Below the pieces are notes generated by a model that was not told where the DNA came from, made no database searches, and was given only the letters and a program-made list of their open reading frames with translations. Both the position numbers and the translations under genes were made by a program. Below are positions 1-64,000 of a DNA stretch of 64,000 nt, piece after piece. How positions within the stretch are numbered: position 1 is the first letter of the stretch; the number at the start of each line of letters is the position of its first letter. The stretch comes from Martinezella rhizogenes (GTDB lineage Bacteria > Pseudomonadota > Alphaproteobacteria > Rhizobiales > Rhizobiaceae): contig NZ_JUHG01000011.1 of assembly GCF_000799715.1 (NCBI RefSeq), forward strand, positions 806,001 to 870,000. The letters are read 5' to 3'.

Positions 1-25
1 TCTAAGATTTGCTTCTTATTCTATG

Positions 26-52
26 AAAGGCGGCCCCGGGTCGCCTTTTTTT
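26..52 (+). terminator. Rho-independent terminator of a gene left of the window
   Basis: A hairpin with arms at 26-35 and 39-48 (outer arms AAAGGCG and CGCCTTT) is followed by a run of T to position 52. It most likely ends a plus-strand gene lying outside the window. Confidence 0.75.
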
Positions 53-152
53 GCATTTTTGCTGCTTCTGTATCGGAATACAGATGGCTTTCCGGAACTC
101 GGTCAATAGGAGCAGGCGGCAAACCGTAGCCGCCATTCGTGGTAGATATTAA

Positions 153-199
153 TTTCGTTCACAGCCAAATTAACAATGCTTTAAATTCCGTGAACGAAA
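153..199. repeat. 10-bp inverted repeat in the leading intergenic region
   Basis: TTTCGTTCAC at 153-162 is exactly complementary to GTGAACGAAA at 190-199, with 27 bases between. There is no T-run, so it does not look like a terminator. It may be a pair of regulator half-sites upstream of the small ORF at 339. The rest of 53-326 is AT-rich and shows no gene or clear promoter. Confidence 0.4.
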
Positions 200-338
200 G
201 ATTTTCCGTATTAAAACAATAGCTTATTTTGATATCTTGATTCAATTTCTCTGTTTCGTACCGCGATGCAGCATCGAATTCGCTTTTCAAGCGACACATT
301 TCCGACATAGACTCTAACGGTTGACTAAGGAGGAAGAC

Positions 339-416
339 ATGGGATTGACGCGATCCATCAACGTCCTAGTGGTCGGTGCAGCCTTCGTATTCGTGGTAAC
401 GATGCTTTTCATCTGA
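339..416 (+). CDS. 25-residue hydrophobic small protein
   Basis: A short ORF encoding MGLTRSINVLVVGAAF and a further nine residues. Two charged or polar residues at the N-terminus are followed by one hydrophobic stretch long enough to span the membrane once. A very strong Shine-Dalgarno (AAGGAGGA, 327-334) lies five bases before the ATG, and a perfect hairpin terminator follows 65 bp after the stop, so it is a self-contained transcription unit. No function can be read from the sequence. It could be a single-pass membrane regulator, a toxin-like peptide or a leader. The strong ribosome site argues that it is translated. Confidence 0.6.
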   Translation: MGLTRSINVLVVGAAFVFVVTMLFI

Positions 417-481
417 CGAAGAACGACTGTTGCAGACAACCGAGCTCCTGAAAGCAAACAAAACAGCCTATTCCATTTAAG

Positions 482-513
482 AAGCGCATGCCGAAGATCA
501 GCATGCGCTTTTT
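482..513. terminator. Perfect 10-bp stem terminator
   Basis: AAGCGCATGC (482-491) pairs with GCATGCGCTT (501-510) around a 9-base loop and is followed by T to 513. It ends the small plus-strand ORF. It also lies directly downstream of metF on the other strand and probably serves both. Confidence 0.8.
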
Positions 514-537
514 CACGGCCACGTTCCCCGGATTTCG

Positions 538-1434
538 TCAGGCGACAGCGCGCGCATCTGCCTTGCGCTGCAGACCCAATCGCTCCAGAACAGCCGAGAC
601 GAGCGGCGAACGGTTCATCGTATAAAGATGGAACTCGTGGATGCCTCGCCGTACCAGATCCTGGATCTGCTCGGCGGCGACATCGGCGGCAACCTTGGCG
701 CGTTCATCGGCATTGTCATCGAGGCCGTCAAAACGATCGTCCAGCCAGGAGGGGATGCTGGTGCCGCAAGCCCCGGCAAAACGCTTCAGCTGCGTCAGGT
801 TCTGGATCGGCATGATGCCCGGCACGACAGGGATCTTGATACCGGCGGCGCGAACCCGGTCGTGATAACGCTCGAAAGCATCATTATCGAAGAAGAACTG
901 TGTCAGCGCCCTGTCGGCGCCATTATCGGCCTTACGTTTCAGCATGTCGATGTCGGCCGCGGTATCGCGGCTCTCCGGATGTTTTTCCGGATAGGCAGAC
1001 ACGGAAATATCGAAATCTCCGCGCTCGCGCAGCGCCGCCACCAGCTCGGCAGCATTGGCATAACCGTCCGGATGCGGCTGATAGGCGGAGCCAACGCCCG
1101 TTGGCGGATCGCCACGCAACGCCACGAAACGGCGGACGCCGGTCGCGAGAAAGTCATCGATGACCCGATGTGTGTCTTCGCGCGTTGCACCGACGCAAGT
1201 CAGATGCGACGCCGTGGTGAACGGCGTCTCATGGATCATCCGGCGCACAGCCGACAGTGTCGGCGCTTTGGTCGTGCCACCGGCGCCATAGGTGACTGAA
1301 ACAAATTCAGGTTCCCATTCGCTGAGCTCCTCGACCGTATTCCACAATTGCGCTTCGGCTTCCTCCGATTTCGGCGGAAAGAACTCGAAGGAAATGCGAA
1401 TGCTGCCTTGGCCATTCTCGATCTTCGAAGACAT
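538..1434 (-). CDS. metF: 5,10-methylenetetrahydrofolate reductase
   Basis: Flavoenzyme that reduces methylenetetrahydrofolate to 5-methyl-THF, the methyl donor used by methionine synthase (metH lies at 37.6-41.4 kb). The protein is 298 residues, the usual bacterial MetF length. Typical MetF segments are FEFFPPKSEE near the N-terminus, LTCVGATRED, ALRGDPP, SAYPEKHPES and PVVPGIMPI. I chose the ATG at 1434, with GGGAGAG six bases upstream, over an in-frame ATG at 1452 that would overlap the preceding stop. The start lies one base after the stop of the ArsR-methyltransferase gene, so the two are almost certainly co-transcribed and translationally coupled. A palindrome before that gene probably controls both. 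Confidence 0.95.
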   Translation of the reverse strand: MSSKIENGQGSIRISFEFFPPKSEEAEAQLWNTVEELSEWEPEFVSVTYGAGGTTKAPTLSAVRRMIHETPFTTASHLTCVGATREDTHRVIDDFLATGVRRFVALRGDPPTGVGSAYQPHPDGYANAAELVAALRERGDFDISVSAYPEKHPESRDTAADIDMLKRKADNGADRALTQFFFDNDAFERYHDRVRAAGIKIPVVPGIMPIQNLTQLKRFAGACGTSIPSWLDDRFDGLDDNADERAKVAADVAAEQIQDLVRRGIHEFHLYTMNRSPLVSAVLERLGLQRKADARAVA

Positions 1435-1435
1435 A

Positions 1436-2461
1436 TCAAACTCTCCCGGCAAGAATGGGGGATGACTGACGGCTCTGCTCGGCGGCGATCAGCAGCCGCG
1501 GGTCGCGCGCCAGCCAGATCGTAACCGTCAACCCTGAACCGCCTTCCCTCCCCGAATGAAGGTCCTGCACCTGCTCGACATCAAGCCCCGCCGTTTTCAA
1601 CCAATCCGACATCATCTGATGGGAAAAGCCGAGCCTTAGATGCGCATGTTCGTCGCGCAGATATTCCAGCCCGTGCGGTGCCAGATCGATGATCACCAAC
1701 CGCCCGCCGGGCCGCAGCATTCGCGCCGCCTCGTTGATGGCGATTTCCGGTTGATCCAGGAAATGCAGCACCTGATGAATGGTGATCAGATCGAAATCCT
1801 GCGCCTCGAGCGGCAGATTGAAGATATCGCCATGCCGCACCGAAGCCGCAGTGATGTTCGACCGGTCGAGATTGGCGCGTGCCACGGCCAACATGTCGCG
1901 GCTGGCATCGATACCGACCGCACGGCGATAGTGTCCCGCCAGCAATTGCAGCATCCGGCCGGTGCCGGTGCCGAGATCGAGAAAGGCGTCGATCTGCTGC
2001 GGGCCGATCAGCTCGATCATCACCTTGTCGACATCTTCGTCGGCGACATGCAGGCGGCGCAGCTCGTCCCATTCGGCGGCATTGCGGCTGAAATAGGCTT
2101 GCGCCCGCTCGGCGCGAATACGCTTGACGGCAGTCAGGCGCTCGCCGTCGCGCAGCAGTACCGGGTCGTTCTCGGCTGTGTGCCGGAGAAGCTCGCGCGC
2201 CAGGATGACCGCCTTGCCGTCCTGCTTCAGGCGAAAGTAAGCCCAGGCGCCTTCCTGATAGCGATCGATCAGATTGGCCTCGCCGAGCAACTTCAGGTGC
2301 CGCGAGATACGGGGCTGCGATTGGCCGAGAATTTCAGTAAGATCGGTGACGGTCAGATCGCCGGCGGCAAGCAGTGCCAGCAGACGCAGCCGTGTCGGCT
2401 CGCCCGCCGCCTTCAGCACATCCACCAGATTATCCAAGCCCAATTTAACCAGATCTGCCAT
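1436..2461 (-). CDS. ArsR-family regulator fused to a SAM-dependent methyltransferase domain
   Basis: A 341-residue fusion. Residues about 10-90 form an ArsR winged helix (GEPTRLRLLALL, then the recognition region GQSQPRISRHLKLLGEANLI). Residues about 145-310 form a class I methyltransferase-like fold with the SAM loop FLDLGTGTGRML. The classical ArsR metal-binding Cys motif is absent, so the effector is unlikely to be a metal. Known biology: ArsR-type regulators of the methionine cycle (SahR/SamR type) sense SAH or SAM. Inference: the fused domain is the SAM/SAH sensor and the protein represses metF and metH through the palindromes at 2480 and 41426. The start at 2461 has GGGTGG upstream. 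Confidence 0.85.
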   Translation of the reverse strand: MADLVKLGLDNLVDVLKAAGEPTRLRLLALLAAGDLTVTDLTEILGQSQPRISRHLKLLGEANLIDRYQEGAWAYFRLKQDGKAVILARELLRHTAENDPVLLRDGERLTAVKRIRAERAQAYFSRNAAEWDELRRLHVADEDVDKVMIELIGPQQIDAFLDLGTGTGRMLQLLAGHYRRAVGIDASRDMLAVARANLDRSNITAASVRHGDIFNLPLEAQDFDLITIHQVLHFLDQPEIAINEAARMLRPGGRLVIIDLAPHGLEYLRDEHAHLRLGFSHQMMSDWLKTAGLDVEQVQDLHSGREGGSGLTVTIWLARDPRLLIAAEQSRQSSPILAGRV

Positions 2462-2479
2462 TTTCCACCCAATCAAGAT

Positions 2480-2497
2480 ATAAAGATATCTTTATGT
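2480..2497. promoter_or_regulatory. Candidate operator of the ArsR-methyltransferase regulator (arsR-metF copy)
   Basis: ATAAAGATATCTTTAT (2480-2495) is a perfect 16-bp palindrome 18 bp before the start of the arsR-metF operon. The 18-mer 2480-2497 is repeated exactly within the 20-bp palindrome upstream of metH. The position fits autorepression. Confidence 0.75.
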
Positions 2498-2604
2498 GAT
2501 TTCGTCGCAATCTGCAAGAGCCAATTCATTCCCGGAGAATTCGGGCGTCGGAAATCTGTTAGTATTTGTCGGCAAGGGAATACGCATTTCCTTCGCCAAA
2601 ACAA

Positions 2605-2630
2605 AGAAAAACCCCGGACAGGCCGGGGTT
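2605..2630 (-). terminator. Terminator of ettA
   Basis: AACCCCGG and CCGGGGTT arms (2610-2617, 2623-2630) form an 8-bp stem with a 5-base loop. On the minus strand the stem is followed by TTTTTC. Confidence 0.8.
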
Positions 2631-2654
2631 CTTGATGGCAGAAAGGCAGTAGAC

Positions 2655-4304
2655 TTATCGTGTCAGGCGCTTGTAGGTCACGCGGCTCGGATTGATGCTG
2701 TCAACGCCGAGACGACGCATCTTGTCCTGTTCGTAGTCTTCGAAGTTGCCTTCGAACCATTCGACATGGCTATCGCCTTCGAAAGCGAGGATGTGCGTGG
2801 CCAGGCGATCGAGGAACATGCGATCGTGGCTGATGATCACGGCGCAGCCAGCGAAGTTTTCGAGCGCGATCTCGAGTGCACCGAGCGTTTCGGTATCGAG
2901 GTCGTTGGTCGGTTCGTCGAGCAACAGAACGTTGCCGCCGGCCTTCAGCATCTTGGCAAGATGCACGCGGTTGCGCTGACCGCCGGAGAGGTTGCCAACC
3001 TTCTGCTGCTGATCGCCGCCCTTGAAATTGAACGTCGCGCAATAAGCTCTCGAGTTCATTTCATACTTGCCGAGCTTAATGACTTCAGCGCCACCGGAGA
3101 TTTCTTCCCAGACATTCTTGCTGCCATCGAGCGCGTCACGGCTCTGGTCGACATAGCCGAGATGAACGCTGTCACCGACGCGGATAGAACCGCTATCCGG
3201 CTTTTCCTGGCCGGTAATCATGCGGAAAAGCGTTGTCTTGCCGGCACCGTTCGGACCGATGACGCCGACAATGCCGCCCGGCGGCAATTTCAGCGACAGA
3301 CCTTCGATCAGCATCCGGTCGCCGTAACCCTTGTTGATGCCTTCCATTTCGATGACCACCTGGCCGAGGCGCTCGCCGACCGGAATGATGATCTGCGCAT
3401 CGCCAGGACGCTGGTTCTCTGCTGCATCGACCAGCTCGTCATAGGCACGGATACGAGCCTTGGACTTCGACTGACGTGCCTTCGGGCTGGAGGCGATCCA
3501 TTCCTGTTCGCGCGTAATCGCCTTCTGGCGACCAGCCTCTTCGCGACCTTCCTGCTGCATGCGCTTTGCCTTCGCCAGCAGGTATGAGGAGTAATTGCCT
3601 TCGTAGGGAATGCCGCGGCCGCGGTCGAGCTCAAGGATCCAGCCGGTGACGTTATCCAGGAAGTAGCGATCGTGGGTGATCATCAGCACGGCGCCCGGAT
3701 AGGCACGCAAATGCTTTTCCAGCCAGGCGATGGTCTCGGCGTCGAGATGGTTGGTCGGTTCGTCGAGCAGCAGCACGTCCGGCTGCGACAGCAGCAGTTT
3801 GCATAGGGCTATACGGCGGCGTTCACCACCGGAGAGACTGGTGACGTCGGCATCGCCGGGTGGGCAGCGCAGCGCATCCATCGCCATCTCGACCTGGCTT
3901 TCCAGATCCCAGAGGTTCTGGGCGTCGATGATGTCCTGGAGCTTGGCGCCCTCTTCCGCGGTCTCGTCGGAATAGTTCATCATCAGCTCATTGTAGCGAT
4001 TGAGAACGTCCGTCTTCGCCGCAACGCCTTCCATGACGTTTTCAAGCGCGGTCTTCGCCGGATCGAGCTGCGGCTCCTGCGGCAGGTAGCCGATGGTGGC
4101 GCCTTCGGCCAGCCAGGCTTCGCCGGTATATTCCTTGTCGAGGCCGGCCATGATGCGCAGCACGGTCGATTTACCGGCACCGTTCGGGCCGAGAATACCG
4201 ATCTTGGCGTCGGGGTAGAAGGAGAGATGGATATTCTCGAGAATTTTCTTGGCGCCATAGGCCTTATTCAGACCGGCCATATGATAAATGAACTGACGTG
4301 CCAT
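2655..4304 (-). CDS. ettA: Energy-dependent translational throttle protein, ABC-F ATPase
   Basis: A 549-residue ABC-F protein without membrane segments, close to the length of E. coli EttA (YjjK). Two nucleotide-binding domains carry Walker A GPNGAGKST and GPNGAGKTT, signature motifs LSGGERRRIALCKLL and LSGGQRNRVHLAKML, and Walker B LLLDEPTNHLD and LLLDEPTNDLD. The linker between the domains is the charged P-site tRNA interaction region. EttA binds the ribosomal E site and gates the first peptide bonds according to the ATP/ADP level. The start chosen is MARQFIYHM at 4304, matching known EttA N-termini. A longer frame upstream adds ten unlikely residues. It stands alone with its own terminator. 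Confidence 0.95.
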   Translation of the reverse strand: MARQFIYHMAGLNKAYGAKKILENIHLSFYPDAKIGILGPNGAGKSTVLRIMAGLDKEYTGEAWLAEGATIGYLPQEPQLDPAKTALENVMEGVAAKTDVLNRYNELMMNYSDETAEEGAKLQDIIDAQNLWDLESQVEMAMDALRCPPGDADVTSLSGGERRRIALCKLLLSQPDVLLLDEPTNHLDAETIAWLEKHLRAYPGAVLMITHDRYFLDNVTGWILELDRGRGIPYEGNYSSYLLAKAKRMQQEGREEAGRQKAITREQEWIASSPKARQSKSKARIRAYDELVDAAENQRPGDAQIIIPVGERLGQVVIEMEGINKGYGDRMLIEGLSLKLPPGGIVGVIGPNGAGKTTLFRMITGQEKPDSGSIRVGDSVHLGYVDQSRDALDGSKNVWEEISGGAEVIKLGKYEMNSRAYCATFNFKGGDQQQKVGNLSGGQRNRVHLAKMLKAGGNVLLLDEPTNDLDTETLGALEIALENFAGCAVIISHDRMFLDRLATHILAFEGDSHVEWFEGNFEDYEQDKMRRLGVDSINPSRVTYKRLTR

Positions 4305-4431
4305 AGCTTGGGTTACTCCACGGGCGGATAACATTGCGAATTGTGCCGCTATGTAGGCGAAACCCCGCTCTCGGGCAACGGCGAAACCTTGTCCGAGAGC
4401 TATTTATCCGCGTCAGACGGGCCGCCAGGCC

Positions 4432-5178
4432 TCAAAAACCGGCCGCATCCACCACGCCTTGATCACAGCCGAACGACGTGCGGCCGGCTCCCTGGATCAG
4501 TTCCTCGAGCCGAGGCTCGTTCCCTGGCGCGGGCTGAATGGCGTCCTCGGATAGGCCAATCGTCAGCTCCGAGATCACACGCACCTTGCCGACACGACGG
4601 CAGCTCATCTTTACCCGGTCGCTGGCGCCTTCGCCGAAGCTCTTGTCGAAAGCGGCCTTGATCGTATCGGCATCGAGTGTCTTACCGATATTCTGCGTGA
4701 AGAGATCGCGCACGGCGGACGCATTGAGTTCATTGATCAAACCAGCGGCTGCGCCGAAATAATCATCGGCGCTAAGCTTGGTGCAGGTGCCGTGCTTGAT
4801 CCATTCATGCCGCTCCAGACCGGATTGCGTGCCCGGCATGACCTTGTCCAGTGCAGCCTTGGTGTCCGCCGACAGTTCGACAGCCGGCAGATCCTTCCAG
4901 TCACTGCTGCGATCGGCCTGCTTCAGATCGTCGGAAACGTCACAATATTCCTGTCGCATCGGCCAGAGGCCATGAAGCGAAAAATTCTTTGCATCATGAT
5001 TATCGGATGACTGGTTGCGGCACTCCGCCTTCTTCTGGTTCGTCTGGCAGAATGCCGGTTCCCAGCTTGCCGCCAAAATGAACCGGGTCCGGCCCCGACT
5101 GTTCTCCTGCGCAACTGCACCCGTTGCCATTACCGCCGCCAGAATCACGACTACGCATCCCCGAACCCAATACCTCAT
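4432..5178 (-). CDS. Secreted ribonuclease T2
   Basis: A 248-residue T2-family endoribonuclease. Residues 1-23 are a signal peptide (basic start, hydrophobic core, cleavage near AVA-Q), so it acts in the periplasm or outside. Both catalytic boxes are present: CAS I as FSLHGLWP and CAS II as HEWIKHGTC, each with its catalytic histidine, and several cysteines are available for disulfides. The family cleaves single-stranded RNA through 2',3'-cyclic intermediates. The start at 5178 follows GGAG by seven bases. The open frame continues far upstream, but that part lacks a plausible start and is not typical of the family. It is monocistronic, divergent from the hydrolase at 5344. Confidence 0.9.
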   Translation of the reverse strand: MRYWVRGCVVVILAAVMATGAVAQENSRGRTRFILAASWEPAFCQTNQKKAECRNQSSDNHDAKNFSLHGLWPMRQEYCDVSDDLKQADRSSDWKDLPAVELSADTKAALDKVMPGTQSGLERHEWIKHGTCTKLSADDYFGAAAGLINELNASAVRDLFTQNIGKTLDADTIKAAFDKSFGEGASDRVKMSCRRVGKVRVISELTIGLSEDAIQPAPGNEPRLEELIQGAGRTSFGCDQGVVDAAGF

Positions 5179-5343
5179 TCCATGTCTCCAGATAGAACAA
5201 TATGAGAACAAATAAGCAGTTTGATCGGCCGGGCGCAACCCTGATTCACAGGCATCGCGGAGATTTATTTCTGTGAGCTTCGCTGACACGTCATTGCAAT
5301 CCCGGAGGTGATGACCTCTCGTCTGCGTGAGGAGGAAATGCAC

Positions 5344-6276
5344 ATGTTTGCCGAAACGAGGCATCTGGACAGCCCGACGGGCGCGACGCTCGCCTACCAT
5401 CACCTGCCGGCGCGGGACAAAGCTCATGGCGTGCTTCTCATAAGCCACGGCCTTGCCGAACATTCCCGCCGCTACGAGGGCTTCGCCGAGGCCATGGCGG
5501 CGCGCGGCTTTCATGTCTACGCCCATGATCATCGCGGCCACGGCGAAACAACGGCCGTCGACGCGCCGCTCGGCTGTTTTGCCCGGCGGGGTGGTGTCAA
5601 TATGGTCATTGCCGATGTTCTGGCGATGCGCGAGCTTGCCGCGACCGCCCATCCGGGTCTGCCGATCATTCTTTTCGGCCACTCCATGGGCGGGCTGATC
5701 AGCCTGAACGTGGTGGTGACGCATCCTGAAGAATTCGATGCCGTCACCGTCTGGAACTCGAACTTCAATCCCGGCCCTGCCGGGCGCGCGGCGCAGGTCA
5801 TCCTGAAGACGGAACGCATGCTCAAAGGGTCGGACGTGCCGAGCGGGCTGCTACCGACGCTGACCTTCGGCGTCTGGGGCAAATCGATCGCCGACCGGCG
5901 CACCGAATTCGACTGGCTCTCGCGCATCCCCGAGGAGGTGGACAAATATATCGCCGATCCGCTCTGCGGTTTCGATGCCTCGGTATCCCTCTGGCTGGAT
6001 CTGTTTGAACTGACCTTCCGCGCGCCGCAAAAGACCTGTCTTGACCGGCTCCGGCGCGACATGCCGATCCATCTGGTCGGGGGCGGCCGCGACCCGGCGA
6101 CGAACAATGGAAAGGCGATGTCCTGGCTGTCAAACCATTTGAAAATGGCCGGCTTCTCGCATATTAGCCTGACCATCTATCAGGACATGCGCCATGAGAC
6201 GCTGAACGAGATCGGCGCGGCCGCGGCCATTTCCGATTTTGCGGACTGGTGTCGGCAAGTGACGGCAAAGGCCTGA
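5344..6276 (+). CDS. Alpha/beta hydrolase, monoacylglycerol lipase / lysophospholipase family
   Basis: A 310-residue alpha/beta hydrolase of the Hydrolase_4 (serine aminopeptidase S33, PldB-like) group. The oxyanion region is LLISHGLAEHSRRYEGFAEA and the nucleophile elbow is GHSMGG with Ser near residue 114. A late Asp (GGGRDPATN) and His (MRHETLNE) complete the triad. The likely role is hydrolysis of lysophospholipids or monoacylglycerols; the substrate is not readable. No signal peptide is seen. The start at 5344 was chosen because AGGAGG sits eight bases upstream; the ATG at 5338 is too close to it. It is the first gene of a closely spaced plus-strand operon running to 10131. Confidence 0.85.
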   Translation: MFAETRHLDSPTGATLAYHHLPARDKAHGVLLISHGLAEHSRRYEGFAEAMAARGFHVYAHDHRGHGETTAVDAPLGCFARRGGVNMVIADVLAMRELAATAHPGLPIILFGHSMGGLISLNVVVTHPEEFDAVTVWNSNFNPGPAGRAAQVILKTERMLKGSDVPSGLLPTLTFGVWGKSIADRRTEFDWLSRIPEEVDKYIADPLCGFDASVSLWLDLFELTFRAPQKTCLDRLRRDMPIHLVGGGRDPATNNGKAMSWLSNHLKMAGFSHISLTIYQDMRHETLNEIGAAAAISDFADWCRQVTAKA

Positions 6277-6296
6277 TCCCCAAAGGATTTTTTCGA

Positions 6297-7256
6297 ATGA
6301 ATGCCACCGGCGGTTCCCTGCCCCGTTTTCGTCAATCGGAGCTGACGTTCGGCCTGTTGATGATGTTCCTGTCGGTGATCCTGTCACCGATCATCGACAT
6401 TTTCGCAAAGCTTGCCGCCACCACTATCCCGCCAGCGGAAGTCACCGCCGCGCGCTTCATTTTTCAGTCGCTGTTCGCCTTGCCGATGATGATGTTGCGA
6501 GGACAATGGGGCCTGTGGTCGCTGCGTCGAAGCGGCGTGCATGCCATTCGTGCCGCGGTGCTGACGCTATCGATGATTTCCTTCGTCACGACGCTGCAGG
6601 TCATGGAAGTGGCCGACGCCATCGCCATTTTCTTCGTCGAGCCGATGATGCTGACCATTCTCAGCAGCATCTTCCTGAAGGAGACCATCGGCTGGCGACG
6701 CTATACGGCCTGCGCCGTCGGTTTCTTCGGCGCGATGCTGATCATTCAGCCGAGCTTTGCGGAGGTCGGCTTCGTCGCACTGTTGCCGGTGGTCACCGCA
6801 CTTTGCATCGCCGTATACGTCATGATCACGCGTATCGTCTCACATAGCGAGGATGCATGGCCGATGCAGTTCCAGACCGGCATCTGGGGCACGGCGATCT
6901 GCCTCATTCTGCTGGCGATCGGCCAGGGCACAGGTTCGCTGATCATCGATCCCGTAGTACCGGACGGCACCGCAATGCTCCATCTCCTGGGCGTCGGCGT
7001 GTCTGCCGCTGTCGCCGGCGTCCTCACCATCTATGCCTATCGCTCCGCCCCGGCCTCGACGCTGGCGCCGCTGCAATATTTCGAAATCGTCTCTGCGACG
7101 ATCTTCGGCTGGCTGGTCTTCGGCAACTTCCCCGATCTGATAAAATGGGTCGGCATTTTCATCATCATCGGCTCCGGCCTCTATATCCTCTGGCGCGAGC
7201 GGCGCTTTGCTTCCAAGCCGGTATCCGATACATCTGAGGTCACTTTCACACCCTAG
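6297..7256 (+). CDS. EamA/DMT-family inner-membrane transporter
   Basis: A 319-residue protein with about ten hydrophobic segments arranged as two EamA repeats (roughly residues 15-145 and 160-300), the usual drug/metabolite transporter layout. The second repeat has the typical APASTLAPLQYFEIV segment. Such proteins export amino acids, nucleosides or organic acids; the substrate cannot be assigned. The start at 6297 is preceded by AAAGGA nine bases upstream, and a longer in-frame start at 6249 would overlap the previous gene. It lies 20 bp after the hydrolase and 17 bp before the CoA-transferase gene, so it may move a substrate or product of those enzymes. Confidence 0.85.
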   Translation: MNATGGSLPRFRQSELTFGLLMMFLSVILSPIIDIFAKLAATTIPPAEVTAARFIFQSLFALPMMMLRGQWGLWSLRRSGVHAIRAAVLTLSMISFVTTLQVMEVADAIAIFFVEPMMLTILSSIFLKETIGWRRYTACAVGFFGAMLIIQPSFAEVGFVALLPVVTALCIAVYVMITRIVSHSEDAWPMQFQTGIWGTAICLILLAIGQGTGSLIIDPVVPDGTAMLHLLGVGVSAAVAGVLTIYAYRSAPASTLAPLQYFEIVSATIFGWLVFGNFPDLIKWVGIFIIIGSGLYILWRERRFASKPVSDTSEVTFTP

Positions 7257-7273
7257 CCGCCATCCGGATCGAC

Positions 7274-8476
7274 ATGACAGCCAACAGCACCAAGAAACCG
7301 CCCCTCACCGGCATCCGTGTCATCGAATTGGCCCGCGTTCTCGCCGGCCCCTGGGCAGGGCAGATGCTGGCCGATCTCGGCGCCGATGTCATCAAGGTGG
7401 AAAATCCCGATGGAGGTGACGACACGCGTCAATGGGGACCGCCCTTCGTCGAGGGCAAAGATGGGGAAAATCTTTCCGCCGCCTACTACCATTCCACCAA
7501 TCGCGGCAAGCGTTCGATCGTTGCCGATCTCAAGACCGAAGAGGGCCAGGATCTGGTTCGCCGGCTGGTCCTGACCGCTGACGTGGTGATCGAGAATTTC
7601 AAGCTCGGCGGGCTGGTGAAATATGGCCTGGACTATGAGAGCCTGATAAAAATCAATCCCAAGCTGGTCTATTGCTCGATCACCGGCTTCGGCCAGACCG
7701 GTCCCTATGCCGGCCTCGCAGGCTACGACTATATCGTCCAGGGCATGTCCGGCTTCATGTCGATCACCGGCGAACCCGACGGCCAACCGATGAAGGCGGG
7801 CGTGGCGATCGCCGATATCTTCACCGGCATCTATGCGGTCTCCGCGATCGAAGCAGCACTCATCCACGCACTGAAGACCGGCGAAGGCCAGCTTGTCGAC
7901 ATGGCGCTGCTTGACGTCCAGTCCGCCGTGCTCGCCAACCAGAACATGAACTACCTGATTTCCGGCAAGGCGCCAGTGCGCCTCGGCAATGCCCATCCCA
8001 ATATCTCGCCCTATGAGGTCGTGCCGACCGCTGACGGATATCTGATCCTTGCTATCGGCAATGACGGGCAATTCCGCCGCCTTTGCGCGATCCTCGGCAT
8101 CGGCACGTACGCGGACGACGAGCGTTATGCGACCAACAAGGCCCGCGTCGCCCACCGCCATGATGTCCGCGCCTTCATTTCGGCAAAAACGCTGACATGG
8201 AACAAGGCGGATCTGCTGAAGGCCTGCGAAGACAATGCGGTGCCTGCCGGCGCCATCAATACGATCGAGGATATGTTCGCGGATCCGCAGATCAAGGCAC
8301 GCGGCTTGCGGATCGATCTTGAAGATGCTGTGGGTACCGTCATCCCGAGCGTACGTACGCCGGTGGTCCTGTCAGAGACGCCGCTGACCTACACGCGGCC
8401 AAGCCCGCGCCTTGGCGAACATCAGGAGGAGGTTCTGGCCGAATTGGCGGAACTGGAGGGAAAGGCAAAAGCATGA
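7274..8476 (+). CDS. Class III CoA-transferase (CaiB/BaiF family)
   Basis: A 400-residue CaiB/BaiF protein, the standard family length. N-terminal landmarks are VIELARVLAGPWAGQMLADLGADVIKVE (split here over residues 16-43) and NRGKRSIVADLK. The Asp in AIADIFTG (residue about 181) sits where formyl-CoA transferase has its catalytic, acyl-anhydride-forming Asp. The C-terminal region carries SPRLGEHQEEVL. The family moves CoA between carboxylates by an enzyme-aspartyl mechanism; the acid used here is unknown. The TGA overlaps the ATG of the ThDP-enzyme gene (ATGA), so the two are translationally coupled. The pairing resembles formyl-CoA transferase with oxalyl-CoA decarboxylase, but oxalate use is not shown. 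Confidence 0.88.
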   Translation: MTANSTKKPPLTGIRVIELARVLAGPWAGQMLADLGADVIKVENPDGGDDTRQWGPPFVEGKDGENLSAAYYHSTNRGKRSIVADLKTEEGQDLVRRLVLTADVVIENFKLGGLVKYGLDYESLIKINPKLVYCSITGFGQTGPYAGLAGYDYIVQGMSGFMSITGEPDGQPMKAGVAIADIFTGIYAVSAIEAALIHALKTGEGQLVDMALLDVQSAVLANQNMNYLISGKAPVRLGNAHPNISPYEVVPTADGYLILAIGNDGQFRRLCAILGIGTYADDERYATNKARVAHRHDVRAFISAKTLTWNKADLLKACEDNAVPAGAINTIEDMFADPQIKARGLRIDLEDAVGTVIPSVRTPVVLSETPLTYTRPSPRLGEHQEEVLAELAELEGKAKA

Positions 8477-10131
8477 AACGGACTGGCGGCCAGCTCATCG
8501 TCGAAGCCCTGAAGGCAAACGGCGTGCAGCGCATTTCCTGTGTTCCCGGCGAGAGCTTTCTCGCCGTGCTCGACGCTTTGCATGACAGCGACATTAAGGT
8601 GCTCGTCTGCCGCCAGGAGGGTGGCGCAGCGATGATGGCGGACGCCTGGGGTCGGCTGACGGGCGAACCCGGCATCTGCATGGTCACCCGCGGCCCCGGC
8701 GCGACCAACGCCTCGGCTGGCCTGCATATCGCCCGACAGGATTCGATCCCGATGATCCTCTTCATCGGCCAGGTGCAACGAGACGCCCGCGAACGCGAGG
8801 CCTTCCAGGAGGTCGAGTTCCGCCGTGCTTTCACGGAATTCGCCAAATGGGTCGGCGAGATCGATGACGCCGCCCGCATCCCCGAATTCGTCACCCGTGC
8901 CTTTGCCGTCGCGACATCTGGCCGACCCGGCCCTGTCGTTTTGACGCTGCCCGAGGACATGCTGCGCGATAAGGTCGAAGCTCCATATGCCAAGCCCTAT
9001 ACGCCGGTAGCGGCCCATCCGGGCAGCAGCCAGATTGATGATCTGCGCCAGCGCTTGCTCGCGGCTGAACGGCCACTGGTCATCCTCGGCGGCACGCGCT
9101 GGGATGAGGATGCGGTCGCCGGTATCAAGAGTTTCGCCGAGCGCTTCAAGCTGCCGGTCGGCTGCTCCTTCCGCCGTCAGATGCTGTTCGATCACCTGCA
9201 TCCGAGCTATGCCGGCGATGTCGGCATCGGCATCAATACGGCGCTGGCAAAGGAGATCAAGGAAGCTGACCTGCTGATCCTGCTCGGCGGCCGCTTCTCG
9301 GAAATGCCGTCCTCCGGCTACACGCTGATGGACATCCCCTACCCGCAACAGCAGCTCGTCCATATCCATCCCGATCCCTCCGAGCTCGGGCGTGTCTATC
9401 GCCCGGATCTTGCAATCTGTGCCAGCCCGGCCGATTTCGTGGCGGCCCTGGCCGATCTCGAAGCACCGGCGGAGCCGCGCTGGGCGGAGCGGACTGAGCG
9501 CATGCATGCCGCCTATCTCGCCTGGTCGAAGACGCCGGAAACGAGCCCTGGCGCGGTGCATATGGGCCGGATCATGGATTGGATCGAGGCCAATACGGCA
9601 GCCGACACGATCTTCACCAACGGCGCCGGCAACTATGCCACCTGGCTGCACCGCTTCCATCGTTTCCGCCGCTTCAACACCCAGGCCGCCCCCGCCTCCG
9701 GCTCGATGGGCTACGGCCTGCCGGCAGCAGTTGCCGCCAAGCAGCTCTTTCCGGAGCGCGAAGTCATCTGCTTTGCCGGCGACGGCTGCTTCATGATGCA
9801 CGGCCAAGAATTTGCGACCGCTGTGCAATACGACCTGCCGCTGATCGCGCTGGTCATTAATAACGGCATGTACGGCACGATCCGCATGCATCAGGAACGC
9901 GAATATCCCGGCCGTGTCAGCGCCACGGCGCTGAACAATCCGGACTTCGCGGCCTTGGCCCGCGCCTATGGCGGCCATGGCGAAACGGTAAAGGTGACGG
10001 AAGATTTCGGCCCCGCCTTCGAGCGAGCGCGCGCAAGTGGCAAGCCGGCAATCATTGAGATCGTGCTCGATCCCGAGGCAATCACACCTTCCCGCACTTT
10101 GACGGAAATTTCGCAAGCAAAAGGCCGGTGA
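8473..10131 (+). CDS. Thiamine-diphosphate-dependent enzyme, acetolactate-synthase-like
   Basis: A 552-residue ThDP enzyme with the three domains of the IlvB/POX/oxalyl-CoA decarboxylase superfamily: N-terminal pyrimidine-binding (catalytic Glu about 49 in CRQEGGAAMMA), central domain, and C-terminal pyrophosphate-binding (GDGCFMMHGQE to NNGMYGTI). The catalysed reaction could be decarboxylation or ligation of a 2-oxo acid, or decarboxylation of an acyl-CoA. There is no neighbouring small regulatory subunit, so it is not the main biosynthetic acetolactate synthase. It is coupled to the CoA-transferase by a 4-bp overlap. Its stop codon lies inside the stem of the following terminator. Confidence 0.85.
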   Translation: MKRTGGQLIVEALKANGVQRISCVPGESFLAVLDALHDSDIKVLVCRQEGGAAMMADAWGRLTGEPGICMVTRGPGATNASAGLHIARQDSIPMILFIGQVQRDAREREAFQEVEFRRAFTEFAKWVGEIDDAARIPEFVTRAFAVATSGRPGPVVLTLPEDMLRDKVEAPYAKPYTPVAAHPGSSQIDDLRQRLLAAERPLVILGGTRWDEDAVAGIKSFAERFKLPVGCSFRRQMLFDHLHPSYAGDVGIGINTALAKEIKEADLLILLGGRFSEMPSSGYTLMDIPYPQQQLVHIHPDPSELGRVYRPDLAICASPADFVAALADLEAPAEPRWAERTERMHAAYLAWSKTPETSPGAVHMGRIMDWIEANTAADTIFTNGAGNYATWLHRFHRFRRFNTQAAPASGSMGYGLPAAVAAKQLFPEREVICFAGDGCFMMHGQEFATAVQYDLPLIALVINNGMYGTIRMHQEREYPGRVSATALNNPDFAALARAYGGHGETVKVTEDFGPAFERARASGKPAIIEIVLDPEAITPSRTLTEISQAKGR

Positions 10132-10150
10132 GAACAAACTCACCGGCCTT
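10121..10150. terminator. Bidirectional terminator between the ThDP-enzyme gene and ridA
   Basis: AAGGCCGGTGAG (10121-10132) pairs perfectly with CTCACCGGCCTT (10139-10150) around a six-base loop. The T-run is clearest for the minus strand. The stop codon of the ThDP gene (10129-10131) lies inside the left arm. Confidence 0.85.
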
Positions 10151-10170
10151 ATAAAAAGTGTCAGATCGAA

Positions 10171-10515
10171 TTAGTCGATTGCGGCGATGACGATGAACTC
10201 GACCTTGTACTTAGGTGCAGCGAGCTTGGCTTCGCTGGTGGCGCGAGCAGGCGTGTTGGCCGGATCGACCCATGCTTCCCAGGCAGCGTTCATTTCGGCG
10301 AAGTCGGAAATGTCGGAGAGATAGATCAGCGTCTGCAGGATCTTCGACTTGCTGGAGCCGGAGGCGGCGAGCAGGCGATCGACTTCGGCCAGAGCCGACT
10401 TGCACTGATCCGTAACGCTTGCACCTTCGCCAACCTGGCCGGCGAGGTAAACGGTGTTGCCGTGGATGACGGCGCCGCTCATGCGGGCTCCGACGTCGAT
10501 ACGCTTGATGCTCAT
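10171..10515 (-). CDS. RidA/YjgF/UK114-family enamine/imine deaminase
   Basis: A 114-residue RidA-family protein, slightly shorter than E. coli RidA. The family forms trimers that hydrolyse reactive 2-aminoacrylate-type enamines released by PLP enzymes. The key substrate-carboxylate Arg is present in NTPARATSEAKLA near the C-terminus, as in deaminase-active members. The start at 10515 has AGGAGAG five bases upstream; the open frame further upstream overlaps the neighbouring gene and is not used. It follows the DUF442 gene by 95 bp on the same strand and ends at the shared terminator. Members of this subfamily (RidA1-7) differ in substrate and this one was not assigned. Confidence 0.88.
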   Translation of the reverse strand: MSIKRIDVGARMSGAVIHGNTVYLAGQVGEGASVTDQCKSALAEVDRLLAASGSSKSKILQTLIYLSDISDFAEMNAAWEAWVDPANTPARATSEAKLAAPKYKVEFIVIAAID

Positions 10516-10610
10516 GGTTTCTCTCCTGATGTTGTCCGGTGACGGGTCACAAACCAGGCGCTGCTCACCAGCAACGCCCGAAATCTCTTTTATGTTCGGG
10601 AAGCGGCGGC

Positions 10611-10949
10611 TCAGCCGCGAATATGATGCGTCTTCTGGTAGATCGCGGTCGAGCGAGCGCCGGAACGGCAATAGCCGAGCATCGGGCGCGGGAATTCGTC
10701 GAGCGCGTCGACCATGCCCTGCACGGCCTCTTCGGTCACGCCCATCGGCCCGACGGGCACATGGGTGATCTCGAGGCCAAGTTCCTTGGCGCGTGCTTCA
10801 ATGACGGCGAACGGCGTCTGATCCGGGCTTTCATCATCCGGGCGATGGCAGACGAGCGACTTGAAACCCAATGCCTTGATCTGGTCGAGATCCTCCAGGC
10901 TGATCTGACCGGAAACCGAGTATTCGTCATCGATCGGGCGGATATCCAT
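10611..10949 (-). CDS. DUF442/TIGR01244-family phosphatase-like protein
   Basis: A 112-residue protein with a dual-specificity-phosphatase-like fold. The signature GYCRSGARSTAIY near the C-terminus carries the Cys-x5-Arg active-site loop, so the thiolate chemistry is likely intact. Earlier landmarks are VSGQISLEDLDQIKALGF and CHRPDDE. This family corresponds to the N-terminal domain of Blh-type proteins tied to sulfur metabolism, and to stand-alone proteins of unknown substrate. GAGGAAG stands upstream of the ATG. It is in tandem with ridA and the aldose-epimerase-like gene. Confidence 0.8.
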   Translation of the reverse strand: MDIRPIDDEYSVSGQISLEDLDQIKALGFKSLVCHRPDDESPDQTPFAVIEARAKELGLEITHVPVGPMGVTEEAVQGMVDALDEFPRPMLGYCRSGARSTAIYQKTHHIRG

Positions 10950-11022
10950 CGTTCGCTTCCTCTATAAAACCGAGGGCTTTGATCTACGCCGCCAAAAAGC
11001 GAGCGTCAACCGCTGAAGCCCG

Positions 11023-11862
11023 TCAGACGAAGGCAAAGTTGAGTGCGAAACTCCTGGCTTCGCCGGGCTGGAGAATGTTGAATTCGCTCGCCGCCTCCAG
11101 CTCGTCGCGCGACACCCAGCGGTGCGATACGGGCTCGATGCCGAGGACATGCGCCGGCGCACGCTGATTGCGCCAGACCTGCAGGAACGGCAGCGTATCC
11201 GTGCCGAACCGTACCCTCAGCGACTTGCCGCCGACAGCGGCGATCGGCCCAAGGCTGAGTTCCGACCAATCTTCACCCTTCGCCGCTGCCGGCACGCAGA
11301 AAATCCCGCCGTGCTCTTCGCCGAAAGTCCAGGGAAAGCCGCCATTTTCCAGCATCTGGCCGGAGAGGCGAACGCCGTCGTCGAACCATTTGCCGCCGAC
11401 ATTCATGTGATACATCAGAAAGACCGGCATCGCTTCGGTGCTGGTGTTGACGACGCGATCCGTGAGCGAAACCTCGCCCGTGGCGCCATCGATCCGCCAA
11501 TGGCGTTCCAGCCGCGCGGTACGGCGCTCGGCTGTGATGACGTCGATATCGGCACGGCACTCGGCATTGCCGTCCTCGAACCGGGTCCAGAGAATTTTGG
11601 CCTTATGCGAGGAGAAGGAGCCGTGCAGCGGATATCGCTGCCCCTCGAAAGCACCCGACATTGGCTGCGGATGACGGATGTGATCAGGGCCGCAGGTAAA
11701 GAGAAAGCCTTCTAGCGAATGATCAATGCGCGGGTCGCCGTCATCTGGAATGGCGCGTCCCGGCGCAAGATTGTTGCCATCGACGACGCAGGCGCCGATA
11801 TCCAGCACGGAATCCTCATCCAGCGTCAATCTCGGCCCCTTGGCCGCGGCAAAGTCGATCAT
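11023..11862 (-). CDS. Aldose 1-epimerase-like / DUF4432 protein
   Basis: A 279-residue galactose-mutarotase-fold protein. Supporting segments are LHGSFSSHKA, VSLTDRVVNTS, FLMYHMNVGGKWF and GIEPVSHRW, placing histidines and a glutamate in the positions expected for a sugar epimerase pocket. The usual role is interconversion of sugar anomers; the sugar is unknown. It is cytoplasmic, with no signal peptide. GGGAGAA precedes the ATG at some distance. It lies 73 bp upstream of the DUF442 gene on the same strand, probably in one transcript with it and ridA, and is divergent from the L,D-transpeptidase. Confidence 0.75.
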   Translation of the reverse strand: MIDFAAAKGPRLTLDEDSVLDIGACVVDGNNLAPGRAIPDDGDPRIDHSLEGFLFTCGPDHIRHPQPMSGAFEGQRYPLHGSFSSHKAKILWTRFEDGNAECRADIDVITAERRTARLERHWRIDGATGEVSLTDRVVNTSTEAMPVFLMYHMNVGGKWFDDGVRLSGQMLENGGFPWTFGEEHGGIFCVPAAAKGEDWSELSLGPIAAVGGKSLRVRFGTDTLPFLQVWRNQRAPAHVLGIEPVSHRWVSRDELEAASEFNILQPGEARSFALNFAFV

Positions 11863-11969
11863 GTCTTACAATTCTCCCTGGTCGGCGTCTGATTGGCCAC
11901 CCATCCGAAAGTGGTCTCGAAATGGCGCGCGGCAAGAATAAATGGCGATTTCTCTTACCGAACGTTAAC

Positions 11970-11998
11970 TTGACGCCTTGATCTCACAAATTTTTATA
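11970..11998 (+). promoter_or_regulatory. Candidate sigma-70-type promoter of the L,D-transpeptidase gene
   Basis: TTGACG (11970-11975) and TTTATA (11993-11998) are separated by 17 bases in an AT-rich stretch about 90 bp before the GTG start. This is a sequence match only. Confidence 0.45.
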
Positions 11999-12088
11999 TT
12001 TTATTCAGCATGATAATCTTAAATTCCACACTAGTGTCAAAATTGCCATGTGTGTGTCGGGCAGCCACCATCCGAGGATTCGACTAAC

Positions 12089-13516
12089 GTGAACCGGTTC
12101 CTGAAAATCAGCCTTTCTTTGGCCCTGACGGCCACGGCATCCGCCTTTGCATTGACCGATGCACAGGCGCAGTATTATCGCGGCGGGAACAACGACGTCG
12201 TCCTGGTGACCCCCGACGGACGAATCCTCGATCAGTTTCCAGAGCAAGATTATGTAAGAACGCGCGACGGGCGTGGTCGGCGCGTCTTGGTGGATCGTTA
12301 CGGCAATGTCGTCGCCACCGAGATGCGGGCCAGCACCTATTATCCTCAGGCACCGGCTCACGACGCCTACAGTGACAATGGTGGCGGCGACCGCTATGGC
12401 GACACGCAGCTTTCCAGCAATGGCGGTTACCGCGACTATCGGCAGTATCGCGGCGACGGCAGTGATGACAGCGTCGTTACCGGTGGTATTCCTCGTGACA
12501 GCTCCATTCAACGCGTGCCGCTCGACGACCAGGCCCAGCCGAATACGGACGCGCAAACCCAGCAGGGTCAGACGAACCCGAACGGTAACGACTATGCCTC
12601 GATCGATCCGCAGCAGACGCCCGAGGTCCAGAGCAAGCCTCCGGCCGAACCGGTTATCACGCTGAAGGGCAAATCAAAGATGGAGATCACGGCGATTGAG
12701 GTCTTCCTCGCTCGCCAGGGCATTTCGCCGGGCGCCATCGACGGCCGCATGGGCGGCAATGTCACCAAGGCCATCTACGCTTATCAGCAGATGACCGGCC
12801 AGACGCTTGATCCGAAGGATACGGATTCGATCCTCGAGCAGCTGCGCCTGTCAGGCGGCATGCCAATCATCAACTACACGATCACGCCCGCCGACGCGGC
12901 CGGCCCCTATGTCGCATCGATCCCCGAGGACTATGCCGAAAAGGCCCAGATGCCATCGCTCGGCTATACGTCGACCACAGAAATGCTGGCCGAGCGCTTC
13001 CATATGGATGAAGGCTACCTCAAAGAACTGAACCCAGGTGTCGATTTCACCGTCCCCGGCAACACAATCAAAGTGGTCAATACCGGCCCGAGCAAGACCG
13101 GCGCCGTCGCAAAGATTCTTGCCGACAAGGGTCGAAAGCAGGTCTTCGCCTATGACGCTGCCGGCACGTTGATCGCCGCCTATCCCGCCAGCATCGGCTC
13201 GACCGACACGCCCTCGCCATCCGGTACGGTCACGGTCGAACGCGTCGCCTTCAATCCGGGCTACACCTATAATCCGAAGATCAACTTCAAGCAGGGTGCC
13301 AACGACAAGATCCTCGACATTCCGCCCGGCCCGAACGGCCCGGTCGGCGTTGTCTGGATGGCGCTATCGAAGCCGACCTACGGCATCCATGGTACGCCCG
13401 AGCCTTCTAAGATCGGAAAGTCGCAAAGCCACGGCTGCGTGCGCCTCACCAACTGGGACGCGACCGCGCTCGCCAAGATGGTCAAGCCCGGCGTAGTGGT
13501 CGAATTCGTCGATTGA
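12089..13516 (+). CDS. L,D-transpeptidase (YkuD domain) with peptidoglycan-binding domain
   Basis: A 475-residue exported cell-wall enzyme. Residues 1-27 are a signal peptide (start VNRFLKIS read as MNRFLKIS, ending DAQA-Q). A Gln/Asn/Asp-rich linker follows, then a PG_binding_1 domain (MEITAIEVFLARQGISPGAI), a LysM-like stretch, and a C-terminal YkuD domain whose catalytic motif is SHGCVRLTNWD with an upstream histidine in GIHGT. Such enzymes form 3-3 cross-links in peptidoglycan or attach proteins to it; L,D cross-links are common in Rhizobiales. The GTG at 12089 gives a proper signal peptide. The ATG at 12050 would add 13 unlikely residues. Confidence 0.9.
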   Translation: MNRFLKISLSLALTATASAFALTDAQAQYYRGGNNDVVLVTPDGRILDQFPEQDYVRTRDGRGRRVLVDRYGNVVATEMRASTYYPQAPAHDAYSDNGGGDRYGDTQLSSNGGYRDYRQYRGDGSDDSVVTGGIPRDSSIQRVPLDDQAQPNTDAQTQQGQTNPNGNDYASIDPQQTPEVQSKPPAEPVITLKGKSKMEITAIEVFLARQGISPGAIDGRMGGNVTKAIYAYQQMTGQTLDPKDTDSILEQLRLSGGMPIINYTITPADAAGPYVASIPEDYAEKAQMPSLGYTSTTEMLAERFHMDEGYLKELNPGVDFTVPGNTIKVVNTGPSKTGAVAKILADKGRKQVFAYDAAGTLIAAYPASIGSTDTPSPSGTVTVERVAFNPGYTYNPKINFKQGANDKILDIPPGPNGPVGVVWMALSKPTYGIHGTPEPSKIGKSQSHGCVRLTNWDATALAKMVKPGVVVEFVD

Positions 13517-13534
13517 TTGCAAGCCTAAACAAAT

Positions 13535-13572
13535 AAAAAGGGCCGCCGGATGATCTCCTGGCGGCCCTTTTT
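13535..13572. terminator. Strong bidirectional terminator
   Basis: AAAAAGGGCCGCC (13535-13547) pairs with GGCGGCCCTTTTT (13560-13572), a 13-bp stem flanked by A and T runs. It serves the L,D-transpeptidase gene and the convergent iron alcohol dehydrogenase gene. Confidence 0.9.
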
Positions 13573-13626
13573 GTTGTCTTAAAATTGTCGACGCGCGCCA
13601 ATACATTCCGACGCGTCGATGGTTTT

Positions 13627-14775
13627 CTAGAAGCAGTCGCGGAATAGCGCCTTGGTGTTTTCCAGCGTCATTGGCACGGGATTGCCACCGGCGCTGGGAT
13701 CCTCGATCGCCATGGCCGAGAGCTCGTCGATCCGATCCGGCGTGATGCCCATGGCCGAGAGGCTTTCGGGAACGCCAAGCTCGGCGCGCAATTGCAGCAC
13801 GTATTCGTAAAAGCCGTCGAAGCCACCGGAAATCCCGAGATAAGCGGCCGCGCGGGCGATCTTGTCTTCGATGAGCTTGCGGTTGAAGCGCAGCACGGCC
13901 GGCATGACGACGGCATTGGTCATGCCGTGATGCGTATTGTAGACGGCGCCGATTGGGTGCGACAGCGCGTGAATGGCGCCGAGCCCCTTCTGGAACGCGA
14001 CGGCGCCCATGGCGGCAGCGCTCATCATGTTGGCGCGGGCTTCAAGATCGGTGCCTTCCTTGTAGGCACGCGGCAGGAATTCCTTCACGAGCCGCATGCC
14101 TTCCAGCGCAATGCCGGCCGACATCGGATGATAGAAGGGCGAGGAATAGGCTTCCAGGCAATGAGCGAACGCATCCATGCCGGTGCCGGCGGTAATGACC
14201 TTCGGCATGCCGACCGTCAGTTCCGGATCGGCGATGACGACGCCCGGCAGGAACTTCGGATGGAAGATGATCTTCTTCACATGCGTTTGGGAATTGGTGA
14301 TGACGCTGGCACGGCCGACTTCGGAGCCGGTGCCGGCCGTTGTCGGAACGGCAACGATCGGGGCGATGCCTTCGACATTGGCGCGGGTCCACCAGTCGCC
14401 GATATCCTCGAAATCCCAGACCGGACGCGTCTGGCCCGCCATAAAGGCAACACACTTGCCGAGGTCGAGGCCCGAGCCGCCGCCGAAGGCGACGACACCA
14501 TCATGACCGCCATCCTTGAATGCCTTGACGCCGGCCTCGAGGTTCTTCTCGTTCGGATTGGGATCGACGTCGGCGAAGATGGCACGGCCGAGACCGGCAT
14601 CCTCAAGAATATCCAGCGCCGTCTTGGTGATCGCCATCGAGGCGAGGCCCCGGTCGGTGATCAGCAGGGGCTTCTTGATCCCCAGGCTTTTGCAGGCATC
14701 CGCCAGTTCCGTGATCCGGCCGCGACCGAGCTTGAAGGCGGTGGGATAGCTCCAATTGGCTGAGATAGTGCTCAT
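13627..14775 (-). CDS. Iron-containing (group III) alcohol dehydrogenase
   Basis: A 382-residue group III alcohol dehydrogenase. The NAD loop is GGGSGLDLGKC; TTAGTGSEVG and the metal ligands in GTGMDAFAHCLEAY and LSHPIGAVYNTHHGM (two histidines) follow in the normal order, so it should be active. The family oxidises or reduces short alcohols and aldehydes. The ATG overlaps the stop of the aldehyde dehydrogenase gene (ATGA, 14772-14775), so the two are made together, which points to alcohol to aldehyde to acid oxidation of one substrate. With the glutamine-synthetase-like and permease genes upstream, a gamma-glutamylated amino alcohol is a reasonable guess. The open frame upstream of the chosen start is inside the previous gene. 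Confidence 0.88.
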   Translation of the reverse strand: MSTISANWSYPTAFKLGRGRITELADACKSLGIKKPLLITDRGLASMAITKTALDILEDAGLGRAIFADVDPNPNEKNLEAGVKAFKDGGHDGVVAFGGGSGLDLGKCVAFMAGQTRPVWDFEDIGDWWTRANVEGIAPIVAVPTTAGTGSEVGRASVITNSQTHVKKIIFHPKFLPGVVIADPELTVGMPKVITAGTGMDAFAHCLEAYSSPFYHPMSAGIALEGMRLVKEFLPRAYKEGTDLEARANMMSAAAMGAVAFQKGLGAIHALSHPIGAVYNTHHGMTNAVVMPAVLRFNRKLIEDKIARAAAYLGISGGFDGFYEYVLQLRAELGVPESLSAMGITPDRIDELSAMAIEDPSAGGNPVPMTLENTKALFRDCF

Positions 14776-16157
14776 GCTGTTACTTTCTTCAGATGGTAGG
14801 ATTTCGGACGCGTCAGGTTGTGGAAGCCGATGACGGAGAGCGAGCCGCCACGGCCCGTTTCCTTGACGCCGGTCCAGCACAGTGCCGGGTCGAGATAATC
14901 GGCACGGTTCATGAAGACGGTGCCGGTTTCGATGTCCCGGCCGATGCGTGCGGCGCGCTCGACATCCTTGGTCCAGAGCGACGCCGTCAGGCCATAGGGG
15001 CTGTCGTTCATCAGCTCCAGCGCTTCCGCATCGCTCTTCACCTTCATGATGCCGACCGCCGGGCCGAAGGTTTCTTCGCGCATGAAGGTCATGGAATGAT
15101 CGACATTGACGAGGATCTGTGGCGCCAGATAGGCACCGCCGTCATCGGCCGGGAACAGCTTGGGATCGACCAGAGCCTTGGCACCCTTGGCGACGGCATC
15201 GGCGATCTGCTCGCGCACCACCTTGGCGAAGCGCTTATGCGCCATCGGCCCAAGTGTCGTTTCCGGATCAAGGGGGTTGCCGAGCTTGTAGTTCGACACC
15301 CAGGCGACCGACTTCTCGACGAAGGAATCATAGAGCGATTCATGCACATAGATGCGCTCGATACCGCAGCAGCATTGGCCGGAATTGAAGGTGGCGCCGT
15401 CCATCAGCGTATCGACGGCAGCCTCCAGATCGGCGTCTTCCATGACATAGCCGGGATCCTTGCCGCCCAGTTCGAGGCCGAGGCTGGTAAAGGTGCCGGC
15501 GGCGGCGCGTTCGATGGAACGCCCGCCTTCGACCGAACCGGTGAAGTTGACGAAGTTGAAGCTTCCGGCTGCGATCAGCGCCGAGGTCGTCTCGTGGTCA
15601 AGGAAGACGTTTTGGAAAACATCGGCGGGAACCCCAGCCTCGACAAAGGCCTGCACCAACCGCTCACCGACCAGAAGCGTCTGGCTGGCATGCTTGAGGA
15701 TCACGGTATTGCCGGCCATCAACGCTGGAGCGATCGTGTTGATCGCGGTCATGTAAGGATAGTTCCAAGGCGCGATGACGAAGACGACGCCATGCGGCTC
15801 GCGTTCGATACGCCGCGCAAAATTCGCGCTGTCTTCCACCACCAGCGGCGACAGCGCATCGGCCGCGATCGAGGCGACGTAGTTGGAGCGCTCGTTGAAG
15901 CCGCGATACTCACCGCCATACTTGATCGGGCGTCCCATCTGCCAGCTCAGCTCCGGCACGACAACATCGGCCATCTCGTTGAGGCGGGCAACGCCTTTCA
16001 GCACCAGTTGAACGCGGTCCTCCAGCGGGCGGCGGGCCCAATCCTTCTGCGCCTTGCGGGCGCGGGCCACCACGTCCTTGGCAGCCTCCAGCGACAGCGC
16101 CGGGCGTTCCGCATAAACCTCGCCGTTCACGGGTGATACACATGTGATCATGGTCAT
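14772..16157 (-). CDS. NAD(P)-dependent aldehyde dehydrogenase
   Basis: A 461-residue aldehyde dehydrogenase. Landmarks are APWNYPYMTAINTIAPAL (coenzyme site), FTGSVEGGR, the general-base region LELGGKDPGYV, and the catalytic cysteine in FNSGQCCCGIERIYV, followed by REETFGPAVGIMKV. It is closest in style to succinate-semialdehyde or gamma-aminobutyraldehyde dehydrogenases. The chosen start MTMITC at 16157 has AGGA eight bases upstream. The much longer open frame is antisense-like sequence without family similarity. It is located between the glutamine-synthetase-like gene (160 bp upstream) and the iron alcohol dehydrogenase gene (4-bp overlap). Confidence 0.9.
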   Translation of the reverse strand: MTMITCVSPVNGEVYAERPALSLEAAKDVVARARKAQKDWARRPLEDRVQLVLKGVARLNEMADVVVPELSWQMGRPIKYGGEYRGFNERSNYVASIAADALSPLVVEDSANFARRIEREPHGVVFVIAPWNYPYMTAINTIAPALMAGNTVILKHASQTLLVGERLVQAFVEAGVPADVFQNVFLDHETTSALIAAGSFNFVNFTGSVEGGRSIERAAAGTFTSLGLELGGKDPGYVMEDADLEAAVDTLMDGATFNSGQCCCGIERIYVHESLYDSFVEKSVAWVSNYKLGNPLDPETTLGPMAHKRFAKVVREQIADAVAKGAKALVDPKLFPADDGGAYLAPQILVNVDHSMTFMREETFGPAVGIMKVKSDAEALELMNDSPYGLTASLWTKDVERAARIGRDIETGTVFMNRADYLDPALCWTGVKETGRGGSLSVIGFHNLTRPKSYHLKKVTA

Positions 16158-16317
16158 GATCGAAATCCTGTTTTTATAGTCACGAACATAGTTTCGGCCG
16201 GCCACGAAGAAGGTTTTTGGAAGCCCTGCGCCGCCGAAAGAAGCGCTTCGCCACAGCCTTCTTCCCTGCCCTCGCCTGGCGACGAAAATTGGGCAGGGCT
16301 CGCAATCAGCGGCAGGC

Positions 16318-17688
16318 TTACGCCCTTTCGAATCCGCGCGCCACCTCCCAATCGGTGATGCGGCGATCATACTCCTCCTGCTCCCATTCGGCAGCGCGGG
16401 TATAGTGATCGATGACCTCGTCGCCGAAGGCTGCGCGCAGCATCTTCGAGCCCGACAGCGCCACTGCCGCGTCGCGGAGCGTGCGTGGAATTTCGCGGAC
16501 TTCGCGGGCACCATAGGCATCTCCGACGAACGGCGCTTCCAGCTCAAGCTTGTTCTCGATGCCATCGAGACCGGCGGCAATCAGCGCGGCAAAGGCGAGA
16601 TAGGGGTTGAGATCGGAGCCGCCGACGCGGCATTCGATACGGATGCTCTTCGTCTCGGCACCGCAGAGACGATAGCCCGCCGTGCGGTTGTCCGTGCTCC
16701 AGATCGCCTTGGTTGGCGCGAAAGTGCCGGCGACGAAACGCTTGTAGGAATTGATATAGGGCGCGAGGAAATAGGTGATTTCGCTGGCATGGTTCAAAAG
16801 GCCGGCGACATAGTGCTTCATCAGTGGCGTCATGCCGTGCTCTTCTTCTTTGTCAAAGAACAGCGGCGTCTTGCCGTCAACGCTCCACAACGACTGATGA
16901 ATATGCGACGAGCTGCCGGCGGCGCTGTAATTCCACTTCGCGAGGAACGTGATCGCCTTGCCCTTCGCCCAGGCAATCTCCTTGCAGCCGTTCTTGATGA
17001 TCGCATGGCGGTCGGCCATATCAAGCGCGTCGGCATAGCGAACGTTGATTTCCTCCTGGCCGGCCGAGGCCTCGCCCTTGGAATTCTCGACCGGGATGTC
17101 GGCACCCTGCAAGCCCTTGCGGATCGCCCGCATTACATCCTCTTCCTTGGTGGTCTGGAAGATGTGGTAGTCTTCATTGTAGCCACTGACGAGATTGAGG
17201 TTGCGATAACCGGACTCGCGGGCGCTGTCATAGGTTTGATCGAACAAGAAGAATTCGAGCTCCGAGGCCATATAGGCCTTCATGCCCAGCGCTTCGAGAC
17301 GCTTGACCTGCTTCTTGAGTATGGCGCGCGGCGAATGAGCCACTTCTTCGTGGGTGTGATGGTCAAGCACGTCGCAGAGCACAAGCGCCGTGCCTTCGAG
17401 CCAGGGAATGCGGCGAAGCGTGGAGAGGTCCGGCTTCATCGTATAGTCGCCATAACCCTTTTCCCAGCTGGTCGACTTGTAGCCGGAAACGGTCTCCATC
17501 TCGATGTCGGTCGCCTGCAGATAGTTGCAGCTATGCGTTTCCTTCCAGGCGCTGTCGACGAAGAATTCCGCCTGGAATCGTTTGCCCATCAGACGGCCTT
17601 GCATGTCCACCTGGCATGCCAAAACCGTGTCGATGCGACCCTCGGCCACATCCAGTCTGAGGTCGTCTAACGTATAGCTAGTGCTCAT
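16318..17688 (-). CDS. Glutamine-synthetase-like gamma-glutamyl-amine ligase
   Basis: A 456-residue protein of the glutamine synthetase superfamily. The ATP-grasp-like GS catalytic segments are present: ASELEFFLF (metal-binding glutamates), the histidine motif GSSSHIHQSLW, FAPTKAIWSTDNRTAGYR and ECRVGGSDLNPYLA. Length and these motifs match PuuA/IpuC-type ligases, which glutamylate polyamines or alkylamines, rather than the main nitrogen-assimilating GlnA. Known: such ligases sit beside permeases, aldehyde dehydrogenases and gamma-glutamyl hydrolases. Here an APC permease lies 147 bp upstream and dehydrogenases lie downstream. The amine is not known; an amino alcohol would explain the alcohol dehydrogenase. 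Confidence 0.85.
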   Translation of the reverse strand: MSTSYTLDDLRLDVAEGRIDTVLACQVDMQGRLMGKRFQAEFFVDSAWKETHSCNYLQATDIEMETVSGYKSTSWEKGYGDYTMKPDLSTLRRIPWLEGTALVLCDVLDHHTHEEVAHSPRAILKKQVKRLEALGMKAYMASELEFFLFDQTYDSARESGYRNLNLVSGYNEDYHIFQTTKEEDVMRAIRKGLQGADIPVENSKGEASAGQEEINVRYADALDMADRHAIIKNGCKEIAWAKGKAITFLAKWNYSAAGSSSHIHQSLWSVDGKTPLFFDKEEEHGMTPLMKHYVAGLLNHASEITYFLAPYINSYKRFVAGTFAPTKAIWSTDNRTAGYRLCGAETKSIRIECRVGGSDLNPYLAFAALIAAGLDGIENKLELEAPFVGDAYGAREVREIPRTLRDAAVALSGSKMLRAAFGDEVIDHYTRAAEWEQEEYDRRITDWEVARGFERA

Positions 17689-17784
17689 GTTTGATCCGCC
17701 TGAACATTAATGGTGGCATCGGACAACAAAACGCCATTCCCTGACGGGAGAAACCCGCATTCGGCGCTGCGTTTGTGCCGGTGA

Positions 17785-17810
17785 AAGAGGCCGCACGCAT
17801 GCGGCCTCTT
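17785..17810 (-). terminator. Hairpin between permease and glutamine-synthetase-like gene
   Basis: AAGAGGCCGCA (17785-17795) pairs with TGCGGCCTCTT (17800-17810) around four bases. The T-run on the minus strand is short, so it may only partly terminate and lower expression of the downstream enzymes. Confidence 0.65.
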
Positions 17811-17835
17811 GGTTTTAGGACGTGTGGTCCAGCCC

Positions 17836-19407
17836 TCAGCTTTCGCCGACAGCCGCTTCCGCCGCTGCGATATCCGCCTTGCGCTTGGCGATCGCATCAC
17901 CGATCGGCGGGCCCTTGAAGCGGCGGCGCTCGAAACCAAACCAGACGATTGCCGTCAGCACGAGGAAGCCGACGGTAATGATACTCGCCCAGTCATTCGG
18001 CGGCTGAATACCAATAACGAAGATGATGATCATCGAGATGACCGTCAGCACGGCAAAGAGCTTGAACAGTCCCTCACCGAGGTTCCATGGACCCATCTTG
18101 TCCCACTTCGCCGTGCCCCATGCGAAGAGGCCGAGCGTGATCGGGATCGCGAAGGAGAAGAAGAGGAAGATGACGGTGCACGACACGACGATGCTATACA
18201 CCGGCGTATCGCCGATAGACACCAGCGACGAACCCCAGACGAACAACACCGAAAGGATCGAGCCGGTCCAGATCGCCGAAACCGGCGTGCGGTATTTCGG
18301 GCTGACCTTGGCGAGTGCCTTGGAAGCCGGAAGGCCGCCGTCACGCGAAAACGCGAAGATCATGCGCGACACCGACGTCACCGTCGCCAGACCGCACAGC
18401 CACTGGCTGATGAGGATCAGGAAGTACAGAATGTCCTTGATGATCGGGTTCACCTGAGTGTTCATCGCCCAGAAGAACACGTTCCAGCCCTGCTTTGCGG
18501 CGTCGTCCATGTTCGGGAGCATCAGCACGAACGAGCACAGCATGATGTAGCCGAACAATGCCGACCAAAGCACGGAGCCTACCATGCCGCGTGGAACGGA
18601 ATGGGCCGCCTTGACGGTCTCTTCCGAGGTATGCGCGGAGGCATCATAGCCGGTGATCGTATAGATCGGCAGGAGCAGGCCGAGAGCGAAGACCCAGAAG
18701 GTAGACACCTGCGGCCAGACCGGAGCGCCGGTCGCCGTGCCGTCGGCTGCAATCGTGGCCAAGCCCGAATAGTTGGTGAAGGTGAACAGCCGGGCAAAAT
18801 CGAAGGATGGCGCGGCGGCCAGGCACACGACTGACAGTGCGATCGCCGTTGCGAAGATCAGATAGCCGGAAAAGTCGGTCAGCTTGGCCGTCAGTCCGAT
18901 GCCCATATGGTTCACCAGTGCCTGAAGCCCGGTGATGACGATCAGGAACACCATACGGACCAATGTCGTATCGGTCATGTCGAAATAACCGCCGAACGCG
19001 CCGATAAAGAAGTAGTAGGTGCCGACATTGATCGCGCCGAGAACCGTGACGAGACCGAGAAGGTTGAACCAGGCGGTCAGCCAGCCCGTGAACCGATTAC
19101 CAAGGATCGAGCCCCAGTGATAGAGCCCGCCCGCGGTCGGATAGGCTGAGCTGATCTGTGCCATCGCAACAGCGAATACGAGAGAAATAAAGCAACCAAC
19201 CGGCCAGCCGATGCCGATCGCGGCACCGCCTGCGCCTGATGTTGCCTGAGCAAGCGAGTTGATGCCACCGGAAAGAATACAAATGATCGAAAAGGATACC
19301 GCGAAATTCGAGAACGAACTCATCCGCCGTTCCAACTCCTGGGCATAGCCCATGGAGTGCAGGATATGCACATCCTCTTTCTTGTCTAAGTCTGTGTAAT
19401 CAGACAT
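17836..19407 (-). CDS. APC-family amino acid / amine permease
   Basis: A 523-residue inner-membrane transporter with about twelve hydrophobic segments. The N-terminal segment LERRMSSFSNFAVSFSII and the GITGYDASAHTSEET-like sequence (here TITGYDASAHTSEETVK) are typical of the GABA/choline/ethanolamine permease branch of APC. It should import an amine or amino acid by proton symport. The ATG at 19407 has GGGGGAA six bases upstream. It is transcribed toward the glutamine-synthetase-like gene and lies 126 bp after the N-formylglutamate-amidohydrolase-like gene, so it is likely the uptake step of the pathway encoded by the following genes. Confidence 0.88.
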   Translation of the reverse strand: MSDYTDLDKKEDVHILHSMGYAQELERRMSSFSNFAVSFSIICILSGGINSLAQATSGAGGAAIGIGWPVGCFISLVFAVAMAQISSAYPTAGGLYHWGSILGNRFTGWLTAWFNLLGLVTVLGAINVGTYYFFIGAFGGYFDMTDTTLVRMVFLIVITGLQALVNHMGIGLTAKLTDFSGYLIFATAIALSVVCLAAAPSFDFARLFTFTNYSGLATIAADGTATGAPVWPQVSTFWVFALGLLLPIYTITGYDASAHTSEETVKAAHSVPRGMVGSVLWSALFGYIMLCSFVLMLPNMDDAAKQGWNVFFWAMNTQVNPIIKDILYFLILISQWLCGLATVTSVSRMIFAFSRDGGLPASKALAKVSPKYRTPVSAIWTGSILSVLFVWGSSLVSIGDTPVYSIVVSCTVIFLFFSFAIPITLGLFAWGTAKWDKMGPWNLGEGLFKLFAVLTVISMIIIFVIGIQPPNDWASIITVGFLVLTAIVWFGFERRRFKGPPIGDAIAKRKADIAAAEAAVGES

Positions 19408-19533
19408 GTCATTCCCCCTAAAACCAAGCCTTCCGCGGAATTGCGAAAGACCGTATCTCATGTGAGCCACCGGCTTTTTGCCGTATGGCCCGATCGCAGT
19501 TGAGCTGCTCCCCGGGGTCTTTTCTTCTTCTAA

Positions 19534-20301
19534 TCAGGCTTCCAGACTGCTCTGGAGAAGCCCTGTCAGATAGTCGGCCACGACCCCTTGGCCGACGTCA
19601 TCCACGACGAGGTCGTTGCGGACCTCGATCATTACATTATGCAAACCATTGGCGACCCCATGCAACTTCAGCGTATGGGTGACGCCATCATCAGGCCCGT
19701 AAGGTTCGTTGCGCTCGGTACGATAAAGCGGCGCCTCAGCCGCCGCATCGAGCATCCGATCCGCCAGCCAACGATCGTCATCATGCAGAATGCCGAGCTC
19801 CACCGCCCGAGGCTTGCCATTGTAGACAGGGGTAAAGCTGTGGACGGTGACGATCACGTTTTTTTGTCCCCTAGCCGCCCGCTCTTTCAAAAGTGCCTGA
19901 ATGCGATTGTGGAACGGTATGTAAAGCGCCTCGGTCCGAGCCTCCCGATCCGCGGCCCGCAGATGCTGATTGCCGGGGATCGTGTAGATCTCGCTGACTT
20001 CCGGCATCGCGCCAGCGCTTTCCGGCGGCCGGTTGCAATCATAAATCAGACGAGAGAAGCGCTGATGCACCAATGTTGCATCAAGGCTATTGGAGATTTT
20101 CTGGGCAATCGCCAATGCTCCAGGATCCCAGGCAATGTGGCTGGCAAGCGCTTCGGGCGACAGGCCGAGATCGCCGAAGCGCTCCGGCAGTCTGCGAGAT
20201 GCATGTTCGCAAATGATGAAAAACGGACTCTTTCCGTTCGGCCGTTCGACCGCGACGCACTCCCCATCCGCTTCCGTCAGAATGCCTTGCTGGGCAAGCA
20301 T
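19534..20301 (-). CDS. N-formylglutamate amidohydrolase family protein
   Basis: About 255 residues from the ATG at 20301. Family landmarks are FFIICEHASRRLP (metal ligands), HIAWDPGA, SRLIYDCNRPP, VTVHSFTPVYNGKPR and LHNVMIEVRNDL. Classical members release formate from N-formylglutamate in histidine breakdown, but no hut genes are nearby. The place next to a gamma-glutamyl ligase suggests it may hydrolyse another N-acyl or gamma-glutamyl compound; that is inference. The start is uncertain: in-frame ATGs at 20397 and 20406 would add 32-35 residues but lie in AT-rich, promoter-like sequence, and the 20301 start has only a weak ribosome site. It is divergent from the RpiR regulator gene. Confidence 0.8.
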   Translation of the reverse strand: MLAQQGILTEADGECVAVERPNGKSPFFIICEHASRRLPERFGDLGLSPEALASHIAWDPGALAIAQKISNSLDATLVHQRFSRLIYDCNRPPESAGAMPEVSEIYTIPGNQHLRAADREARTEALYIPFHNRIQALLKERAARGQKNVIVTVHSFTPVYNGKPRAVELGILHDDDRWLADRMLDAAAEAPLYRTERNEPYGPDDGVTHTLKLHGVANGLHNVMIEVRNDLVVDDVGQGVVADYLTGLLQSSLEA

Positions 20302-20398
20302 TGCAGGCGCCCCATCGCTTCTTAATAAAATATTTATAAGAAAAGAATTCTTCAGGTTTCGACTGGTGTCAACCGCAAACTGAAAATATTTCTTCATT

Positions 20399-20435
20399 TG
20401 TGACATTGACTCGAAATGTGACAGCGTTGTTATAT
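20399..20435 (+). promoter_or_regulatory. Candidate rpiR promoter with overlapping TGTGACA direct repeats
   Basis: TTGACT (20406-20411) and TTATAT (20430-20435) are 18 bases apart, upstream of the RpiR gene. Two TGTGACA repeats (20399-20405 and 20417-20423) flank the -35 element at an 18-bp period, a possible regulator site in this divergent intergenic region. Confidence 0.5.
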
Positions 20436-20481
20436 CGTCGCAGGAGACTGGCATAAGACCGTCCCGGGGAGCTAAAATCGA

Positions 20482-21354
20482 GTGAGCAATGCGTCGAAGA
20501 CAGTTTCGGACGTAATCCATGCCCAATTCGACGCGTTGACGCGCGCCGAAAAGCAGCTCGCCAAGAGCCTGCTCGACAATTACCCCGTTTCGGGGTTGGG
20601 CAGCATTACGACGGTCGCCGAGAACGCCCGCGTGTCCACGCCGACCGTGGCGCGCATGGTGCAGAAACTTGGCTACAAAGGTTATCCGGATTTTCAATCG
20701 CACCTCCATCACGAGGTCGAGGCGACCATCTCCAATCCGCTGACGAAGCATGATCGCTGGGCATCCAAGGCCCCTGGCACGCATATCCTCAACCGCTTTG
20801 CCGACGCCATCATGGGCAATCTCCGCCAGACCCTGACGGATCTCGATGTGGCGACCTTCGAGAGCGTCGCCGCGCTGCTGTCGGAGCGCAAACGCGGGCT
20901 TTATTTCGTCGGTGGGCGCATTACCGGCGCGCTTGCCGAATATTTCTTTACCCATATGCAGGTCATCCGACCGAACACGACCCTGCTCTCCTCCAATTCC
21001 AGCTCGTGGCCGCAATATGTTTTGAACATGAACCCCGGCGATCTGCTCGTGATCTTCGATATCAGGCGCTATGAGCAGGAGATGGTCAATCTCGCCGCCG
21101 CCGCCCGCCGCCATGGAGCCGAGATCATCGTCTTCACCGACCAATGGGCCACGCCCGCCGCCAAGCATGCCAGGCACACGTTTCGCGTGCAAATAGAGGC
21201 GCCGTCGGCCTGGGATTCCTCTGTCGTCACCCTCTTCATCGTGGAAGCACTGATTGAGGCCGTGCAGAGTTCGACCTGGGATGAGACGAGCGAGCGTATG
21301 AAAACCCTGGAGGGTCTCTTCGAACAGACGCGCCTGTTCCGCAAGCTAAGTTAG
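20482..21354 (+). CDS. MurR/RpiR-family transcriptional regulator
   Basis: A 290-residue regulator. Residues about 1-85 form the RpiR helix-turn-helix (LTRAEKQLAKSLLDNYPVSG, then NARVSTPTVARMVQKLGYKG). Residues about 125-270 form a SIS domain (GLYFVGGRITGALAEYFFTH, IVFTDQWATPAAKHA), which usually binds a phosphosugar or related ligand. The GTG start has GGGGAG ten bases upstream. It lies between a divergent N-formylglutamate-amidohydrolase gene and the ABC importer genes starting at 21540, so it probably controls one or both. In several rhizobial clusters RpiR proteins control amino-acid or amine uptake, but the ligand here is unknown. Confidence 0.87.
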   Translation: MSNASKTVSDVIHAQFDALTRAEKQLAKSLLDNYPVSGLGSITTVAENARVSTPTVARMVQKLGYKGYPDFQSHLHHEVEATISNPLTKHDRWASKAPGTHILNRFADAIMGNLRQTLTDLDVATFESVAALLSERKRGLYFVGGRITGALAEYFFTHMQVIRPNTTLLSSNSSSWPQYVLNMNPGDLLVIFDIRRYEQEMVNLAAAARRHGAEIIVFTDQWATPAAKHARHTFRVQIEAPSAWDSSVVTLFIVEALIEAVQSSTWDETSERMKTLEGLFEQTRLFRKLS

Positions 21355-21539
21355 AAGGAAAAGAAGTATTGAATAACGACCTGCGAATTTGCCAGCAAGA
21401 CATTACCCGTCATAGTTCGTGAATAAGAGTAAATCCCTGCATTTGTTGGAAACGCAACTCATTGAACCCGTCACACAACCTTCATGCAACGTCATTAACA
21501 GCAACGCCAGACACTGAAAACCTAAAAGGAGGAATACCA

Positions 21540-22643
21540 GTGATCACGAAAATTCATCGTCTTCTGACGCTCTCCACTGCGATGATCATGGCTTCGACCG
21601 CCATCGCTGCTGCTGAACCGAGCGCGGACCTCATCGCTGCCGCCAAAAAGGAAGGCACGCTGACCACGATCGCCCTGCCCCACAACTGGTGCGGTTATGG
21701 CGATCTCATCGCAGCCTTCAAGGCGAAGTACGGCCTGGAGGTCAACGAACTCAATCCGGACGCCGGCTCGGGCGATGAAGTCGAAGCCATCCGCGCCAAC
21801 AAGGGCAATACCGGCCCGCAGGCTCCCGACGTAATCGACGTTGGTCTCTCCTTTGGTCCCTCCGCCAAGAAAGACGGCCTGATCCAGCCTTACAAGGTCT
21901 CGACCTGGGATTCGATTCCGGACAGCGCCAAGGATGCCGACGGCTACTGGTACGGCGATTATTACGGCGTTCTCTCCTTCGTCAGCAACAAGGACGTCGT
22001 GAAGAACCCGCCGAAGGATTGGGCCGATCTGCAGAAACCGGAATATGCGAACTCGGTTTCGCTCGCCGGCGACCCACGCACCTCGAACCAGGCCATCCAA
22101 GCTGTTTACGCAGCTGGTCTCGCAGCTGGCGAGAAGGATGCCACCAAGATCGGCCAGGCCGGTCTGGACTACTTCGCCAAGCTGAACAAGGCTGGTAACT
22201 TCGTTCCGGTCATTGGCAAGTCTGCATCGCTCGCTCAGGGCGCAACCCCAATCGTGGTCGCCTGGGACTACGGTGGTCTCGCCTGGCGTGACAGCCTGAA
22301 CGGCAACCCGCCGGTCGACGTTACAGTTCCGGCTTCGGGCGTCATCGCAGGCGTATACGTGCAGGCGATCTCGGCTTTCGCGCCGCATCCGAATGCTGCC
22401 AAGCTCTGGATGGAATTCCTCTATTCCGACGAAGGTCAGATCGGCTGGCTAAAGGGTTATTGCCACCCGATCCGCTTCAACGACCTGGCGAAGAACAAGA
22501 AGATCCCACAGGATCTTCTCGACAAGTTGCCGCCGGCTGCTGCCTATGAAAAAGCCGTTTTCCCGACGCTCGACGAACAGGCCGCCAGCAAGGTCGCCAT
22601 CACCACCAATTGGGACGCTGTCGTCGGTTCGAACGTACAGTAA
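21540..22643 (+). CDS. ABC transporter periplasmic substrate-binding protein (Fe/polyamine class)
   Basis: A 367-residue extracellular solute-binding protein. A 26-residue signal peptide (ITKIHRLLTL, ending AIAAA-EP) directs it to the periplasm. The body has the family pattern of LIAAAKKEGTLTTIALPH, WYGDYYGVLSFVSNKDVV and SGVIAGVYVQAISAFAPHPN. I chose the GTG at 21540 because AGGAGG lies seven bases before it; the ATG at 21462 adds a non-signal extension. It is the first gene of an ABC set with two permeases and an ATPase, separated from the permeases by a terminator-like hairpin, which usually keeps the binding protein in excess. The class takes polyamines, ferric ions or phosphonates; the substrate is not decided. 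Confidence 0.88.
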   Translation: MITKIHRLLTLSTAMIMASTAIAAAEPSADLIAAAKKEGTLTTIALPHNWCGYGDLIAAFKAKYGLEVNELNPDAGSGDEVEAIRANKGNTGPQAPDVIDVGLSFGPSAKKDGLIQPYKVSTWDSIPDSAKDADGYWYGDYYGVLSFVSNKDVVKNPPKDWADLQKPEYANSVSLAGDPRTSNQAIQAVYAAGLAAGEKDATKIGQAGLDYFAKLNKAGNFVPVIGKSASLAQGATPIVVAWDYGGLAWRDSLNGNPPVDVTVPASGVIAGVYVQAISAFAPHPNAAKLWMEFLYSDEGQIGWLKGYCHPIRFNDLAKNKKIPQDLLDKLPPAAAYEKAVFPTLDEQAASKVAITTNWDAVVGSNVQ

Positions 22644-22658
22644 TCCGACTAGAAATGA

Positions 22659-22684
22659 CCTCCCCGTTTCGACGGGGAGGTTTT
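22659..22684 (+). terminator. Attenuating hairpin between binding-protein and permease genes
   Basis: CCTCCCCGT (22659-22667) pairs with ACGGGGAGG (22672-22680) around a stable TTCG tetraloop and is followed by TTTT. It lies inside an ABC operon and probably lets only part of the transcripts continue. Confidence 0.85.
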
Positions 22685-22714
22685 CCGTTTTCGATGCCGC
22701 AGATTGGGCACCTC

Positions 22715-23608
22715 ATGAGCACCGTCACCACATCAACGATCAGTTCTGCTCCCCTGATCAGCAAGCGCGCCGTCATCGACTGGCTGGGTATTGCACCCTT
22801 CCTGATCTTCGCGCTGCTGTTTCTGATTTTCCCGACGATCTATCTCGTCGCCGGCGCATTTCTGACACCGGACGGGAGCTTCACGCTCAAGAACATCGCC
22901 GATCTGTTCACGCCGTCGATCATGAGTTCCTACTGGATCAGTATCAAGGTGTCGGTTGTTTCCGCGCTCGGCGGCGCGCTCATCGGTTTCTATCTTGCCT
23001 GGGCACTGGTCATGGGTGGCCTTCCAGCCTGGGTCCGCCATACATTTCTGACCTTTTCGGGCGTGGCCTCCAATTTCGCCGGCGTACCGCTAGCCTTCGC
23101 GTTCATCGCCACGATCGGCCGTCTCGGGCTCGTCACCGTGCTGATGGTGGAGTTGTTCGGCTTCAATCTGTACTCGACCGGCTTCAATCTCTACAGCTTC
23201 ATCGGCCTCACCATCACCTATATGTATTTCCAGATCCCGCTGATGGTGCTGATCATCACCCCAGCGCTGGACGGCATGAAGAAGGAATGGCGCGAGGCCG
23301 CCTCCATTCTCGGCGCCACCAACGGACAATATTGGCTGATGGTGGCGCTGCCCATCCTCTGGCCGAGCCTGCTCGGCACGACGCTGCTGTTGTTTGCCAA
23401 CGCTTTCGGCGCGATCGCAACAGCCATCGCACTGACCGGCAGCTCGCTCAATATCGTACCGATCCAGCTTTACGCACAAATTCGCGGCGACGTGCTGCAT
23501 AATGCCAATCTCGGCTATGCCATGGCGCTCGGCATGATCGTCATCACCGGCATCTCGAACGTCATCTACATTCTCATGCGCATGCGCGCTGAACGGTGGC
23601 AAAAATGA
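22715..23608 (+). CDS. ABC transporter permease, first subunit
   Basis: A 297-residue inner-membrane protein with about six hydrophobic segments. The cytoplasmic EAA loop is EWREAASILGATNGQYWLMV, which contacts the ATPase. The family is the BPD_transp_1 (CysTW/PotB-like) type. Start choice is uncertain: ATG 22715 (MSTVTTSTISS) gives a normal cytoplasmic N-terminus, while ATG 22694 would add seven residues. Neither has a strong ribosome site. It overlaps the second permease gene by four bases. Confidence 0.87.
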   Translation: MSTVTTSTISSAPLISKRAVIDWLGIAPFLIFALLFLIFPTIYLVAGAFLTPDGSFTLKNIADLFTPSIMSSYWISIKVSVVSALGGALIGFYLAWALVMGGLPAWVRHTFLTFSGVASNFAGVPLAFAFIATIGRLGLVTVLMVELFGFNLYSTGFNLYSFIGLTITYMYFQIPLMVLIITPALDGMKKEWREAASILGATNGQYWLMVALPILWPSLLGTTLLLFANAFGAIATAIALTGSSLNIVPIQLYAQIRGDVLHNANLGYAMALGMIVITGISNVIYILMRMRAERWQK

Positions 23609-24393
23609 AGCTGCAAAAATTCTTTGCCTGGATCGCGGTTGCCATCGGCGCCTTCTATTTCATCGTACCGCTTATCGGCACATTGGAGTTCTCGTTGCGC
23701 ATGCGCCGCAACGCCTACAGTTTTGATGCCTATACCTCGGTCTTTTCCGATCCCAGCTTCCTTTATGCCTTCGGCTATTCGATGCTGATGGCCGTGCTGA
23801 CCATCATTTTCGGCATGCTGCTTGTGGTGCCGACGGCCTATTGGGTTCGCCTGCGCTTGCCGCAGATACGCCCGCTGGTGGAATTCATCACCTTGATGCC
23901 GCTGGTCATCCCGGCGATCGTCATCGTCTTCGGCTATTTGCGTCTCTATAACTCGTCGTCGATCCTGCCGCTGACGGGCTATAATCAAACGACGAATATC
24001 CTGCTCGTCTGCTCGTACATTGTGCTGTCCCTGCCCTACATGTATCGTTCGGTCGATACGGCGATGCGTACCATCGACATCGGTACGTTGACCGAAGCCG
24101 CCGAAAGCCTGGGTGCCAGCTGGACGACCATCATGTTCAAATGCATCTTCCCGAATGTCATGAGCGGCGTGCTTTCCGGCGCCTTCATCACGCTCGCGAT
24201 CGTCATGGGCGAGTTCACCATGGCCTCGCTCCTCAATCGTCCGGCATTCGGCCCCTACATGCAGCTCGTCGGCGCCAACCAGGCCTATCAGTCCTCAGCG
24301 CTGGCGATCATCGCACTCGCCATAACCTGGCTCAGCATGGGCTTGCTCCAGCTGGTCTCCCGTTTCTCAAAATCCGCTCCGATTAAGGCGTAA
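23605..24393 (+). CDS. ABC transporter permease, second subunit
   Basis: A 262-residue membrane protein with about six hydrophobic segments and the EAA loop TLTEAAESLGASWTTIMFKC. The PotC-like size and order (permease, permease, ATPase) match polyamine/iron importers. The ATG at 23605 overlaps the stop of the first permease gene (ATGA) and has GGTGG just upstream, which shows translational coupling. An in-frame GTG at 23596 is less likely. Confidence 0.88.
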   Translation: MKLQKFFAWIAVAIGAFYFIVPLIGTLEFSLRMRRNAYSFDAYTSVFSDPSFLYAFGYSMLMAVLTIIFGMLLVVPTAYWVRLRLPQIRPLVEFITLMPLVIPAIVIVFGYLRLYNSSSILPLTGYNQTTNILLVCSYIVLSLPYMYRSVDTAMRTIDIGTLTEAAESLGASWTTIMFKCIFPNVMSGVLSGAFITLAIVMGEFTMASLLNRPAFGPYMQLVGANQAYQSSALAIIALAITWLSMGLLQLVSRFSKSAPIKA

Positions 24394-24404
24394 GGCTCCC
24401 CACC

Positions 24405-25466
24405 ATGGCTTTTCTCGAACTCACCCATCTCAAGAAATCCTTCGGCGAAGTCCAGGTCGTTCACGACTTCACCATGCACATCGAGAAGGGAGAATTCGTC
24501 TCCTTCCTCGGTCCGTCGGGTTGCGGCAAGACGACAGTCCTGCGCATGATCGCCGGCTTCGAAAGCCCGACCGCCGGGACCTTGACGATCAACGGCAAGG
24601 ACCAGCGCCCGCTGAAGCCGAACCAGCGCAATATCGGCATGGTGTTCCAGGCCTACGCGCTGTTTCCGAACATGACCGTGCATGACAACGTCGCCTTCGG
24701 CCTCAAGGTCGCCGGCATGGCCAAGCCCGACATCGACAGCCGAGTCAAGGAAATGCTCGGTCTGATCAAGCTCGATCATCTTGCCGACCGCTACCCTTAC
24801 CAGATGTCCGGCGGCCAGCAGCAGCGTGTGGCGCTCGCCCGCGCCATCGCCGTCAAGCCGCAGGTGTTGCTGCTCGACGAACCGCTTTCGGCGCTCGACG
24901 CCAAGATCCGCGTATCGCTGCGCGAGGAAATCCGCGCCATCCAGCGGCAACTCGGCATCACCACCGTCTTCGTGACGCACGATCAGGAAGAAGCCCTGTC
25001 GATCTCCGACCGCATCGTCGTCATGAACGGCGGTCGAGCCGACCAGATCGGTACGCCCTACGAAATCTACAACACCCCGGCCACCCGCTTCGTCGCCTCC
25101 TTCGTCGGTACGTTGAATCTGATCGAAGGCAAGGTCGTCGATCCGGACAGCAACCGCATCATGATCGGTGATCAGGGCGTGACGCTGAAGCAGTCGGTCA
25201 CGGCCTACAAGCCGGGCGACACCGTATCGCTGGCGCTGCGCCCGGAAGCGGGATCGCTGGCGGAATCGGCCAAGGGCGACACCGCGCTGACCGGCGAAGT
25301 CTCCTCGGCGCATTTCCTCGGCTCCGTCATCCGCACGCGCATGAATGTCGGCGGCAACACCATCTCCTTCGACATGTTCAACAGCCCTGGCCTGTTGCCG
25401 CCCAGCGTCGGTGAAAAGGTGACGCTGCGCTTCGCCTCCTCCGATCTACTGGTCATCCAGGACTGA
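24405..25466 (+). CDS. ABC transporter ATP-binding protein (PotA-like)
   Basis: A 353-residue ATPase. Walker A is GPSGCGKTT, the signature is MSGGQQQRVALARA, and Walker B is VLLLDEPLSALD, followed by the switch histidine in FVTHDQEEAL. Residues after about 240 form a TOBE domain, as in PotA/FbpC/CysA. It powers import by the two preceding permeases, 11 bp downstream of them. A rho-independent terminator at 25496 closes the operon, so the following FMN riboswitch and ribH2 are separate. Confidence 0.92.
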   Translation: MAFLELTHLKKSFGEVQVVHDFTMHIEKGEFVSFLGPSGCGKTTVLRMIAGFESPTAGTLTINGKDQRPLKPNQRNIGMVFQAYALFPNMTVHDNVAFGLKVAGMAKPDIDSRVKEMLGLIKLDHLADRYPYQMSGGQQQRVALARAIAVKPQVLLLDEPLSALDAKIRVSLREEIRAIQRQLGITTVFVTHDQEEALSISDRIVVMNGGRADQIGTPYEIYNTPATRFVASFVGTLNLIEGKVVDPDSNRIMIGDQGVTLKQSVTAYKPGDTVSLALRPEAGSLAESAKGDTALTGEVSSAHFLGSVIRTRMNVGGNTISFDMFNSPGLLPPSVGEKVTLRFASSDLLVIQD

Positions 25467-25495
25467 TCGACGTCTGTTGGACAAATTTTTCACAA

Positions 25496-25522
25496 GCGCC
25501 GGGTTAATCGCCCGGCGTTTTT
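25496..25522 (+). terminator. Terminator of the ABC importer operon
   Basis: CGCCGGG (25497-25503) pairs with CCCGGCG (25511-25517) around a seven-base loop and is followed by TTTTTC. Confidence 0.88.
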
Positions 25523-25557
25523 CTTTGATTCCTGTTGCACTGCATCTATATTCCAAC

Positions 25558-25700
25558 CGTTCTCAGGGCGGGGTGAGATTCCCCACCGGCGGTATGGAGA
25601 CTTGTCTCCGAGCCCGCGAGCGCCTTCCACACAATGGAAGGGTCAGCAGATCCGGTGAGAGGCCGGAGCCGACGGTATAGTCCGGATGGAAGAGAGCAAG
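25558..25700 (+). promoter_or_regulatory. FMN riboswitch (RFN element)
   Basis: The conserved RFN segments appear in order: TCTCAGGGCGGGGTGAGATT, CCCCACCGGCGGTAT, GAGCCCGCGAGCGC, GGTCAGCAGATCCGGTGAGA, GCCGGAGCCGACGGTATAG and TCCGGATGGAAGAGAG. It senses FMN and represses expression of the lumazine synthase gene 90 bp downstream. A stem CTCCTC/GAGGAG at 25713-25729 lies between the aptamer and the ribosome site and may belong to the expression platform. No T-run follows it, so control of translation is more likely than termination. Confidence 0.97.
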
Positions 25701-25778
25701 CAGGGTCGATGGCTCCTCCGCGCGAGGAGTTCGGCGGCCTTGCGTGTTCGCCCAAGGGATATTGAGTTAAACCCTTGA

Positions 25779-26267
<489 letters not shown>

Positions 26268-26276
26268 GTTAAGATG

Positions 26277-26309
26277 ATGGAGGCGTGGCCAGGCCCCGCC
26301 TCCATTTTT
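26277..26309 (+). terminator. Terminator of ribH2
   Basis: ATGGAGGCG (26277-26285) pairs with CGCCTCCAT (26297-26305), with GGCC/GGCC pairing inside, followed by TTTTT. Confidence 0.88.
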
Positions 26310-26326
26310 CCATTGCGGAGCACCGC

Positions 26327-26677
26327 ATGACCGTTCTGCGCATCATTCCCAATCTCCACGCCGCCGATCCGGCGAGCGCCCGTCTTTTTTACGGCGACCT
26401 GCTCGGTCTCGATATTGTCATGGATCACGGCTGGATCCTCACCTTCGCCTCCGACGCGCTAACCGTGCCGCAGATCAGCATTGCCAGCGAAGGCGGTTCT
26501 GGAACCATCGTCCCCGATCTCTCCATCGAGGTCGATGATGTCGATGAGCTTTATGCGCGCGCCCAATCGATGCAGTTCGATATCGTCTACGATCTGACCG
26601 ACGAACCCTGGGGTGTCCGGCGCTTCTACGTCCGCGATCCGCTCGGCAGGATCGTGAATATTTTGTCGCACCGATAG
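26327..26677 (+). CDS. VOC-superfamily (glyoxalase/bleomycin resistance-like) protein
   Basis: A 116-residue protein with the two beta-alpha-beta modules of the vicinal oxygen chelate fold: NLHAADPASARLFYGDLLGL at the N-terminus and EPWGVRRFYVRDPLGRIVNI at the C-terminus. It may bind a metal through an Asp/His and a Glu, but the exact ligand set and substrate cannot be read. GCGGAG stands six bases before the ATG. It is convergent with the GntR gene, with only five bases between the two stops. Confidence 0.78.
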   Translation: MTVLRIIPNLHAADPASARLFYGDLLGLDIVMDHGWILTFASDALTVPQISIASEGGSGTIVPDLSIEVDDVDELYARAQSMQFDIVYDLTDEPWGVRRFYVRDPLGRIVNILSHR

Positions 26678-26682
26678 GACGC

Positions 26683-27411
26683 CTACCCCAAATCGACCTT
26701 GAAGGTCACCCGTTCCGCCGACCACACCGTTTCCGAATAGGCTATAGGCGCGCCGGAAGCATCCACATCCACCTTGAGGATCACCAGCACCGGCGCCGAT
26801 TTCGGCTGCCGCAACAGCCGCGCCTCTTCGCCGGTCGGCATGCGCGCCTCGATCTCGGTCGACAGGCGCTCGTAGTCGCGAACACCGTAGCTTGCCAGTG
26901 CCGCCGTGATCGTCGGATATTGCAGCCGCGCCTTGTCGAAATCGGGAAAACGTTCCGCCGGATAATAGCTGTCGCCCAATTCGATGGGGACGCCATCGGC
27001 CGTCATTACGCCACGGCGACGGATGACCAGCGCATTCGGCGCAAGCTTCAGCCGCGCCGCGACACGCTCGGACGCCGGAATGATTTCGTGGATCAGCAAT
27101 TCCCCACCGGGCTCGAAGCCTTGCTCTATGAGATTCTTGGAAAACCGGGTCTTCTTCGAGAGGGTATAATCGATAACACCCTTGTGCACGAACGTGCCCC
27201 GCCCCTGCTCGGCGCGTACCAATCCGCGCTGCTCGAGATGCCCAAGCGCCTGACGGACGGTAAAGCGGCTGACGCCGAAGCGCTCCATCAGCTCCGGTTC
27301 TGTTGGCAATTTGGCGCCCGCGGCAAATCTCCCGGCGGCAATATCCGCCGCTAGGACTTCGCCGATCTGATACCAAAGAGCGCTGCCGCTCTTGCGATCG
27401 ATCGTCTCCAT
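26683..27411 (-). CDS. GntR-family (HutC/PhnF-type) transcriptional regulator
   Basis: A 242-residue regulator. Residues about 5-75 form the GntR winged helix (LPTEPELMERFGVSRFTVRQALGHL, split over two helices, then GRGTFVHKG). Residues about 95-235 form a UTRA ligand-binding domain. PhnF- and HutC-type regulators sense small acids, amino sugars or phosphonates. The start at 27411 lies one base after the methyltransferase stop and has no ribosome site of its own, so it is translated by coupling. A longer in-frame start at 27471 would lie inside the methyltransferase gene. The likely target is its own operon. Confidence 0.85.
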   Translation of the reverse strand: METIDRKSGSALWYQIGEVLAADIAAGRFAAGAKLPTEPELMERFGVSRFTVRQALGHLEQRGLVRAEQGRGTFVHKGVIDYTLSKKTRFSKNLIEQGFEPGGELLIHEIIPASERVAARLKLAPNALVIRRRGVMTADGVPIELGDSYYPAERFPDFDKARLQYPTITAALASYGVRDYERLSTEIEARMPTGEEARLLRQPKSAPVLVILKVDVDASGAPIAYSETVWSAERVTFKVDLG

Positions 27412-27412
27412 G

Positions 27413-28099
27413 TCACACGCGCTTCTCGAGCCGGAACAACAGCTTGTATTCGGCGGGATAGGCCAGAGCATCGAGAATGCTCGGATAATATTTGCGGTCC
27501 TTCGAACCGCTCACGAAGCCATCATAGCCGAAACGCTTGACGGAGACATTGAAACCAGCCGCAACGAAGGCATCGATATAGTCCTGCGGAGACCGATCCT
27601 GCACCGGCGCATTGCTGTTGCCGCCGATCAGCTCCCGCCATTTCGGCCAGAGCGGCATTTCATTGTGGCAGCCGGTGACGGCGTAATAGACACCGCCGTC
27701 GCGCATGACTTGAAACATCTGCTCGGCGTGACGTTTCAAGTCCGGCAGCAGATAGACGACCTCATAGCTGAAGGCGACATCGAAGCTATCGCTGAAGGGT
27801 GAGAGATCGGTCGTGACGTGAAACTGCAGCGGCATATTGCCCTTGGCGGCGTCAGCGGCGGCGACGGATTCCGAGGCAATATCGATCCCGACGCCACAAC
27901 GGAACGGCCGCATCGCATGCAGCAGCCGGAGGAAACCACCGCGATTGCAGCCGAAATCCAGTACTGTCTTCGACGAAAAATCCCGCTCCGGCACGGTCTC
28001 GATGAAATGCCGCCAATAGGGATTATGCGATTCAGCCATCGCGATGTCGCCATTCGGTTCGATATGCCATGTCGCGTAAGTAGAAGTCGCGTTTGTCAT
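27413..28099 (-). CDS. Class I SAM-dependent methyltransferase
   Basis: A 228-residue cytoplasmic methyltransferase. Motif I is VLDFGCNRGGFLRLLH, the acidic end of strand 2 is GVGIDIASES, and motif IV is SFDVAFSYEVVYLLPD, all consistent with a class I Rossmann fold using SAM. The acceptor is not recognisable. It is co-transcribed with the GntR gene (one-base gap), an unusual close pairing. A GC-rich repeat upstream (28163-28190) may be the operator. Confidence 0.82.
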   Translation of the reverse strand: MTNATSTYATWHIEPNGDIAMAESHNPYWRHFIETVPERDFSSKTVLDFGCNRGGFLRLLHAMRPFRCGVGIDIASESVAAADAAKGNMPLQFHVTTDLSPFSDSFDVAFSYEVVYLLPDLKRHAEQMFQVMRDGGVYYAVTGCHNEMPLWPKWRELIGGNSNAPVQDRSPQDYIDAFVAAGFNVSVKRFGYDGFVSGSKDRKYYPSILDALAYPAEYKLLFRLEKRV

Positions 28100-28162
28100 G
28101 ATGCGCTCGCTGTTGGAGTGGACTGAACTTTTGATAGCCCGGCTTCATGACAGTAGAATGAA

Positions 28163-28190
28163 TTCGTCCGGACGACCGGACTATACGAAC
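28163..28190. promoter_or_regulatory. Candidate operator of the methyltransferase-GntR pair
   Basis: GTCCGGAC (28167-28174) is a perfect palindrome. The larger TCCGG-ACGA-CCGGA symmetry (28167-28181) sits between TTCGT and ACGAA ends, about 70 bp before the methyltransferase start. This is consistent with a dimeric regulator site, but no factor is proven. Confidence 0.35.
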
Positions 28191-28213
28191 TAGATTCCTT
28201 CTGTTCGAGATCG

Positions 28214-28609
28214 CTACTTCACGCAATCCACCATCCACTGAACGCCAAACCGATCCATGAGCTTGCCGTAATAGCTCCCCCACGGTTGAACGGCGAGCGG
28301 TGTCGTTACCCTACCACCCTCGGCCAACAGAGAGAAAACCCTGTCGGTGCTATCGCGGTCATCTGTAACCAGCATATGGGCGGAGCCGCGCATCGGCTCG
28401 GCATCGTGGTTGTCGGATGCAAAAAACAGCAAGCCCGGTCCCTCAAAACGAGCATGCATCACCCTGCCCCGCATAGAATCCTCAGCAAGCGGCATTCCAT
28501 CCGCGCCATGGCGGATCAAAAGCGTGACCCGGCCAAGCCCGCAGGCGGTGTAGAAGGCAAGCGCCTCCTCGCAATGTGTCGTGAAGAACAGATAATTGGC
28601 GAGTTGCAT
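28214..28609 (-). CDS. VOC-superfamily PhnB-like protein
   Basis: A 131-residue PhnB/DUF1428-like VOC protein. Landmarks are MQLANYLFFTTHCEEALAFY at the start, the central GRVMHARFEGPGLLFFASDN and the C-terminal PWGSYYGKLMDRFGVQWMV. PhnB-like proteins are often named 3-demethylubiquinone-9 methyltransferase-like by homology only; no activity is implied. AGGGAGG stands just before the ATG. It is followed by the methyltransferase gene after 114 bp. A palindrome GTCGGTCCGAC at 28654-28664 lies upstream. Confidence 0.78.
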   Translation of the reverse strand: MQLANYLFFTTHCEEALAFYTACGLGRVTLLIRHGADGMPLAEDSMRGRVMHARFEGPGLLFFASDNHDAEPMRGSAHMLVTDDRDSTDRVFSLLAEGGRVTTPLAVQPWGSYYGKLMDRFGVQWMVDCVK

Positions 28610-28684
28610 GTCCTGCCTCCCTCTTGCCGTCGGACCACGGTGGCTTGGTACACGTCGGTCCGACACTTCGGTGATTCCGCCGCT

Positions 28685-29137
28685 TCAGGCGGTTAAGAGA
28701 CCCTGGCTTACTTGGGCAGCCGCAGCCTCCTGAATGGCGCCGATCAGATCGGCATTACTGTAGCTGCGCCCCGCAATGCCCCAAGCACCGTCCGGCGCAT
28801 AGACTATATTCGACCAGATGTGTTCACGCTTGATCCGCCCTTCGGCCGCCTGTTCGACGACATCGGTCGCTCTTTCGATGAATGCGCGCTTGGCCTCCGC
28901 GGTCGCAAGCGCGATCTCAGGCAGCTTTAGTTCGATGAGGGCCGCCGCAACGGGCTTTCCTGCAGCCAGAATATGCCCGGCCGGAAGCACGTTGATCGTG
29001 CCGATGACGTTGGCCGTCATGAAGACATTGCCGGTCAAACCGGCAACATCGAGGACCGCATCCGTCAATCCGGCAAAGGCCTGCGCCTGCGCTTCTGGCG
29101 AGAGCAGCCCTTCGGGTACGGTGAGCGTAATAGGCAT
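28685..29137 (-). CDS. Tautomerase-superfamily protein
   Basis: A 150-residue protein beginning MPITLTVPEGLLS. After Met removal the N-terminal proline would be the general base, as in 4-oxalocrotonate tautomerase and MIF-type enzymes. At this length it is a fused or long tautomerase (two beta-alpha-beta units). AAGGAG lies about nine bases before the ATG. It is divergent from the TetR gene and probably under its control, because TetR-type palindromes fill the shared intergenic region. The substrate is not known. Confidence 0.82.
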   Translation of the reverse strand: MPITLTVPEGLLSPEAQAQAFAGLTDAVLDVAGLTGNVFMTANVIGTINVLPAGHILAAGKPVAAALIELKLPEIALATAEAKRAFIERATDVVEQAAEGRIKREHIWSNIVYAPDGAWGIAGRSYSNADLIGAIQEAAAAQVSQGLLTA

Positions 29138-29181
29138 GGGATATCTCCTTATTGGACCTGTGGTGGCAATTGATATATACC

Positions 29182-29248
29182 GATCACTCTTTATGAATAC
29201 ATGCTGATCGCTCTCTATGCAACCCATAAAGAGTGACCACTCTTTATG
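29182..29248. promoter_or_regulatory. TetR operator array between tautomerase and tetR genes
   Basis: CATAAAGAGTG (29225-29235) and CACTCTTTATG (29238-29248) form a perfect 24-bp inverted repeat directly before the TetR start. Two further half-sites, GATCACTCTTTATG (29182-29195) and GATCGCTCTCTATG (29206-29219), repeat it toward the tautomerase gene at a 24-bp period. Confidence 0.75.
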
Positions 29249-29258
29249 GAGACAAAAA

Positions 29259-29864
29259 ATGCGCTATAGCGCCGAACACAAGCAGGAAACCCGGACACGG
29301 GTCGTCGCAGCTGCGGGGCAGGTATTTCGAAGGGAAGGTTATGGCGGGGCGGGCATCGATGCTCTGACGAAAGCGGCCGGCGTCACGAACGGCGCTTTCT
29401 ATGGACACTTCAAATCCAAGGGCGAAGCGTTTCGCACGGCTGTCGTGGAAGGATTGGAGGAATTGCGCCAAGGGATCTCAGCACTTAAGGAAAGTCAGCC
29501 AAAAGACTGGCTGAAGGCCTTTGCCAGCTATTATCTCGGCTACAAGCGAACCTGCGATCTCGGCGACAGCTGCGCTCTGCCGAGCCTCTCTCCCGATGTC
29601 ATGCGTGCGGACGATGAAACGCGCGATGTCTATACGGCGGAGTTGAGAAAACTTATCGCTGATGTTGCGGCTGGCCTGCCGGAGAGCGCGAACTCCGCCG
29701 AAACAACGGCGGAGGATCGTGCGATCTTTCTCCTGGCAACACTCAGTGGCGGTGTGACGCTTGCTCGCGCCGTCTCCGATCCCGCCCTTTCCGAACGCAT
29801 CGCCGAAATCATCGAGCGAGCCGCCCTGGCAATAGGCGTTCCCTCAAATTCGCAAAGCAAATGA
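29259..29864 (+). CDS. TetR/AcrR-family transcriptional regulator
   Basis: A 201-residue regulator. Residues about 10-60 are the TetR helix-turn-helix (RVVAAAGQVFRREGYGGAGI, then KAAGVTNGAFYGHFKSKGEA). The C-terminal ligand-binding part carries CDLGDSCALPSLSPDV, seen in the YcdC/TetR_C group. GGAG precedes the ATG by seven bases. The perfect palindrome ending eleven bases before the start indicates autoregulation and shared control of the divergent tautomerase gene. Confidence 0.88.
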   Translation: MRYSAEHKQETRTRVVAAAGQVFRREGYGGAGIDALTKAAGVTNGAFYGHFKSKGEAFRTAVVEGLEELRQGISALKESQPKDWLKAFASYYLGYKRTCDLGDSCALPSLSPDVMRADDETRDVYTAELRKLIADVAAGLPESANSAETTAEDRAIFLLATLSGGVTLARAVSDPALSERIAEIIERAALAIGVPSNSQSK

Positions 29865-29934
29865 CGGAACACAATATCCATGCCACGGTAGGCGAGCGAG
29901 ACGAAGACTGTCACTTCGCCTCGGTCAGTCTGGT

Positions 29935-30939
29935 TTACGAGCGGATCGCTTTGTCGTTCTCGTCGAAGCGATGCATATGTCCGGTATCCGGCGTCGCATA
30001 GACTGTTTCATCCGGCTCGTATTGATGCTCACCGAACAGGCGCACGGTCAAAAGGCCGGTGTGGTCGGATTCGAGATAGATGATGGTGTCGGCGCCGAGA
30101 TGTTCGACGTGGACGACCTTGGCGGCCCAGGTGCCCTGCTCGCGCGATAGCGTGATGTGTTCGGGACGGATGCCGATAGTCTTGGCGCCGCCCTGTTCGA
30201 GCTTTTCCGCCGAGATGAGATTCATCTGCGGCGAGCCGATGAAACCGCCGACGAAGACATTGGCCGGGCGATTGTAGAGTTCCATCGGCGAGCCGATCTG
30301 CTCGATAGCGCCAGCGTTCATCACGACGATCTTGTCGGCCAGCGTCATCGCCTCGACCTGATCGTGGGTGACATAGATCATCGTCGCCTTCAAACTACGG
30401 TGGAGGCGAGCGATTTCGAGGCGGGTCTGAACGCGCAGCGCCGCGTCGAGGTTCGATAGCGGTTCGTCGAACAGGAAGAGTTCCGGTTCGCGCACGATGG
30501 CGCGGCCGATGGCGACGCGCTGACGCTGACCGCCGGAAAGTTCGGATGGACGGCGAGCGAGATAAGGTTCGAGAGAAAGCATGCCCGACGCCTTTGCGAC
30601 ACGGCTCTCGATCTCTTCCTTGGCGGTGCCGGCCTGCTTCAGGCCGAGACCCATATTGTCCTTCACCGTCAGGTGCGGATAGAGCGCGTAGGACTGGAAC
30701 ACCATGGAAATGCCGCGCTTGGCCGGCGGCGTCACGGTTACGTCCTTGCCATTGATCAGCACGGCGCCCGAGGTCACGTCTTCAAGGCCAGCGATGCTGC
30801 GCAGCAGGGTCGACTTGCCGCAACCGGATGGGCCGACGAAGATGACGAACTCGCCGTCCTTCACCTCGAGGTCGATGCCCTTCAGCACATCATGCGTGCC
30901 ATAGGCCTTGCGGATGGATTTCAGTTGAAGCGATCCCAC
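29935..30939 (-). CDS. ABC transporter ATP-binding protein, CUT1 (UgpC/MsmK-like)
   Basis: A 334-residue sugar-importer ATPase. Walker A is GPSGCGKST, the signature [14 protein letters not shown], Walker [13 protein letters not shown] and the switch [11 protein letters not shown]. The C-terminal about 100 residues form a TOBE/OB regulatory region ([11 protein letters not shown]). The GTG start at 30939 has AAGGA upstream and lies 12 bp after the Gfo/Idh stop. It is the last gene of a five-gene minus-strand operon: binding protein, two permeases, dehydrogenase and ATPase. Confidence 0.9.
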
Positions 30940-30951
30940 AGTTTCTTATCC

Positions 30952-32016
30952 TTACAAATAAACGGGCTTGCCGGTGCGCACGCTCTCGTCGGCGGCAAGG
31001 CAGATGCGCAGCGATTGAACGGCGTCAGTCATGTGGCGGCCAAGGTCGACATCCTCGCGGATGGCCTTGAGCACAAAGGCCTGCTCGAGGTCGCACAGCT
31101 CCTGATGACCCGGCTCGCCATCCATGTGCAGATCCTGATCCGGCCGGATGAATTGGCCGTTCGGCCCTGTCTCGGCGCTATGCAGCCGGATGACGGAGGT
31201 TTTGGTGTGCGCATCGATATCGTCGGACTTGGCGTTCGGGTCCATGACGATGGACACCGCACCATTCGGCGACATCACATCCTTCACGAAGAAGGCGGTC
31301 TCGGACATCATCGGTCCCCAGCCGGCTTCGTACCAGCCGACCGAACCATCCTCGTAGATCACCTGCAGATGGCCATAATTGTACATATCCGGCGCGATCT
31401 CGTTCGACAGGCGCAGGCCCATGCCGCGCACCTCGACCGGCTTGGCGTCGGTGATCTGGCACATGACATCGACGTAGTGGACACCGCAATCGACGATCGG
31501 CGACGTCGTCCGCATCAGCGCCTTGTGCGTCTCCCAGGTTAGACCGCTCGACTGCTGGTTCAGGTTCATGCGGAAGACGAAGGGGCCGCCGAGCTTGCGG
31601 GCCTCGGCAATCAGCCGTGTCCATGAGGGGTGATGACGCAGGATATAGCCGATCACCAGCTTGCGGCCTGCCTTCTTGGCGGCAGCCACGACACGCTCCG
31701 CATCCTCGACCGTCGTTGCCAACGGCTTTTCGACAAAAACATCGCAGCCCGCCTCGAAGGCCATGACGGCATAATCGGCGTGGCTGTCGGAATAGGTATT
31801 GATCGAGCAGAGATCGGGCTTCAGCTCCTTCAGCGCCGTCTCGAAATCCGGATGGATCGTGTAGCCCTGCAGCTCCTCCGGCAGCTTCGGGCTGGAGCGG
31901 TTGACGAGGCCGACGATCTCGAAGCCGGGATTGTTGTGGTAGGCGAGCGCATGGCTGCGGCCCATATTGCCAAGGCCGGCGACGAGAACGCGGATCGGCT
32001 TTTCGGATGCACTCAC
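30952..32016 (-). CDS. Gfo/Idh/MocA-family oxidoreductase
   Basis: A 354-residue NAD(P)-dependent sugar dehydrogenase. The N-terminal Rossmann motif is VLVAGLGNMGRSHA and the conserved DVFVEKPLATT follows. A C-terminal alpha/beta substrate domain carries DCGVHYVDVM, with the family aspartate and histidine. Members oxidise inositols, aldoses or amino-sugar derivatives. The GTG start overlaps the stop of the upstream permease gene (GTGA), so it is made together with the importer and probably oxidises the imported sugar. A longer frame toward 32211 lies within the permease gene and is not used. Confidence 0.87.
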   Translation of the reverse strand: MSASEKPIRVLVAGLGNMGRSHALAYHNNPGFEIVGLVNRSSPKLPEELQGYTIHPDFETALKELKPDLCSINTYSDSHADYAVMAFEAGCDVFVEKPLATTVEDAERVVAAAKKAGRKLVIGYILRHHPSWTRLIAEARKLGGPFVFRMNLNQQSSGLTWETHKALMRTTSPIVDCGVHYVDVMCQITDAKPVEVRGMGLRLSNEIAPDMYNYGHLQVIYEDGSVGWYEAGWGPMMSETAFFVKDVMSPNGAVSIVMDPNAKSDDIDAHTKTSVIRLHSAETGPNGQFIRPDQDLHMDGEPGHQELCDLEQAFVLKAIREDVDLGRHMTDAVQSLRICLAADESVRTGKPVYL

Positions 32017-32852
32017 TTGACTGCTCCAGAGGTGATACCGCGAATGAGCTGGCGGGAGAAGATGACGTAAAGCACCAGGATCGGCAGGATAGCGAGCGTC
32101 AGCGCCGCCAGCACGGCGTTCCAGTTGGTGACGAACTGGCCGATGAAGATCTGCGAGCCCAGCGTCACCGTCTTCGTCGCCTCGCTCGGCGCCAGGATCA
32201 GCGGGAACCACAGATCGTTCCAGATCGGGATCATCGTGAAGACGGCAACGGTCGCCATGGCCGAACGGACCAGCGGCAGCACGAGGCGGAAGAAGATCGC
32301 ATATTCGCTGAGGCCGTCGATACGGCCGGCATTCTTCAGGTCATCGGATACGGTGCGCATGAATTCCGACAGGATGAACACGGCGAGCGGCAGGGCCTGC
32401 GCCGTGTAAACGAGGATCAGCGCAGTTAGCGTATTGACCAGGCCGGCTGCGACCATGCCCTGAAGGATGGCAACCGTACCGAGGCGGATCGGGATCATGA
32501 TGCCAATGGCGAGATATAGCCCCATCACCGTATTGCCGCGGAAACGATATTCCGACAGCGCGAAGGCGGCCATGGCGCCAAACAGCAAGGTAAAGATGAT
32601 TGAGACGATCGTCACGACGAAACTGTTCTGGAAATAAGTGACGAAGCTCCCCTGCCCGAGCACGGTCTGATAGCCGATCAGGCTGAAGCTGGATGGCGTC
32701 GGGATGCTCAAGGGCGCGCGGAAAATCGAAGCGCGATCCTTGAACGAATTGATGATGGTCAGGAACACCGGGAAAATGGCAACGAGCGTATAGGCGATGA
32801 GCGCCAGATGCACGAGGCCGGTGCGGGCAAGGGAAGTGCGTGCCTTGGACAT
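32013..32852 (-). CDS. CUT1 sugar ABC transporter permease (MalG-like)
   Basis: A 279-residue inner-membrane protein with six hydrophobic segments. The EAA loop is DDLKNAGRIDGLSEYAIFFR, and the C-terminus runs ILYVIFSRQLIRGITSGAVK-like, as in MalG/UgpE. I chose the ATG at 32852 because AGGAG lies eight bases before it; the ATG at 32858 is too close. It follows the other permease by 12 bp and overlaps the Gfo/Idh gene by four. Confidence 0.88.
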   Translation of the reverse strand: MSKARTSLARTGLVHLALIAYTLVAIFPVFLTIINSFKDRASIFRAPLSIPTPSSFSLIGYQTVLGQGSFVTYFQNSFVVTIVSIIFTLLFGAMAAFALSEYRFRGNTVMGLYLAIGIMIPIRLGTVAILQGMVAAGLVNTLTALILVYTAQALPLAVFILSEFMRTVSDDLKNAGRIDGLSEYAIFFRLVLPLVRSAMATVAVFTMIPIWNDLWFPLILAPSEATKTVTLGSQIFIGQFVTNWNAVLAALTLAILPILVLYVIFSRQLIRGITSGAVK

Positions 32853-32864
32853 GGTCATCGCTCC

Positions 32865-33818
32865 TCAGAACTGGTAGCGACGGATGCGCCGCTGGACGAT
32901 GAAAAGATAAAAGGAAACGCCGGTGAGGATGATCAGGAACATCACCGTCGCGATCGTCGCCCCCATCGAGCGGTCACCAAGCTGCAGCTGGAAACCGAAG
33001 AAAACGCGGTAGAGCAGCGTGCCGAGAATATCGGTGGAGCCGTCTGGCCCGGCCAGAGCCCCCTGAACGGTATAGACCAGGTCGAAAGCGTTGAAATTGC
33101 CGACGAAAGTCAGGATCGAGATGATACCGATCGCCGGCAACACCAGGGGCAGCTTGATCTTCCAGAACTGGCTCCAGCCGGTAATGCCATCGCATTCGGC
33201 CGCCTCGATGACCTCTTCCGGAATATTCAGCAGCGCCGCATAGATCAGCATCATCGGGATGCCGACATATTGCCAAACAGAGATCAGCGCGACCGTAATC
33301 AAGGCCGTACCCGGCCTGCCAAGCCAGGGCGCGAAGAACGACTTGAGGCCGACCATGCTCATCAAATCGGGCGCAACACCCCACAGCGGCGACAGGATCA
33401 GCTTCCAGATGAAGCCGACGACGACGAAGGAAAGCAGCGTCGGCAGGAAGATGGCCGTGCGATAGAAGGCGACGAAGCGCAGCTTTGGCAGCGACAGTAG
33501 TGCCGCGAGTGCCACACCGATGGGGTTCTGCACGCACATATGGATGGCGAAGAAGATCAGGTTGTTGCGCAGCGCATTCCAGAAGTCGTGCGACCAGCGC
33601 TCGTCCCCGAACAATACCTTGAAATTGTTGAGCCCGACGAAGGTCGTCTGACCATCGACCACGTTGTAGAGCGACAGCCGCAGCGTTTCGATCAAGGGCA
33701 GGATCATCACGGCCGTGTAGACGATGAGGGCCGGAAGAAGAAAAACGACGATGTGCCAGCGCCTCTGGCGCTTGATCGGAGCCGCGTGATATGCGGCGGA
33801 TATATCGGCTTCGCTCAT
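32865..33818 (-). CDS. CUT1 sugar ABC transporter permease (MalF-like)
   Basis: A 317-residue membrane protein with six main hydrophobic segments. The EAA loop is EEVIEAAECDGITGWSQFWK. A polar N-terminus of about 20 residues precedes the first helix (VVFLLPALIVYTAVMILPLI). It forms the channel with the downstream MalG-like subunit for the sugar delivered by the binding protein encoded upstream. Confidence 0.88.
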   Translation of the reverse strand: MSEADISAAYHAAPIKRQRRWHIVVFLLPALIVYTAVMILPLIETLRLSLYNVVDGQTTFVGLNNFKVLFGDERWSHDFWNALRNNLIFFAIHMCVQNPIGVALAALLSLPKLRFVAFYRTAIFLPTLLSFVVVGFIWKLILSPLWGVAPDLMSMVGLKSFFAPWLGRPGTALITVALISVWQYVGIPMMLIYAALLNIPEEVIEAAECDGITGWSQFWKIKLPLVLPAIGIISILTFVGNFNAFDLVYTVQGALAGPDGSTDILGTLLYRVFFGFQLQLGDRSMGATIATVMFLIILTGVSFYLFIVQRRIRRYQF

Positions 33819-33987
33819 GGCTTTCTGCCTGATTTTACTGGCTGCTGATCGGGGCAGCGCAAATGGTCAAATCCGTTCGCTACCCCGGTCTCCTTAGCCA
33901 AGCATGGAGAAGCGATGTCGGGCGCGACACGATACTGATGTTGCGGTAGTCGCCGGTCCGGCGGCCTATCGGCACAAGAAATGGCGA

Positions 33988-34017
33988 CGGGTGAGGAGCG
34001 ATGAGGCCCCTCACCCG
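33988..34017 (-). terminator. Hairpin between binding-protein and permease genes
   Basis: CGGGTGAGG (33988-33996) pairs with CCTCACCCG (34009-34017). There is no clear T-run on the minus strand, so it may stabilise the upstream message or attenuate, rather than fully terminate. Confidence 0.5.
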
Positions 34018-34035
34018 GATTGCATCAGGGCAGGA

Positions 34036-35295
34036 TCACTTAGCCGGCTTGTACCAGCTGTCGAGACCCTTCTGCAGCTTCGCAGCAGCAGCGTCCGGCG
34101 TATCCGTGCCGTTGATCACGTTGGCGGATTCCGTCCAGGTTTCGTTTTCCAGGTTCGGCGTACCGCGCGACAGGATCTGGTAGGTCGAGCGAACGGTGGA
34201 CTTGTGGTTGTCACGCCAGGAGACGAATTCCTGGGCGAGAGGATCGCTCATCTTCACCGGATGCGAATTCAGGCTGAAGAAGCCCGGCAACGAGTTGGCG
34301 TAGATGCTGGCGAACTCGTCGGACGCGACCCAGCTCAGGAACTTCTTGGCTTCCTCCTGATGCGCGCTCTTGGCATTCAGGCCAACGCCGATATCCGGAT
34401 GGTCAGAGATGTAGGCGGTGTCGCCAGCCTTTCCGACCGGTGGCGGGAAAGCGCCCATCTTGAACTGAGCCTGCGTGTTGAAGAGCGAAATCTCCCACGA
34501 ACCGGCCGGATAGATGGCGGCCTTGCCCAGCGTGAAGAGGTTCTGGCTGTCCGGATAGCTCTGAGCTTCGAAGCCGTCGCCGAGGTAAGGCTTCCACTTG
34601 GCGAGTTCCTTGTAGGGCTCGACCCACGGAGCGTCCGTCAGCTTTTCTTTGCCCGAGATCAGGGCCAGACGGCCGTCTTCACCCTTCCAGTAGTTCGGGC
34701 CGATATTCTGGTAGCCCATGGTTGCGGCTTCCCAGAGGTCCTTCGTGCCCATGGCCATCGGGATATAGGTGCCATCAGCCTTGAACTTGTCAAGAACGGC
34801 GAAGAATTCGTCGCGCGTCGTCGGCACCTTGAGGCCGAGCTTATCGAAGGCATCCTTGTTGTAGATGAAGCCGTGGATGACCGAAGCCATCGGCACGCAG
34901 AAGGTCGACTTGCCGTCGTCGGTGCTCCAGGCGGCCTTGGCGACCGGCGAGAAGTTTTCGATACCCGACAGCGACGTCAGATCCGACAAATGCTTCTTGT
35001 TGAAGAGATCGAGCGACGCGTCGAAGGGACGGCAGGTGATGATGTCGCCCGCGGAGCCAGCATCGAGCTTTGCGTTCAGCGATGCGTTGTACTCGGTCGG
35101 AGCCGTCGGCGAAAAGACGATCTTGATGCCAGGGTTCTTGGCTTCGAAAGCGGGGATGATCTTTTCCTGCCAAATCTGCAGGTCGTCGTTGCGCCAGCTT
35201 TCAACCGTCAGCGTCACGTCCGCCGCATGCGCGAAGCTGACCGACGTCAGCAGGCTGGATGCGAGGAGCAAGCCTTTCAGAATATTGTTTTTCAT
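34036..35295 (-). CDS. Sugar ABC transporter substrate-binding protein
   Basis: A 419-residue family 1 extracellular sugar-binding protein. A 24-residue signal peptide (KNNILKGLLLASSLLTSVSF, ending AHAA) leads into DVTLTVESWRNDDLQIWQEK and later PMAMGTKDLWEAATMGYQNI and AAIYPAGSWEIS, the usual binding-cleft strands. AGGAGAGGG precedes the ATG. It is the first gene of the CUT1 operon. The divergent GlcNAc-kinase-like and GntR genes suggest an amino sugar or its oligomer as ligand; the substrate is not proven. Confidence 0.89.
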   Translation of the reverse strand: MKNNILKGLLLASSLLTSVSFAHAADVTLTVESWRNDDLQIWQEKIIPAFEAKNPGIKIVFSPTAPTEYNASLNAKLDAGSAGDIITCRPFDASLDLFNKKHLSDLTSLSGIENFSPVAKAAWSTDDGKSTFCVPMASVIHGFIYNKDAFDKLGLKVPTTRDEFFAVLDKFKADGTYIPMAMGTKDLWEAATMGYQNIGPNYWKGEDGRLALISGKEKLTDAPWVEPYKELAKWKPYLGDGFEAQSYPDSQNLFTLGKAAIYPAGSWEISLFNTQAQFKMGAFPPPVGKAGDTAYISDHPDIGVGLNAKSAHQEEAKKFLSWVASDEFASIYANSLPGFFSLNSHPVKMSDPLAQEFVSWRDNHKSTVRSTYQILSRGTPNLENETWTESANVINGTDTPDAAAAKLQKGLDSWYKPAK

Positions 35296-35312
35296 TTCCC
35301 TCTCCTGTTTTA

Positions 35313-35330
35313 AGCGCCTGATAAGGCGCT
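35313..35330. promoter_or_regulatory. Short hairpin in the 5' leader of the sugar-binding-protein gene
   Basis: AGCGCCT (35313-35319) pairs with AGGCGCT (35324-35330) around GATA, 18 bp before the ATG and just upstream of the ribosome site. It may protect the message or be an operator. Confidence 0.4.
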
Positions 35331-35645
35331 GTTCTCCGTCTGAAAAATCCGTTGGCATATCCGAGGAAACGACCAACATTCCACAAGAGCCGCCAACATT
35401 GCCGACCCCAAATGCACAAGGGCGCTCGAGACTGTACGCCCGATCGGCCCGATCAATCGTGTCCTGCCGGACGACCCGACAGAGACACCGGAAACTCAAT
35501 ACATAGGGAAATCATGACGAACGTCGTCGCGCGGACCCTCGTGATCCACGCGGCTCCTGACAACGGCAGAGGTCCGCCACCTTCTGCTGGGCCTTCCGGC
35601 TATTGTTATTTTGCCGGTTCCGCCGATATCAGTTCGAACTGTTCC

Positions 35646-35807
35646 CTTGGTAAGAATTAAGGCCAAAAAAATACCAATTGTCCAGCCGAATTTAACTTTT
35701 AGGCACGATAAAAATTGACAAGGAAATTTTATCAATATTTTTCAATGATGTACACAGAAACAAAAAGCAACGAATTGCCTCTTGGTAAATGGTATTTTTT
35801 TGGTATT
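35646..35807. promoter_or_regulatory. Cluster of TTGGTA repeats in the divergent control region
   Basis: The 552-bp gap 35296-35847 between the sugar operon and the kinase gene holds no gene. TGGTATTTTTTTGG occurs once on each strand (35663-35676 minus, 35790-35803 plus), and further TTGGTA copies lie at 35647, 35782 and 35801. This is a plausible binding array for the GntR regulator encoded at 36729. A TTGACA at 35715 lacks a convincing -10 partner. Positions 35331-35640 show nothing I can name. Confidence 0.5.
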
Positions 35808-35847
35808 GTAAGAAAAAACGGGGAATGGATGGTATCCGGAGGGTGTA

Positions 35848-36732
35848 ATGGCGGAGTTTTCGATCGGCATCGATGGTGGCGGAACCAACTGCCGCGCTGC
35901 CGTAACGGACAGGACGGGCAAAGTTCTCGGCACCGGCAAGGCGGGTGCTGCCAATATCCTATCCGACCTGGAAAACTCTCGGATCAACATCGTTGCATCC
36001 GCCCGGCAGGCGCTTGTTGACGCTGGCCTCGATCTGGGATTGACGGATAAATTGCCCGTCGTTATCGGCACGGCCGGTGCCAATGTTGGCGACTACGGCA
36101 AACGCCTCGAAAAGGCCCTGCCCTTTGCCACGGCGCATGTCGTCACCGATGCGACAATTGCGCTTCAGGGGGCACTTGGCGATGCCGACGGCATCATCGG
36201 CGCCTTTGGTACCGGCTCCGTCTACAACGCCCGCCGCAATGGTAAGAGCTGGGGAATTGGCGGCTGGGGGTTTGTCATCGGCGATCAGGCCAGCGGCGCG
36301 CGCCTCGGCCGCGACTTGCTCGAACGATCGATTCTGGCGCATGACAAGGTCTCACTCCCCTCACCGCTTACGGAAGCACTCATGGCAGAATTCGAAGGCG
36401 ATCCCGAACGTGTCGTCGAATTCGCGCATGCCGCCAAGCCGAAGGATTTCGCGCGCTACGCGCCGATGATCTTCGAATATGCCGAAAAGAACGATGCCGT
36501 CGCTGTCGATATCGTCAAGACGGCGGTGAACGCGATCGCCCGAAGCCTCGATGCTCTGCTCTGGCCGGACTGCCCGTCGATCTGCCTCCTCGGTGGCCTT
36601 TCCAAGGCATACTACCCCTGGCTTGATACCCGCTATAAGGCGCTTCTCAGGGAGCCGAAAGGTGATGCATTGAGCGGCGCAATGGAACTGGCGGCAAAGC
36701 TCCTGCGGGACGACAAAGGGAGCACGCGATGA
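35848..36732 (+). CDS. BadF/BadG-type ATPase, N-acetylglucosamine/glucosamine kinase-like
   Basis: A 294-residue sugar kinase of the BadF/BcrA ATPase fold. Phosphate loops are SIGIDGGGTNCRAAVTD at the N-terminus and GAFGTGSVYN in the middle, followed by GGWGFVIGDQASGARLGRD, diagnostic of NagK/GspK-like amino-sugar kinases. LLGGLSKAY closes the second lobe. It probably phosphorylates the amino sugar imported by the divergent ABC system. GGAGGG precedes the ATG. The TGA overlaps the GntR start (ATGA), so kinase and regulator are coupled. Confidence 0.86.
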   Translation: MAEFSIGIDGGGTNCRAAVTDRTGKVLGTGKAGAANILSDLENSRINIVASARQALVDAGLDLGLTDKLPVVIGTAGANVGDYGKRLEKALPFATAHVVTDATIALQGALGDADGIIGAFGTGSVYNARRNGKSWGIGGWGFVIGDQASGARLGRDLLERSILAHDKVSLPSPLTEALMAEFEGDPERVVEFAHAAKPKDFARYAPMIFEYAEKNDAVAVDIVKTAVNAIARSLDALLWPDCPSICLLGGLSKAYYPWLDTRYKALLREPKGDALSGAMELAAKLLRDDKGSTR

Positions 36733-37493
36733 CCGAGGATCTAAGCCGGATTTTCTCATCCGGACGCCTGCTCGCCGGTGGCACTGGCCCGCTCTACGTC
36801 AAACTGCGCCGAACGCTTGAGGACGCCGTCAAAATCGGAACGCTAAAGCAGGGTGACGCCCTGCCGGCGGAACGCGACATCGCAGAATATGCCGCCGTCA
36901 GCCGGGTAACGGTGCGCAAGGCGATCGACGATCTCGTCGCCGAAGGTATTCTCGTCCGCCGCCACGGCTCCGGCACCTTCGTCACCAAACCCGTTTCCAA
37001 GGTCGAACAGCGACTGTCGCAGCTGACATCCTTCACCGAGGATATGGCACGGCGCGGCATGACAGCGCGTTCGCAATGGCTGCATAAGGGTGTGCACACG
37101 CCCTCGCCGGACGAAATGATGATCCTTGGCCTTGCTGCCGATACCAAGGTCTCCCGCCTCAGCCGATTGCGCATCGCCGACGATCAGCCGCTCGCCATCG
37201 AACATGCAAGTGTCTCCGGCGAATTCCTGCCCGACCCTTCGATCGTCACATCCTCGCTCTATGCCGAACTGGAGAAACGCCAGGTCCGCCCGGTGCGCGC
37301 CGTTCAACGCATCTCCGCGACCAACATGAAAGAAGCGGACGCCGGACTGCTCGGCGTTCCCGTTGGCGCGGCCGGCCTTTCTATCGAGCGTATCTCTTAT
37401 CTCGGCTCCGGCCGTGCGGTGGAGTTCACACGCTCGCTCTATCGAGGCGATGCCTATGATTTCGTCGCTGAGCTCACGATCGCGACAACATAA
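36729..37493 (+). CDS. GntR-family (NagR/DasR-type, UTRA) regulator
   Basis: A 254-residue regulator. Residues about 20-90 are the GntR winged helix (LPAERDIAEYAAVSRVTVRK, then LVRRHGSGTFVTKP). Residues about 105-245 are the UTRA domain, which in NagR/DasR binds GlcN-6-P or GlcNAc-6-P. It is translationally coupled to the kinase gene by a 4-bp overlap. It most likely represses the divergent sugar operon and its own operon through the TTGGTA cluster. Confidence 0.87.
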   Translation: MTEDLSRIFSSGRLLAGGTGPLYVKLRRTLEDAVKIGTLKQGDALPAERDIAEYAAVSRVTVRKAIDDLVAEGILVRRHGSGTFVTKPVSKVEQRLSQLTSFTEDMARRGMTARSQWLHKGVHTPSPDEMMILGLAADTKVSRLSRLRIADDQPLAIEHASVSGEFLPDPSIVTSSLYAELEKRQVRPVRAVQRISATNMKEADAGLLGVPVGAAGLSIERISYLGSGRAVEFTRSLYRGDAYDFVAELTIATT

Positions 37494-37511
37494 ATCACAA
37501 ATAGAATCAAA

Positions 37512-37548
37512 AAGATGCGGCCGAAAGATGAATCATCCTCCGGCCGCA
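37512..37548. terminator. Bidirectional terminator between gntR and metH
   Basis: TGCGGCCG (37516-37523) pairs with CGGCCGCA (37541-37548), with an inner GATGA/TCATC pairing. The minus strand ends in CATCTTTTT, which suits metH. Confidence 0.75.
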
Positions 37549-37606
37549 CCAATAGTCTGAATCAATTTATCAACACAGAGACCCAAGCCACCGAAACGAC
37601 TCGCAA

Positions 37607-41383
<3,777 letters not shown>

Positions 41384-41425
41384 AAGCGAATTCCCTTGGC
41401 CTGATTGCGACTTCGCATCCAGATC

Positions 41426-41445
41426 ACATAAAGATATCTTTATGT
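41426..41445. promoter_or_regulatory. Candidate operator of the ArsR-methyltransferase regulator (metH copy)
   Basis: ACATAAAGATATCTTTATGT is a perfect 20-bp palindrome 42 bp before metH. It shares 18 identical bases with the site at 2480-2497 before the arsR-metF operon, 39 kb away. Confidence 0.78.
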
Positions 41446-41652
41446 CAACATATCTATGCGTTATCGCGCCTTGGCGCAAGAACAATGCTGCTATGATTTG
41501 CCGTGCTTCGGAAAAGCTGAATACGCACGACAAAAAATTCCGACAGGGGTGGATAACGCAAAGCCGCCGACACAGTTTCATCCCATAAAGTCATGACAGC
41601 GCTTTCAGGCAGCGCTATAGGGCTTACGGCAAAAGTGTATCAGGAGGATAGC

Positions 41653-42909
41653 ATGAGCATACAGCGTGAAACGGCGGCTCTCGGGAATTGGAGCACGCGT
41701 GCCTACCACCGGCGCTGGCTGCTTGACCAGGCAAGCGGCCTTTTCGATTTCTTCCAGTATCGCAGCGTCAATCCCAAGGGTGGCTTCTACGATATGGACG
41801 ATGCCGGCAAGCCGCTCGATGCGGTCAATCCCGTGCGTGGTATTCACTCGACCGCGCGCATGGTGCATTGCTTCGCGATCGGTTCGCTGCTCGGCCGTCC
41901 CGGCTCGGAAGATATCGTCGACCACGGCATCAACTATCTTTGGAAGCATCACCGCGACGCCAAGCATGGCGGCTATGTCTGGTCGCTCAACAATGACGGT
42001 CCGGTCGATGCCAGCAAGCAAGGCTATGGCCATGCTTTCGTGCTGCTTGCCGCCTCCTCCGCTAAGATCATCGGCCATCCGCTTGCCGACGGCATGCTCG
42101 CCGATGTCACCGAGATCCTGAACACGAAATTCTGGGAAGAGAAGCACGGCGCCATCGCCGAGGAATTCAACCGGGATTGGTCACCGATCGACGGCGGTAG
42201 CTATCGCGGCCAGAATTCCAACATGCATCTGACGGAAGCGTTGATGGCCGCCTTCGAGGCGACCGGCGACAAGGCCTATCTCGACAAGGCCGAGAGCATC
42301 GCCGATCTCGTCATCCGTCGCTCCGCCGGCTCAGTCGGCTGGCGCGTCGCCGAGCATTTCAATGCCGATTGGGTACTGGATAAAGACTATCGCGGCAACG
42401 AGATGTTCCGTCCATCCGGCACGACGCCGGGGCATTGGCTGGAATGGGCACGCCTCATCCTGCAACTCTGGTCGCTTGGTGGCCAGCGTCACGACTGGAT
42501 GCCGGAGGCTGCAAAGGGCCTGTTCTCCCAATCCATGTCGCTGGGCTGGGACAACGATAAGGGCGGCTTCTTCTATACATTGGATTGGGCCGACGTGCCG
42601 GCCAAGCGCAACAAGCTGTGGTGGCCGGCGAGCGAAGGCGCTGGTGCTGCGCATTATCTTAACGAGCATCTGCCGAGCGATTTCCACGAGGCGAGCTACC
42701 GCAAGATCTGGGGCACCATCGGCAACTCCTTCATCGACCACCGGAATGGCGGCTGGCATGAGGAGTTGACGGAAGACCTCGTACCCGCTCACACGCTCTT
42801 CCCCGGCAAGGGCGACATTTATCACGCCCTGCAGGCGTGCCTCATCCCCCTGTTCCCGGCAACCGGCAGCCTGACGAAAGTCATCGCCGAGGCCGGCGGA
42901 AAGATCTGA
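41653..42909 (+). CDS. AGE-family (N-acylglucosamine 2-epimerase / mannose isomerase) sugar isomerase
   Basis: A 418-residue alpha6/alpha6-barrel protein of the AGE superfamily. Landmarks are RGIHSTARMVHCFAIGS, GQNSNMHLTEALMAAF, GTTPGHWLEWARLIL and GDIYHALQACLIP; the conserved histidines and arginine form the active site. AGE enzymes epimerise N-acylglucosamine, or isomerise mannose (ManI) or sulfoquinovose (YihS). The sequence resembles the mannose-isomerase-like branch common in Rhizobium, but the substrate is not fixed. AGGAGG lies just before the ATG. It is divergent from metH. Confidence 0.83.
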   Translation: MSIQRETAALGNWSTRAYHRRWLLDQASGLFDFFQYRSVNPKGGFYDMDDAGKPLDAVNPVRGIHSTARMVHCFAIGSLLGRPGSEDIVDHGINYLWKHHRDAKHGGYVWSLNNDGPVDASKQGYGHAFVLLAASSAKIIGHPLADGMLADVTEILNTKFWEEKHGAIAEEFNRDWSPIDGGSYRGQNSNMHLTEALMAAFEATGDKAYLDKAESIADLVIRRSAGSVGWRVAEHFNADWVLDKDYRGNEMFRPSGTTPGHWLEWARLILQLWSLGGQRHDWMPEAAKGLFSQSMSLGWDNDKGGFFYTLDWADVPAKRNKLWWPASEGAGAAHYLNEHLPSDFHEASYRKIWGTIGNSFIDHRNGGWHEELTEDLVPAHTLFPGKGDIYHALQACLIPLFPATGSLTKVIAEAGGKI

Positions 42910-42953
42910 GATCGAAGGCGGCGCCCGCTTCAAGCGTGGCGCCGCAATTACCC

Positions 42954-43442
42954 CTAAGACAGGCTGAGATTGTGCAGTTCGTGACCGAGCGTCAGTGCCA
43001 GAGCCTCGACGACGAGATTATGGTCCTCACGCTGCGGAAGACCCGACACGGTGACCGCGCCGATGCAGCCCGTACCATTGACGAAGATCGGAAAACTGCC
43101 ACCGGATGCGGCGTAGTCGGCGCTGGTAAGCCCGTTATCCTCGATCGTCTTGCCCTGCTTTTCCAGGCGCAGCGTGCTCGAGTAGCTGCTGCGGAAATAG
43201 CGCAACACCATATTGCGCTTCCGCCGGATCCAATGGGAATTGTCCGGCGTCGAATCCGGCAGCGCGATATAGAAAACCGGCATGGAATGCAGCGTGATGT
43301 CGATCGCGACCCCGAGATTGCGTTCGCTGGCAAGGTCGTGCAGCAACTTGCCGAGCACCCAGGCAGTCGAGAGATCGAAAGCGTCGAAGCGCAGCGTCTC
43401 TTCCTGCAATGCGATGCGGCTGAGGTCCTGTTCGATCGTCAT
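42954..43442 (-). CDS. UPF0303 / heme-degrading-domain (GlcG/HbpS-like) protein
   Basis: A 162-residue protein of the UPF0303 family with the GlcG/HbpS-like fold. Landmarks are RNLGVAIDITLHSMPVFY, MVLRYFRSSYSSTL, ADYAASGGSFPIFVNGTGCI and VSGLPQREDHNLVVEAL. HbpS binds heme and senses oxidative stress; UPF0303 members have no fixed function. AGAGGAAAG precedes the ATG. It ends 44 bp from the convergent AGE gene and starts 60 bp before the end of the ATP-grasp gene in the same direction. Confidence 0.8.
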   Translation of the reverse strand: MTIEQDLSRIALQEETLRFDAFDLSTAWVLGKLLHDLASERNLGVAIDITLHSMPVFYIALPDSTPDNSHWIRRKRNMVLRYFRSSYSSTLRLEKQGKTIEDNGLTSADYAASGGSFPIFVNGTGCIGAVTVSGLPQREDHNLVVEALALTLGHELHNLSLS

Positions 43443-43502
43443 GAAAATCTTTCCTCTAAAATTCGATCGGCCTATCAAACGCGGACGATGCGATTTGTCT
43501 AC

Positions 43503-44462
43503 CTATCTCTTCGGTATCTCAAAACCGAGCTGCCATTTCTGGCCGAGCACGAGATCGTAATCCTCGGGCTCGAAAGCCTCGAAGCCGCCACCGGGATAAA
43601 AGGTCAGCTCGCCGACATAGACCCAGTCAGCCGAAGCATAGAGATCGACGCGGACAAAATCGATGTCGCGAGCAATCGTCTCGGCGATATGGATCATCTC
43701 ATCAAGCCGCGGTGGACGAGTGACGTCACCCGGATAGAGACCGAGATAATCGGGATCGTAGAACGGTAATTTCTGCCAGTCTGGCGTATAATTACAGGAA
43801 TAGCCTCGACCATTTTCGCGGATGTCGATCTCGATATGCGAGACCTTGCCATTGAACGTGAAAAGCCGGTAGTCCCAGGGGACATGCCCGTCGGCAAGCA
43901 ACATGGTCTCGATGAGAATGCGAGGTTCAACCCGGCTATAGGCCCACTCCCTGTTGTAGGAAGCATGGTCGATCGCCTGCCACTCGGCCGAAGGGTCGCT
44001 CTTCAGCAGCTGCTCGATGTCGCTCTGCCCATAGAGAAACCGGCCGACGCCGCTCGCATGCGTCGGCTTGACGACGGCGGGCAAAGTGATGACAGACCAA
44101 TCGACCTTGGAAAGATCGGTGCCAACCCATTGCGTGGGAATGACATATTGGCTGCCGACCCGCTCGGCAATCAGCGTCTTGGCCCCGGCCTTGTCGACGA
44201 AACGCGGAAACAGCGGATTGCGATCGTAGAGCTTGCGAGCCTGGATCTTATCGGTGAAAGTCCGCGGCGACGTCAGGTTCGGAAACTTGCCGCGAATGAC
44301 GAAATATTTGAGCGCGCAATAGTGCCTGTCCGACAGAGGCGACATCAGCCGCCAGAGCAGATTGCGCGCGCGTTCACCCAATCCCTTCTGCAAATATCCG
44401 GGAATGAGGAACGCATCTCGTTCGGCAGGCTTATCCGTCACGGCAGCGGTCTCAAATTTCAA
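43503..44462 (-). CDS. TupA-like ATP-grasp polysaccharide protein
   Basis: A 319-residue protein of the ATPgrasp_TupA group (once called glycosyltransferase). Landmarks are SPRTFTDKIQARKLYDRNPL, PAVVKPTHASGVGRFLYG, ILIETML, PWDYRLFTFNGKVSHIEIDI and DFVRVDLYA followed by GELTFYPGGGF, the ATP-grasp nucleotide and magnesium residues. Members sit in surface-polysaccharide clusters and probably amidate or ligate sugars or amino acids to a polymer. It is divergent from the flippase gene, and a GumK-like transferase and a lyase lie nearby, which supports a polysaccharide role. No signal peptide is seen. Confidence 0.82.
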   Translation of the reverse strand: MKFETAAVTDKPAERDAFLIPGYLQKGLGERARNLLWRLMSPLSDRHYCALKYFVIRGKFPNLTSPRTFTDKIQARKLYDRNPLFPRFVDKAGAKTLIAERVGSQYVIPTQWVGTDLSKVDWSVITLPAVVKPTHASGVGRFLYGQSDIEQLLKSDPSAEWQAIDHASYNREWAYSRVEPRILIETMLLADGHVPWDYRLFTFNGKVSHIEIDIRENGRGYSCNYTPDWQKLPFYDPDYLGLYPGDVTRPPRLDEMIHIAETIARDIDFVRVDLYASADWVYVGELTFYPGGGFEAFEPEDYDLVLGQKWQLGFEIPKR

Positions 44463-44534
44463 CTTGAACGCTAGTTAGAAGTATCAGTCGGCCTTTAACA
44501 CAAGGTTATGAGAGTACCCTCATGATCAGTAGCC

Positions 44535-46043
44535 ATGAGTGCCTATACATCCAACCTCTTGAAGAGCTCGCTGATCAGCTTGGCGGCGACGGTGATTTCG
44601 CTTGCGGCCGGCTTCGCCAGCAGTGTCATCGCCGCGCGCCTGCTCGGCCCCGCCGGCTCCGGCAAGGTCGCTTATGCACTCTGGATCGCGACATCCGCCA
44701 CAGCCCTGGCCGATATGGGCCTGCCCCAGACATTGCTGCGCAATGCCGGCGTTCTCTCAGGTGAAGGCGACGCCTGGAAGGCATTGGTACGCGCGGCATT
44801 CCGCAGTTTCATGATATCCGTCGCCATGGTGGGCTCCGGCATCCTTTTCTATGCCATGATCACCTATACCTATCGCGATGCGCGGCATGCCTGGTTCTGG
44901 GTCGTGACGGCGCTGCTGTTCCTGAGCTACGCATTCTATGTCTTTTCAACCGCCATCGCTCGCGGTCGTAATCGGTTCGGACAAACCGCGCGCAGCACGG
45001 TCGTCGGTGGCACTCTCCAGATTCCGCTCGTCTTGGCAGGCGCCTGGCTGCTCGGCCCGACGGGGGCGCTGATCGGCTATGTCGCTCGCTATCTGCCGCA
45101 AGCATTGCACCTGCGCAGTTATATCGACCGTAACGTCCATGCTTCGAGCGGAGCGTTGACGCCAGAAATGCATCGCTATGGCCGCTACATGTGGCTAAGC
45201 GACCTCATAGAGATCCTGGTACTGTCTCGCATCGAATTCCTGTTTCTCGGCTTCTTCTTCTCGTCAACCGGCATCGGCTATTTCGCAGCCGGCCTCGGTC
45301 TCGCCGGACTGATCGAGCAGGTCATGCTGCAAATCTCGCCGGCGCTGATCGTCAGCTTTGCAGACGCCCATGCCAAGGGGGATCGTGAAGCGCTGCAAGC
45401 CACCTATGGGCGCGTCATCCGCATGGTAGCCTTGGTCATGCTGCCAATCAGCTTCGGCGGCGCGATCATCATGCCTGACCTGATGCCGCTCATCTTCGGT
45501 GATGCCTTTGAGCCTGCCATTGCGGCCGCCGCAACACTGCTTGCTTTCGTCTGGCTTGCCGGCCTTTCGGTCATTCCCTGGGGCATGATCAGCGCGTCCG
45601 GACGCAGCGACCTGCTGTTGCGCGTACAGATTATCTGCGGTTTACTGACGATGCTGCTGCTTGCCGCCATGGTGCCGCTGGCGGGCCTCGAAGGTGCGGC
45701 GATCGCCCGTGCGACTATCACCACACTCACCTTTGTCCTGCTCGCCTGGACCGCATGGAAGAGCGTCCATGCTTCGATCCCGATTGGGGCGCTGGCAAGA
45801 ACAATCTTTGCTGCCGCCATCTGCGCCGCTTCGGCCGGTGTCGCCGTTTATTATCTTGACGGGCTAGCAGCAATCGCGATGGCCATTCCCGCTGGCACGA
45901 TCGCTTACGTGCTGGCGGTCCGCATCCTACGTCTGGTGGAAGCGAGCGATAGCCAATTACTGATGGATACGATCGGAGACAAGCTGCCCAGACCAGCACG
46001 TCTGCTGGTAAACGGCCTGCTGACCTTCCTCGCGCCAGGCTGA
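44535..46043 (+). CDS. Oligosaccharide flippase (Wzx/MOP superfamily)
   Basis: A 502-residue membrane protein with about 12-14 hydrophobic segments and a Polysacc_synt layout. The N-terminus ISLAAGFASSVIAARLLGPA is typical of Wzx-type lipid-linked oligosaccharide flippases, and GYFAAGLGLAGLIEQVMLQI lies in the second half. It should move an undecaprenyl-linked repeat unit to the periplasm. No Wzy polymerase or priming transferase lies next to it, so the repeat is made or assembled with genes elsewhere. It converges with the GumK-like gene, with five bases between the stops. Confidence 0.86.
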   Translation: MSAYTSNLLKSSLISLAATVISLAAGFASSVIAARLLGPAGSGKVAYALWIATSATALADMGLPQTLLRNAGVLSGEGDAWKALVRAAFRSFMISVAMVGSGILFYAMITYTYRDARHAWFWVVTALLFLSYAFYVFSTAIARGRNRFGQTARSTVVGGTLQIPLVLAGAWLLGPTGALIGYVARYLPQALHLRSYIDRNVHASSGALTPEMHRYGRYMWLSDLIEILVLSRIEFLFLGFFFSSTGIGYFAAGLGLAGLIEQVMLQISPALIVSFADAHAKGDREALQATYGRVIRMVALVMLPISFGGAIIMPDLMPLIFGDAFEPAIAAAATLLAFVWLAGLSVIPWGMISASGRSDLLLRVQIICGLLTMLLLAAMVPLAGLEGAAIARATITTLTFVLLAWTAWKSVHASIPIGALARTIFAAAICAASAGVAVYYLDGLAAIAMAIPAGTIAYVLAVRILRLVEASDSQLLMDTIGDKLPRPARLLVNGLLTFLAPG

Positions 46044-46048
46044 GGCGG

Positions 46049-47260
46049 TTACTTCGTCTCGAAGGCAGCGTCGAGCGTTTGCCGGGCAACATCATCCCAG
46101 GTCAAAATTCCTTCGCGAAAAGCCGGTGAACGCCGCATCGCCAGCGCCGCATCGATCTTCTCTCGCCAGGCGGTTTCGCCGTCCAATCGATAGGCGATGG
46201 CATTCGCGCGGGTAAAAGGGATCAGATCCGGCAGGAGGATAGGCAAGCCGCAATAACTATATTGCGCAAGCTTCAGGCTCGACTCCGCCAGATAGACCTC
46301 GTCCTTCGTCAAACGGTAGGGTGCAATGCCAAAATCCGCATGCTGGAGAAATGGCACGATGCTGTCGAAATCACGCTCGCCATAGACCGTGACATTTGGC
46401 AGCACAGAGCCCTGCCAATCCGCGCCGAAGACGTGAAAATGCATGTCTGGCGCAGCCGCCGCCATTGCAGCGACCGTGGTCTCGTCAAACAGCATATTGC
46501 CGATGGAGATGGCATTACGGCTGCCGGGAGCATAAGGGGAAGGTTGTTGGCGATCAAACAGAGCCGCATCGACTCCTTGTGGAATAACCCGCACACGCCC
46601 ACCGACTGGCAGCAGGGCACCGAGCCGCTCCGAGGGTACGCAGACTGTATCGAAACGTCCGATTGCAACAGCCTGCATATCCTGCAATGCGGGCGCCGCA
46701 CCGACGCTCCGGAGCAGATCACGGCAAAAATAGAGAGTTTGCGCTTTGGGATTGAGCCTCTTGGCATAGTCGAAAAAGGCAAGCGCTGAGCCGCTTTCAA
46801 TCATCACTAGATTAGCCTCCGCAAGAACATCGCGAGCAAAGCGCGGCAGGTAATTGCCATAGAGCCGGAAAAGCATTCCATTTGCCGCGTTCAGGACGCG
46901 ATTGCCGGAACTGAAGGCATGCAACGGCGGCAGGTAAGCGCCCGCCCTAAGATTTGGTGCGACCGTCTCGAACTGGTTTGCCTGACGCTCCGACAGCGCC
47001 CGAAAGCGCGGGCGATCCTTCAGCAGGGTCAACCAACTGTGGCCAATCGTCAGAAAATGCACATCATGCCCCTGCTCCGCCCAGCGGGACGCCACGAAAT
47101 GGACCGACGCCTTACGATAGCCACGCAGAAAGACATGCGACGTTAGAATGACGATTTTTCGTCGTGGACCAACGCCGTCTTCCGCCGACTCTCCTTTTCC
47201 CAGGTCTGTCACCGGCAACCCCAACTGCGATTCTCGATCGGCCTTACTCATGCCCGACAT
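46049..47260 (-). CDS. GumK-like (GT70) glycosyltransferase
   Basis: A 403-residue GT-B transferase. Segments such as MIESGSALAFFDYAKRLNPK, DRQQPSPYAPGSRNAISIGN, VTVYGERDFDSIVPFLQHAD and DEVYLAESSLKLAQYSYCGL follow the pattern I recall for Xanthomonas GumK, the GT70 glucuronosyltransferase of xanthan synthesis. The likely role is adding glucuronic acid to a lipid-linked oligosaccharide at the inner membrane; the acceptor is unknown. It may use the start at 47260 or the ATG three codons on; neither has a clear ribosome site. The N-terminal 30 residues are polar and not in GumK. It faces the flippase gene. Confidence 0.8.
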   Translation of the reverse strand: MSGMSKADRESQLGLPVTDLGKGESAEDGVGPRRKIVILTSHVFLRGYRKASVHFVASRWAEQGHDVHFLTIGHSWLTLLKDRPRFRALSERQANQFETVAPNLRAGAYLPPLHAFSSGNRVLNAANGMLFRLYGNYLPRFARDVLAEANLVMIESGSALAFFDYAKRLNPKAQTLYFCRDLLRSVGAAPALQDMQAVAIGRFDTVCVPSERLGALLPVGGRVRVIPQGVDAALFDRQQPSPYAPGSRNAISIGNMLFDETTVAAMAAAAPDMHFHVFGADWQGSVLPNVTVYGERDFDSIVPFLQHADFGIAPYRLTKDEVYLAESSLKLAQYSYCGLPILLPDLIPFTRANAIAYRLDGETAWREKIDAALAMRRSPAFREGILTWDDVARQTLDAAFETK

Positions 47261-47541
47261 TCAAATCGTTGATTCAAGCCGCGGCGGCGAACCTTCATGT
47301 CCGGGGCGCTGATATCCGCAGGCAAAGCCCAATATGGATCGATATGAACCGAAAAGCGTCTAACAGGCAGTTAAAGTGGAATTATTAAATCAGATAATCG
47401 GTATGTGAAGCTCTGCCGTAGCCACCAGATATCGCCCGACTGTGATGGGCTGCAACGTCGCGGAATTCCCTCCTCTTGCCCGAAAGAGGGGAACAGGTCA
47501 TTGATAGCGCTCGATGATCACCCGCCGAAGGAGCTCCCGTC

Positions 47542-48513
47542 ATGAACGCAAAATACGCATTGCCCGCCCTTTTGGCCTGCACTTGCACCAGCGCCATGAC
47601 CCCGGCCTTGGCCAAGGATCCCGCCCAATTGGTTCTTCGCGACGGTTTCGACGGTACCGATTTCGATCCGGCAGGCCATCTCTACTATCGCGATAATTCC
47701 GAACAGAAGGCCGGCACGGTCGAATTCCAATCGGAGGTGAAGCGCAGCGGCACGGGCGCGCTGAAACTCAGCGTCAAGCCACTCTGCGCGCCAGGCAAGG
47801 CGAATTGCAGCGAGAGAGCGGAAATCTGGGAGCGCACCAAATATCGCGTCCCCTATGATCAAGGGGTTTGGTACGGCTTTGCGGTCAAATTCGCCGATCC
47901 CATTCCGTCAGGCGATCATCGCTATCTCATTGCGCAATGGAAGCGAGAGATTGGACCTACGGCAAAGGGTGATTTCAGTCCCTTCCTGGCGCTGCGGCTG
48001 AACAACGGCAAGCTCTTCGCGACAGTCGAAACCAACTATGTCGCCCCACCGAAGACGTACTCCCACGATGGAGCAAAAGCCTGTGACGGCAACCAGACAC
48101 CTGTCTGGTTCCGATCGGACACCAACCAGATGCGTGCGCTGGTCGCTACCGACAGCAATTGGGGCAAGGACGATGGCCAGGAATTTACCGGCTGCACGAG
48201 CGCTATTACCGTGACCGACCATGGCAACAAGTTGCCGATGCCGAATGCCGGCTGGATCGACTTCGCTATCTACAGCAAGCCGGGCCCCGACGGTACTGGG
48301 CATATCGAGATATTCGCCAACGACAAATGGATTGTCACCATCAAGGGACATATCGGTCATGCCGACAAAGGTCTGGGTAAAAACCAGTATTTCAAATTCG
48401 GCCCCTATCGTGCCGCCGACACGACGGAATGGACGCTTTACTACGACGATTTCCGCCGTTCCCCTCGCTGCGCCGATGTATTGGCGGACCCGAATCTTTG
48501 CCCGATGAAGTGA
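47542..48513 (+). CDS. Secreted polysaccharide lyase (heparin-lyase-I-like, Polysacc_lyase family)
   Basis: A 323-residue exported protein with a 24-residue signal peptide (NAKYALPALLACTCTSAM, ending ALAK). The mature part is a beta-jelly-roll-type lyase: LVLRDGFDGTDFDP at the start, SERAEIWERTKYRVPYDQGV, YLIAQWKRE and the C-terminal QYFKFGPYRAADTTEWTLYY. Several cysteines may form disulfides. The family cleaves uronic-acid-containing polymers by beta-elimination. AAGGAG precedes the ATG. Its place beside a GumK-like glucuronosyltransferase suggests it trims or releases the same acidic polymer. Confidence 0.8.
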   Translation: MNAKYALPALLACTCTSAMTPALAKDPAQLVLRDGFDGTDFDPAGHLYYRDNSEQKAGTVEFQSEVKRSGTGALKLSVKPLCAPGKANCSERAEIWERTKYRVPYDQGVWYGFAVKFADPIPSGDHRYLIAQWKREIGPTAKGDFSPFLALRLNNGKLFATVETNYVAPPKTYSHDGAKACDGNQTPVWFRSDTNQMRALVATDSNWGKDDGQEFTGCTSAITVTDHGNKLPMPNAGWIDFAIYSKPGPDGTGHIEIFANDKWIVTIKGHIGHADKGLGKNQYFKFGPYRAADTTEWTLYYDDFRRSPRCADVLADPNLCPMK

Positions 48514-48643
48514 GGATTTCCCTATACTTCGCCACCTGCAGCAGCCTAGAAAACATTATTGGGGCTAATTCAAACTTTCCTTGAATTCCGCTGAACCTTT
48601 TTGCGTCTCGATGGTTATGTTTTATCCAGAGGAGGCTAACGAG

Positions 48644-48937
48644 ATGCTCACCACTCATCGCGATTGCAAAGATCACGTCAAGAGAAATGCTATTCCTTCC
48701 CTTGGCGAAATTGAAGGGCGTGTCGCAGTCCTCGAAGTTGTCGCTCAATCGGCCCTGACGCATGTTTTTTACGAAGGTCATGTCGATCTCGACGCCACCC
48801 TATTGGTGGAAATCCGTAGAGCCATGCATCGCAAATGCAGGGAATTGAAACTTGATGGCGAAGATACTGCCTCCGCCCTCTCCTACGCGGAAGAATTGAT
48901 CGAAGCAGCGGTAGAGGCGTCGCATCCGGTCCATCAA
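48644..48937 (+). CDS. Conserved-type small hypothetical protein
   Basis: A 98-residue soluble protein from the ATG at 48644 (AGGAGG ten bases upstream). An earlier in-frame ATG at 48617 is possible. It is helix-rich, with LGEIEGRVAVLEVVAQSALTH followed by alternating hydrophobic and charged residues ending ASALSYAEELIEAAVEASHP, and has three cysteines or histidine-rich ends. No family was recognised. Its stop overlaps the start of a 48-residue membrane ORF (ATGA), so the two are probably expressed together. Confidence 0.65.
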
Positions 48938-49083
48938 TGATGCCTTCGCGGCCAAGATTTATACTTTTGATGATGGTGGCACTCGCCATTGCGCTCGGCG
49001 TCCTGCTGTTTGTCGTGCCCCATAATGGCAAGGATGGATTCGAAAATCCGGCACCGCACGCACCAGACCAGAAACCACAATAA
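48937..49083 (+). CDS. 48-residue membrane protein
   Basis: A small ORF starting MMPSRPRFILLMMVALAIAL and continuing as one transmembrane helix with a short polar, proline-rich tail. The start overlaps the upstream gene's stop (ATGA), typical of translational coupling. Function is not known. It might be an anchor or partner for the 98-residue protein. Confidence 0.5.
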   Translation: MMPSRPRFILLMMVALAIALGVLLFVVPHNGKDGFENPAPHAPDQKPQ

Positions 49084-49241
49084 CCCTTTTTCGTGGGTAC
49101 TTGTGCCAATACGAAACTCGGTCTGTATCATATCAGGCTGACGTTAACGTCGGCACGCGAAGCTGATTGCAAACTTCGGAAATCAAAGCAGTCTCTGCCC
49201 CGCCCCCGCTCAAGTCCGAGCTTCCAACCACGGTGTAGCGA

Positions 49242-49448
49242 ATGTCTATGATGGTCAACTCGCCCCTTTATCCCGATGATGTCGACATCCTCGCCAGCGC
49301 ACTTTATGCTTGGTGCGCGGAACGCAGCATCAAACTGCAAAGCCAGGAAGGCTTATCCGCAGCCAATGTAGCGATCAGCCTCTATGAGACCGGCTATCAG
49401 ACGCAAGACCAATTGCTCGGCGCTCTGCATGAATACGAGTTCCACTGA
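49242..49448 (+). CDS. Small hypothetical protein
   Basis: A 68-residue protein, MSMMVNSPLYPDDVDILASA onward, with WCAERSIKLQSQEGLSAANV and a C-terminal YETGYQTQDQLLGAL, helix-rich and acidic. There is a weak ribosome site; the methionines at codons 3 and 4 are other possible starts. No known family was recognised. Confidence 0.5.
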   Translation: MSMMVNSPLYPDDVDILASALYAWCAERSIKLQSQEGLSAANVAISLYETGYQTQDQLLGALHEYEFH

Positions 49449-49528
49449 AGTTCACAGCGCCGACCCAGCCGGACTTTGATGCCGCAATTGCGGACCAAAA
49501 CCGCCAGCGGCACCACTATTCAGAGCGA

Positions 49529-50389
49529 TCACGCTGCAGCAGCAGTCTTCCGCAACACGCTGGCGATGCAATCTCGCTCTTCCAAAATGCCGGACCATTC
49601 ATCGATGTGGAATGAGGAGTCGTAGATCAACGTAAACGGGCCTTTGTACCCGGCAACATTGGAAAGCTCGACGCAACGAATATAATCCTCGGCATCGAGG
49701 CCGGTTTCCGAATAATGCGCCTTGGCATGGCAGAGCTCGGCACGCCCCATGATCTTTGCCAGGTCGGCATACTTCCCCGGACCGTGCCAATTGCCGAAAT
49801 CACCGTTGAGACCGAGTTTGCCGCCCAGAGTATCAAGCACCCGATTGACCTCGACAGGCCCCGGCAACAACGAAAACCAGTTTTCGATGACAAGGCGGAC
49901 GCCGGTGTCCGCCAGTTGTTCGGCCAGTCGATAGAGGTACATTTCCGCGCGGCTCAGCGTCTCGTCATTCGGCTGCTCCTTGCCGGCGATCACGCGCATA
50001 TTCTCAGCTCCGAGCGCAACGGCAATCTCGACCCAGCCCGCCATCCAGTCAGCATCGCGTTCGGCCGTCTCGGAATTGCTGAGATCCCCAGCCTCGATCA
50101 ACAGCGTCTGTATCTTCACGCCCGCTGTCTCAAGGGCTTTTCGCAGGTCGGCAATGTAAGCGGTCGAACGGCTTGGCAAATGAAACGAGCATATCTCCAT
50201 ACGGAAGATGCCACGTTCGGCAAATTGTTTCGGGAGGTCGATCAACTCCACCGAGCCTTCGCCATAGGTTGGCTGGCGCTCAGGCGTTGGAATTCCACCA
50301 GGCTTGTATTGATACGTACCACCAAGCGCACGGTGCAACGACCATGTGGAAACGGCAAAACGATCCGTCAAATCCGTCGTAAAGGTCAT
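49529..50389 (-). CDS. Sugar phosphate isomerase/epimerase-like TIM-barrel protein
   Basis: A 286-residue AP-endonuclease-2/IolE-like TIM barrel. Metal-site candidates lie in MEICSFHLP, RLVIENWFSL, LGLNGDFGNWHG and LCHAKAHYSE, in the order seen in sugar isomerases (Glu, Asp, His, Glu). The likely role is isomerisation of a keto-sugar or inositol derivative. GGAGGAGG stands just before the ATG. The nitronate monooxygenase gene lies upstream on the same strand, 51 bp away, so the two may be one operon. Confidence 0.8.
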   Translation of the reverse strand: MTFTTDLTDRFAVSTWSLHRALGGTYQYKPGGIPTPERQPTYGEGSVELIDLPKQFAERGIFRMEICSFHLPSRSTAYIADLRKALETAGVKIQTLLIEAGDLSNSETAERDADWMAGWVEIAVALGAENMRVIAGKEQPNDETLSRAEMYLYRLAEQLADTGVRLVIENWFSLLPGPVEVNRVLDTLGGKLGLNGDFGNWHGPGKYADLAKIMGRAELCHAKAHYSETGLDAEDYIRCVELSNVAGYKGPFTLIYDSSFHIDEWSGILEERDCIASVLRKTAAAA

Positions 50390-50440
50390 CTGTCTCTCCT
50401 CCTCCTTCGCTTCCGCAGTATCAGATAGTCAAACGGCACA

Positions 50441-51526
50441 TCAACGCCGTGCGAGCCGTTTCATGAGTGCAATCGCCTCATTCGCCAAACCGATGGTGAG
50501 CTCGGACGACGGAAGCGGTTGCGCCAACTTCGCGGCCTGGCCGGACCAGAGGTTGGTAAAATCGCCGGAGCCGATCGCCTCAGCCTCGGCACGCAGCGGC
50601 GCCAGCGCGCCACCGGCCGTCGGAAATGCCGGCGCGAGATCCGTAAGCGGCCCAACCTCGCGCATAATGCGGTTCATCACGCCTCTCGCCGGCCGTCCGG
50701 TGAAGACATTGGTCAAAGCCGTAGTGTCGTCACCAGCATGCTCCAAGGCAGCCCGGTGAACAGGGGGAATGTTCGCTTCAGGCGTGAACAGATAGCTCGT
50801 ACCGATCTGCACCGCGGAAGCACCGAGCGCGAAAGCGGCCGCGATCCCGCGTCCATCCCCGATACCGCCTGCAGCGATAACGGGAATCTTGACGGCATCG
50901 ACAATCTGCGGCACCAGCGCCATCGTACCCACCTGTGTCGCCATATCCTGAGTCAGGAAATTGCCGCGATGACCACCCGCCTCGAAGCCCATGGCGATAA
51001 TCGCATCGACACCACGATCGGCAAGCCATCGCGCCTCCGCCACCGTGGTCGCCGAGGAGATGATCTTCGCTCCTGTGGCCCTTACCCGCCGAACCAGCTC
51101 CACATCCGGCAGCCCGAAATGAAAGCTGACGACTTCAGGCCGATAGGCCTCGACGACTTCGCAGAAAAAGCTGTCGAATGGTGCCCGGCCGCCAGCAGGA
51201 ACCGACATCGCCGGATCGAGGCCAGCCTCTATGTAGTAAGGCGCGAGCCGCGTTCGCCACGCCGTTTGTCGCCCGGGATCAATCTCCGGCATGGTGTGAG
51301 AGAAGAAATTCACATTGACCGGCTTTTTCGTCGCCGCCCGTATCGTATCGAGCGCGATGCGTAGCTGTTCGACATTGTATTGCGCGCTTGGCAAAGATCC
51401 GAGTCCTCCAGCCTCACTGACCGCGATCACCATCTCTGGCGATGTCGCCCCAGCCATCGGCGCCTGAAGGATGGGGAGGTCGATGCAAAATAGATCAAGA
51501 ATACGGGTGTCTGGCCATTGGCTCAT
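50441..51526 (-). CDS. Nitronate monooxygenase (class I, 2-nitropropane dioxygenase family)
   Basis: A 361-residue FMN-dependent TIM-barrel protein. LPILQAPMAGATSPEMV is the N-terminal FMN site, AMGFEAGGHRGNF carries the family's catalytic histidine, and VIAAGGIGDGRGIAAAFALG binds the FMN phosphate. It oxidises alkyl nitronates such as propionate 3-nitronate, a plant toxin. The start is MSQWPD at 51526, with AAGG upstream; an ATG eight codons earlier is possible. It is probably co-transcribed with the TIM-barrel isomerase gene. Confidence 0.87.
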   Translation of the reverse strand: MSQWPDTRILDLFCIDLPILQAPMAGATSPEMVIAVSEAGGLGSLPSAQYNVEQLRIALDTIRAATKKPVNVNFFSHTMPEIDPGRQTAWRTRLAPYYIEAGLDPAMSVPAGGRAPFDSFFCEVVEAYRPEVVSFHFGLPDVELVRRVRATGAKIISSATTVAEARWLADRGVDAIIAMGFEAGGHRGNFLTQDMATQVGTMALVPQIVDAVKIPVIAAGGIGDGRGIAAAFALGASAVQIGTSYLFTPEANIPPVHRAALEHAGDDTTALTNVFTGRPARGVMNRIMREVGPLTDLAPAFPTAGGALAPLRAEAEAIGSGDFTNLWSGQAAKLAQPLPSSELTIGLANEAIALMKRLARR

Positions 51527-51715
51527 CGCGTGTGCCTTTTTCATCTGCAATCTCTGCCAGCCAGTATTACCAGCCCTGCGGCAACGGTAGAAATGAATAG
51601 TTCAAATGAAAGACATCACGCTCGGTAATGTGAATCGAGATCTCTCAGCACCAACCCGACCAGCTGGTATACTTCAGCAAAACATGGATCGGACCAATCA
51701 CAGAAGCCATAAACG

Positions 51716-51748
51716 CAAAAATGCGCCCTCTCCCGTTAAGGAGAGGGC
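51716..51748 (-). terminator. Terminator at the end of the phage module
   Basis: GCCCTCTCC (51725-51733) pairs with GGAGAGGGC (51740-51748) around six bases, and on the minus strand ends in GCATTTTTG. It closes the phage lysis gene set. The stretch 51550-51715 shows no gene. Confidence 0.85.
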
Positions 51749-51810
51749 TAAAAGGCACGCAGCCAACCGCGTGAAACGGTTACAGCGATGCATCATGAAG
51801 CGGCGCCGGA

Positions 51811-52140
51811 TCAGGGCGCGGCTCTTCCACCCCTGATCCAGCGGGAAATGGTATCGAAGATCAGGTCGGCGATCCACATGGCGCAGACACCGACCACAAA
51901 GGCCATGGCATTCATGGCAGCAACATCCTTTTGTGGCAAAGGCCAATTGACGGCTCGCAGGTAATAAAGCACCGGTTCCGTCAAGTAAGCTGCCGCAAGC
52001 GCTCCACAGATGGGCGACGCAACGATTTCACGGGTCGTATATCGACGTCGCGACAGGCCACGCAAAATGCCGCCTGAAAGGCCAGCGATGACGACCCCGA
52101 CCTTGATGCCCAACGCATCGAGAAATTCGTTCACCGCCAT
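51811..52140 (-). CDS. Holin-like small membrane protein
   Basis: A 109-residue protein with two or three hydrophobic segments (VGVVIAGLSGGILRGL, ASPICGALAAAYLTEPVLYY, AMAFVVGVCAMWIADLIF) and a charged C-terminus (RWIRGGRAAP). Position, size and topology fit a phage holin that lets the endolysin cross the membrane, but no family is certain. AGAGGCAGG stands before the ATG. It is the last gene before the phage terminator. Confidence 0.65.
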   Translation of the reverse strand: MAVNEFLDALGIKVGVVIAGLSGGILRGLSRRRYTTREIVASPICGALAAAYLTEPVLYYLRAVNWPLPQKDVAAMNAMAFVVGVCAMWIADLIFDTISRWIRGGRAAP

Positions 52141-52211
52141 AACCTGCCTCTACGAGTGTTTATTGAAATCGGCCCTCTGTTTCAGCTAAAAAATAGCTGA
52201 GACGAGCGGCT

Positions 52212-52463
52212 TCATTTGATGACCGGCGGCTGTGGCTTAACCAAACCGGACAGTCCATCGCGGATGATATTGACCACAATCTTGAGGGTACCGAGACCCG
52301 CAACGGCAAGTGCCGTGAAGCCCGGACCAACAAAGGATTGCGAACATTCCAACGTGCCATCGGCAAACTGCGTACAGCCCGTTGCCAACAGAATGGCGAC
52401 CAACAGTGCCGAGAGGGTAATCAGGATATTCAAAACATTGTGCAAAGCATTGGTGTTGAACAT
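52212..52463 (-). CDS. Small phage membrane protein, possible second holin or spanin-like
   Basis: An 83-residue protein with a strong hydrophobic N-terminal helix (VLNILITLSALLVAILLATG) followed by a Cys-containing loop, then a second hydrophobic stretch (FTALAVAGLGTLKIVVNIIR). The sequence LLATGCTQ resembles a lipobox, so it could be a lipoprotein such as an o-spanin. AAAGGA precedes the ATG at 52463. The next 245 bp upstream (52464-52708) show no gene. Confidence 0.55.
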   Translation of the reverse strand: MFNTNALHNVLNILITLSALLVAILLATGCTQFADGTLECSQSFVGPGFTALAVAGLGTLKIVVNIIRDGLSGLVKPQPPVIK

Positions 52464-52708
52464 GGGGCTTCCTTTGGAGCTATGAAATTGATTGAGTTTA
52501 TCGAGCGACATGGGGATGGCGCGATTGTCGCCAAGGCCCGCACACCGGTGCCAACACGGCGATGCAGGGCCATGTGAAAATCAAGCCGACATAAACCAGG
52601 GTAACTTTGCCGATTGATCGACTGCTTAGACTTGTGGAGGATTGCGGTGAGCACGAAATCAGCACACCGCCCTCCAGCGTCCGGAAGGCTTTCTGAAGAT
52701 TCAAGCGA

Positions 52709-53344
52709 TCACGAGCGCGCAGCTTCGAGCGCCACAATGAATTTCTTGGCGTAGCTGGCAATATCAGCAGCCCGATCGGTGCCGTTGATGATCTTGCGCG
52801 CCCCGGTCCAGTCGATGACAGTCGCGCTAAAATAGTCCGCGAGCTTCTTGCCGGTGAAGCGACCATTGATCATCCCATCGAACAGAATTTCGACGGCCTT
52901 GGCCGGATTAAGCGCGGTGTCCGGATCATCGGCGATGCCATATTTCGCATAATTGTCGCGACCGGTGATCTGCACAAGGCCACGCCCACGATAGCGCCAG
53001 CCGTCGCCGCTAGCCTCCTTGCTATTGCCCATGCGGTTTGCATAGGCTCGATTGGCGATCCGCTCCGGTTGCCAGGCGTAGGCCGCTGCCTGCGCCATTG
53101 TAAAATATTTCGGGAAAGTGGCGCGCAAGCCGGCCGCCGAATAGCTCAGATTTTCTGAGATTGCACACATGGCATTATCCGTCTCATGACAGGTCGTCGC
53201 CAGCATGTATGCGAGCCAACGCGCATCGAAGGGCTTTGCATCCCATGCGCTGAGTATGGCGCTGATGCCATTGACCTGATTTGCTGACAGCCGCCCACCG
53301 AACAACAACAAGCGCACCGCCGCGAAGAACTTCGCGTGATCCAT
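52709..53344 (-). CDS. Phage endolysin, GH19 chitinase/lysozyme-like
   Basis: A 211-residue protein with the GH19-type lytic domain: AYMLATTCHETDNAM carries the first catalytic glutamate and GWRYRGRGLVQITGRDNYA the second conserved block. There is no signal peptide, which fits export through a holin. It degrades peptidoglycan at the end of the lytic cycle. The ATG at 53344 has AAGGA nine bases upstream; an in-frame TTG three codons earlier is less likely. Confidence 0.85.
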   Translation of the reverse strand: MDHAKFFAAVRLLLFGGRLSANQVNGISAILSAWDAKPFDARWLAYMLATTCHETDNAMCAISENLSYSAAGLRATFPKYFTMAQAAAYAWQPERIANRAYANRMGNSKEASGDGWRYRGRGLVQITGRDNYAKYGIADDPDTALNPAKAVEILFDGMINGRFTGKKLADYFSATVIDWTGARKIINGTDRAADIASYAKKFIVALEAARS

Positions 53345-53406
53345 GAATTTCAATCCTTGTGAAAAAGACTCCGTCGAGCGGCAAGGCTCACCCAGGAAGG
53401 GGTCGG

Positions 53407-53667
53407 TTAGCGCTCTTCGCGCAGCCGTTTTTCTGAGGTCGCGATGAGCTGTTGTGCATCGATCTTCTCGGCATCGACCACCTCACCGTCGATCAATACG
53501 CTGTTTTCGGTCGGCGCTATTTCAGGCTGCACAGCTTGAAGCGCCTTGAGCTGATTTTGCGCGTCGACAAGCTGAGCAGCGAGACTGTCGACAGCGTTCG
53601 CAAAGCGCTCGACTTCGCCTTGCAGAAGCCCGTTCTGCTTCTTGAGGGATTCTGCGAGGGTGGACAT
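53407..53667 (-). CDS. Small coiled-coil phage protein
   Basis: An 86-residue protein, MSTLAESLKKQNGLLQGEVE onward, with heptad-like hydrophobic spacing to about residue 45, then an acidic tail (VLIDGEVVDAEKIDAQQLI). GAGGGAG precedes the ATG. Its place between DUF4376 and endolysin genes suggests a tail-fibre assembly or lysis-timing role; not recognised otherwise. Confidence 0.6.
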   Translation of the reverse strand: MSTLAESLKKQNGLLQGEVERFANAVDSLAAQLVDAQNQLKALQAVQPEIAPTENSVLIDGEVVDAEKIDAQQLIATSEKRLREER

Positions 53668-53677
53668 CAAGGCTCCC

Positions 53678-53980
53678 TCACGTATTCGACGACCATGCGA
53701 AGCCGTCAATCTCCGCCGTGGTGGTGATCGTGCCAGCTATGATTTCCTGATCGATAGCGCCTTCGGCCGCAAAGCTCGCCTGGACATGGGCCGCAACCGC
53801 ATTGGCAACCGCCTTGATCTGCGTGGCCGTCAGCTCGACGAAGCCGCTTGTGGTCTTGAACTGCACCGTCACATCGGGGTTGGCGTCGACATAGTTGTAA
53901 GCGCCGGTGATCAGCGATTGACTCTGCCGATCAGTCATAACCGACATGCCGTTGATGACGATGCCACCCGTCTCGACCAC
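53678..53980 (-). CDS. DUF4376-type phage tail protein, start not clear
   Basis: A DUF4376-like protein: VVETGGIVINGMSVMTDRQS and ITGAYNYVDANPDVTV fit that tail-fibre-associated domain. The first ATG/GTG/TTG is the GTG at 53980 (100 residues). The frame is open up to the TAG at 54077-54079, and the unread part (PPSLLAIIAGWSPEPVPVDL, then YAYAAAKRY) looks like the normal N-terminus of the family. So either it starts at a rare codon (CTG at 54055), or it was once joined to the upstream ORF in the same frame and a TAG separates them now. Confidence 0.7.
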   Translation of the reverse strand: MVETGGIVINGMSVMTDRQSQSLITGAYNYVDANPDVTVQFKTTSGFVELTATQIKAVANAVAAHVQASFAAEGAIDQEIIAGTITTTAEIDGFAWSSNT

Positions 53981-54076
53981 ATAGCGCTTTGCCGCCGCAT
54001 AAGCGTAGAGATCAACCGGGACCGGCTCCGGAGACCATCCGGCGATGATGGCCAGAAGGCTCGGCGGCGTTTCGGG

Positions 54077-54328
54077 CTAGTCGCCTGCCGCTCCGATCAA
54101 CGCGGTTTCCGACTTGCTCAGCTGATCAAGGATCGCATCCTTGTCGGCAACATCAAGGCCGGACGTGATTTTGGCCGCGAGTTCAAGCCAATAGTCCGGC
54201 ACGTTGTAGATTTGCTGCCTGCCAAGCCAGAAGGCTACGCCGGCCATCCAGCGATCGGCCTTGTTCTCCGATCGAGCCGCAAGCAGCGCCTCGACCATTG
54301 GATCATACATGCTGTCTATGCGATACAT
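54077..54328 (-). CDS. Small phage tail-module protein
   Basis: An 82-residue protein from the ATG at 54328, with AAGGAG seven bases upstream. It is helix-rich with MVEALLAARSENKADRWMAG and YWLELAAKITSGLDVADKDA. It follows the large central tail gene by ten bases. Its TAG stop is in frame with the downstream DUF4376 sequence. No family was recognised; it may be a tail-fibre chaperone or connector. Confidence 0.65.
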   Translation of the reverse strand: MYRIDSMYDPMVEALLAARSENKADRWMAGVAFWLGRQQIYNVPDYWLELAAKITSGLDVADKDAILDQLSKSETALIGAAGD

Positions 54329-54338
54329 CGCGTTCTCC

Positions 54339-57300
54339 TTAACGATAGCTCCATGTCTGGTAGACCGAACCAGAACAGGTTGTGATTGAATAGCCTTGAA
54401 TGACGTAGGTCGACGTGCGCGGCGAAGCCGGCGCGTCCTCGATCTGAACGAGGTAATTCCCGCTGTTTGTGTTGGTGGAACCGGATGCGGCAAAGACGCT
54501 GACTTGCCAAACGACCCGGTTTTCAGTGACGTTGAATAGCCGGACATACCCAGTGTTCCCGCTGCTGCTGCCACCGCCGTTGGTAGATAAGGTCACCGAA
54601 AAGTTCGTCGTGACCGCAGAAGGATTGGCGTTGTCGATCGTCCACGAGGTAATATCAGTCCAAGCGCCGATTGAGCTTGCGCTAAAACCCCTCGAAAATG
54701 ATCGCCCAACCGAGCCTTGCGCTATGTTATTATAGGTCACGCCGCCAACGGTAAGCTTGTCGGTGCTGATCGCACCCGCCTGTATCATACCCGCCGTGAT
54801 GGCATTCGCCGCGATCGCGTTGGCAGTAACCGCACCATCAACGATCAGTTCGGCGCTTACCGCCTTGCGCATTGCTGGCCTTGACCAAACAGCACCTGCT
54901 CCGCCGGTCGAGGGGCGACCAATTTGCAAGGCCATGGCACACCGCGTTTGCCCGGTAGGAATGGTCACCTTTCCCCGCAAAAGCACCCATGAACCTTTTG
55001 TTGCCGTGGACGCCGCCATCACGAACGTTTGCGTATCTGAAATAGATCCCTTGCAGACGGCGTAGACGGCAATATTGTAATCCGGATCGTTGTTTATCGC
55101 CCAGACTTCAAATGCATATTGCTGACCTGGCTGCACTGGAAAGAAGTTCGAAACGGCGCCGAACACGGCGTTCGAAATCAACCGCCATCCGGACGCGTCG
55201 CCCTGGTTGGGGTCGTTAGCCCAGCTGGTGACCCCGGAGGTAGTCCATCCGTCGAGATTACCTTGAGACCATCCGTTATCTGCTAGATTGCTGAAGTCGG
55301 TCAGGATGAGGCTCTTGGCCGTAATCGCGTTGGCCGCGATCTGGTTCGCACCGATGGTGTTTGCGGCGAGCTTGTCACCGGTGATCGTGCCGGCCGCGAT
55401 CGTCGCAGCGGTCACCGCGCCCGCCGCGATCGTTCCGGCTGTTACCGCGCTGGCTACTATCTTGCCGGCAGTGACAGCATTTGCAGCAATCTTATCGGCG
55501 GTCACCGCGCTCGCAACAATGCCGCCGTTGGTAATCAGGACGATATCGCCGCTGCTCCAGGGCGTCGGCTCCGTTGCCCCGGTCGGGATGCGGCAGAGCA
55601 TCGGCTTGTTGATGAACATATAGCTGTCCGTCTGGCCGGCATTGGTGTCGCGCTTGCGCATATGGATGGCGGCGCAAACAGCACCCGCCGGAGCGGCACC
55701 CACTGTCCGAAGGCGTGGCCAATTGTCGGGATTGGCCGCGTCCGATGAATTTGCGGAGTTGGACGAGACAGCGGTATAGCTGATCACCGAACCATCGGCC
55801 GCCCGCCACTCGATCCTGAGATCCGCGATGCAGCGATGGGCCGAGACATAAGCGGCGACCTCCAGCCACTCACCCGCCGTGCAGGACACACCCCATTTGA
55901 GCGCATCGACAGCAAGCGCGTCCGCATCCGGCCGAAACCAGCGGACATCCGTATAGTAGCCACCCGAGGTCGGACCGCTCCCCTGATAGACCATCAAAGT
56001 TGGGTTGTTCTTCCCCGCATAGTTCTCAGTAGTGGTCCGAATTCTGACGGACAGGCCGGGGACGGCTCCGTTCGATCCATAGGCCCAGCAGTCCATACCG
56101 GCCGCGAAGTTGGCATTCTGCAGGAGGTTCTTGCCAGAGCCGACAGCGAGAGCGTCGGTGGTGACCGAATTGGAGGCGAGCTTATCCGATGTGATCGCGC
56201 TGGCGGCAATCTGCGTGGCCGAGACAGCACCGGCCGCGATGGTGCCGGCCGTCACTGCGTTGGCGGCAATCTTGCCGGCAGTGATGGCGTTGACGGCAAG
56301 CTCGTTCGCGGTCACCGCGCCAGCCGCGATCGTGTTGGTCGTGATCGCACCGGCTGCGATCTTGGCCGTCGTGATCGACCCCGCATTGATTGCGACAGCA
56401 GTCACCGCGTTAGCCGCAATGGCATCCGCCGTCACCGCGCCGGTGGCGATGGCGGCGGCGGTCACTGCATCGGCGGCAATCTTGCCAGCAATGACGGAAC
56501 CATCAACCAGAAGGTTCGCTGTCGCCCGGCGCAGCCAGCTCAAGCCGCCGAACGAGATATTCCCATCCGTCAGATCACGCTGGACGTAAATCTGCACGCG
56601 AGCGCCGAAAGCCGTGGCGGGCGGCGTGATCGTCGCTGAGAAGGTTTGGACACCAGCAACCGTGTTCGCGGCCCCCGTGGCTGCGCCGATCGTGGCATAG
56701 GTGTCGGGGCTAAGCAGTGCGCCATTTGCGTCAAGCCAGTGAGCGCGGACCCAGAAGCCCATTTGGGTGCCCGATGTCCGCGCGACCTGCACGGAGGCAA
56801 AATACTGCTGGCCGGAAACAATCGCGAAGGGTGATCCGACACCGATCGTCAGGTATCCTGCCCCGGCTGCGTATGTGTAATCAATCGACCCCTTGCTGGT
56901 GAATGCCTGTGCCGTCGCTGGATTGATCACGCAGCTCGCAAGGGTCGGCCATGCCGCTGACGCCTGTATTTGATTGTCGGGGATCAGATTTTCCCAATCC
57001 TGAAGAACAAGGCTGCGTGCGGTGACAGCTTGGGCGGCGATGTTGACGGCAACGACGCTGTTTGCCTGAAGCTTTGGCGTCGAGATCGCATTGTCCGCAA
57101 TCTTCGTCGTGGTAATGGCGCTGTCGGCAAGCTTGGCGGCATCCACTGCAAGGGCGGCAAGCTTGCTGTTGGTGATCGCGCTATCGGCGATCTGCGAGGA
57201 GACCAGCGTGCCCGTCACCTTGGCGGCGGCGACGGCGGCAATCTGCGCATCGGTCATCTGGCCAGTGACCTTGGCGGCAGCAACGCTCTGGATCTGCGCA

Positions 57301-59654
57301 TCGGCTAGGATGCCATTGATGTCAGTCGCAGCGACTGCCGCCGTCCAGGCATTGTTGTGGTAGCGGTAGAGCTTGCCGTCCGTCGTGAGATATACCTGCC
57401 GCCCTTCGACATTGCCGGTGGTCGGCAAGACCGAGACGATTTCGACGGGCTTGATGCTTGATGCAAACTTGGTGGCATCAATGGCCTCGGCTGCAAGCTT
57501 TGCCGCCGTTACCGCGCCATCGGCAAGCTTCGACGAGATCACGGCGCTATTCGCCAGCACCTCGGCTGTCACCGCAGCAACCTGCAACTTCGCCGTCGTA
57601 ACGGCCGCATCTGCAAGCTTCAGGTTCGTGACGGCCTCGTTCATGATCTTTTCAGCCGTCACGGCTGCGTCGGCAATCTTCGACGCAGTGATCGCGTCGT
57701 CGAGAACGTCCCCGCTGGCGATCAACACATTCGGTGTCTTGACCGCTAGCCAGGCCGACCAGTCAGTGGCCCGGTTTGTTCTCGGGATGTAGCGACCTCG
57801 CGCCTCATAGTCCGTGTTCGGCAGCGTCCATTGGCCAGAAATCAACCAGGAGAATGGTGACGCATAGCGCGTGCTGTCGCTGTCGAAAACGACGTCGCCG
57901 GTTTCCTTCAGCCGGACTTGCACCCAGACCCGCTCGACATCGTCCATGTCCGGCGCGCAACTGATCTTGATGGCCGGACGCCGGTCGATGCCGCTGGCAT
58001 CCTTCACGGTTCCCGGTTCAACGGTCCAGCCGACCATCGGCTGCGACGGCGGCGTGATCGGGCCGATCCAGCCGATGGCGGTGGGCAATTGCAAGCCGCT
58101 ATGCCAATCATAATCGGCGGGATCGACTTCCTTCAGCGTAACGACGGTCAGGAAGTTCGCCTGTGGCTCGACCTTCACGACCAGGAATTTCTTTTCCGCA
58201 TAGCCGTTGCGTGCTGAGGTCCAGGAGACGACGTCGTTCGGCTCCAGCGGATAGGCATCCGGCGGCAGCGATATCTGGTGCACGCGGAAGCGCCGGTAGT
58301 CCTGGATCATCGCCAGGCCGACGCGCTGCACCTGGTTGGCAAAGGGCACGGCCGGAAACTGTATCTGCGCCGGCAGGCGGCGATCGCCATCCTGGGTTTC
58401 CAGATCGGCATTGTAACGGCCGGGTGCATCCTTCGTCGCCCATTTTTCGCTGGGCTCCGGATAGGTCGCCTCGATCGCGTTGTAAGTATCCGAGAGCGAC
58501 GGAAAAGGCTGGAAATCCTGCTCCTCCGTCACGACGATATCATCGTCTGAGAAAGAATAAACGGCGCCTCCGGGCGTGCTAATCAGCATCTTGAAGACGC
58601 CGCCGACCTCGGCCATGCGGCCGTTGCAGCCTTTCAGGAGCTCTGAAATAACATCGAGCGGCTGTTGGTCGCACTGGACCTCATAGCCGGCACGGAAAGC
58701 CGGTTCCCTGCTGCCGTCGTCGAGCGTTACCGCTGCATCACAAGCATTTGCCGCGGCCATCCAGTTTGCAGCCGGCAGGGAGAAAGCGGCGATGTTCTGG
58801 CCGCCATAGACCCATTCGGAGCCATGATAGACGCCCCGCGCCAAATTGTAGACCATCGTTGCGGGATTGCTGGTGGGCTCCCAGGTGGCGCGGTTGTCCC
58901 AACGATGCGCGCCATTGCCGCCGGCAGACGAGTCCCTGCGGATGTCATAGAGCGGGACAGGATGCGGTTGATAGAGGCCGGCGGGGATACCGGAAAAGAG
59001 ATCGGTATTGTAACGGGCAGTGAGGATGACGACCTGGCAGCCGAGGCCGATCATGGTCGGCTTCCAAGGACGGTCCGGCTCGGCTCCGAATTTTGCCGTC
59101 AGGAAGGCATCAGGACCCGACTGCGTGCCGTCGAGGAACCTGATCCAGAGATAGTCCTTGCTGCCGACACGGTATTGCGCGACTGGATAACCGCGCCCGT
59201 CGGGATGCGGCTCCTCCCAGAGAACGCCGACCTCCTGATCGTCAATCCAGACGCTGGCGAGGCCGCGCTCGCCGGCATGGTTGGACAGGCTGCCGATCTC
59301 GATGACATCGGTGAAATAGGCGTTCGGCGTCTTGCCGTCATCGCCCCAGGAACCGGCATATTTGCGCCGGCCGGCGGTGGCGTAGCTGCCGATGACGAAG
59401 GACATGGGATGGTCGTCGCCCATGCTGATCTCGAGCTTGGCGCCAGCTTGTTGCGGCTGCTCCTTCTTCGCCAATGCCTTTTCGATCAACGACAGGCCGA
59501 CATTCAGGGCGACCGTCAGGATCAGCTTGCCGATACTGATCGAGCCGAAGAATCCCGAAATCGCACTTACCGCCAAGCTGATTGGGTCGGCATGCGCGGC
59601 ATCCGCAATCAGCCAAAAGCCAAGGACGTTCAGAATCAGGATGAGAATTTTCAT
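54339..59654 (-). CDS. Central tail / host-specificity protein (gpJ / GTA gp15-like) with decapeptide repeats
   Basis: A 1,771-residue tail tip protein. Residues 1-45 hold two hydrophobic stretches, then about 60-640 form the hub-like part (SFVIGSYATAGRRKYAGSWG, VVILTARYNTDLFSGIPAGL, Phage-tail_3-like SVWIDDQEVG). From about residue 650 on, ten-residue repeats (for example GKIAANAVTA) occur in five blocks separated by three beta-sandwich-like modules that begin NLIPDNQIQ, NLLQNANFAAG and DFSNLADNGWS, and a Ser/Gly/Thr-rich tip follows. It likely binds the host surface. Start: ATG 59654 gives the hydrophobic N-terminus; another in-frame ATG at 59717 adds 21 residues. Neither has a good ribosome site. 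Confidence 0.85.
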   Translation of the reverse strand: MKILILILNVLGFWLIADAAHADPISLAVSAISGFFGSISIGKLILTVALNVGLSLIEKALAKKEQPQQAGAKLEISMGDDHPMSFVIGSYATAGRRKYAGSWGDDGKTPNAYFTDVIEIGSLSNHAGERGLASVWIDDQEVGVLWEEPHPDGRGYPVAQYRVGSKDYLWIRFLDGTQSGPDAFLTAKFGAEPDRPWKPTMIGLGCQVVILTARYNTDLFSGIPAGLYQPHPVPLYDIRRDSSAGGNGAHRWDNRATWEPTSNPATMVYNLARGVYHGSEWVYGGQNIAAFSLPAANWMAAANACDAAVTLDDGSREPAFRAGYEVQCDQQPLDVISELLKGCNGRMAEVGGVFKMLISTPGGAVYSFSDDDIVVTEEQDFQPFPSLSDTYNAIEATYPEPSEKWATKDAPGRYNADLETQDGDRRLPAQIQFPAVPFANQVQRVGLAMIQDYRRFRVHQISLPPDAYPLEPNDVVSWTSARNGYAEKKFLVVKVEPQANFLTVVTLKEVDPADYDWHSGLQLPTAIGWIGPITPPSQPMVGWTVEPGTVKDASGIDRRPAIKISCAPDMDDVERVWVQVRLKETGDVVFDSDSTRYASPFSWLISGQWTLPNTDYEARGRYIPRTNRATDWSAWLAVKTPNVLIASGDVLDDAITASKIADAAVTAEKIMNEAVTNLKLADAAVTTAKLQVAAVTAEVLANSAVISSKLADGAVTAAKLAAEAIDATKFASSIKPVEIVSVLPTTGNVEGRQVYLTTDGKLYRYHNNAWTAAVAATDINGILADAQIQSVAAAKVTGQMTDAQIAAVAAAKVTGTLVSSQIADSAITNSKLAALAVDAAKLADSAITTTKIADNAISTPKLQANSVVAVNIAAQAVTARSLVLQDWENLIPDNQIQASAAWPTLASCVINPATAQAFTSKGSIDYTYAAGAGYLTIGVGSPFAIVSGQQYFASVQVARTSGTQMGFWVRAHWLDANGALLSPDTYATIGAATGAANTVAGVQTFSATITPPATAFGARVQIYVQRDLTDGNISFGGLSWLRRATANLLVDGSVIAGKIAADAVTAAAIATGAVTADAIAANAVTAVAINAGSITTAKIAAGAITTNTIAAGAVTANELAVNAITAGKIAANAVTAGTIAAGAVSATQIAASAITSDKLASNSVTTDALAVGSGKNLLQNANFAAGMDCWAYGSNGAVPGLSVRIRTTTENYAGKNNPTLMVYQGSGPTSGGYYTDVRWFRPDADALAVDALKWGVSCTAGEWLEVAAYVSAHRCIADLRIEWRAADGSVISYTAVSSNSANSSDAANPDNWPRLRTVGAAPAGAVCAAIHMRKRDTNAGQTDSYMFINKPMLCRIPTGATEPTPWSSGDIVLITNGGIVASAVTADKIAANAVTAGKIVASAVTAGTIAAGAVTAATIAAGTITGDKLAANTIGANQIAANAITAKSLILTDFSNLADNGWSQGNLDGWTTSGVTSWANDPNQGDASGWRLISNAVFGAVSNFFPVQPGQQYAFEVWAINNDPDYNIAVYAVCKGSISDTQTFVMAASTATKGSWVLLRGKVTIPTGQTRCAMALQIGRPSTGGAGAVWSRPAMRKAVSAELIVDGAVTANAIAANAITAGMIQAGAISTDKLTVGGVTYNNIAQGSVGRSFSRGFSASSIGAWTDITSWTIDNANPSAVTTNFSVTLSTNGGGSSSGNTGYVRLFNVTENRVVWQVSVFAASGSTNTNSGNYLVQIEDAPASPRTSTYVIQGYSITTCSGSVYQTWSYR
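54720..54860 (-). repeat. Decapeptide-coding repeats, block 5
   Basis: A short set of 30-bp repeats in the central tail gene, coding NAIAANAITA and GMIQAGAIST type units. Confidence 0.7.
55300..55535 (-). repeat. Decapeptide-coding repeats, block 4
   Basis: About seven 30-bp units coding ADKIAANAVTA-like decapeptides (for example GKIVASAVTA, GTIAAGAVTA, NQIAANAITA). Confidence 0.8.
56140..56520 (-). repeat. Decapeptide-coding repeats, block 3 (longest)
   Basis: At least eleven consecutive 30-bp units coding ten-residue repeats, including GKIAADAVTA, DAIAANAVTA, NTIAAGAVTA and GKIAANAVTA. The protein unit is strictly ten residues, which suggests a regular rod or beta-helix. Confidence 0.85.
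57010..57720 (-). repeat. Decapeptide-coding repeats, blocks 1 and 2
   Basis: Two sets of more diverged 30-bp units, with SKLADGAVTA and EKIMNEAVTN in block 1 and AKLADSAITT and TKIADNAIST in block 2, separated by a segment coding a short beta-rich insert. Confidence 0.75.
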
Positions 59655-59759
59655 GGACCGGGCGACCTCGAATGGCGCATGGGAAAGGGTGCGTCGCCGG
59701 GGAGCCGGCAGCGGCATGTCATCAACGGGTGACGAGAAGATTGCAGCGCCTATGCCGGC

Positions 59760-60188
59760 TCAGCCGACCTTGAAGACCCTGGTGGCATCGAGCAGGTCGA
59801 CCGTGCCGAGGCCGGTTTCGCGCAGCACGAAGACACGCTCGCCATTGACGACGCCAAGCGCATAGCCGAAGGGGCCTTCGTGAGGGATGGCGGCGATATC
59901 GCCGATGTAGGCCTCGCTCGGATGGATCTCCGGCAGCATGGTGGCGACGAGATCGCCGAGATTGTCGAAGCCCGCCGCCTTCATGGTCTTCAGCGCGCCG
60001 GCGGCGGTCGAATATTCGCCGCGAAACTGCGCGGCGCAATCGACGCCGGTGATCGCCATGACCAGATTGCCCGCCAGCCCCGGCCCGCAATCATGGCTGC
60101 CCCAGGCAAAAGGCGTGCGCTTCAGCCGGTCGATCTCGGCGACGAAACAGGCGCGCCAGTTCTTGACCCTGACAAGATCATCAATCAC
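59760..60188 (-). CDS. Phage NlpC/P60-type peptidase (GTA gp14-like)
   Basis: A 142-residue cysteine peptidase-like protein. FAWGSHDCGPGLAGNLVM holds the catalytic Cys, and IPHEGPFGYALGVVNG holds a candidate histidine. It probably cuts peptidoglycan during genome entry. The GTG at 60188 overlaps the upstream stop (GTGA) and is the preferred start; an ATG at 60200 is an alternative. Its place after the DUF2163 gene and before the central tail gene matches the RcGTA g13-g14-g15 order. Confidence 0.83.
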   Translation of the reverse strand: MIDDLVRVKNWRACFVAEIDRLKRTPFAWGSHDCGPGLAGNLVMAITGVDCAAQFRGEYSTAAGALKTMKAAGFDNLGDLVATMLPEIHPSEAYIGDIAAIPHEGPFGYALGVVNGERVFVLRETGLGTVDLLDATRVFKVG

Positions 60189-60805
60189 TTCTGCCCCCAT
60201 GGGATCTGCCAATTGGCGACGGTGCTGGAATAGAGGCCGAACTCGTCGCCGCTGCGGCGCTTCTGGCCCTCATAGGAGGATTTGGCCGGATTGGTGCGCT
60301 CCAGCATGGCGATGGCGGCGGAGATTGCCGATATCTCGACATTACCGTCCTGCCCGACCGCCGGCGTCTTGATCGGCGCGCCGTCGGTAATGCCGAGAAA
60401 GGCGATTTCCGGGGCGGCGCTCGGCTGGCGGGTGACAGTGTCGAAAGCCATGTCGTGGATTTCCACCGGCGCCAGGCGCAGATCGTAGCCGCGCACCAGC
60501 TGCTGCGCCACCGCGGCGATCTGACCGATGGTGATCGTCACCGTCTGGATCGTCAGATCGGCGGTGCGCGCGATCGGGCTCACCTGCAGATTGAGGCCGC
60601 CATAATAGGTCCGCGCCTCCGGCAATCCAGTGATGCCGGAGACGACGGTGATGTTGATATCGTCGTCGCCGGTCCAGAGGCCGATCGGGTTGATGACGCC
60701 GGTATCGAAGCTCTTGCCCTTGATCCAGACAAAACGACGGGGCACGAGTCCCCGGTCGCGCGCGCCGGTCAGCGCCGCGAAAAAAGCGGAGGTGATATTT
60801 TTCAT
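60185..60805 (-). CDS. DUF2163 phage tail hub protein (GTA gp13-like)
   Basis: A 206-residue DUF2163/phage_BR0599-like protein. It contains RRFVWIKGKSFDTGVINPIG, LTIQTVTITIGQIAAVAQQL and the conserved C-terminal FDTVTRQPSA. In GTA-like tails this protein caps the distal tail and joins the hub. Its start is six bases after the upstream stop, with AAGAAAT before it. It overlaps the peptidase gene by four bases. Confidence 0.82.
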   Translation of the reverse strand: MKNITSAFFAALTGARDRGLVPRRFVWIKGKSFDTGVINPIGLWTGDDDINITVVSGITGLPEARTYYGGLNLQVSPIARTADLTIQTVTITIGQIAAVAQQLVRGYDLRLAPVEIHDMAFDTVTRQPSAAPEIAFLGITDGAPIKTPAVGQDGNVEISAISAAIAMLERTNPAKSSYEGQKRRSGDEFGLYSSTVANWQIPWGQK

Positions 60806-60808
60806 TGG

Positions 60809-61456
60809 CTATTTCTTCTGAACGATCTTGAAGGTAGCTTCCGTGGTGATCAGGCCGCTTGCCGTGCCGGGGTTGTGGCTGCCCGGCATGATGATGCATT
60901 TGCAGGCCGGGAGCAGCAGCACCACGCCCAGACCAATGGAAAAACCGGCCGGCAGATGCGGAAAGACGCCGAAGACCGGGGTCGTGCCCGCGCCGTTCGC
61001 CACCACCGTCTCCGACACTTCGAGAAAGGCATAACGGCCGCCATAGCCGATCTGCATCTTGTCGCCGACGGTGAGCCTATAGCTTGCCGGCAGGCCCTGG
61101 AGACTGAGCGAGGCATTGTCGGCGCCGAGTACCGCGATGCTGACGCTGGCGGCCCCGAGCTTCGTTCCATCAGGATCGGCCTGCGGATATTTCGACAGCG
61201 GATCATAAAGAAACAGCGCCTCCTGGGCGCCGTGAAGTTTGCGGATGCGGGCGGCGATCTGTTTCGCCTCCGCATTGTACATGTCGGCCAGCGTCACCGT
61301 GCCGGTCCAGAGCGGCGGCGCCAGCTCCGCCTGCCAGACCCGGCCATCGCCGGAACCGGAAAGCTCGTCATTGCGCTGGATGTCCCAGACGACGCTCGAG
61401 ATCTTCAGGAGATCGGCAAGGGCCGGCAGGCTATAGGGATAGGAAACAGCCATCAT
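60809..61456 (-). CDS. Phage distal-tail-position protein
   Basis: A 215-residue protein, MMAVSYPYSLPALADLLKIS onward, with AELAPPLWTGTVTLADMYNA and a beta-rich C-terminus. It holds the gene position of the distal tail protein between tape measure and DUF2163 hub, as g12 does in GTA, but I did not find a clear family motif. Its start overlaps the tape-measure stop (ATGATG with TGA). Confidence 0.65.
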   Translation of the reverse strand: MMAVSYPYSLPALADLLKISSVVWDIQRNDELSGSGDGRVWQAELAPPLWTGTVTLADMYNAEAKQIAARIRKLHGAQEALFLYDPLSKYPQADPDGTKLGAASVSIAVLGADNASLSLQGLPASYRLTVGDKMQIGYGGRYAFLEVSETVVANGAGTTPVFGVFPHLPAGFSIGLGVVLLLPACKCIIMPGSHNPGTASGLITTEATFKIVQKK

Positions 61457-62313
61457 CGCCTCCGGGGATTACGGTTGATCTGGGCGACGCGATCGGGAAG
61501 CTGCTGATTATAGTCATTCAGCCCCTGCCGCGTCGAAGTCTGCGCCTCGCTCTGGGCGACGTTTTTCACATAGGCCTTCAGATTGCCGTCCTCATCGACG
61601 GAAACGCCGACAGTGACGTGCGCCCCGGAACCGGAGCCGGAGGCATCGTTCTGATTGCCGGCCTTGAGGCGCTGGGTGGGAACGGATGCATCCGGCCGAA
61701 CCCTGGCAAATTGCGGCCAGCCCTCGCCGACCGCACCGCCATCGGCATAACCGCGCCGGCCAAGCCGCATCGCCTCGACCACGCCGACGCCGCCGGCACG
61801 CGAAACATCCTTCTGGCTCCAGACGACCTCGCCGGCATGCACGACACCGACGGGATCATGGACACCGCCGGGGCCGGTGTAGCCGCCATCTGCAAACAAC
61901 CCGGCCGAACCGCTCGCTATAGCGCTCGCCGCCTGCGGCGACCGCGCAAGGATGCCAAGATCCAGCCCGCCGCCACCGCCGAAGAGCCCGCCAAGAATCC
62001 CGCCGCCACCGAACAGCCCACCGCCTGCGGCGGCACTGTTGACCTTGAACAGACTGTTGAGCACATCGTTCAGCAACCTGTCGGAAATCTTGGTGAGCAC
62101 GGAAATCGCCGCCTTCCCCAGGGATTTCCAGAGGCCCTCGCCATTGCGCAAACCGCTGACCAGCGTCGAGGCGAAATCGCCGGCAAGCTCGCGGGCATAT
62201 TTCAACTGTTCATTGTAGCGGATGATATTGGCCGAGGCCGAATTCATGTCGACGGGTAGGCCATATTGCTTCTGTGTCGAAGCAACCGTCTGATCGACGG
62301 TCGAACGGCCCAT
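61453..62313 (-). CDS. Tail tape measure protein, C-terminal part
   Basis: A 286-residue fragment from the first ATG. The frame is open upstream to the TAG at 62395-62397 and codes typical tape-measure sequence (QADAYRRVAEAQALQKLSGD). Contents are SANIIRYNEQLKYARELAGD, Gly-rich GGGLFGGGGILGGLFGGGGG, GPGGVHDPVGVVHAGEVVWS (tail-tip binding type) and QSEAQTSTRQGLNDYNQQLP. It lacks the N-terminal half and probably lacks its own promoter and ribosome site. It is read as the 3' part of a split gene, unless the TAG is suppressed. Confidence 0.75.
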   Translation of the reverse strand: MGRSTVDQTVASTQKQYGLPVDMNSASANIIRYNEQLKYARELAGDFASTLVSGLRNGEGLWKSLGKAAISVLTKISDRLLNDVLNSLFKVNSAAAGGGLFGGGGILGGLFGGGGGLDLGILARSPQAASAIASGSAGLFADGGYTGPGGVHDPVGVVHAGEVVWSQKDVSRAGGVGVVEAMRLGRRGYADGGAVGEGWPQFARVRPDASVPTQRLKAGNQNDASGSGSGAHVTVGVSVDEDGNLKAYVKNVAQSEAQTSTRQGLNDYNQQLPDRVAQINRNPRRR

Positions 62314-62394
62314 CTGCTCCTGCTGAAACTGGATATCGCCCGAGAGCTTCTGCAGCGCCTGCGCCTCAGCAACGCGCCGATAGGCATCAGCCTG

Positions 62395-63876
62395 CTAGTT
62401 GGCCGCCTTGGTCAATTGCGGCATTTGCGCCAATTGCACGGCGCAGCTCTTCTGAAGATCGTCCTGGCTTTGCTTCAGTGTGACGACCTTTGTTTTCACA
62501 TTTTCTGTCGCGGCAGCGGATTCAGCGGAGGCTTGAGTTCCGAGTTTTGTTTGCTCGGTGTTGGCTTTGGAAGATCTCGTAAGAGCGTCCATGCCTTGCT
62601 GAGTGCTCTGGGCCTCGTCTTTTTGGCTGTTTTGAACGCCAATACTGTTCGCGACGGGCTGCTTCGATGCAGCTTCAATCGCAAGAGGACCTAAGCGAGC
62701 GAAAGATGAGAGCGCTGGAAAGAATGTTTCAGCGAGAGTTTCCATTTGAGAAAGCCTGGATTGCTGTTCAGTTGGTCGAGCGGAGGCAATTCCATTTTGC
62801 TCAGACTTTATTTTGGCGTTTATTGCAGCGGACGTCGCGTCAACGTTTTTGTTGACCTTCTCATCCATGGCAGCATAGCCTCGGTATAAATCCGAATTCA
62901 GGACCAAGCTGGGCATGGCCTCCTTAAAAAGCTGGGAAAAAGTCTGAAGGTTTACAAACTGCGGATTCTTCGCAGCATTTTCGGCCAAGCTATTCCCAAA
63001 TGATTGGTATTGCTCTCTCGTTGCTTTTCCCGACATGATTAGCGGCTTAATTTCGTTGTATTGCTTCTCGAGATCAGCGAAGTGCCCTCCCCCGACAAAT
63101 GAATCCGTGCCGAACTGCATTTCGGCAGCAACGCTCACTGAATTGAACGTATCGCGCACTGTTTTCAGTGAAAGATCGGATAGCTTTTTATAAGTCTCCA
63201 ACGCTTTCACTACGCCGTCTTCAGTCTGACTATTTTCATAATCGGCTTTCATCGCTGGAGTTACGGCCAGAGGAAGCCCTTGTACCGTTTTGGTCATTTT
63301 CGCTTTGTCAGCGATGTATTCTTTTGAATTTTTAAAGAGTTTTGATGGTAAATTTTGATCAATTTTGTCCGCTGCGGAATTAAAAAGGATGTCTGCAAAG
63401 AACCCTCGGATACCCGGAACCAGACTGCTACCGCTTTTTATCATTTGACTTCCAGCGCGTAACGCCATGTCCGATAGGTTTTTTCCCTCGTCAGGTCGGT
63501 TCTCAAGATAGTATTTCATCTCAGGTGATCTGAGATAAGAGGATTCTCCATTTGGAGCGGATTGCGACTTACTGCCCACAGGCTGTATATTTCCACCACC
63601 ATCGCTTGACTTCACGTTCAAGGCGATCAGAGCGCTCGACAATTTGATGGGGGACGATCGAATACTGCCATTCAACTTGCCAATGGTGCCACCAACTCTA
63701 GCGAGAGAGCCCGTCGCACCTTTTGCTTCGTTGCCCATCGCTTTTAGTGCACGACCAGCCACGCCGGATACTTTTTTCGCCTGACCTACCGCAACAACAA
63801 AATCTCTTACATCGTTACTTGCCGTTTTGATGTCACCGCTATCAACTTTAATGCCTAGAGTTGCGATTTCTGTCAC
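62395..63876 (-). CDS. Tail tape measure protein, N-terminal part (truncated)
   Basis: A 493-residue protein from the GTG at 63876 (AGGTGG upstream). The first 50 residues, TEIATLGIKVDSGDIKTASN and on, match the normal start of phage tape-measure proteins. The centre is helical and polar (SSYLRSPEMKYYLENRPDEG, LADLEKQYNEIKPLI-like) and unlike known tape measures. It ends in TAG in the same frame as the C-terminal part. This gene is visibly AT-richer than all flanking phage genes, so the segment was probably acquired separately from another phage. A truncated tape measure would make short or no tails. Confidence 0.7.
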   Translation of the reverse strand: MTEIATLGIKVDSGDIKTASNDVRDFVVAVGQAKKVSGVAGRALKAMGNEAKGATGSLARVGGTIGKLNGSIRSSPIKLSSALIALNVKSSDGGGNIQPVGSKSQSAPNGESSYLRSPEMKYYLENRPDEGKNLSDMALRAGSQMIKSGSSLVPGIRGFFADILFNSAADKIDQNLPSKLFKNSKEYIADKAKMTKTVQGLPLAVTPAMKADYENSQTEDGVVKALETYKKLSDLSLKTVRDTFNSVSVAAEMQFGTDSFVGGGHFADLEKQYNEIKPLIMSGKATREQYQSFGNSLAENAAKNPQFVNLQTFSQLFKEAMPSLVLNSDLYRGYAAMDEKVNKNVDATSAAINAKIKSEQNGIASARPTEQQSRLSQMETLAETFFPALSSFARLGPLAIEAASKQPVANSIGVQNSQKDEAQSTQQGMDALTRSSKANTEQTKLGTQASAESAAATENVKTKVVTLKQSQDDLQKSCAVQLAQMPQLTKAAN

Positions 63877-63934
63877 TGGACCACCTTTTGATTTCATGCG
63901 AGAGACTACGGCTAAGCTATTTGCGGGAGTTTTG

Positions 63935-64000
63935 ATGAAGCTCATTTCCAGCGTGATTGCAGTGCTTGCCGCGTTGCTGTTTCTCTACAGCTTTGGCGTC
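63935..64000 (+). CDS. Partial plus-strand gene at the right edge
   Basis: An ORF starting MKLISSVIAVLAALLFLYSF, with GGGAG five bases before the ATG, runs off the window. A single N-terminal hydrophobic stretch indicates a signal peptide or membrane anchor. It is opposite to all other phage genes here and directly upstream of the AT-rich tape-measure segment, which suggests a moron or cargo gene. Only 22 codons are visible. Confidence 0.55.
   Translation, partial: MKLISSVIAVLAALLFLYSFGV

Follow-up and report, generated by a model that had tools for sequence, protein, structure and literature searches.

The window examined here, a 64-kb (64,000-nucleotide) stretch of the Martinezella rhizogenes genome, contains a gene set that is very probably a rhizobial form of the known ethanolamine γ-glutamylation pathway. 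The reactions, the substrate, and the regulation are deduced from gene content, protein families, relatedness, conserved gene order, and operator-like boxes conserved in near relatives. In the proposed route, ethanolamine would enter through an APC permease, and probably also through an ABC importer; a glutamine synthetase (GS)-like ligase would use ATP to join it to glutamate; an iron-dependent alcohol dehydrogenase (Fe-ADH) would convert γ-glutamylethanolamide to the aldehyde; an aldehyde dehydrogenase (ALDH) would carry the aldehyde to γ-glutamylglycine; and a PF05013 hydrolase would split γ-glutamylglycine into glycine and glutamate, so that glutamate could be recycled. Ethanolamine comes from membrane phospholipids, and in bacteria that live in soil or with plants the pathway would thereby connect the supply of nitrogen with the turnover of phospholipids. 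The assignment also corrects the annotation of a cluster in which the ligase is easily miscalled glutamine synthetase and the hydrolase N-formylglutamate amidohydrolase.

Organization of the gene cluster

The hydrolase, APC permease, ligase, ALDH, and Fe-ADH genes follow one another on the minus strand (Table 1), all five as reading frames that are open at the positions given, and the Pfam matches of all five products exceed the curated cut-offs. The ALDH and ADH genes overlap by 4 bp, with ATGA holding the stop codon of the former and the start codon of the latter, and the remaining intergenic gaps in the set are 126, 147, and 160 bp, lengths that make a single transcript plausible rather than proven. 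The first-pass annotation had described this content, order, strand, and overlap, and the reading frames and Pfam families agree with it; its span of 13627–20301 holds for the five genes but leaves out the divergent RpiR gene and the ABC importer genes (21462–25466). Presence of each gene in relatives was counted over 64 full named loci, of which 58 have the ALDH.

Table 1. Features of the predicted ethanolamine gene region in the window
Feature	Position	Strand	Supporting match
Fe-dependent alcohol dehydrogenase, probable γ-glutamylethanolamide dehydrogenase	13627–14775	−	PF00465/PF25137, 160/142 bits
Aldehyde dehydrogenase, probable γ-glutamylacetaldehyde dehydrogenase	14772–16157	−	PF00171 Aldedh, 409 bits
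GS-family ligase, probable ethanolamine γ-glutamylase	16318–17688	−	PF00120 Gln-synt_C, 339 bits
APC permease, probable ethanolamine uptake	17836–19407	−	PF13520 AA_permease_2, 167 bits
PF05013 hydrolase, probable γ-glutamylglycine amidohydrolase	19534–20301	−	PF05013 FGase, 152 bits
Operator-like palindrome CTGAAGAATTCTTTTCTT	20338–20355	−	PWM, 33.8 bits
Operator-like palindrome ATGAAGAAATATTTTCAG	20380–20397	−	PWM, 24.6 bits
RpiR-family regulator (HTH_6 + SIS), divergent	20482–21354	+	PF01418, PF01380
ABC solute-binding protein (SBP_bac_6)	21462–22643	+	PF13343
ABC permease 1	22703–23608 (ORF open from 22610)	+	PF00528, 23.3 bits, just under cut-off of 26.4
ABC permease 2	23596–24393	+	PF00528, 44.7 bits
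ABC ATPase, AEP/polyamine type	24405–25466	+	PF00005, PF08402

Regulator and operator-like boxes

An RpiR gene is present in 55 of the 64 loci, and RpiR probably controls the gene set through the two palindromes that lie between the RpiR and hydrolase genes. These have the highest and second-highest PWM scores in the window, where the best site elsewhere reaches 17.1 bits. The stronger, which starts 12 bases downstream of a conserved TTGACA (20372–20367), is conserved across 26 relatives aligned with the window. At 21356, immediately after the stop codon of the RpiR gene and ahead of the binding-protein gene, there is only a weak site (9.2 bits). The operator seed was matched at the level of at least 12/15 in 40 of 59 intergenic regions and fell below it in 19. 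The motif is absent from the printed Phyllobacterium and Mesorhizobium loci, in which RpiR is 33–35% identical, and it is also weak in loci L092 and L096, although their RpiR is closer (62% identity in L092, 55% in L096). Box and regulator are therefore not cleanly linked.

The ABC importer

The genes of an ABC importer lie beyond the regulator on the plus strand and are followed by a terminator-like hairpin at 25494–25520; the binding protein is present in 35 of the 64 loci. Ethanolamine uptake would be the most likely role of this importer. We put at about even the chance of a more specific proposal, in which it would be a high-affinity system whose substrate is ethanolamine or a phosphate ester of ethanolamine and which, in Rhizobiaceae, serves γ-glutamylation where the ligase is present and EutBC where the ligase is absent, and replaces the TRAP transporter of other lineages. 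An ABC importer for ethanolamine does not appear among the literature matches listed (titles and abstract openings); should ethanolamine prove to be its substrate, this importer would represent a kind of transporter that the literature searched does not show for the compound.

The importer may instead be a mere neighbor of the pathway, with 2-aminoethylphosphonate, a phosphodiester, or a sugar phosphate as its substrate; we regard this as an appreciable possibility, if short of an even one. The binding protein is nearest to families of the 2-aminoethylphosphonate (AEP) type, though far under their cut-offs (75 bits versus 310 and 69 bits versus 395 for the PhnS/PhnT equivalogs); the ATPase scores 420 bits against TIGR03265 (PhnT2; cut-off 457.7), and the NCBIfam permease-family matches of permease 1 are all under cut-off. 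In a fold comparison, the binding-protein model (mean pLDDT 80, with residues 1–50 below 50) is closest to 5t1p, a putative Campylobacter jejuni binding protein (Z 36.2), and then to binders of metal citrate, hexose phosphates, iron, and polyamines, a range that indicates no ligand but would also accommodate another substrate. Genes resembling phosphonate genes by eye lie near the importer in loci L134 and L138.

Against a mere neighbor stands the physical linkage: in 48 of the 53 genomes that have both, the importer lies within 12 kb of the ligase, in three arrangements. In locus L133, moreover, it is divergent to an EAT-like permease with no ligase there. By presence alone, importer and ligase are not significantly associated among 121 Rhizobiaceae genomes (ligase in 53/69 with the importer versus 33/52 without, p 0.16), and the 16 of 69 importer genomes that lack the ligase favor another substrate. 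Within the ligase-free genomes (n = 35), EutB is found in 14/16 with the importer versus 4/19 without (p 0.0001), which counts against a mere neighbor, but this association rests largely on one run of neighboring tips, which accounts for 9 of the 13 genomes of this kind placed in the tree, and it loses significance in independent pairs on the RpoB tree. The phosphonate control, PhnJ, runs in the same direction, both in the ligase-free genomes (11/16 versus 6/19, p 0.04) and in all 121 (54/69 versus 27/52, p 0.003), and is likewise not significant in independent pairs. Co-occurrence therefore cannot separate ethanolamine from phosphonate uptake, and physical linkage to the ligase is the better evidence on the importer.

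Substrate of the pathway

The APC permease has as its best NCBIfam match TIGR00907, a broad amino-acid permease family (190 bits, cut-off 598), and TIGR00908, the EAT ethanolamine permease, is absent from its three NCBIfam matches at E ≤ 0.001. In the 64 loci, the transporter slot is filled by an APC permease in 28, an EAT-like permease in 7, a TRAP transporter in 17, and none of these in 12. Four of eight EAT-like proteins were scanned, and TIGR00908 was the best match in all four at 360–375 bits, just under the cut-off of 381.75; one TRAP binding protein from the relatives matches 4uab (E 2e-172). These swaps, and the response of the Phaeobacter counterparts to phosphorylethanolamine described below, agree with ethanolamine as the first guess made from the window.

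The ligase was found in 86 of the 121 sampled Rhizobiaceae genomes. EutB occurs in 5 of these 86 versus 18 of the 35 ligase-free genomes (Fisher p 5e-8 on raw counts); across eight independent pairs on supported branches of the RpoB tree, about 5 ran in the opposite direction and 0.2 in the same (median p 0.06), which leaves mutual exclusion suggestive. A class-wide sample gave no avoidance, with ligase and EutB together in 2 of 190 genomes and about 1.8 expected.

The Martinezella rhizogenes genome itself carries EutB besides the ligase, so that ethanolamine would be served twice here. This duplication, together with a permease that is not of the EAT type, could be accommodated if EutBC handled ethanolamine and the same chemistry acted on another amino alcohol (2-amino-1-propanol, 3-aminopropanol, or serinol). 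We consider such a substrate improbable in view of the ethanolamine-type transporters in the permease slot of relatives, the Phaeobacter response, and the way in which ligase and EutB tend to stand in for one another among the sampled Rhizobiaceae.

Enzymes of the pathway

The E. coli Puu pathway shares with the window the γ-glutamylation logic, a GS-family ligase, an ALDH, and an APC permease, but uses an amine oxidase and another hydrolase. A Puu-type putrescine or polyamine pathway, for which the PotA-like score of the ABC ATPase (374 bits, cut-off 482) might also speak, is rejected as highly unlikely: the ligase reaches 200 bits against GGputSyn (PuuA; cut-off 650) and the ALDH 212 bits against PuuC (cut-off 850), both far short of the equivalogs, and an alcohol dehydrogenase would have no obvious role in it. 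The label "PuuA-like" in the first-pass annotation is thus dropped, whereas its placing of an alcohol dehydrogenase where Puu has an amine oxidase is supported by the Fe-ADH match and by the Pfam scan of ten proteins, in which no amine oxidase family turned up. The Fe-ADH scores under every NCBIfam equivalog cut-off listed.

The top solved structure for the ligase is 5dm3 (Csal_0679 from Chromohalobacter salexigens; Z 50.1, 61% identity over 374 aligned residues); 11zs is 62% identical and the remaining entries listed 21–29%. Phe323 of the ligase, invariant across a 17-sequence alignment, occupies the position of the GlnA flap glutamate (E327), a placement taken from sequence alignment because the flap of the ligase model is predicted with low confidence (residues 312–320, pLDDT <50). 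Locus L006, for which the chosen reading frame was wrong, was left out of the comparison with GlnA. GlnA4 is likewise reported to be without the flap glutamate.

A plain glutamine synthetase among unrelated neighbors, as the names of 5dm3 and 11zs and the best NCBIfam match (GlnA, TIGR00653) would have it, is rejected as very improbable given a score of 263 bits against a cut-off of 429, the loss of a flap glutamate that the genome's own GlnA retains, the separate GlnA-like protein (469 aa, 470 Pfam bits) encoded elsewhere in the genome, and the alcohol dehydrogenase nearby in 59 of the 64 loci (as Fe-ADH) and 17 of 20 class-wide regions.

The hydrolase is not the N-formylglutamate deformylase HutG (TIGR02017, 24.5 bits versus a cut-off of 278.75); the single solved chain that it matches is 2odf (Atu2144 from Agrobacterium, 310 bits). 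It lies near the ligase in only 4 of the 20 class-wide regions, some of which end at contig ends, and other hydrolases must therefore act elsewhere.

Comparison with known systems

The operon MED193_10021-10056 of Phaeobacter sp. MED193 is reported to encode RpiR, GGAH, TRAP, ETAGA, GAADDH, and GETADH (PMC10132767), the same order as in the window (regulator, amidohydrolase, transporter, ligase, ALDH, ADH), with the TRAP transporter EtoVWX where the window has the APC permease; as described in the figure legend, the operon is without an ABC importer, unlike the window. Five of its proteins, namely the hydrolase, the TRAP binding protein, the ligase, and both dehydrogenases, are reported to be up on phosphorylethanolamine, and the binding protein EtoX to bind ethanolamine with a Kd of 7.9 μM (PMC10132767). 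Its γ-glutamylglycine amidohydrolase is likened to the window hydrolase by name and gene position. This gene order and the Csal_0679-like ligase support the amino-alcohol γ-glutamylation and order of steps first proposed for the window.

The families found together in the window (PF00120 ligase, PF00465 ADH, PF00171 ALDH, and PF05013 hydrolase) are the set given in Table 2 of PMC9397018 and the four enzyme families of the C. salexigens pathway as described there. Csal_0678 has the locus number next to that of Csal_0679 and is a TRAP binding protein, unlike the APC permease of the window; its structure is reported to bind ethanolamine (PMC4646407). The Csal_0678/0679 pathway and that of Agrobacterium tumefaciens C58 are attributed to Vetting et al. 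2015 in PMC10132767, PMC9397018, and PMC4646407; the Agrobacterium-group loci L073, L074, L075, and L078 have an EAT-like permease instead of the APC permease. A PF05013-family hydrolase for γ-glutamylglycine, which the first-pass annotation had expected to be new, was already proposed for C. salexigens and Streptomyces coelicolor (PMC6529630, 2019; PMC9397018, 2022).

The S. coelicolor glnA4 cluster resembles the window in its γ-glutamylethanolamide synthetase, ALDH, and proposed formylglutamate-amidohydrolase-family hydrolase, and differs, as its figure legend describes, in a short-chain dehydrogenase, and also in its regulator; the function of its ligase was studied by experiment (PMC6529630). 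Beside these systems, the whole set in Martinezella rhizogenes reads as an ordinary member of the known ethanolamine γ-glutamylation pathway, with an extra transporter.

Gene organization and regulation

The five minus-strand genes that the first-pass annotation had read as a gamma-glutamylation cluster for an amino alcohol are present in the window in the proposed order, as open frames with the corresponding Pfam domains, and the predicted 4-bp overlap of the aldehyde dehydrogenase (ALDH) and iron alcohol dehydrogenase (ADH) genes is borne out, the common letters being ATGA. The remaining gaps between the five genes are 126, 147, and 160 bp. The set is located on contig C1 of a 6.54-Mb genome, and the RpiR regulator gene and a four-gene ABC importer lie upstream of it in divergent orientation.

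Features of the locus and the EutB gene of the same genome
Feature	Position	Strand	Remark
ADH	13627-14775	minus	
ALDH	14772-16157	minus	
GS-family ligase	16318-17688	minus	
Permease-ligase gap	17689-17835		GC-rich hairpin
APC permease	17836-19407	minus	
PF05013 hydrolase	19534-20301	minus	
RpiR regulator	20482-21354	plus	
ABC importer	21462-25466	plus	four genes
11-bp hairpin	22657-22682		between binding-protein gene and first ABC permease gene
Terminator-like hairpin	25494-25520		3' end of ABC importer genes
EutB (locus L128)	G000:C8:112654-113952		

The gap between the RpiR and hydrolase genes contains two palindromic boxes, the best two matches in the 64 kb to an operator PWM (33.8 and 24.6 bits; next 17.1), although the high score is partly built in because the PWM, constructed from 40 of 59 loci, included near kin of the window. 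A conserved TTGACA stands beside the boxes in the window and 26 relatives. The box is absent from the Phyllobacterium and Mesorhizobium loci, whose RpiR is distant; among loci whose RpiR is less distant, L092 and L096 also lack it in part. We infer that the RpiR regulator binds these boxes.

The permease-ligase gap has a longest perfect stem of 5–13 bp in 19 relatives (raw stem lengths; at least 7 bp in 17), in which the letters differ yet still pair; this hairpin could be an attenuator or a processing site. The 11-bp hairpin would perhaps serve excess production of the binding protein.

Identity of the ligase and hydrolase

The predicted structure of the ligase (mean pLDDT 81, low in the flap region) resembles 5dm3 (Csal_0679 of C. 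salexigens; Z 50.1, 61% identity, 374 residues) and 11zs (Brucella melitensis; Z 47.3, 62% identity), and the remaining structures among the 50 entries listed are 21–29% identical. Both 5dm3 and 11zs are named glutamine synthetase, yet at 61–62% identity they group with the window ligase and not with GlnA; these names probably mislead. The ligase of Rhizobium sp. ICMP 5592 shares 99% identity with that of the window. In the flap, sequence alignment places Phe323 of the ligase against a Glu in GlnA of the same genome, and Phe323 is invariant in a 17-sequence alignment. An excerpt of the GlnA4 study reports a flap change of the same kind (PMC6529630).

The hydrolase is far from the profile of the N-formylglutamate deformylase HutG, an assignment that we reject; its sole PDB match is Atu2144 of Agrobacterium. 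Ligase, ALDH, and ADH also occur at 66–71% identity to those of the window in a Rhodothermales MAG (L126); either cross-phylum transfer or a misbinned contig would explain this.

Occurrence and substrate of the pathway

Named loci were the best 80 of at least 591 confirmed, with full flanks in 64. These 64 carry ADH in 59, ALDH in 58, hydrolase in 57, and RpiR in 55, and their transporter slot is filled by APC (28), an EAT-like (ethanolamine permease-like) protein (7), TRAP (17), or none of these (12). Four of eight EAT-like proteins (seven 89–100% alike; L102, 55%) were scanned, and the best match of all four is the ethanolamine permease family, slightly below cut-off. One TRAP binding protein from the relatives' loci matches 4uab, which we take to be Csal_0678 with ethanolamine. 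Binding of ethanolamine by Csal_0678 is described in an excerpt of PMC4646407. Ethanolamine is the best-supported substrate of the window pathway.

Across the class, the ligase is found in 21 of 190 genomes, that of the window included. In the 20 other regions, some of which end at contig ends, ADH is nearby in 17, both ALDH and ADH are adjacent in 10, the hydrolase is present in 4, and the ABC binding protein in 0. At six loci (L029, L034, L037, L038, L043, and L044) the ligase adjoins ADH with no close ALDH relative alongside; L034 stops shortly past ADH, and L043 and L044 have more distant-lying ALDHs (27% and 38% identity). A different enzyme may catalyze the aldehyde step at these six.

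Ligase and EutB

Among 121 Rhizobiaceae genomes, EutB of the ethanolamine ammonia-lyase route occurs in 5 of 86 that carry the ligase vs 18 of 35 that do not. When 108 of these genomes are placed on an RpoB tree, the swap recurs, which is only suggestive, and no avoidance between ligase and EutB was found in the 190 class-wide genomes. The genome of the window itself encodes EutB and thus apparently has both routes for ethanolamine.

ABC importer

The importer is the part of the locus of interest beyond the published pathway; it was not found in the literature searched. Its binding protein is close to the ligase in 35 of the 64 full named loci (from the best 80 of at least 591), comprising 28/28 with APC, 6/7 with EAT, and 1/17 with TRAP. 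It is present in 69 of the 121 Rhizobiaceae genomes, 53 of them with the ligase, an association that by presence alone is not significant (p 0.16). When both are present, they lie within 12 kb in 48 of 53 genomes, in three arrangements relative to the ligase (codirectional and downstream in 24, divergent and upstream in 23, and reversed and downstream in 1). These require three changes on the tree (44 of the 48 genomes), so the two have stayed or come back together across rearrangements, though on few occasions.

Sixteen of the 121 genomes have the importer without the ligase, and EutB is present in 14 of them; 9 of the 13 such genomes in the tree sit on one run of neighboring tips. Elsewhere, the importer is divergent to an EAT-like permease with the pathway absent (L133) or next to APC and ADH alone (L147). 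At L134 and L138 it also lies near genes that, by eye, resemble phosphonate-metabolism genes. Whether the importer takes up ethanolamine is close to a coin toss, and the same holds for its being complementary in this role to the TRAP of other lineages.

Comparison with published pathways

The observation and reasoning of the first-pass annotation were sound, and the pathway that it described is the published one. S. coelicolor GlnA4 was studied as a gamma-glutamylethanolamide synthetase (mBio 2019), with a dehydrogenase and an aldehyde dehydrogenase proposed alongside it and a hydrolase of the formylglutamate amidohydrolase family proposed to act on gamma-glutamylglycine (PMC6529630); a 2022 review lists PF00120, PF00465, PF00171, and PF05013 for C. 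salexigens (PMC9397018). Use of this hydrolase family in the last step, which had been put forward as new, is therefore already in print (PMC6529630, PMC9397018). Excerpts of the 2023 Phaeobacter MED193 study state that the function of related genes in C. salexigens and A. tumefaciens C58 was demonstrated, crediting Vetting et al. 2015, and that five proteins of the MED193 operon are up on phosphorylethanolamine; as described there, this operon shares with the window both its gene order and an RpiR gene (PMC10132767).
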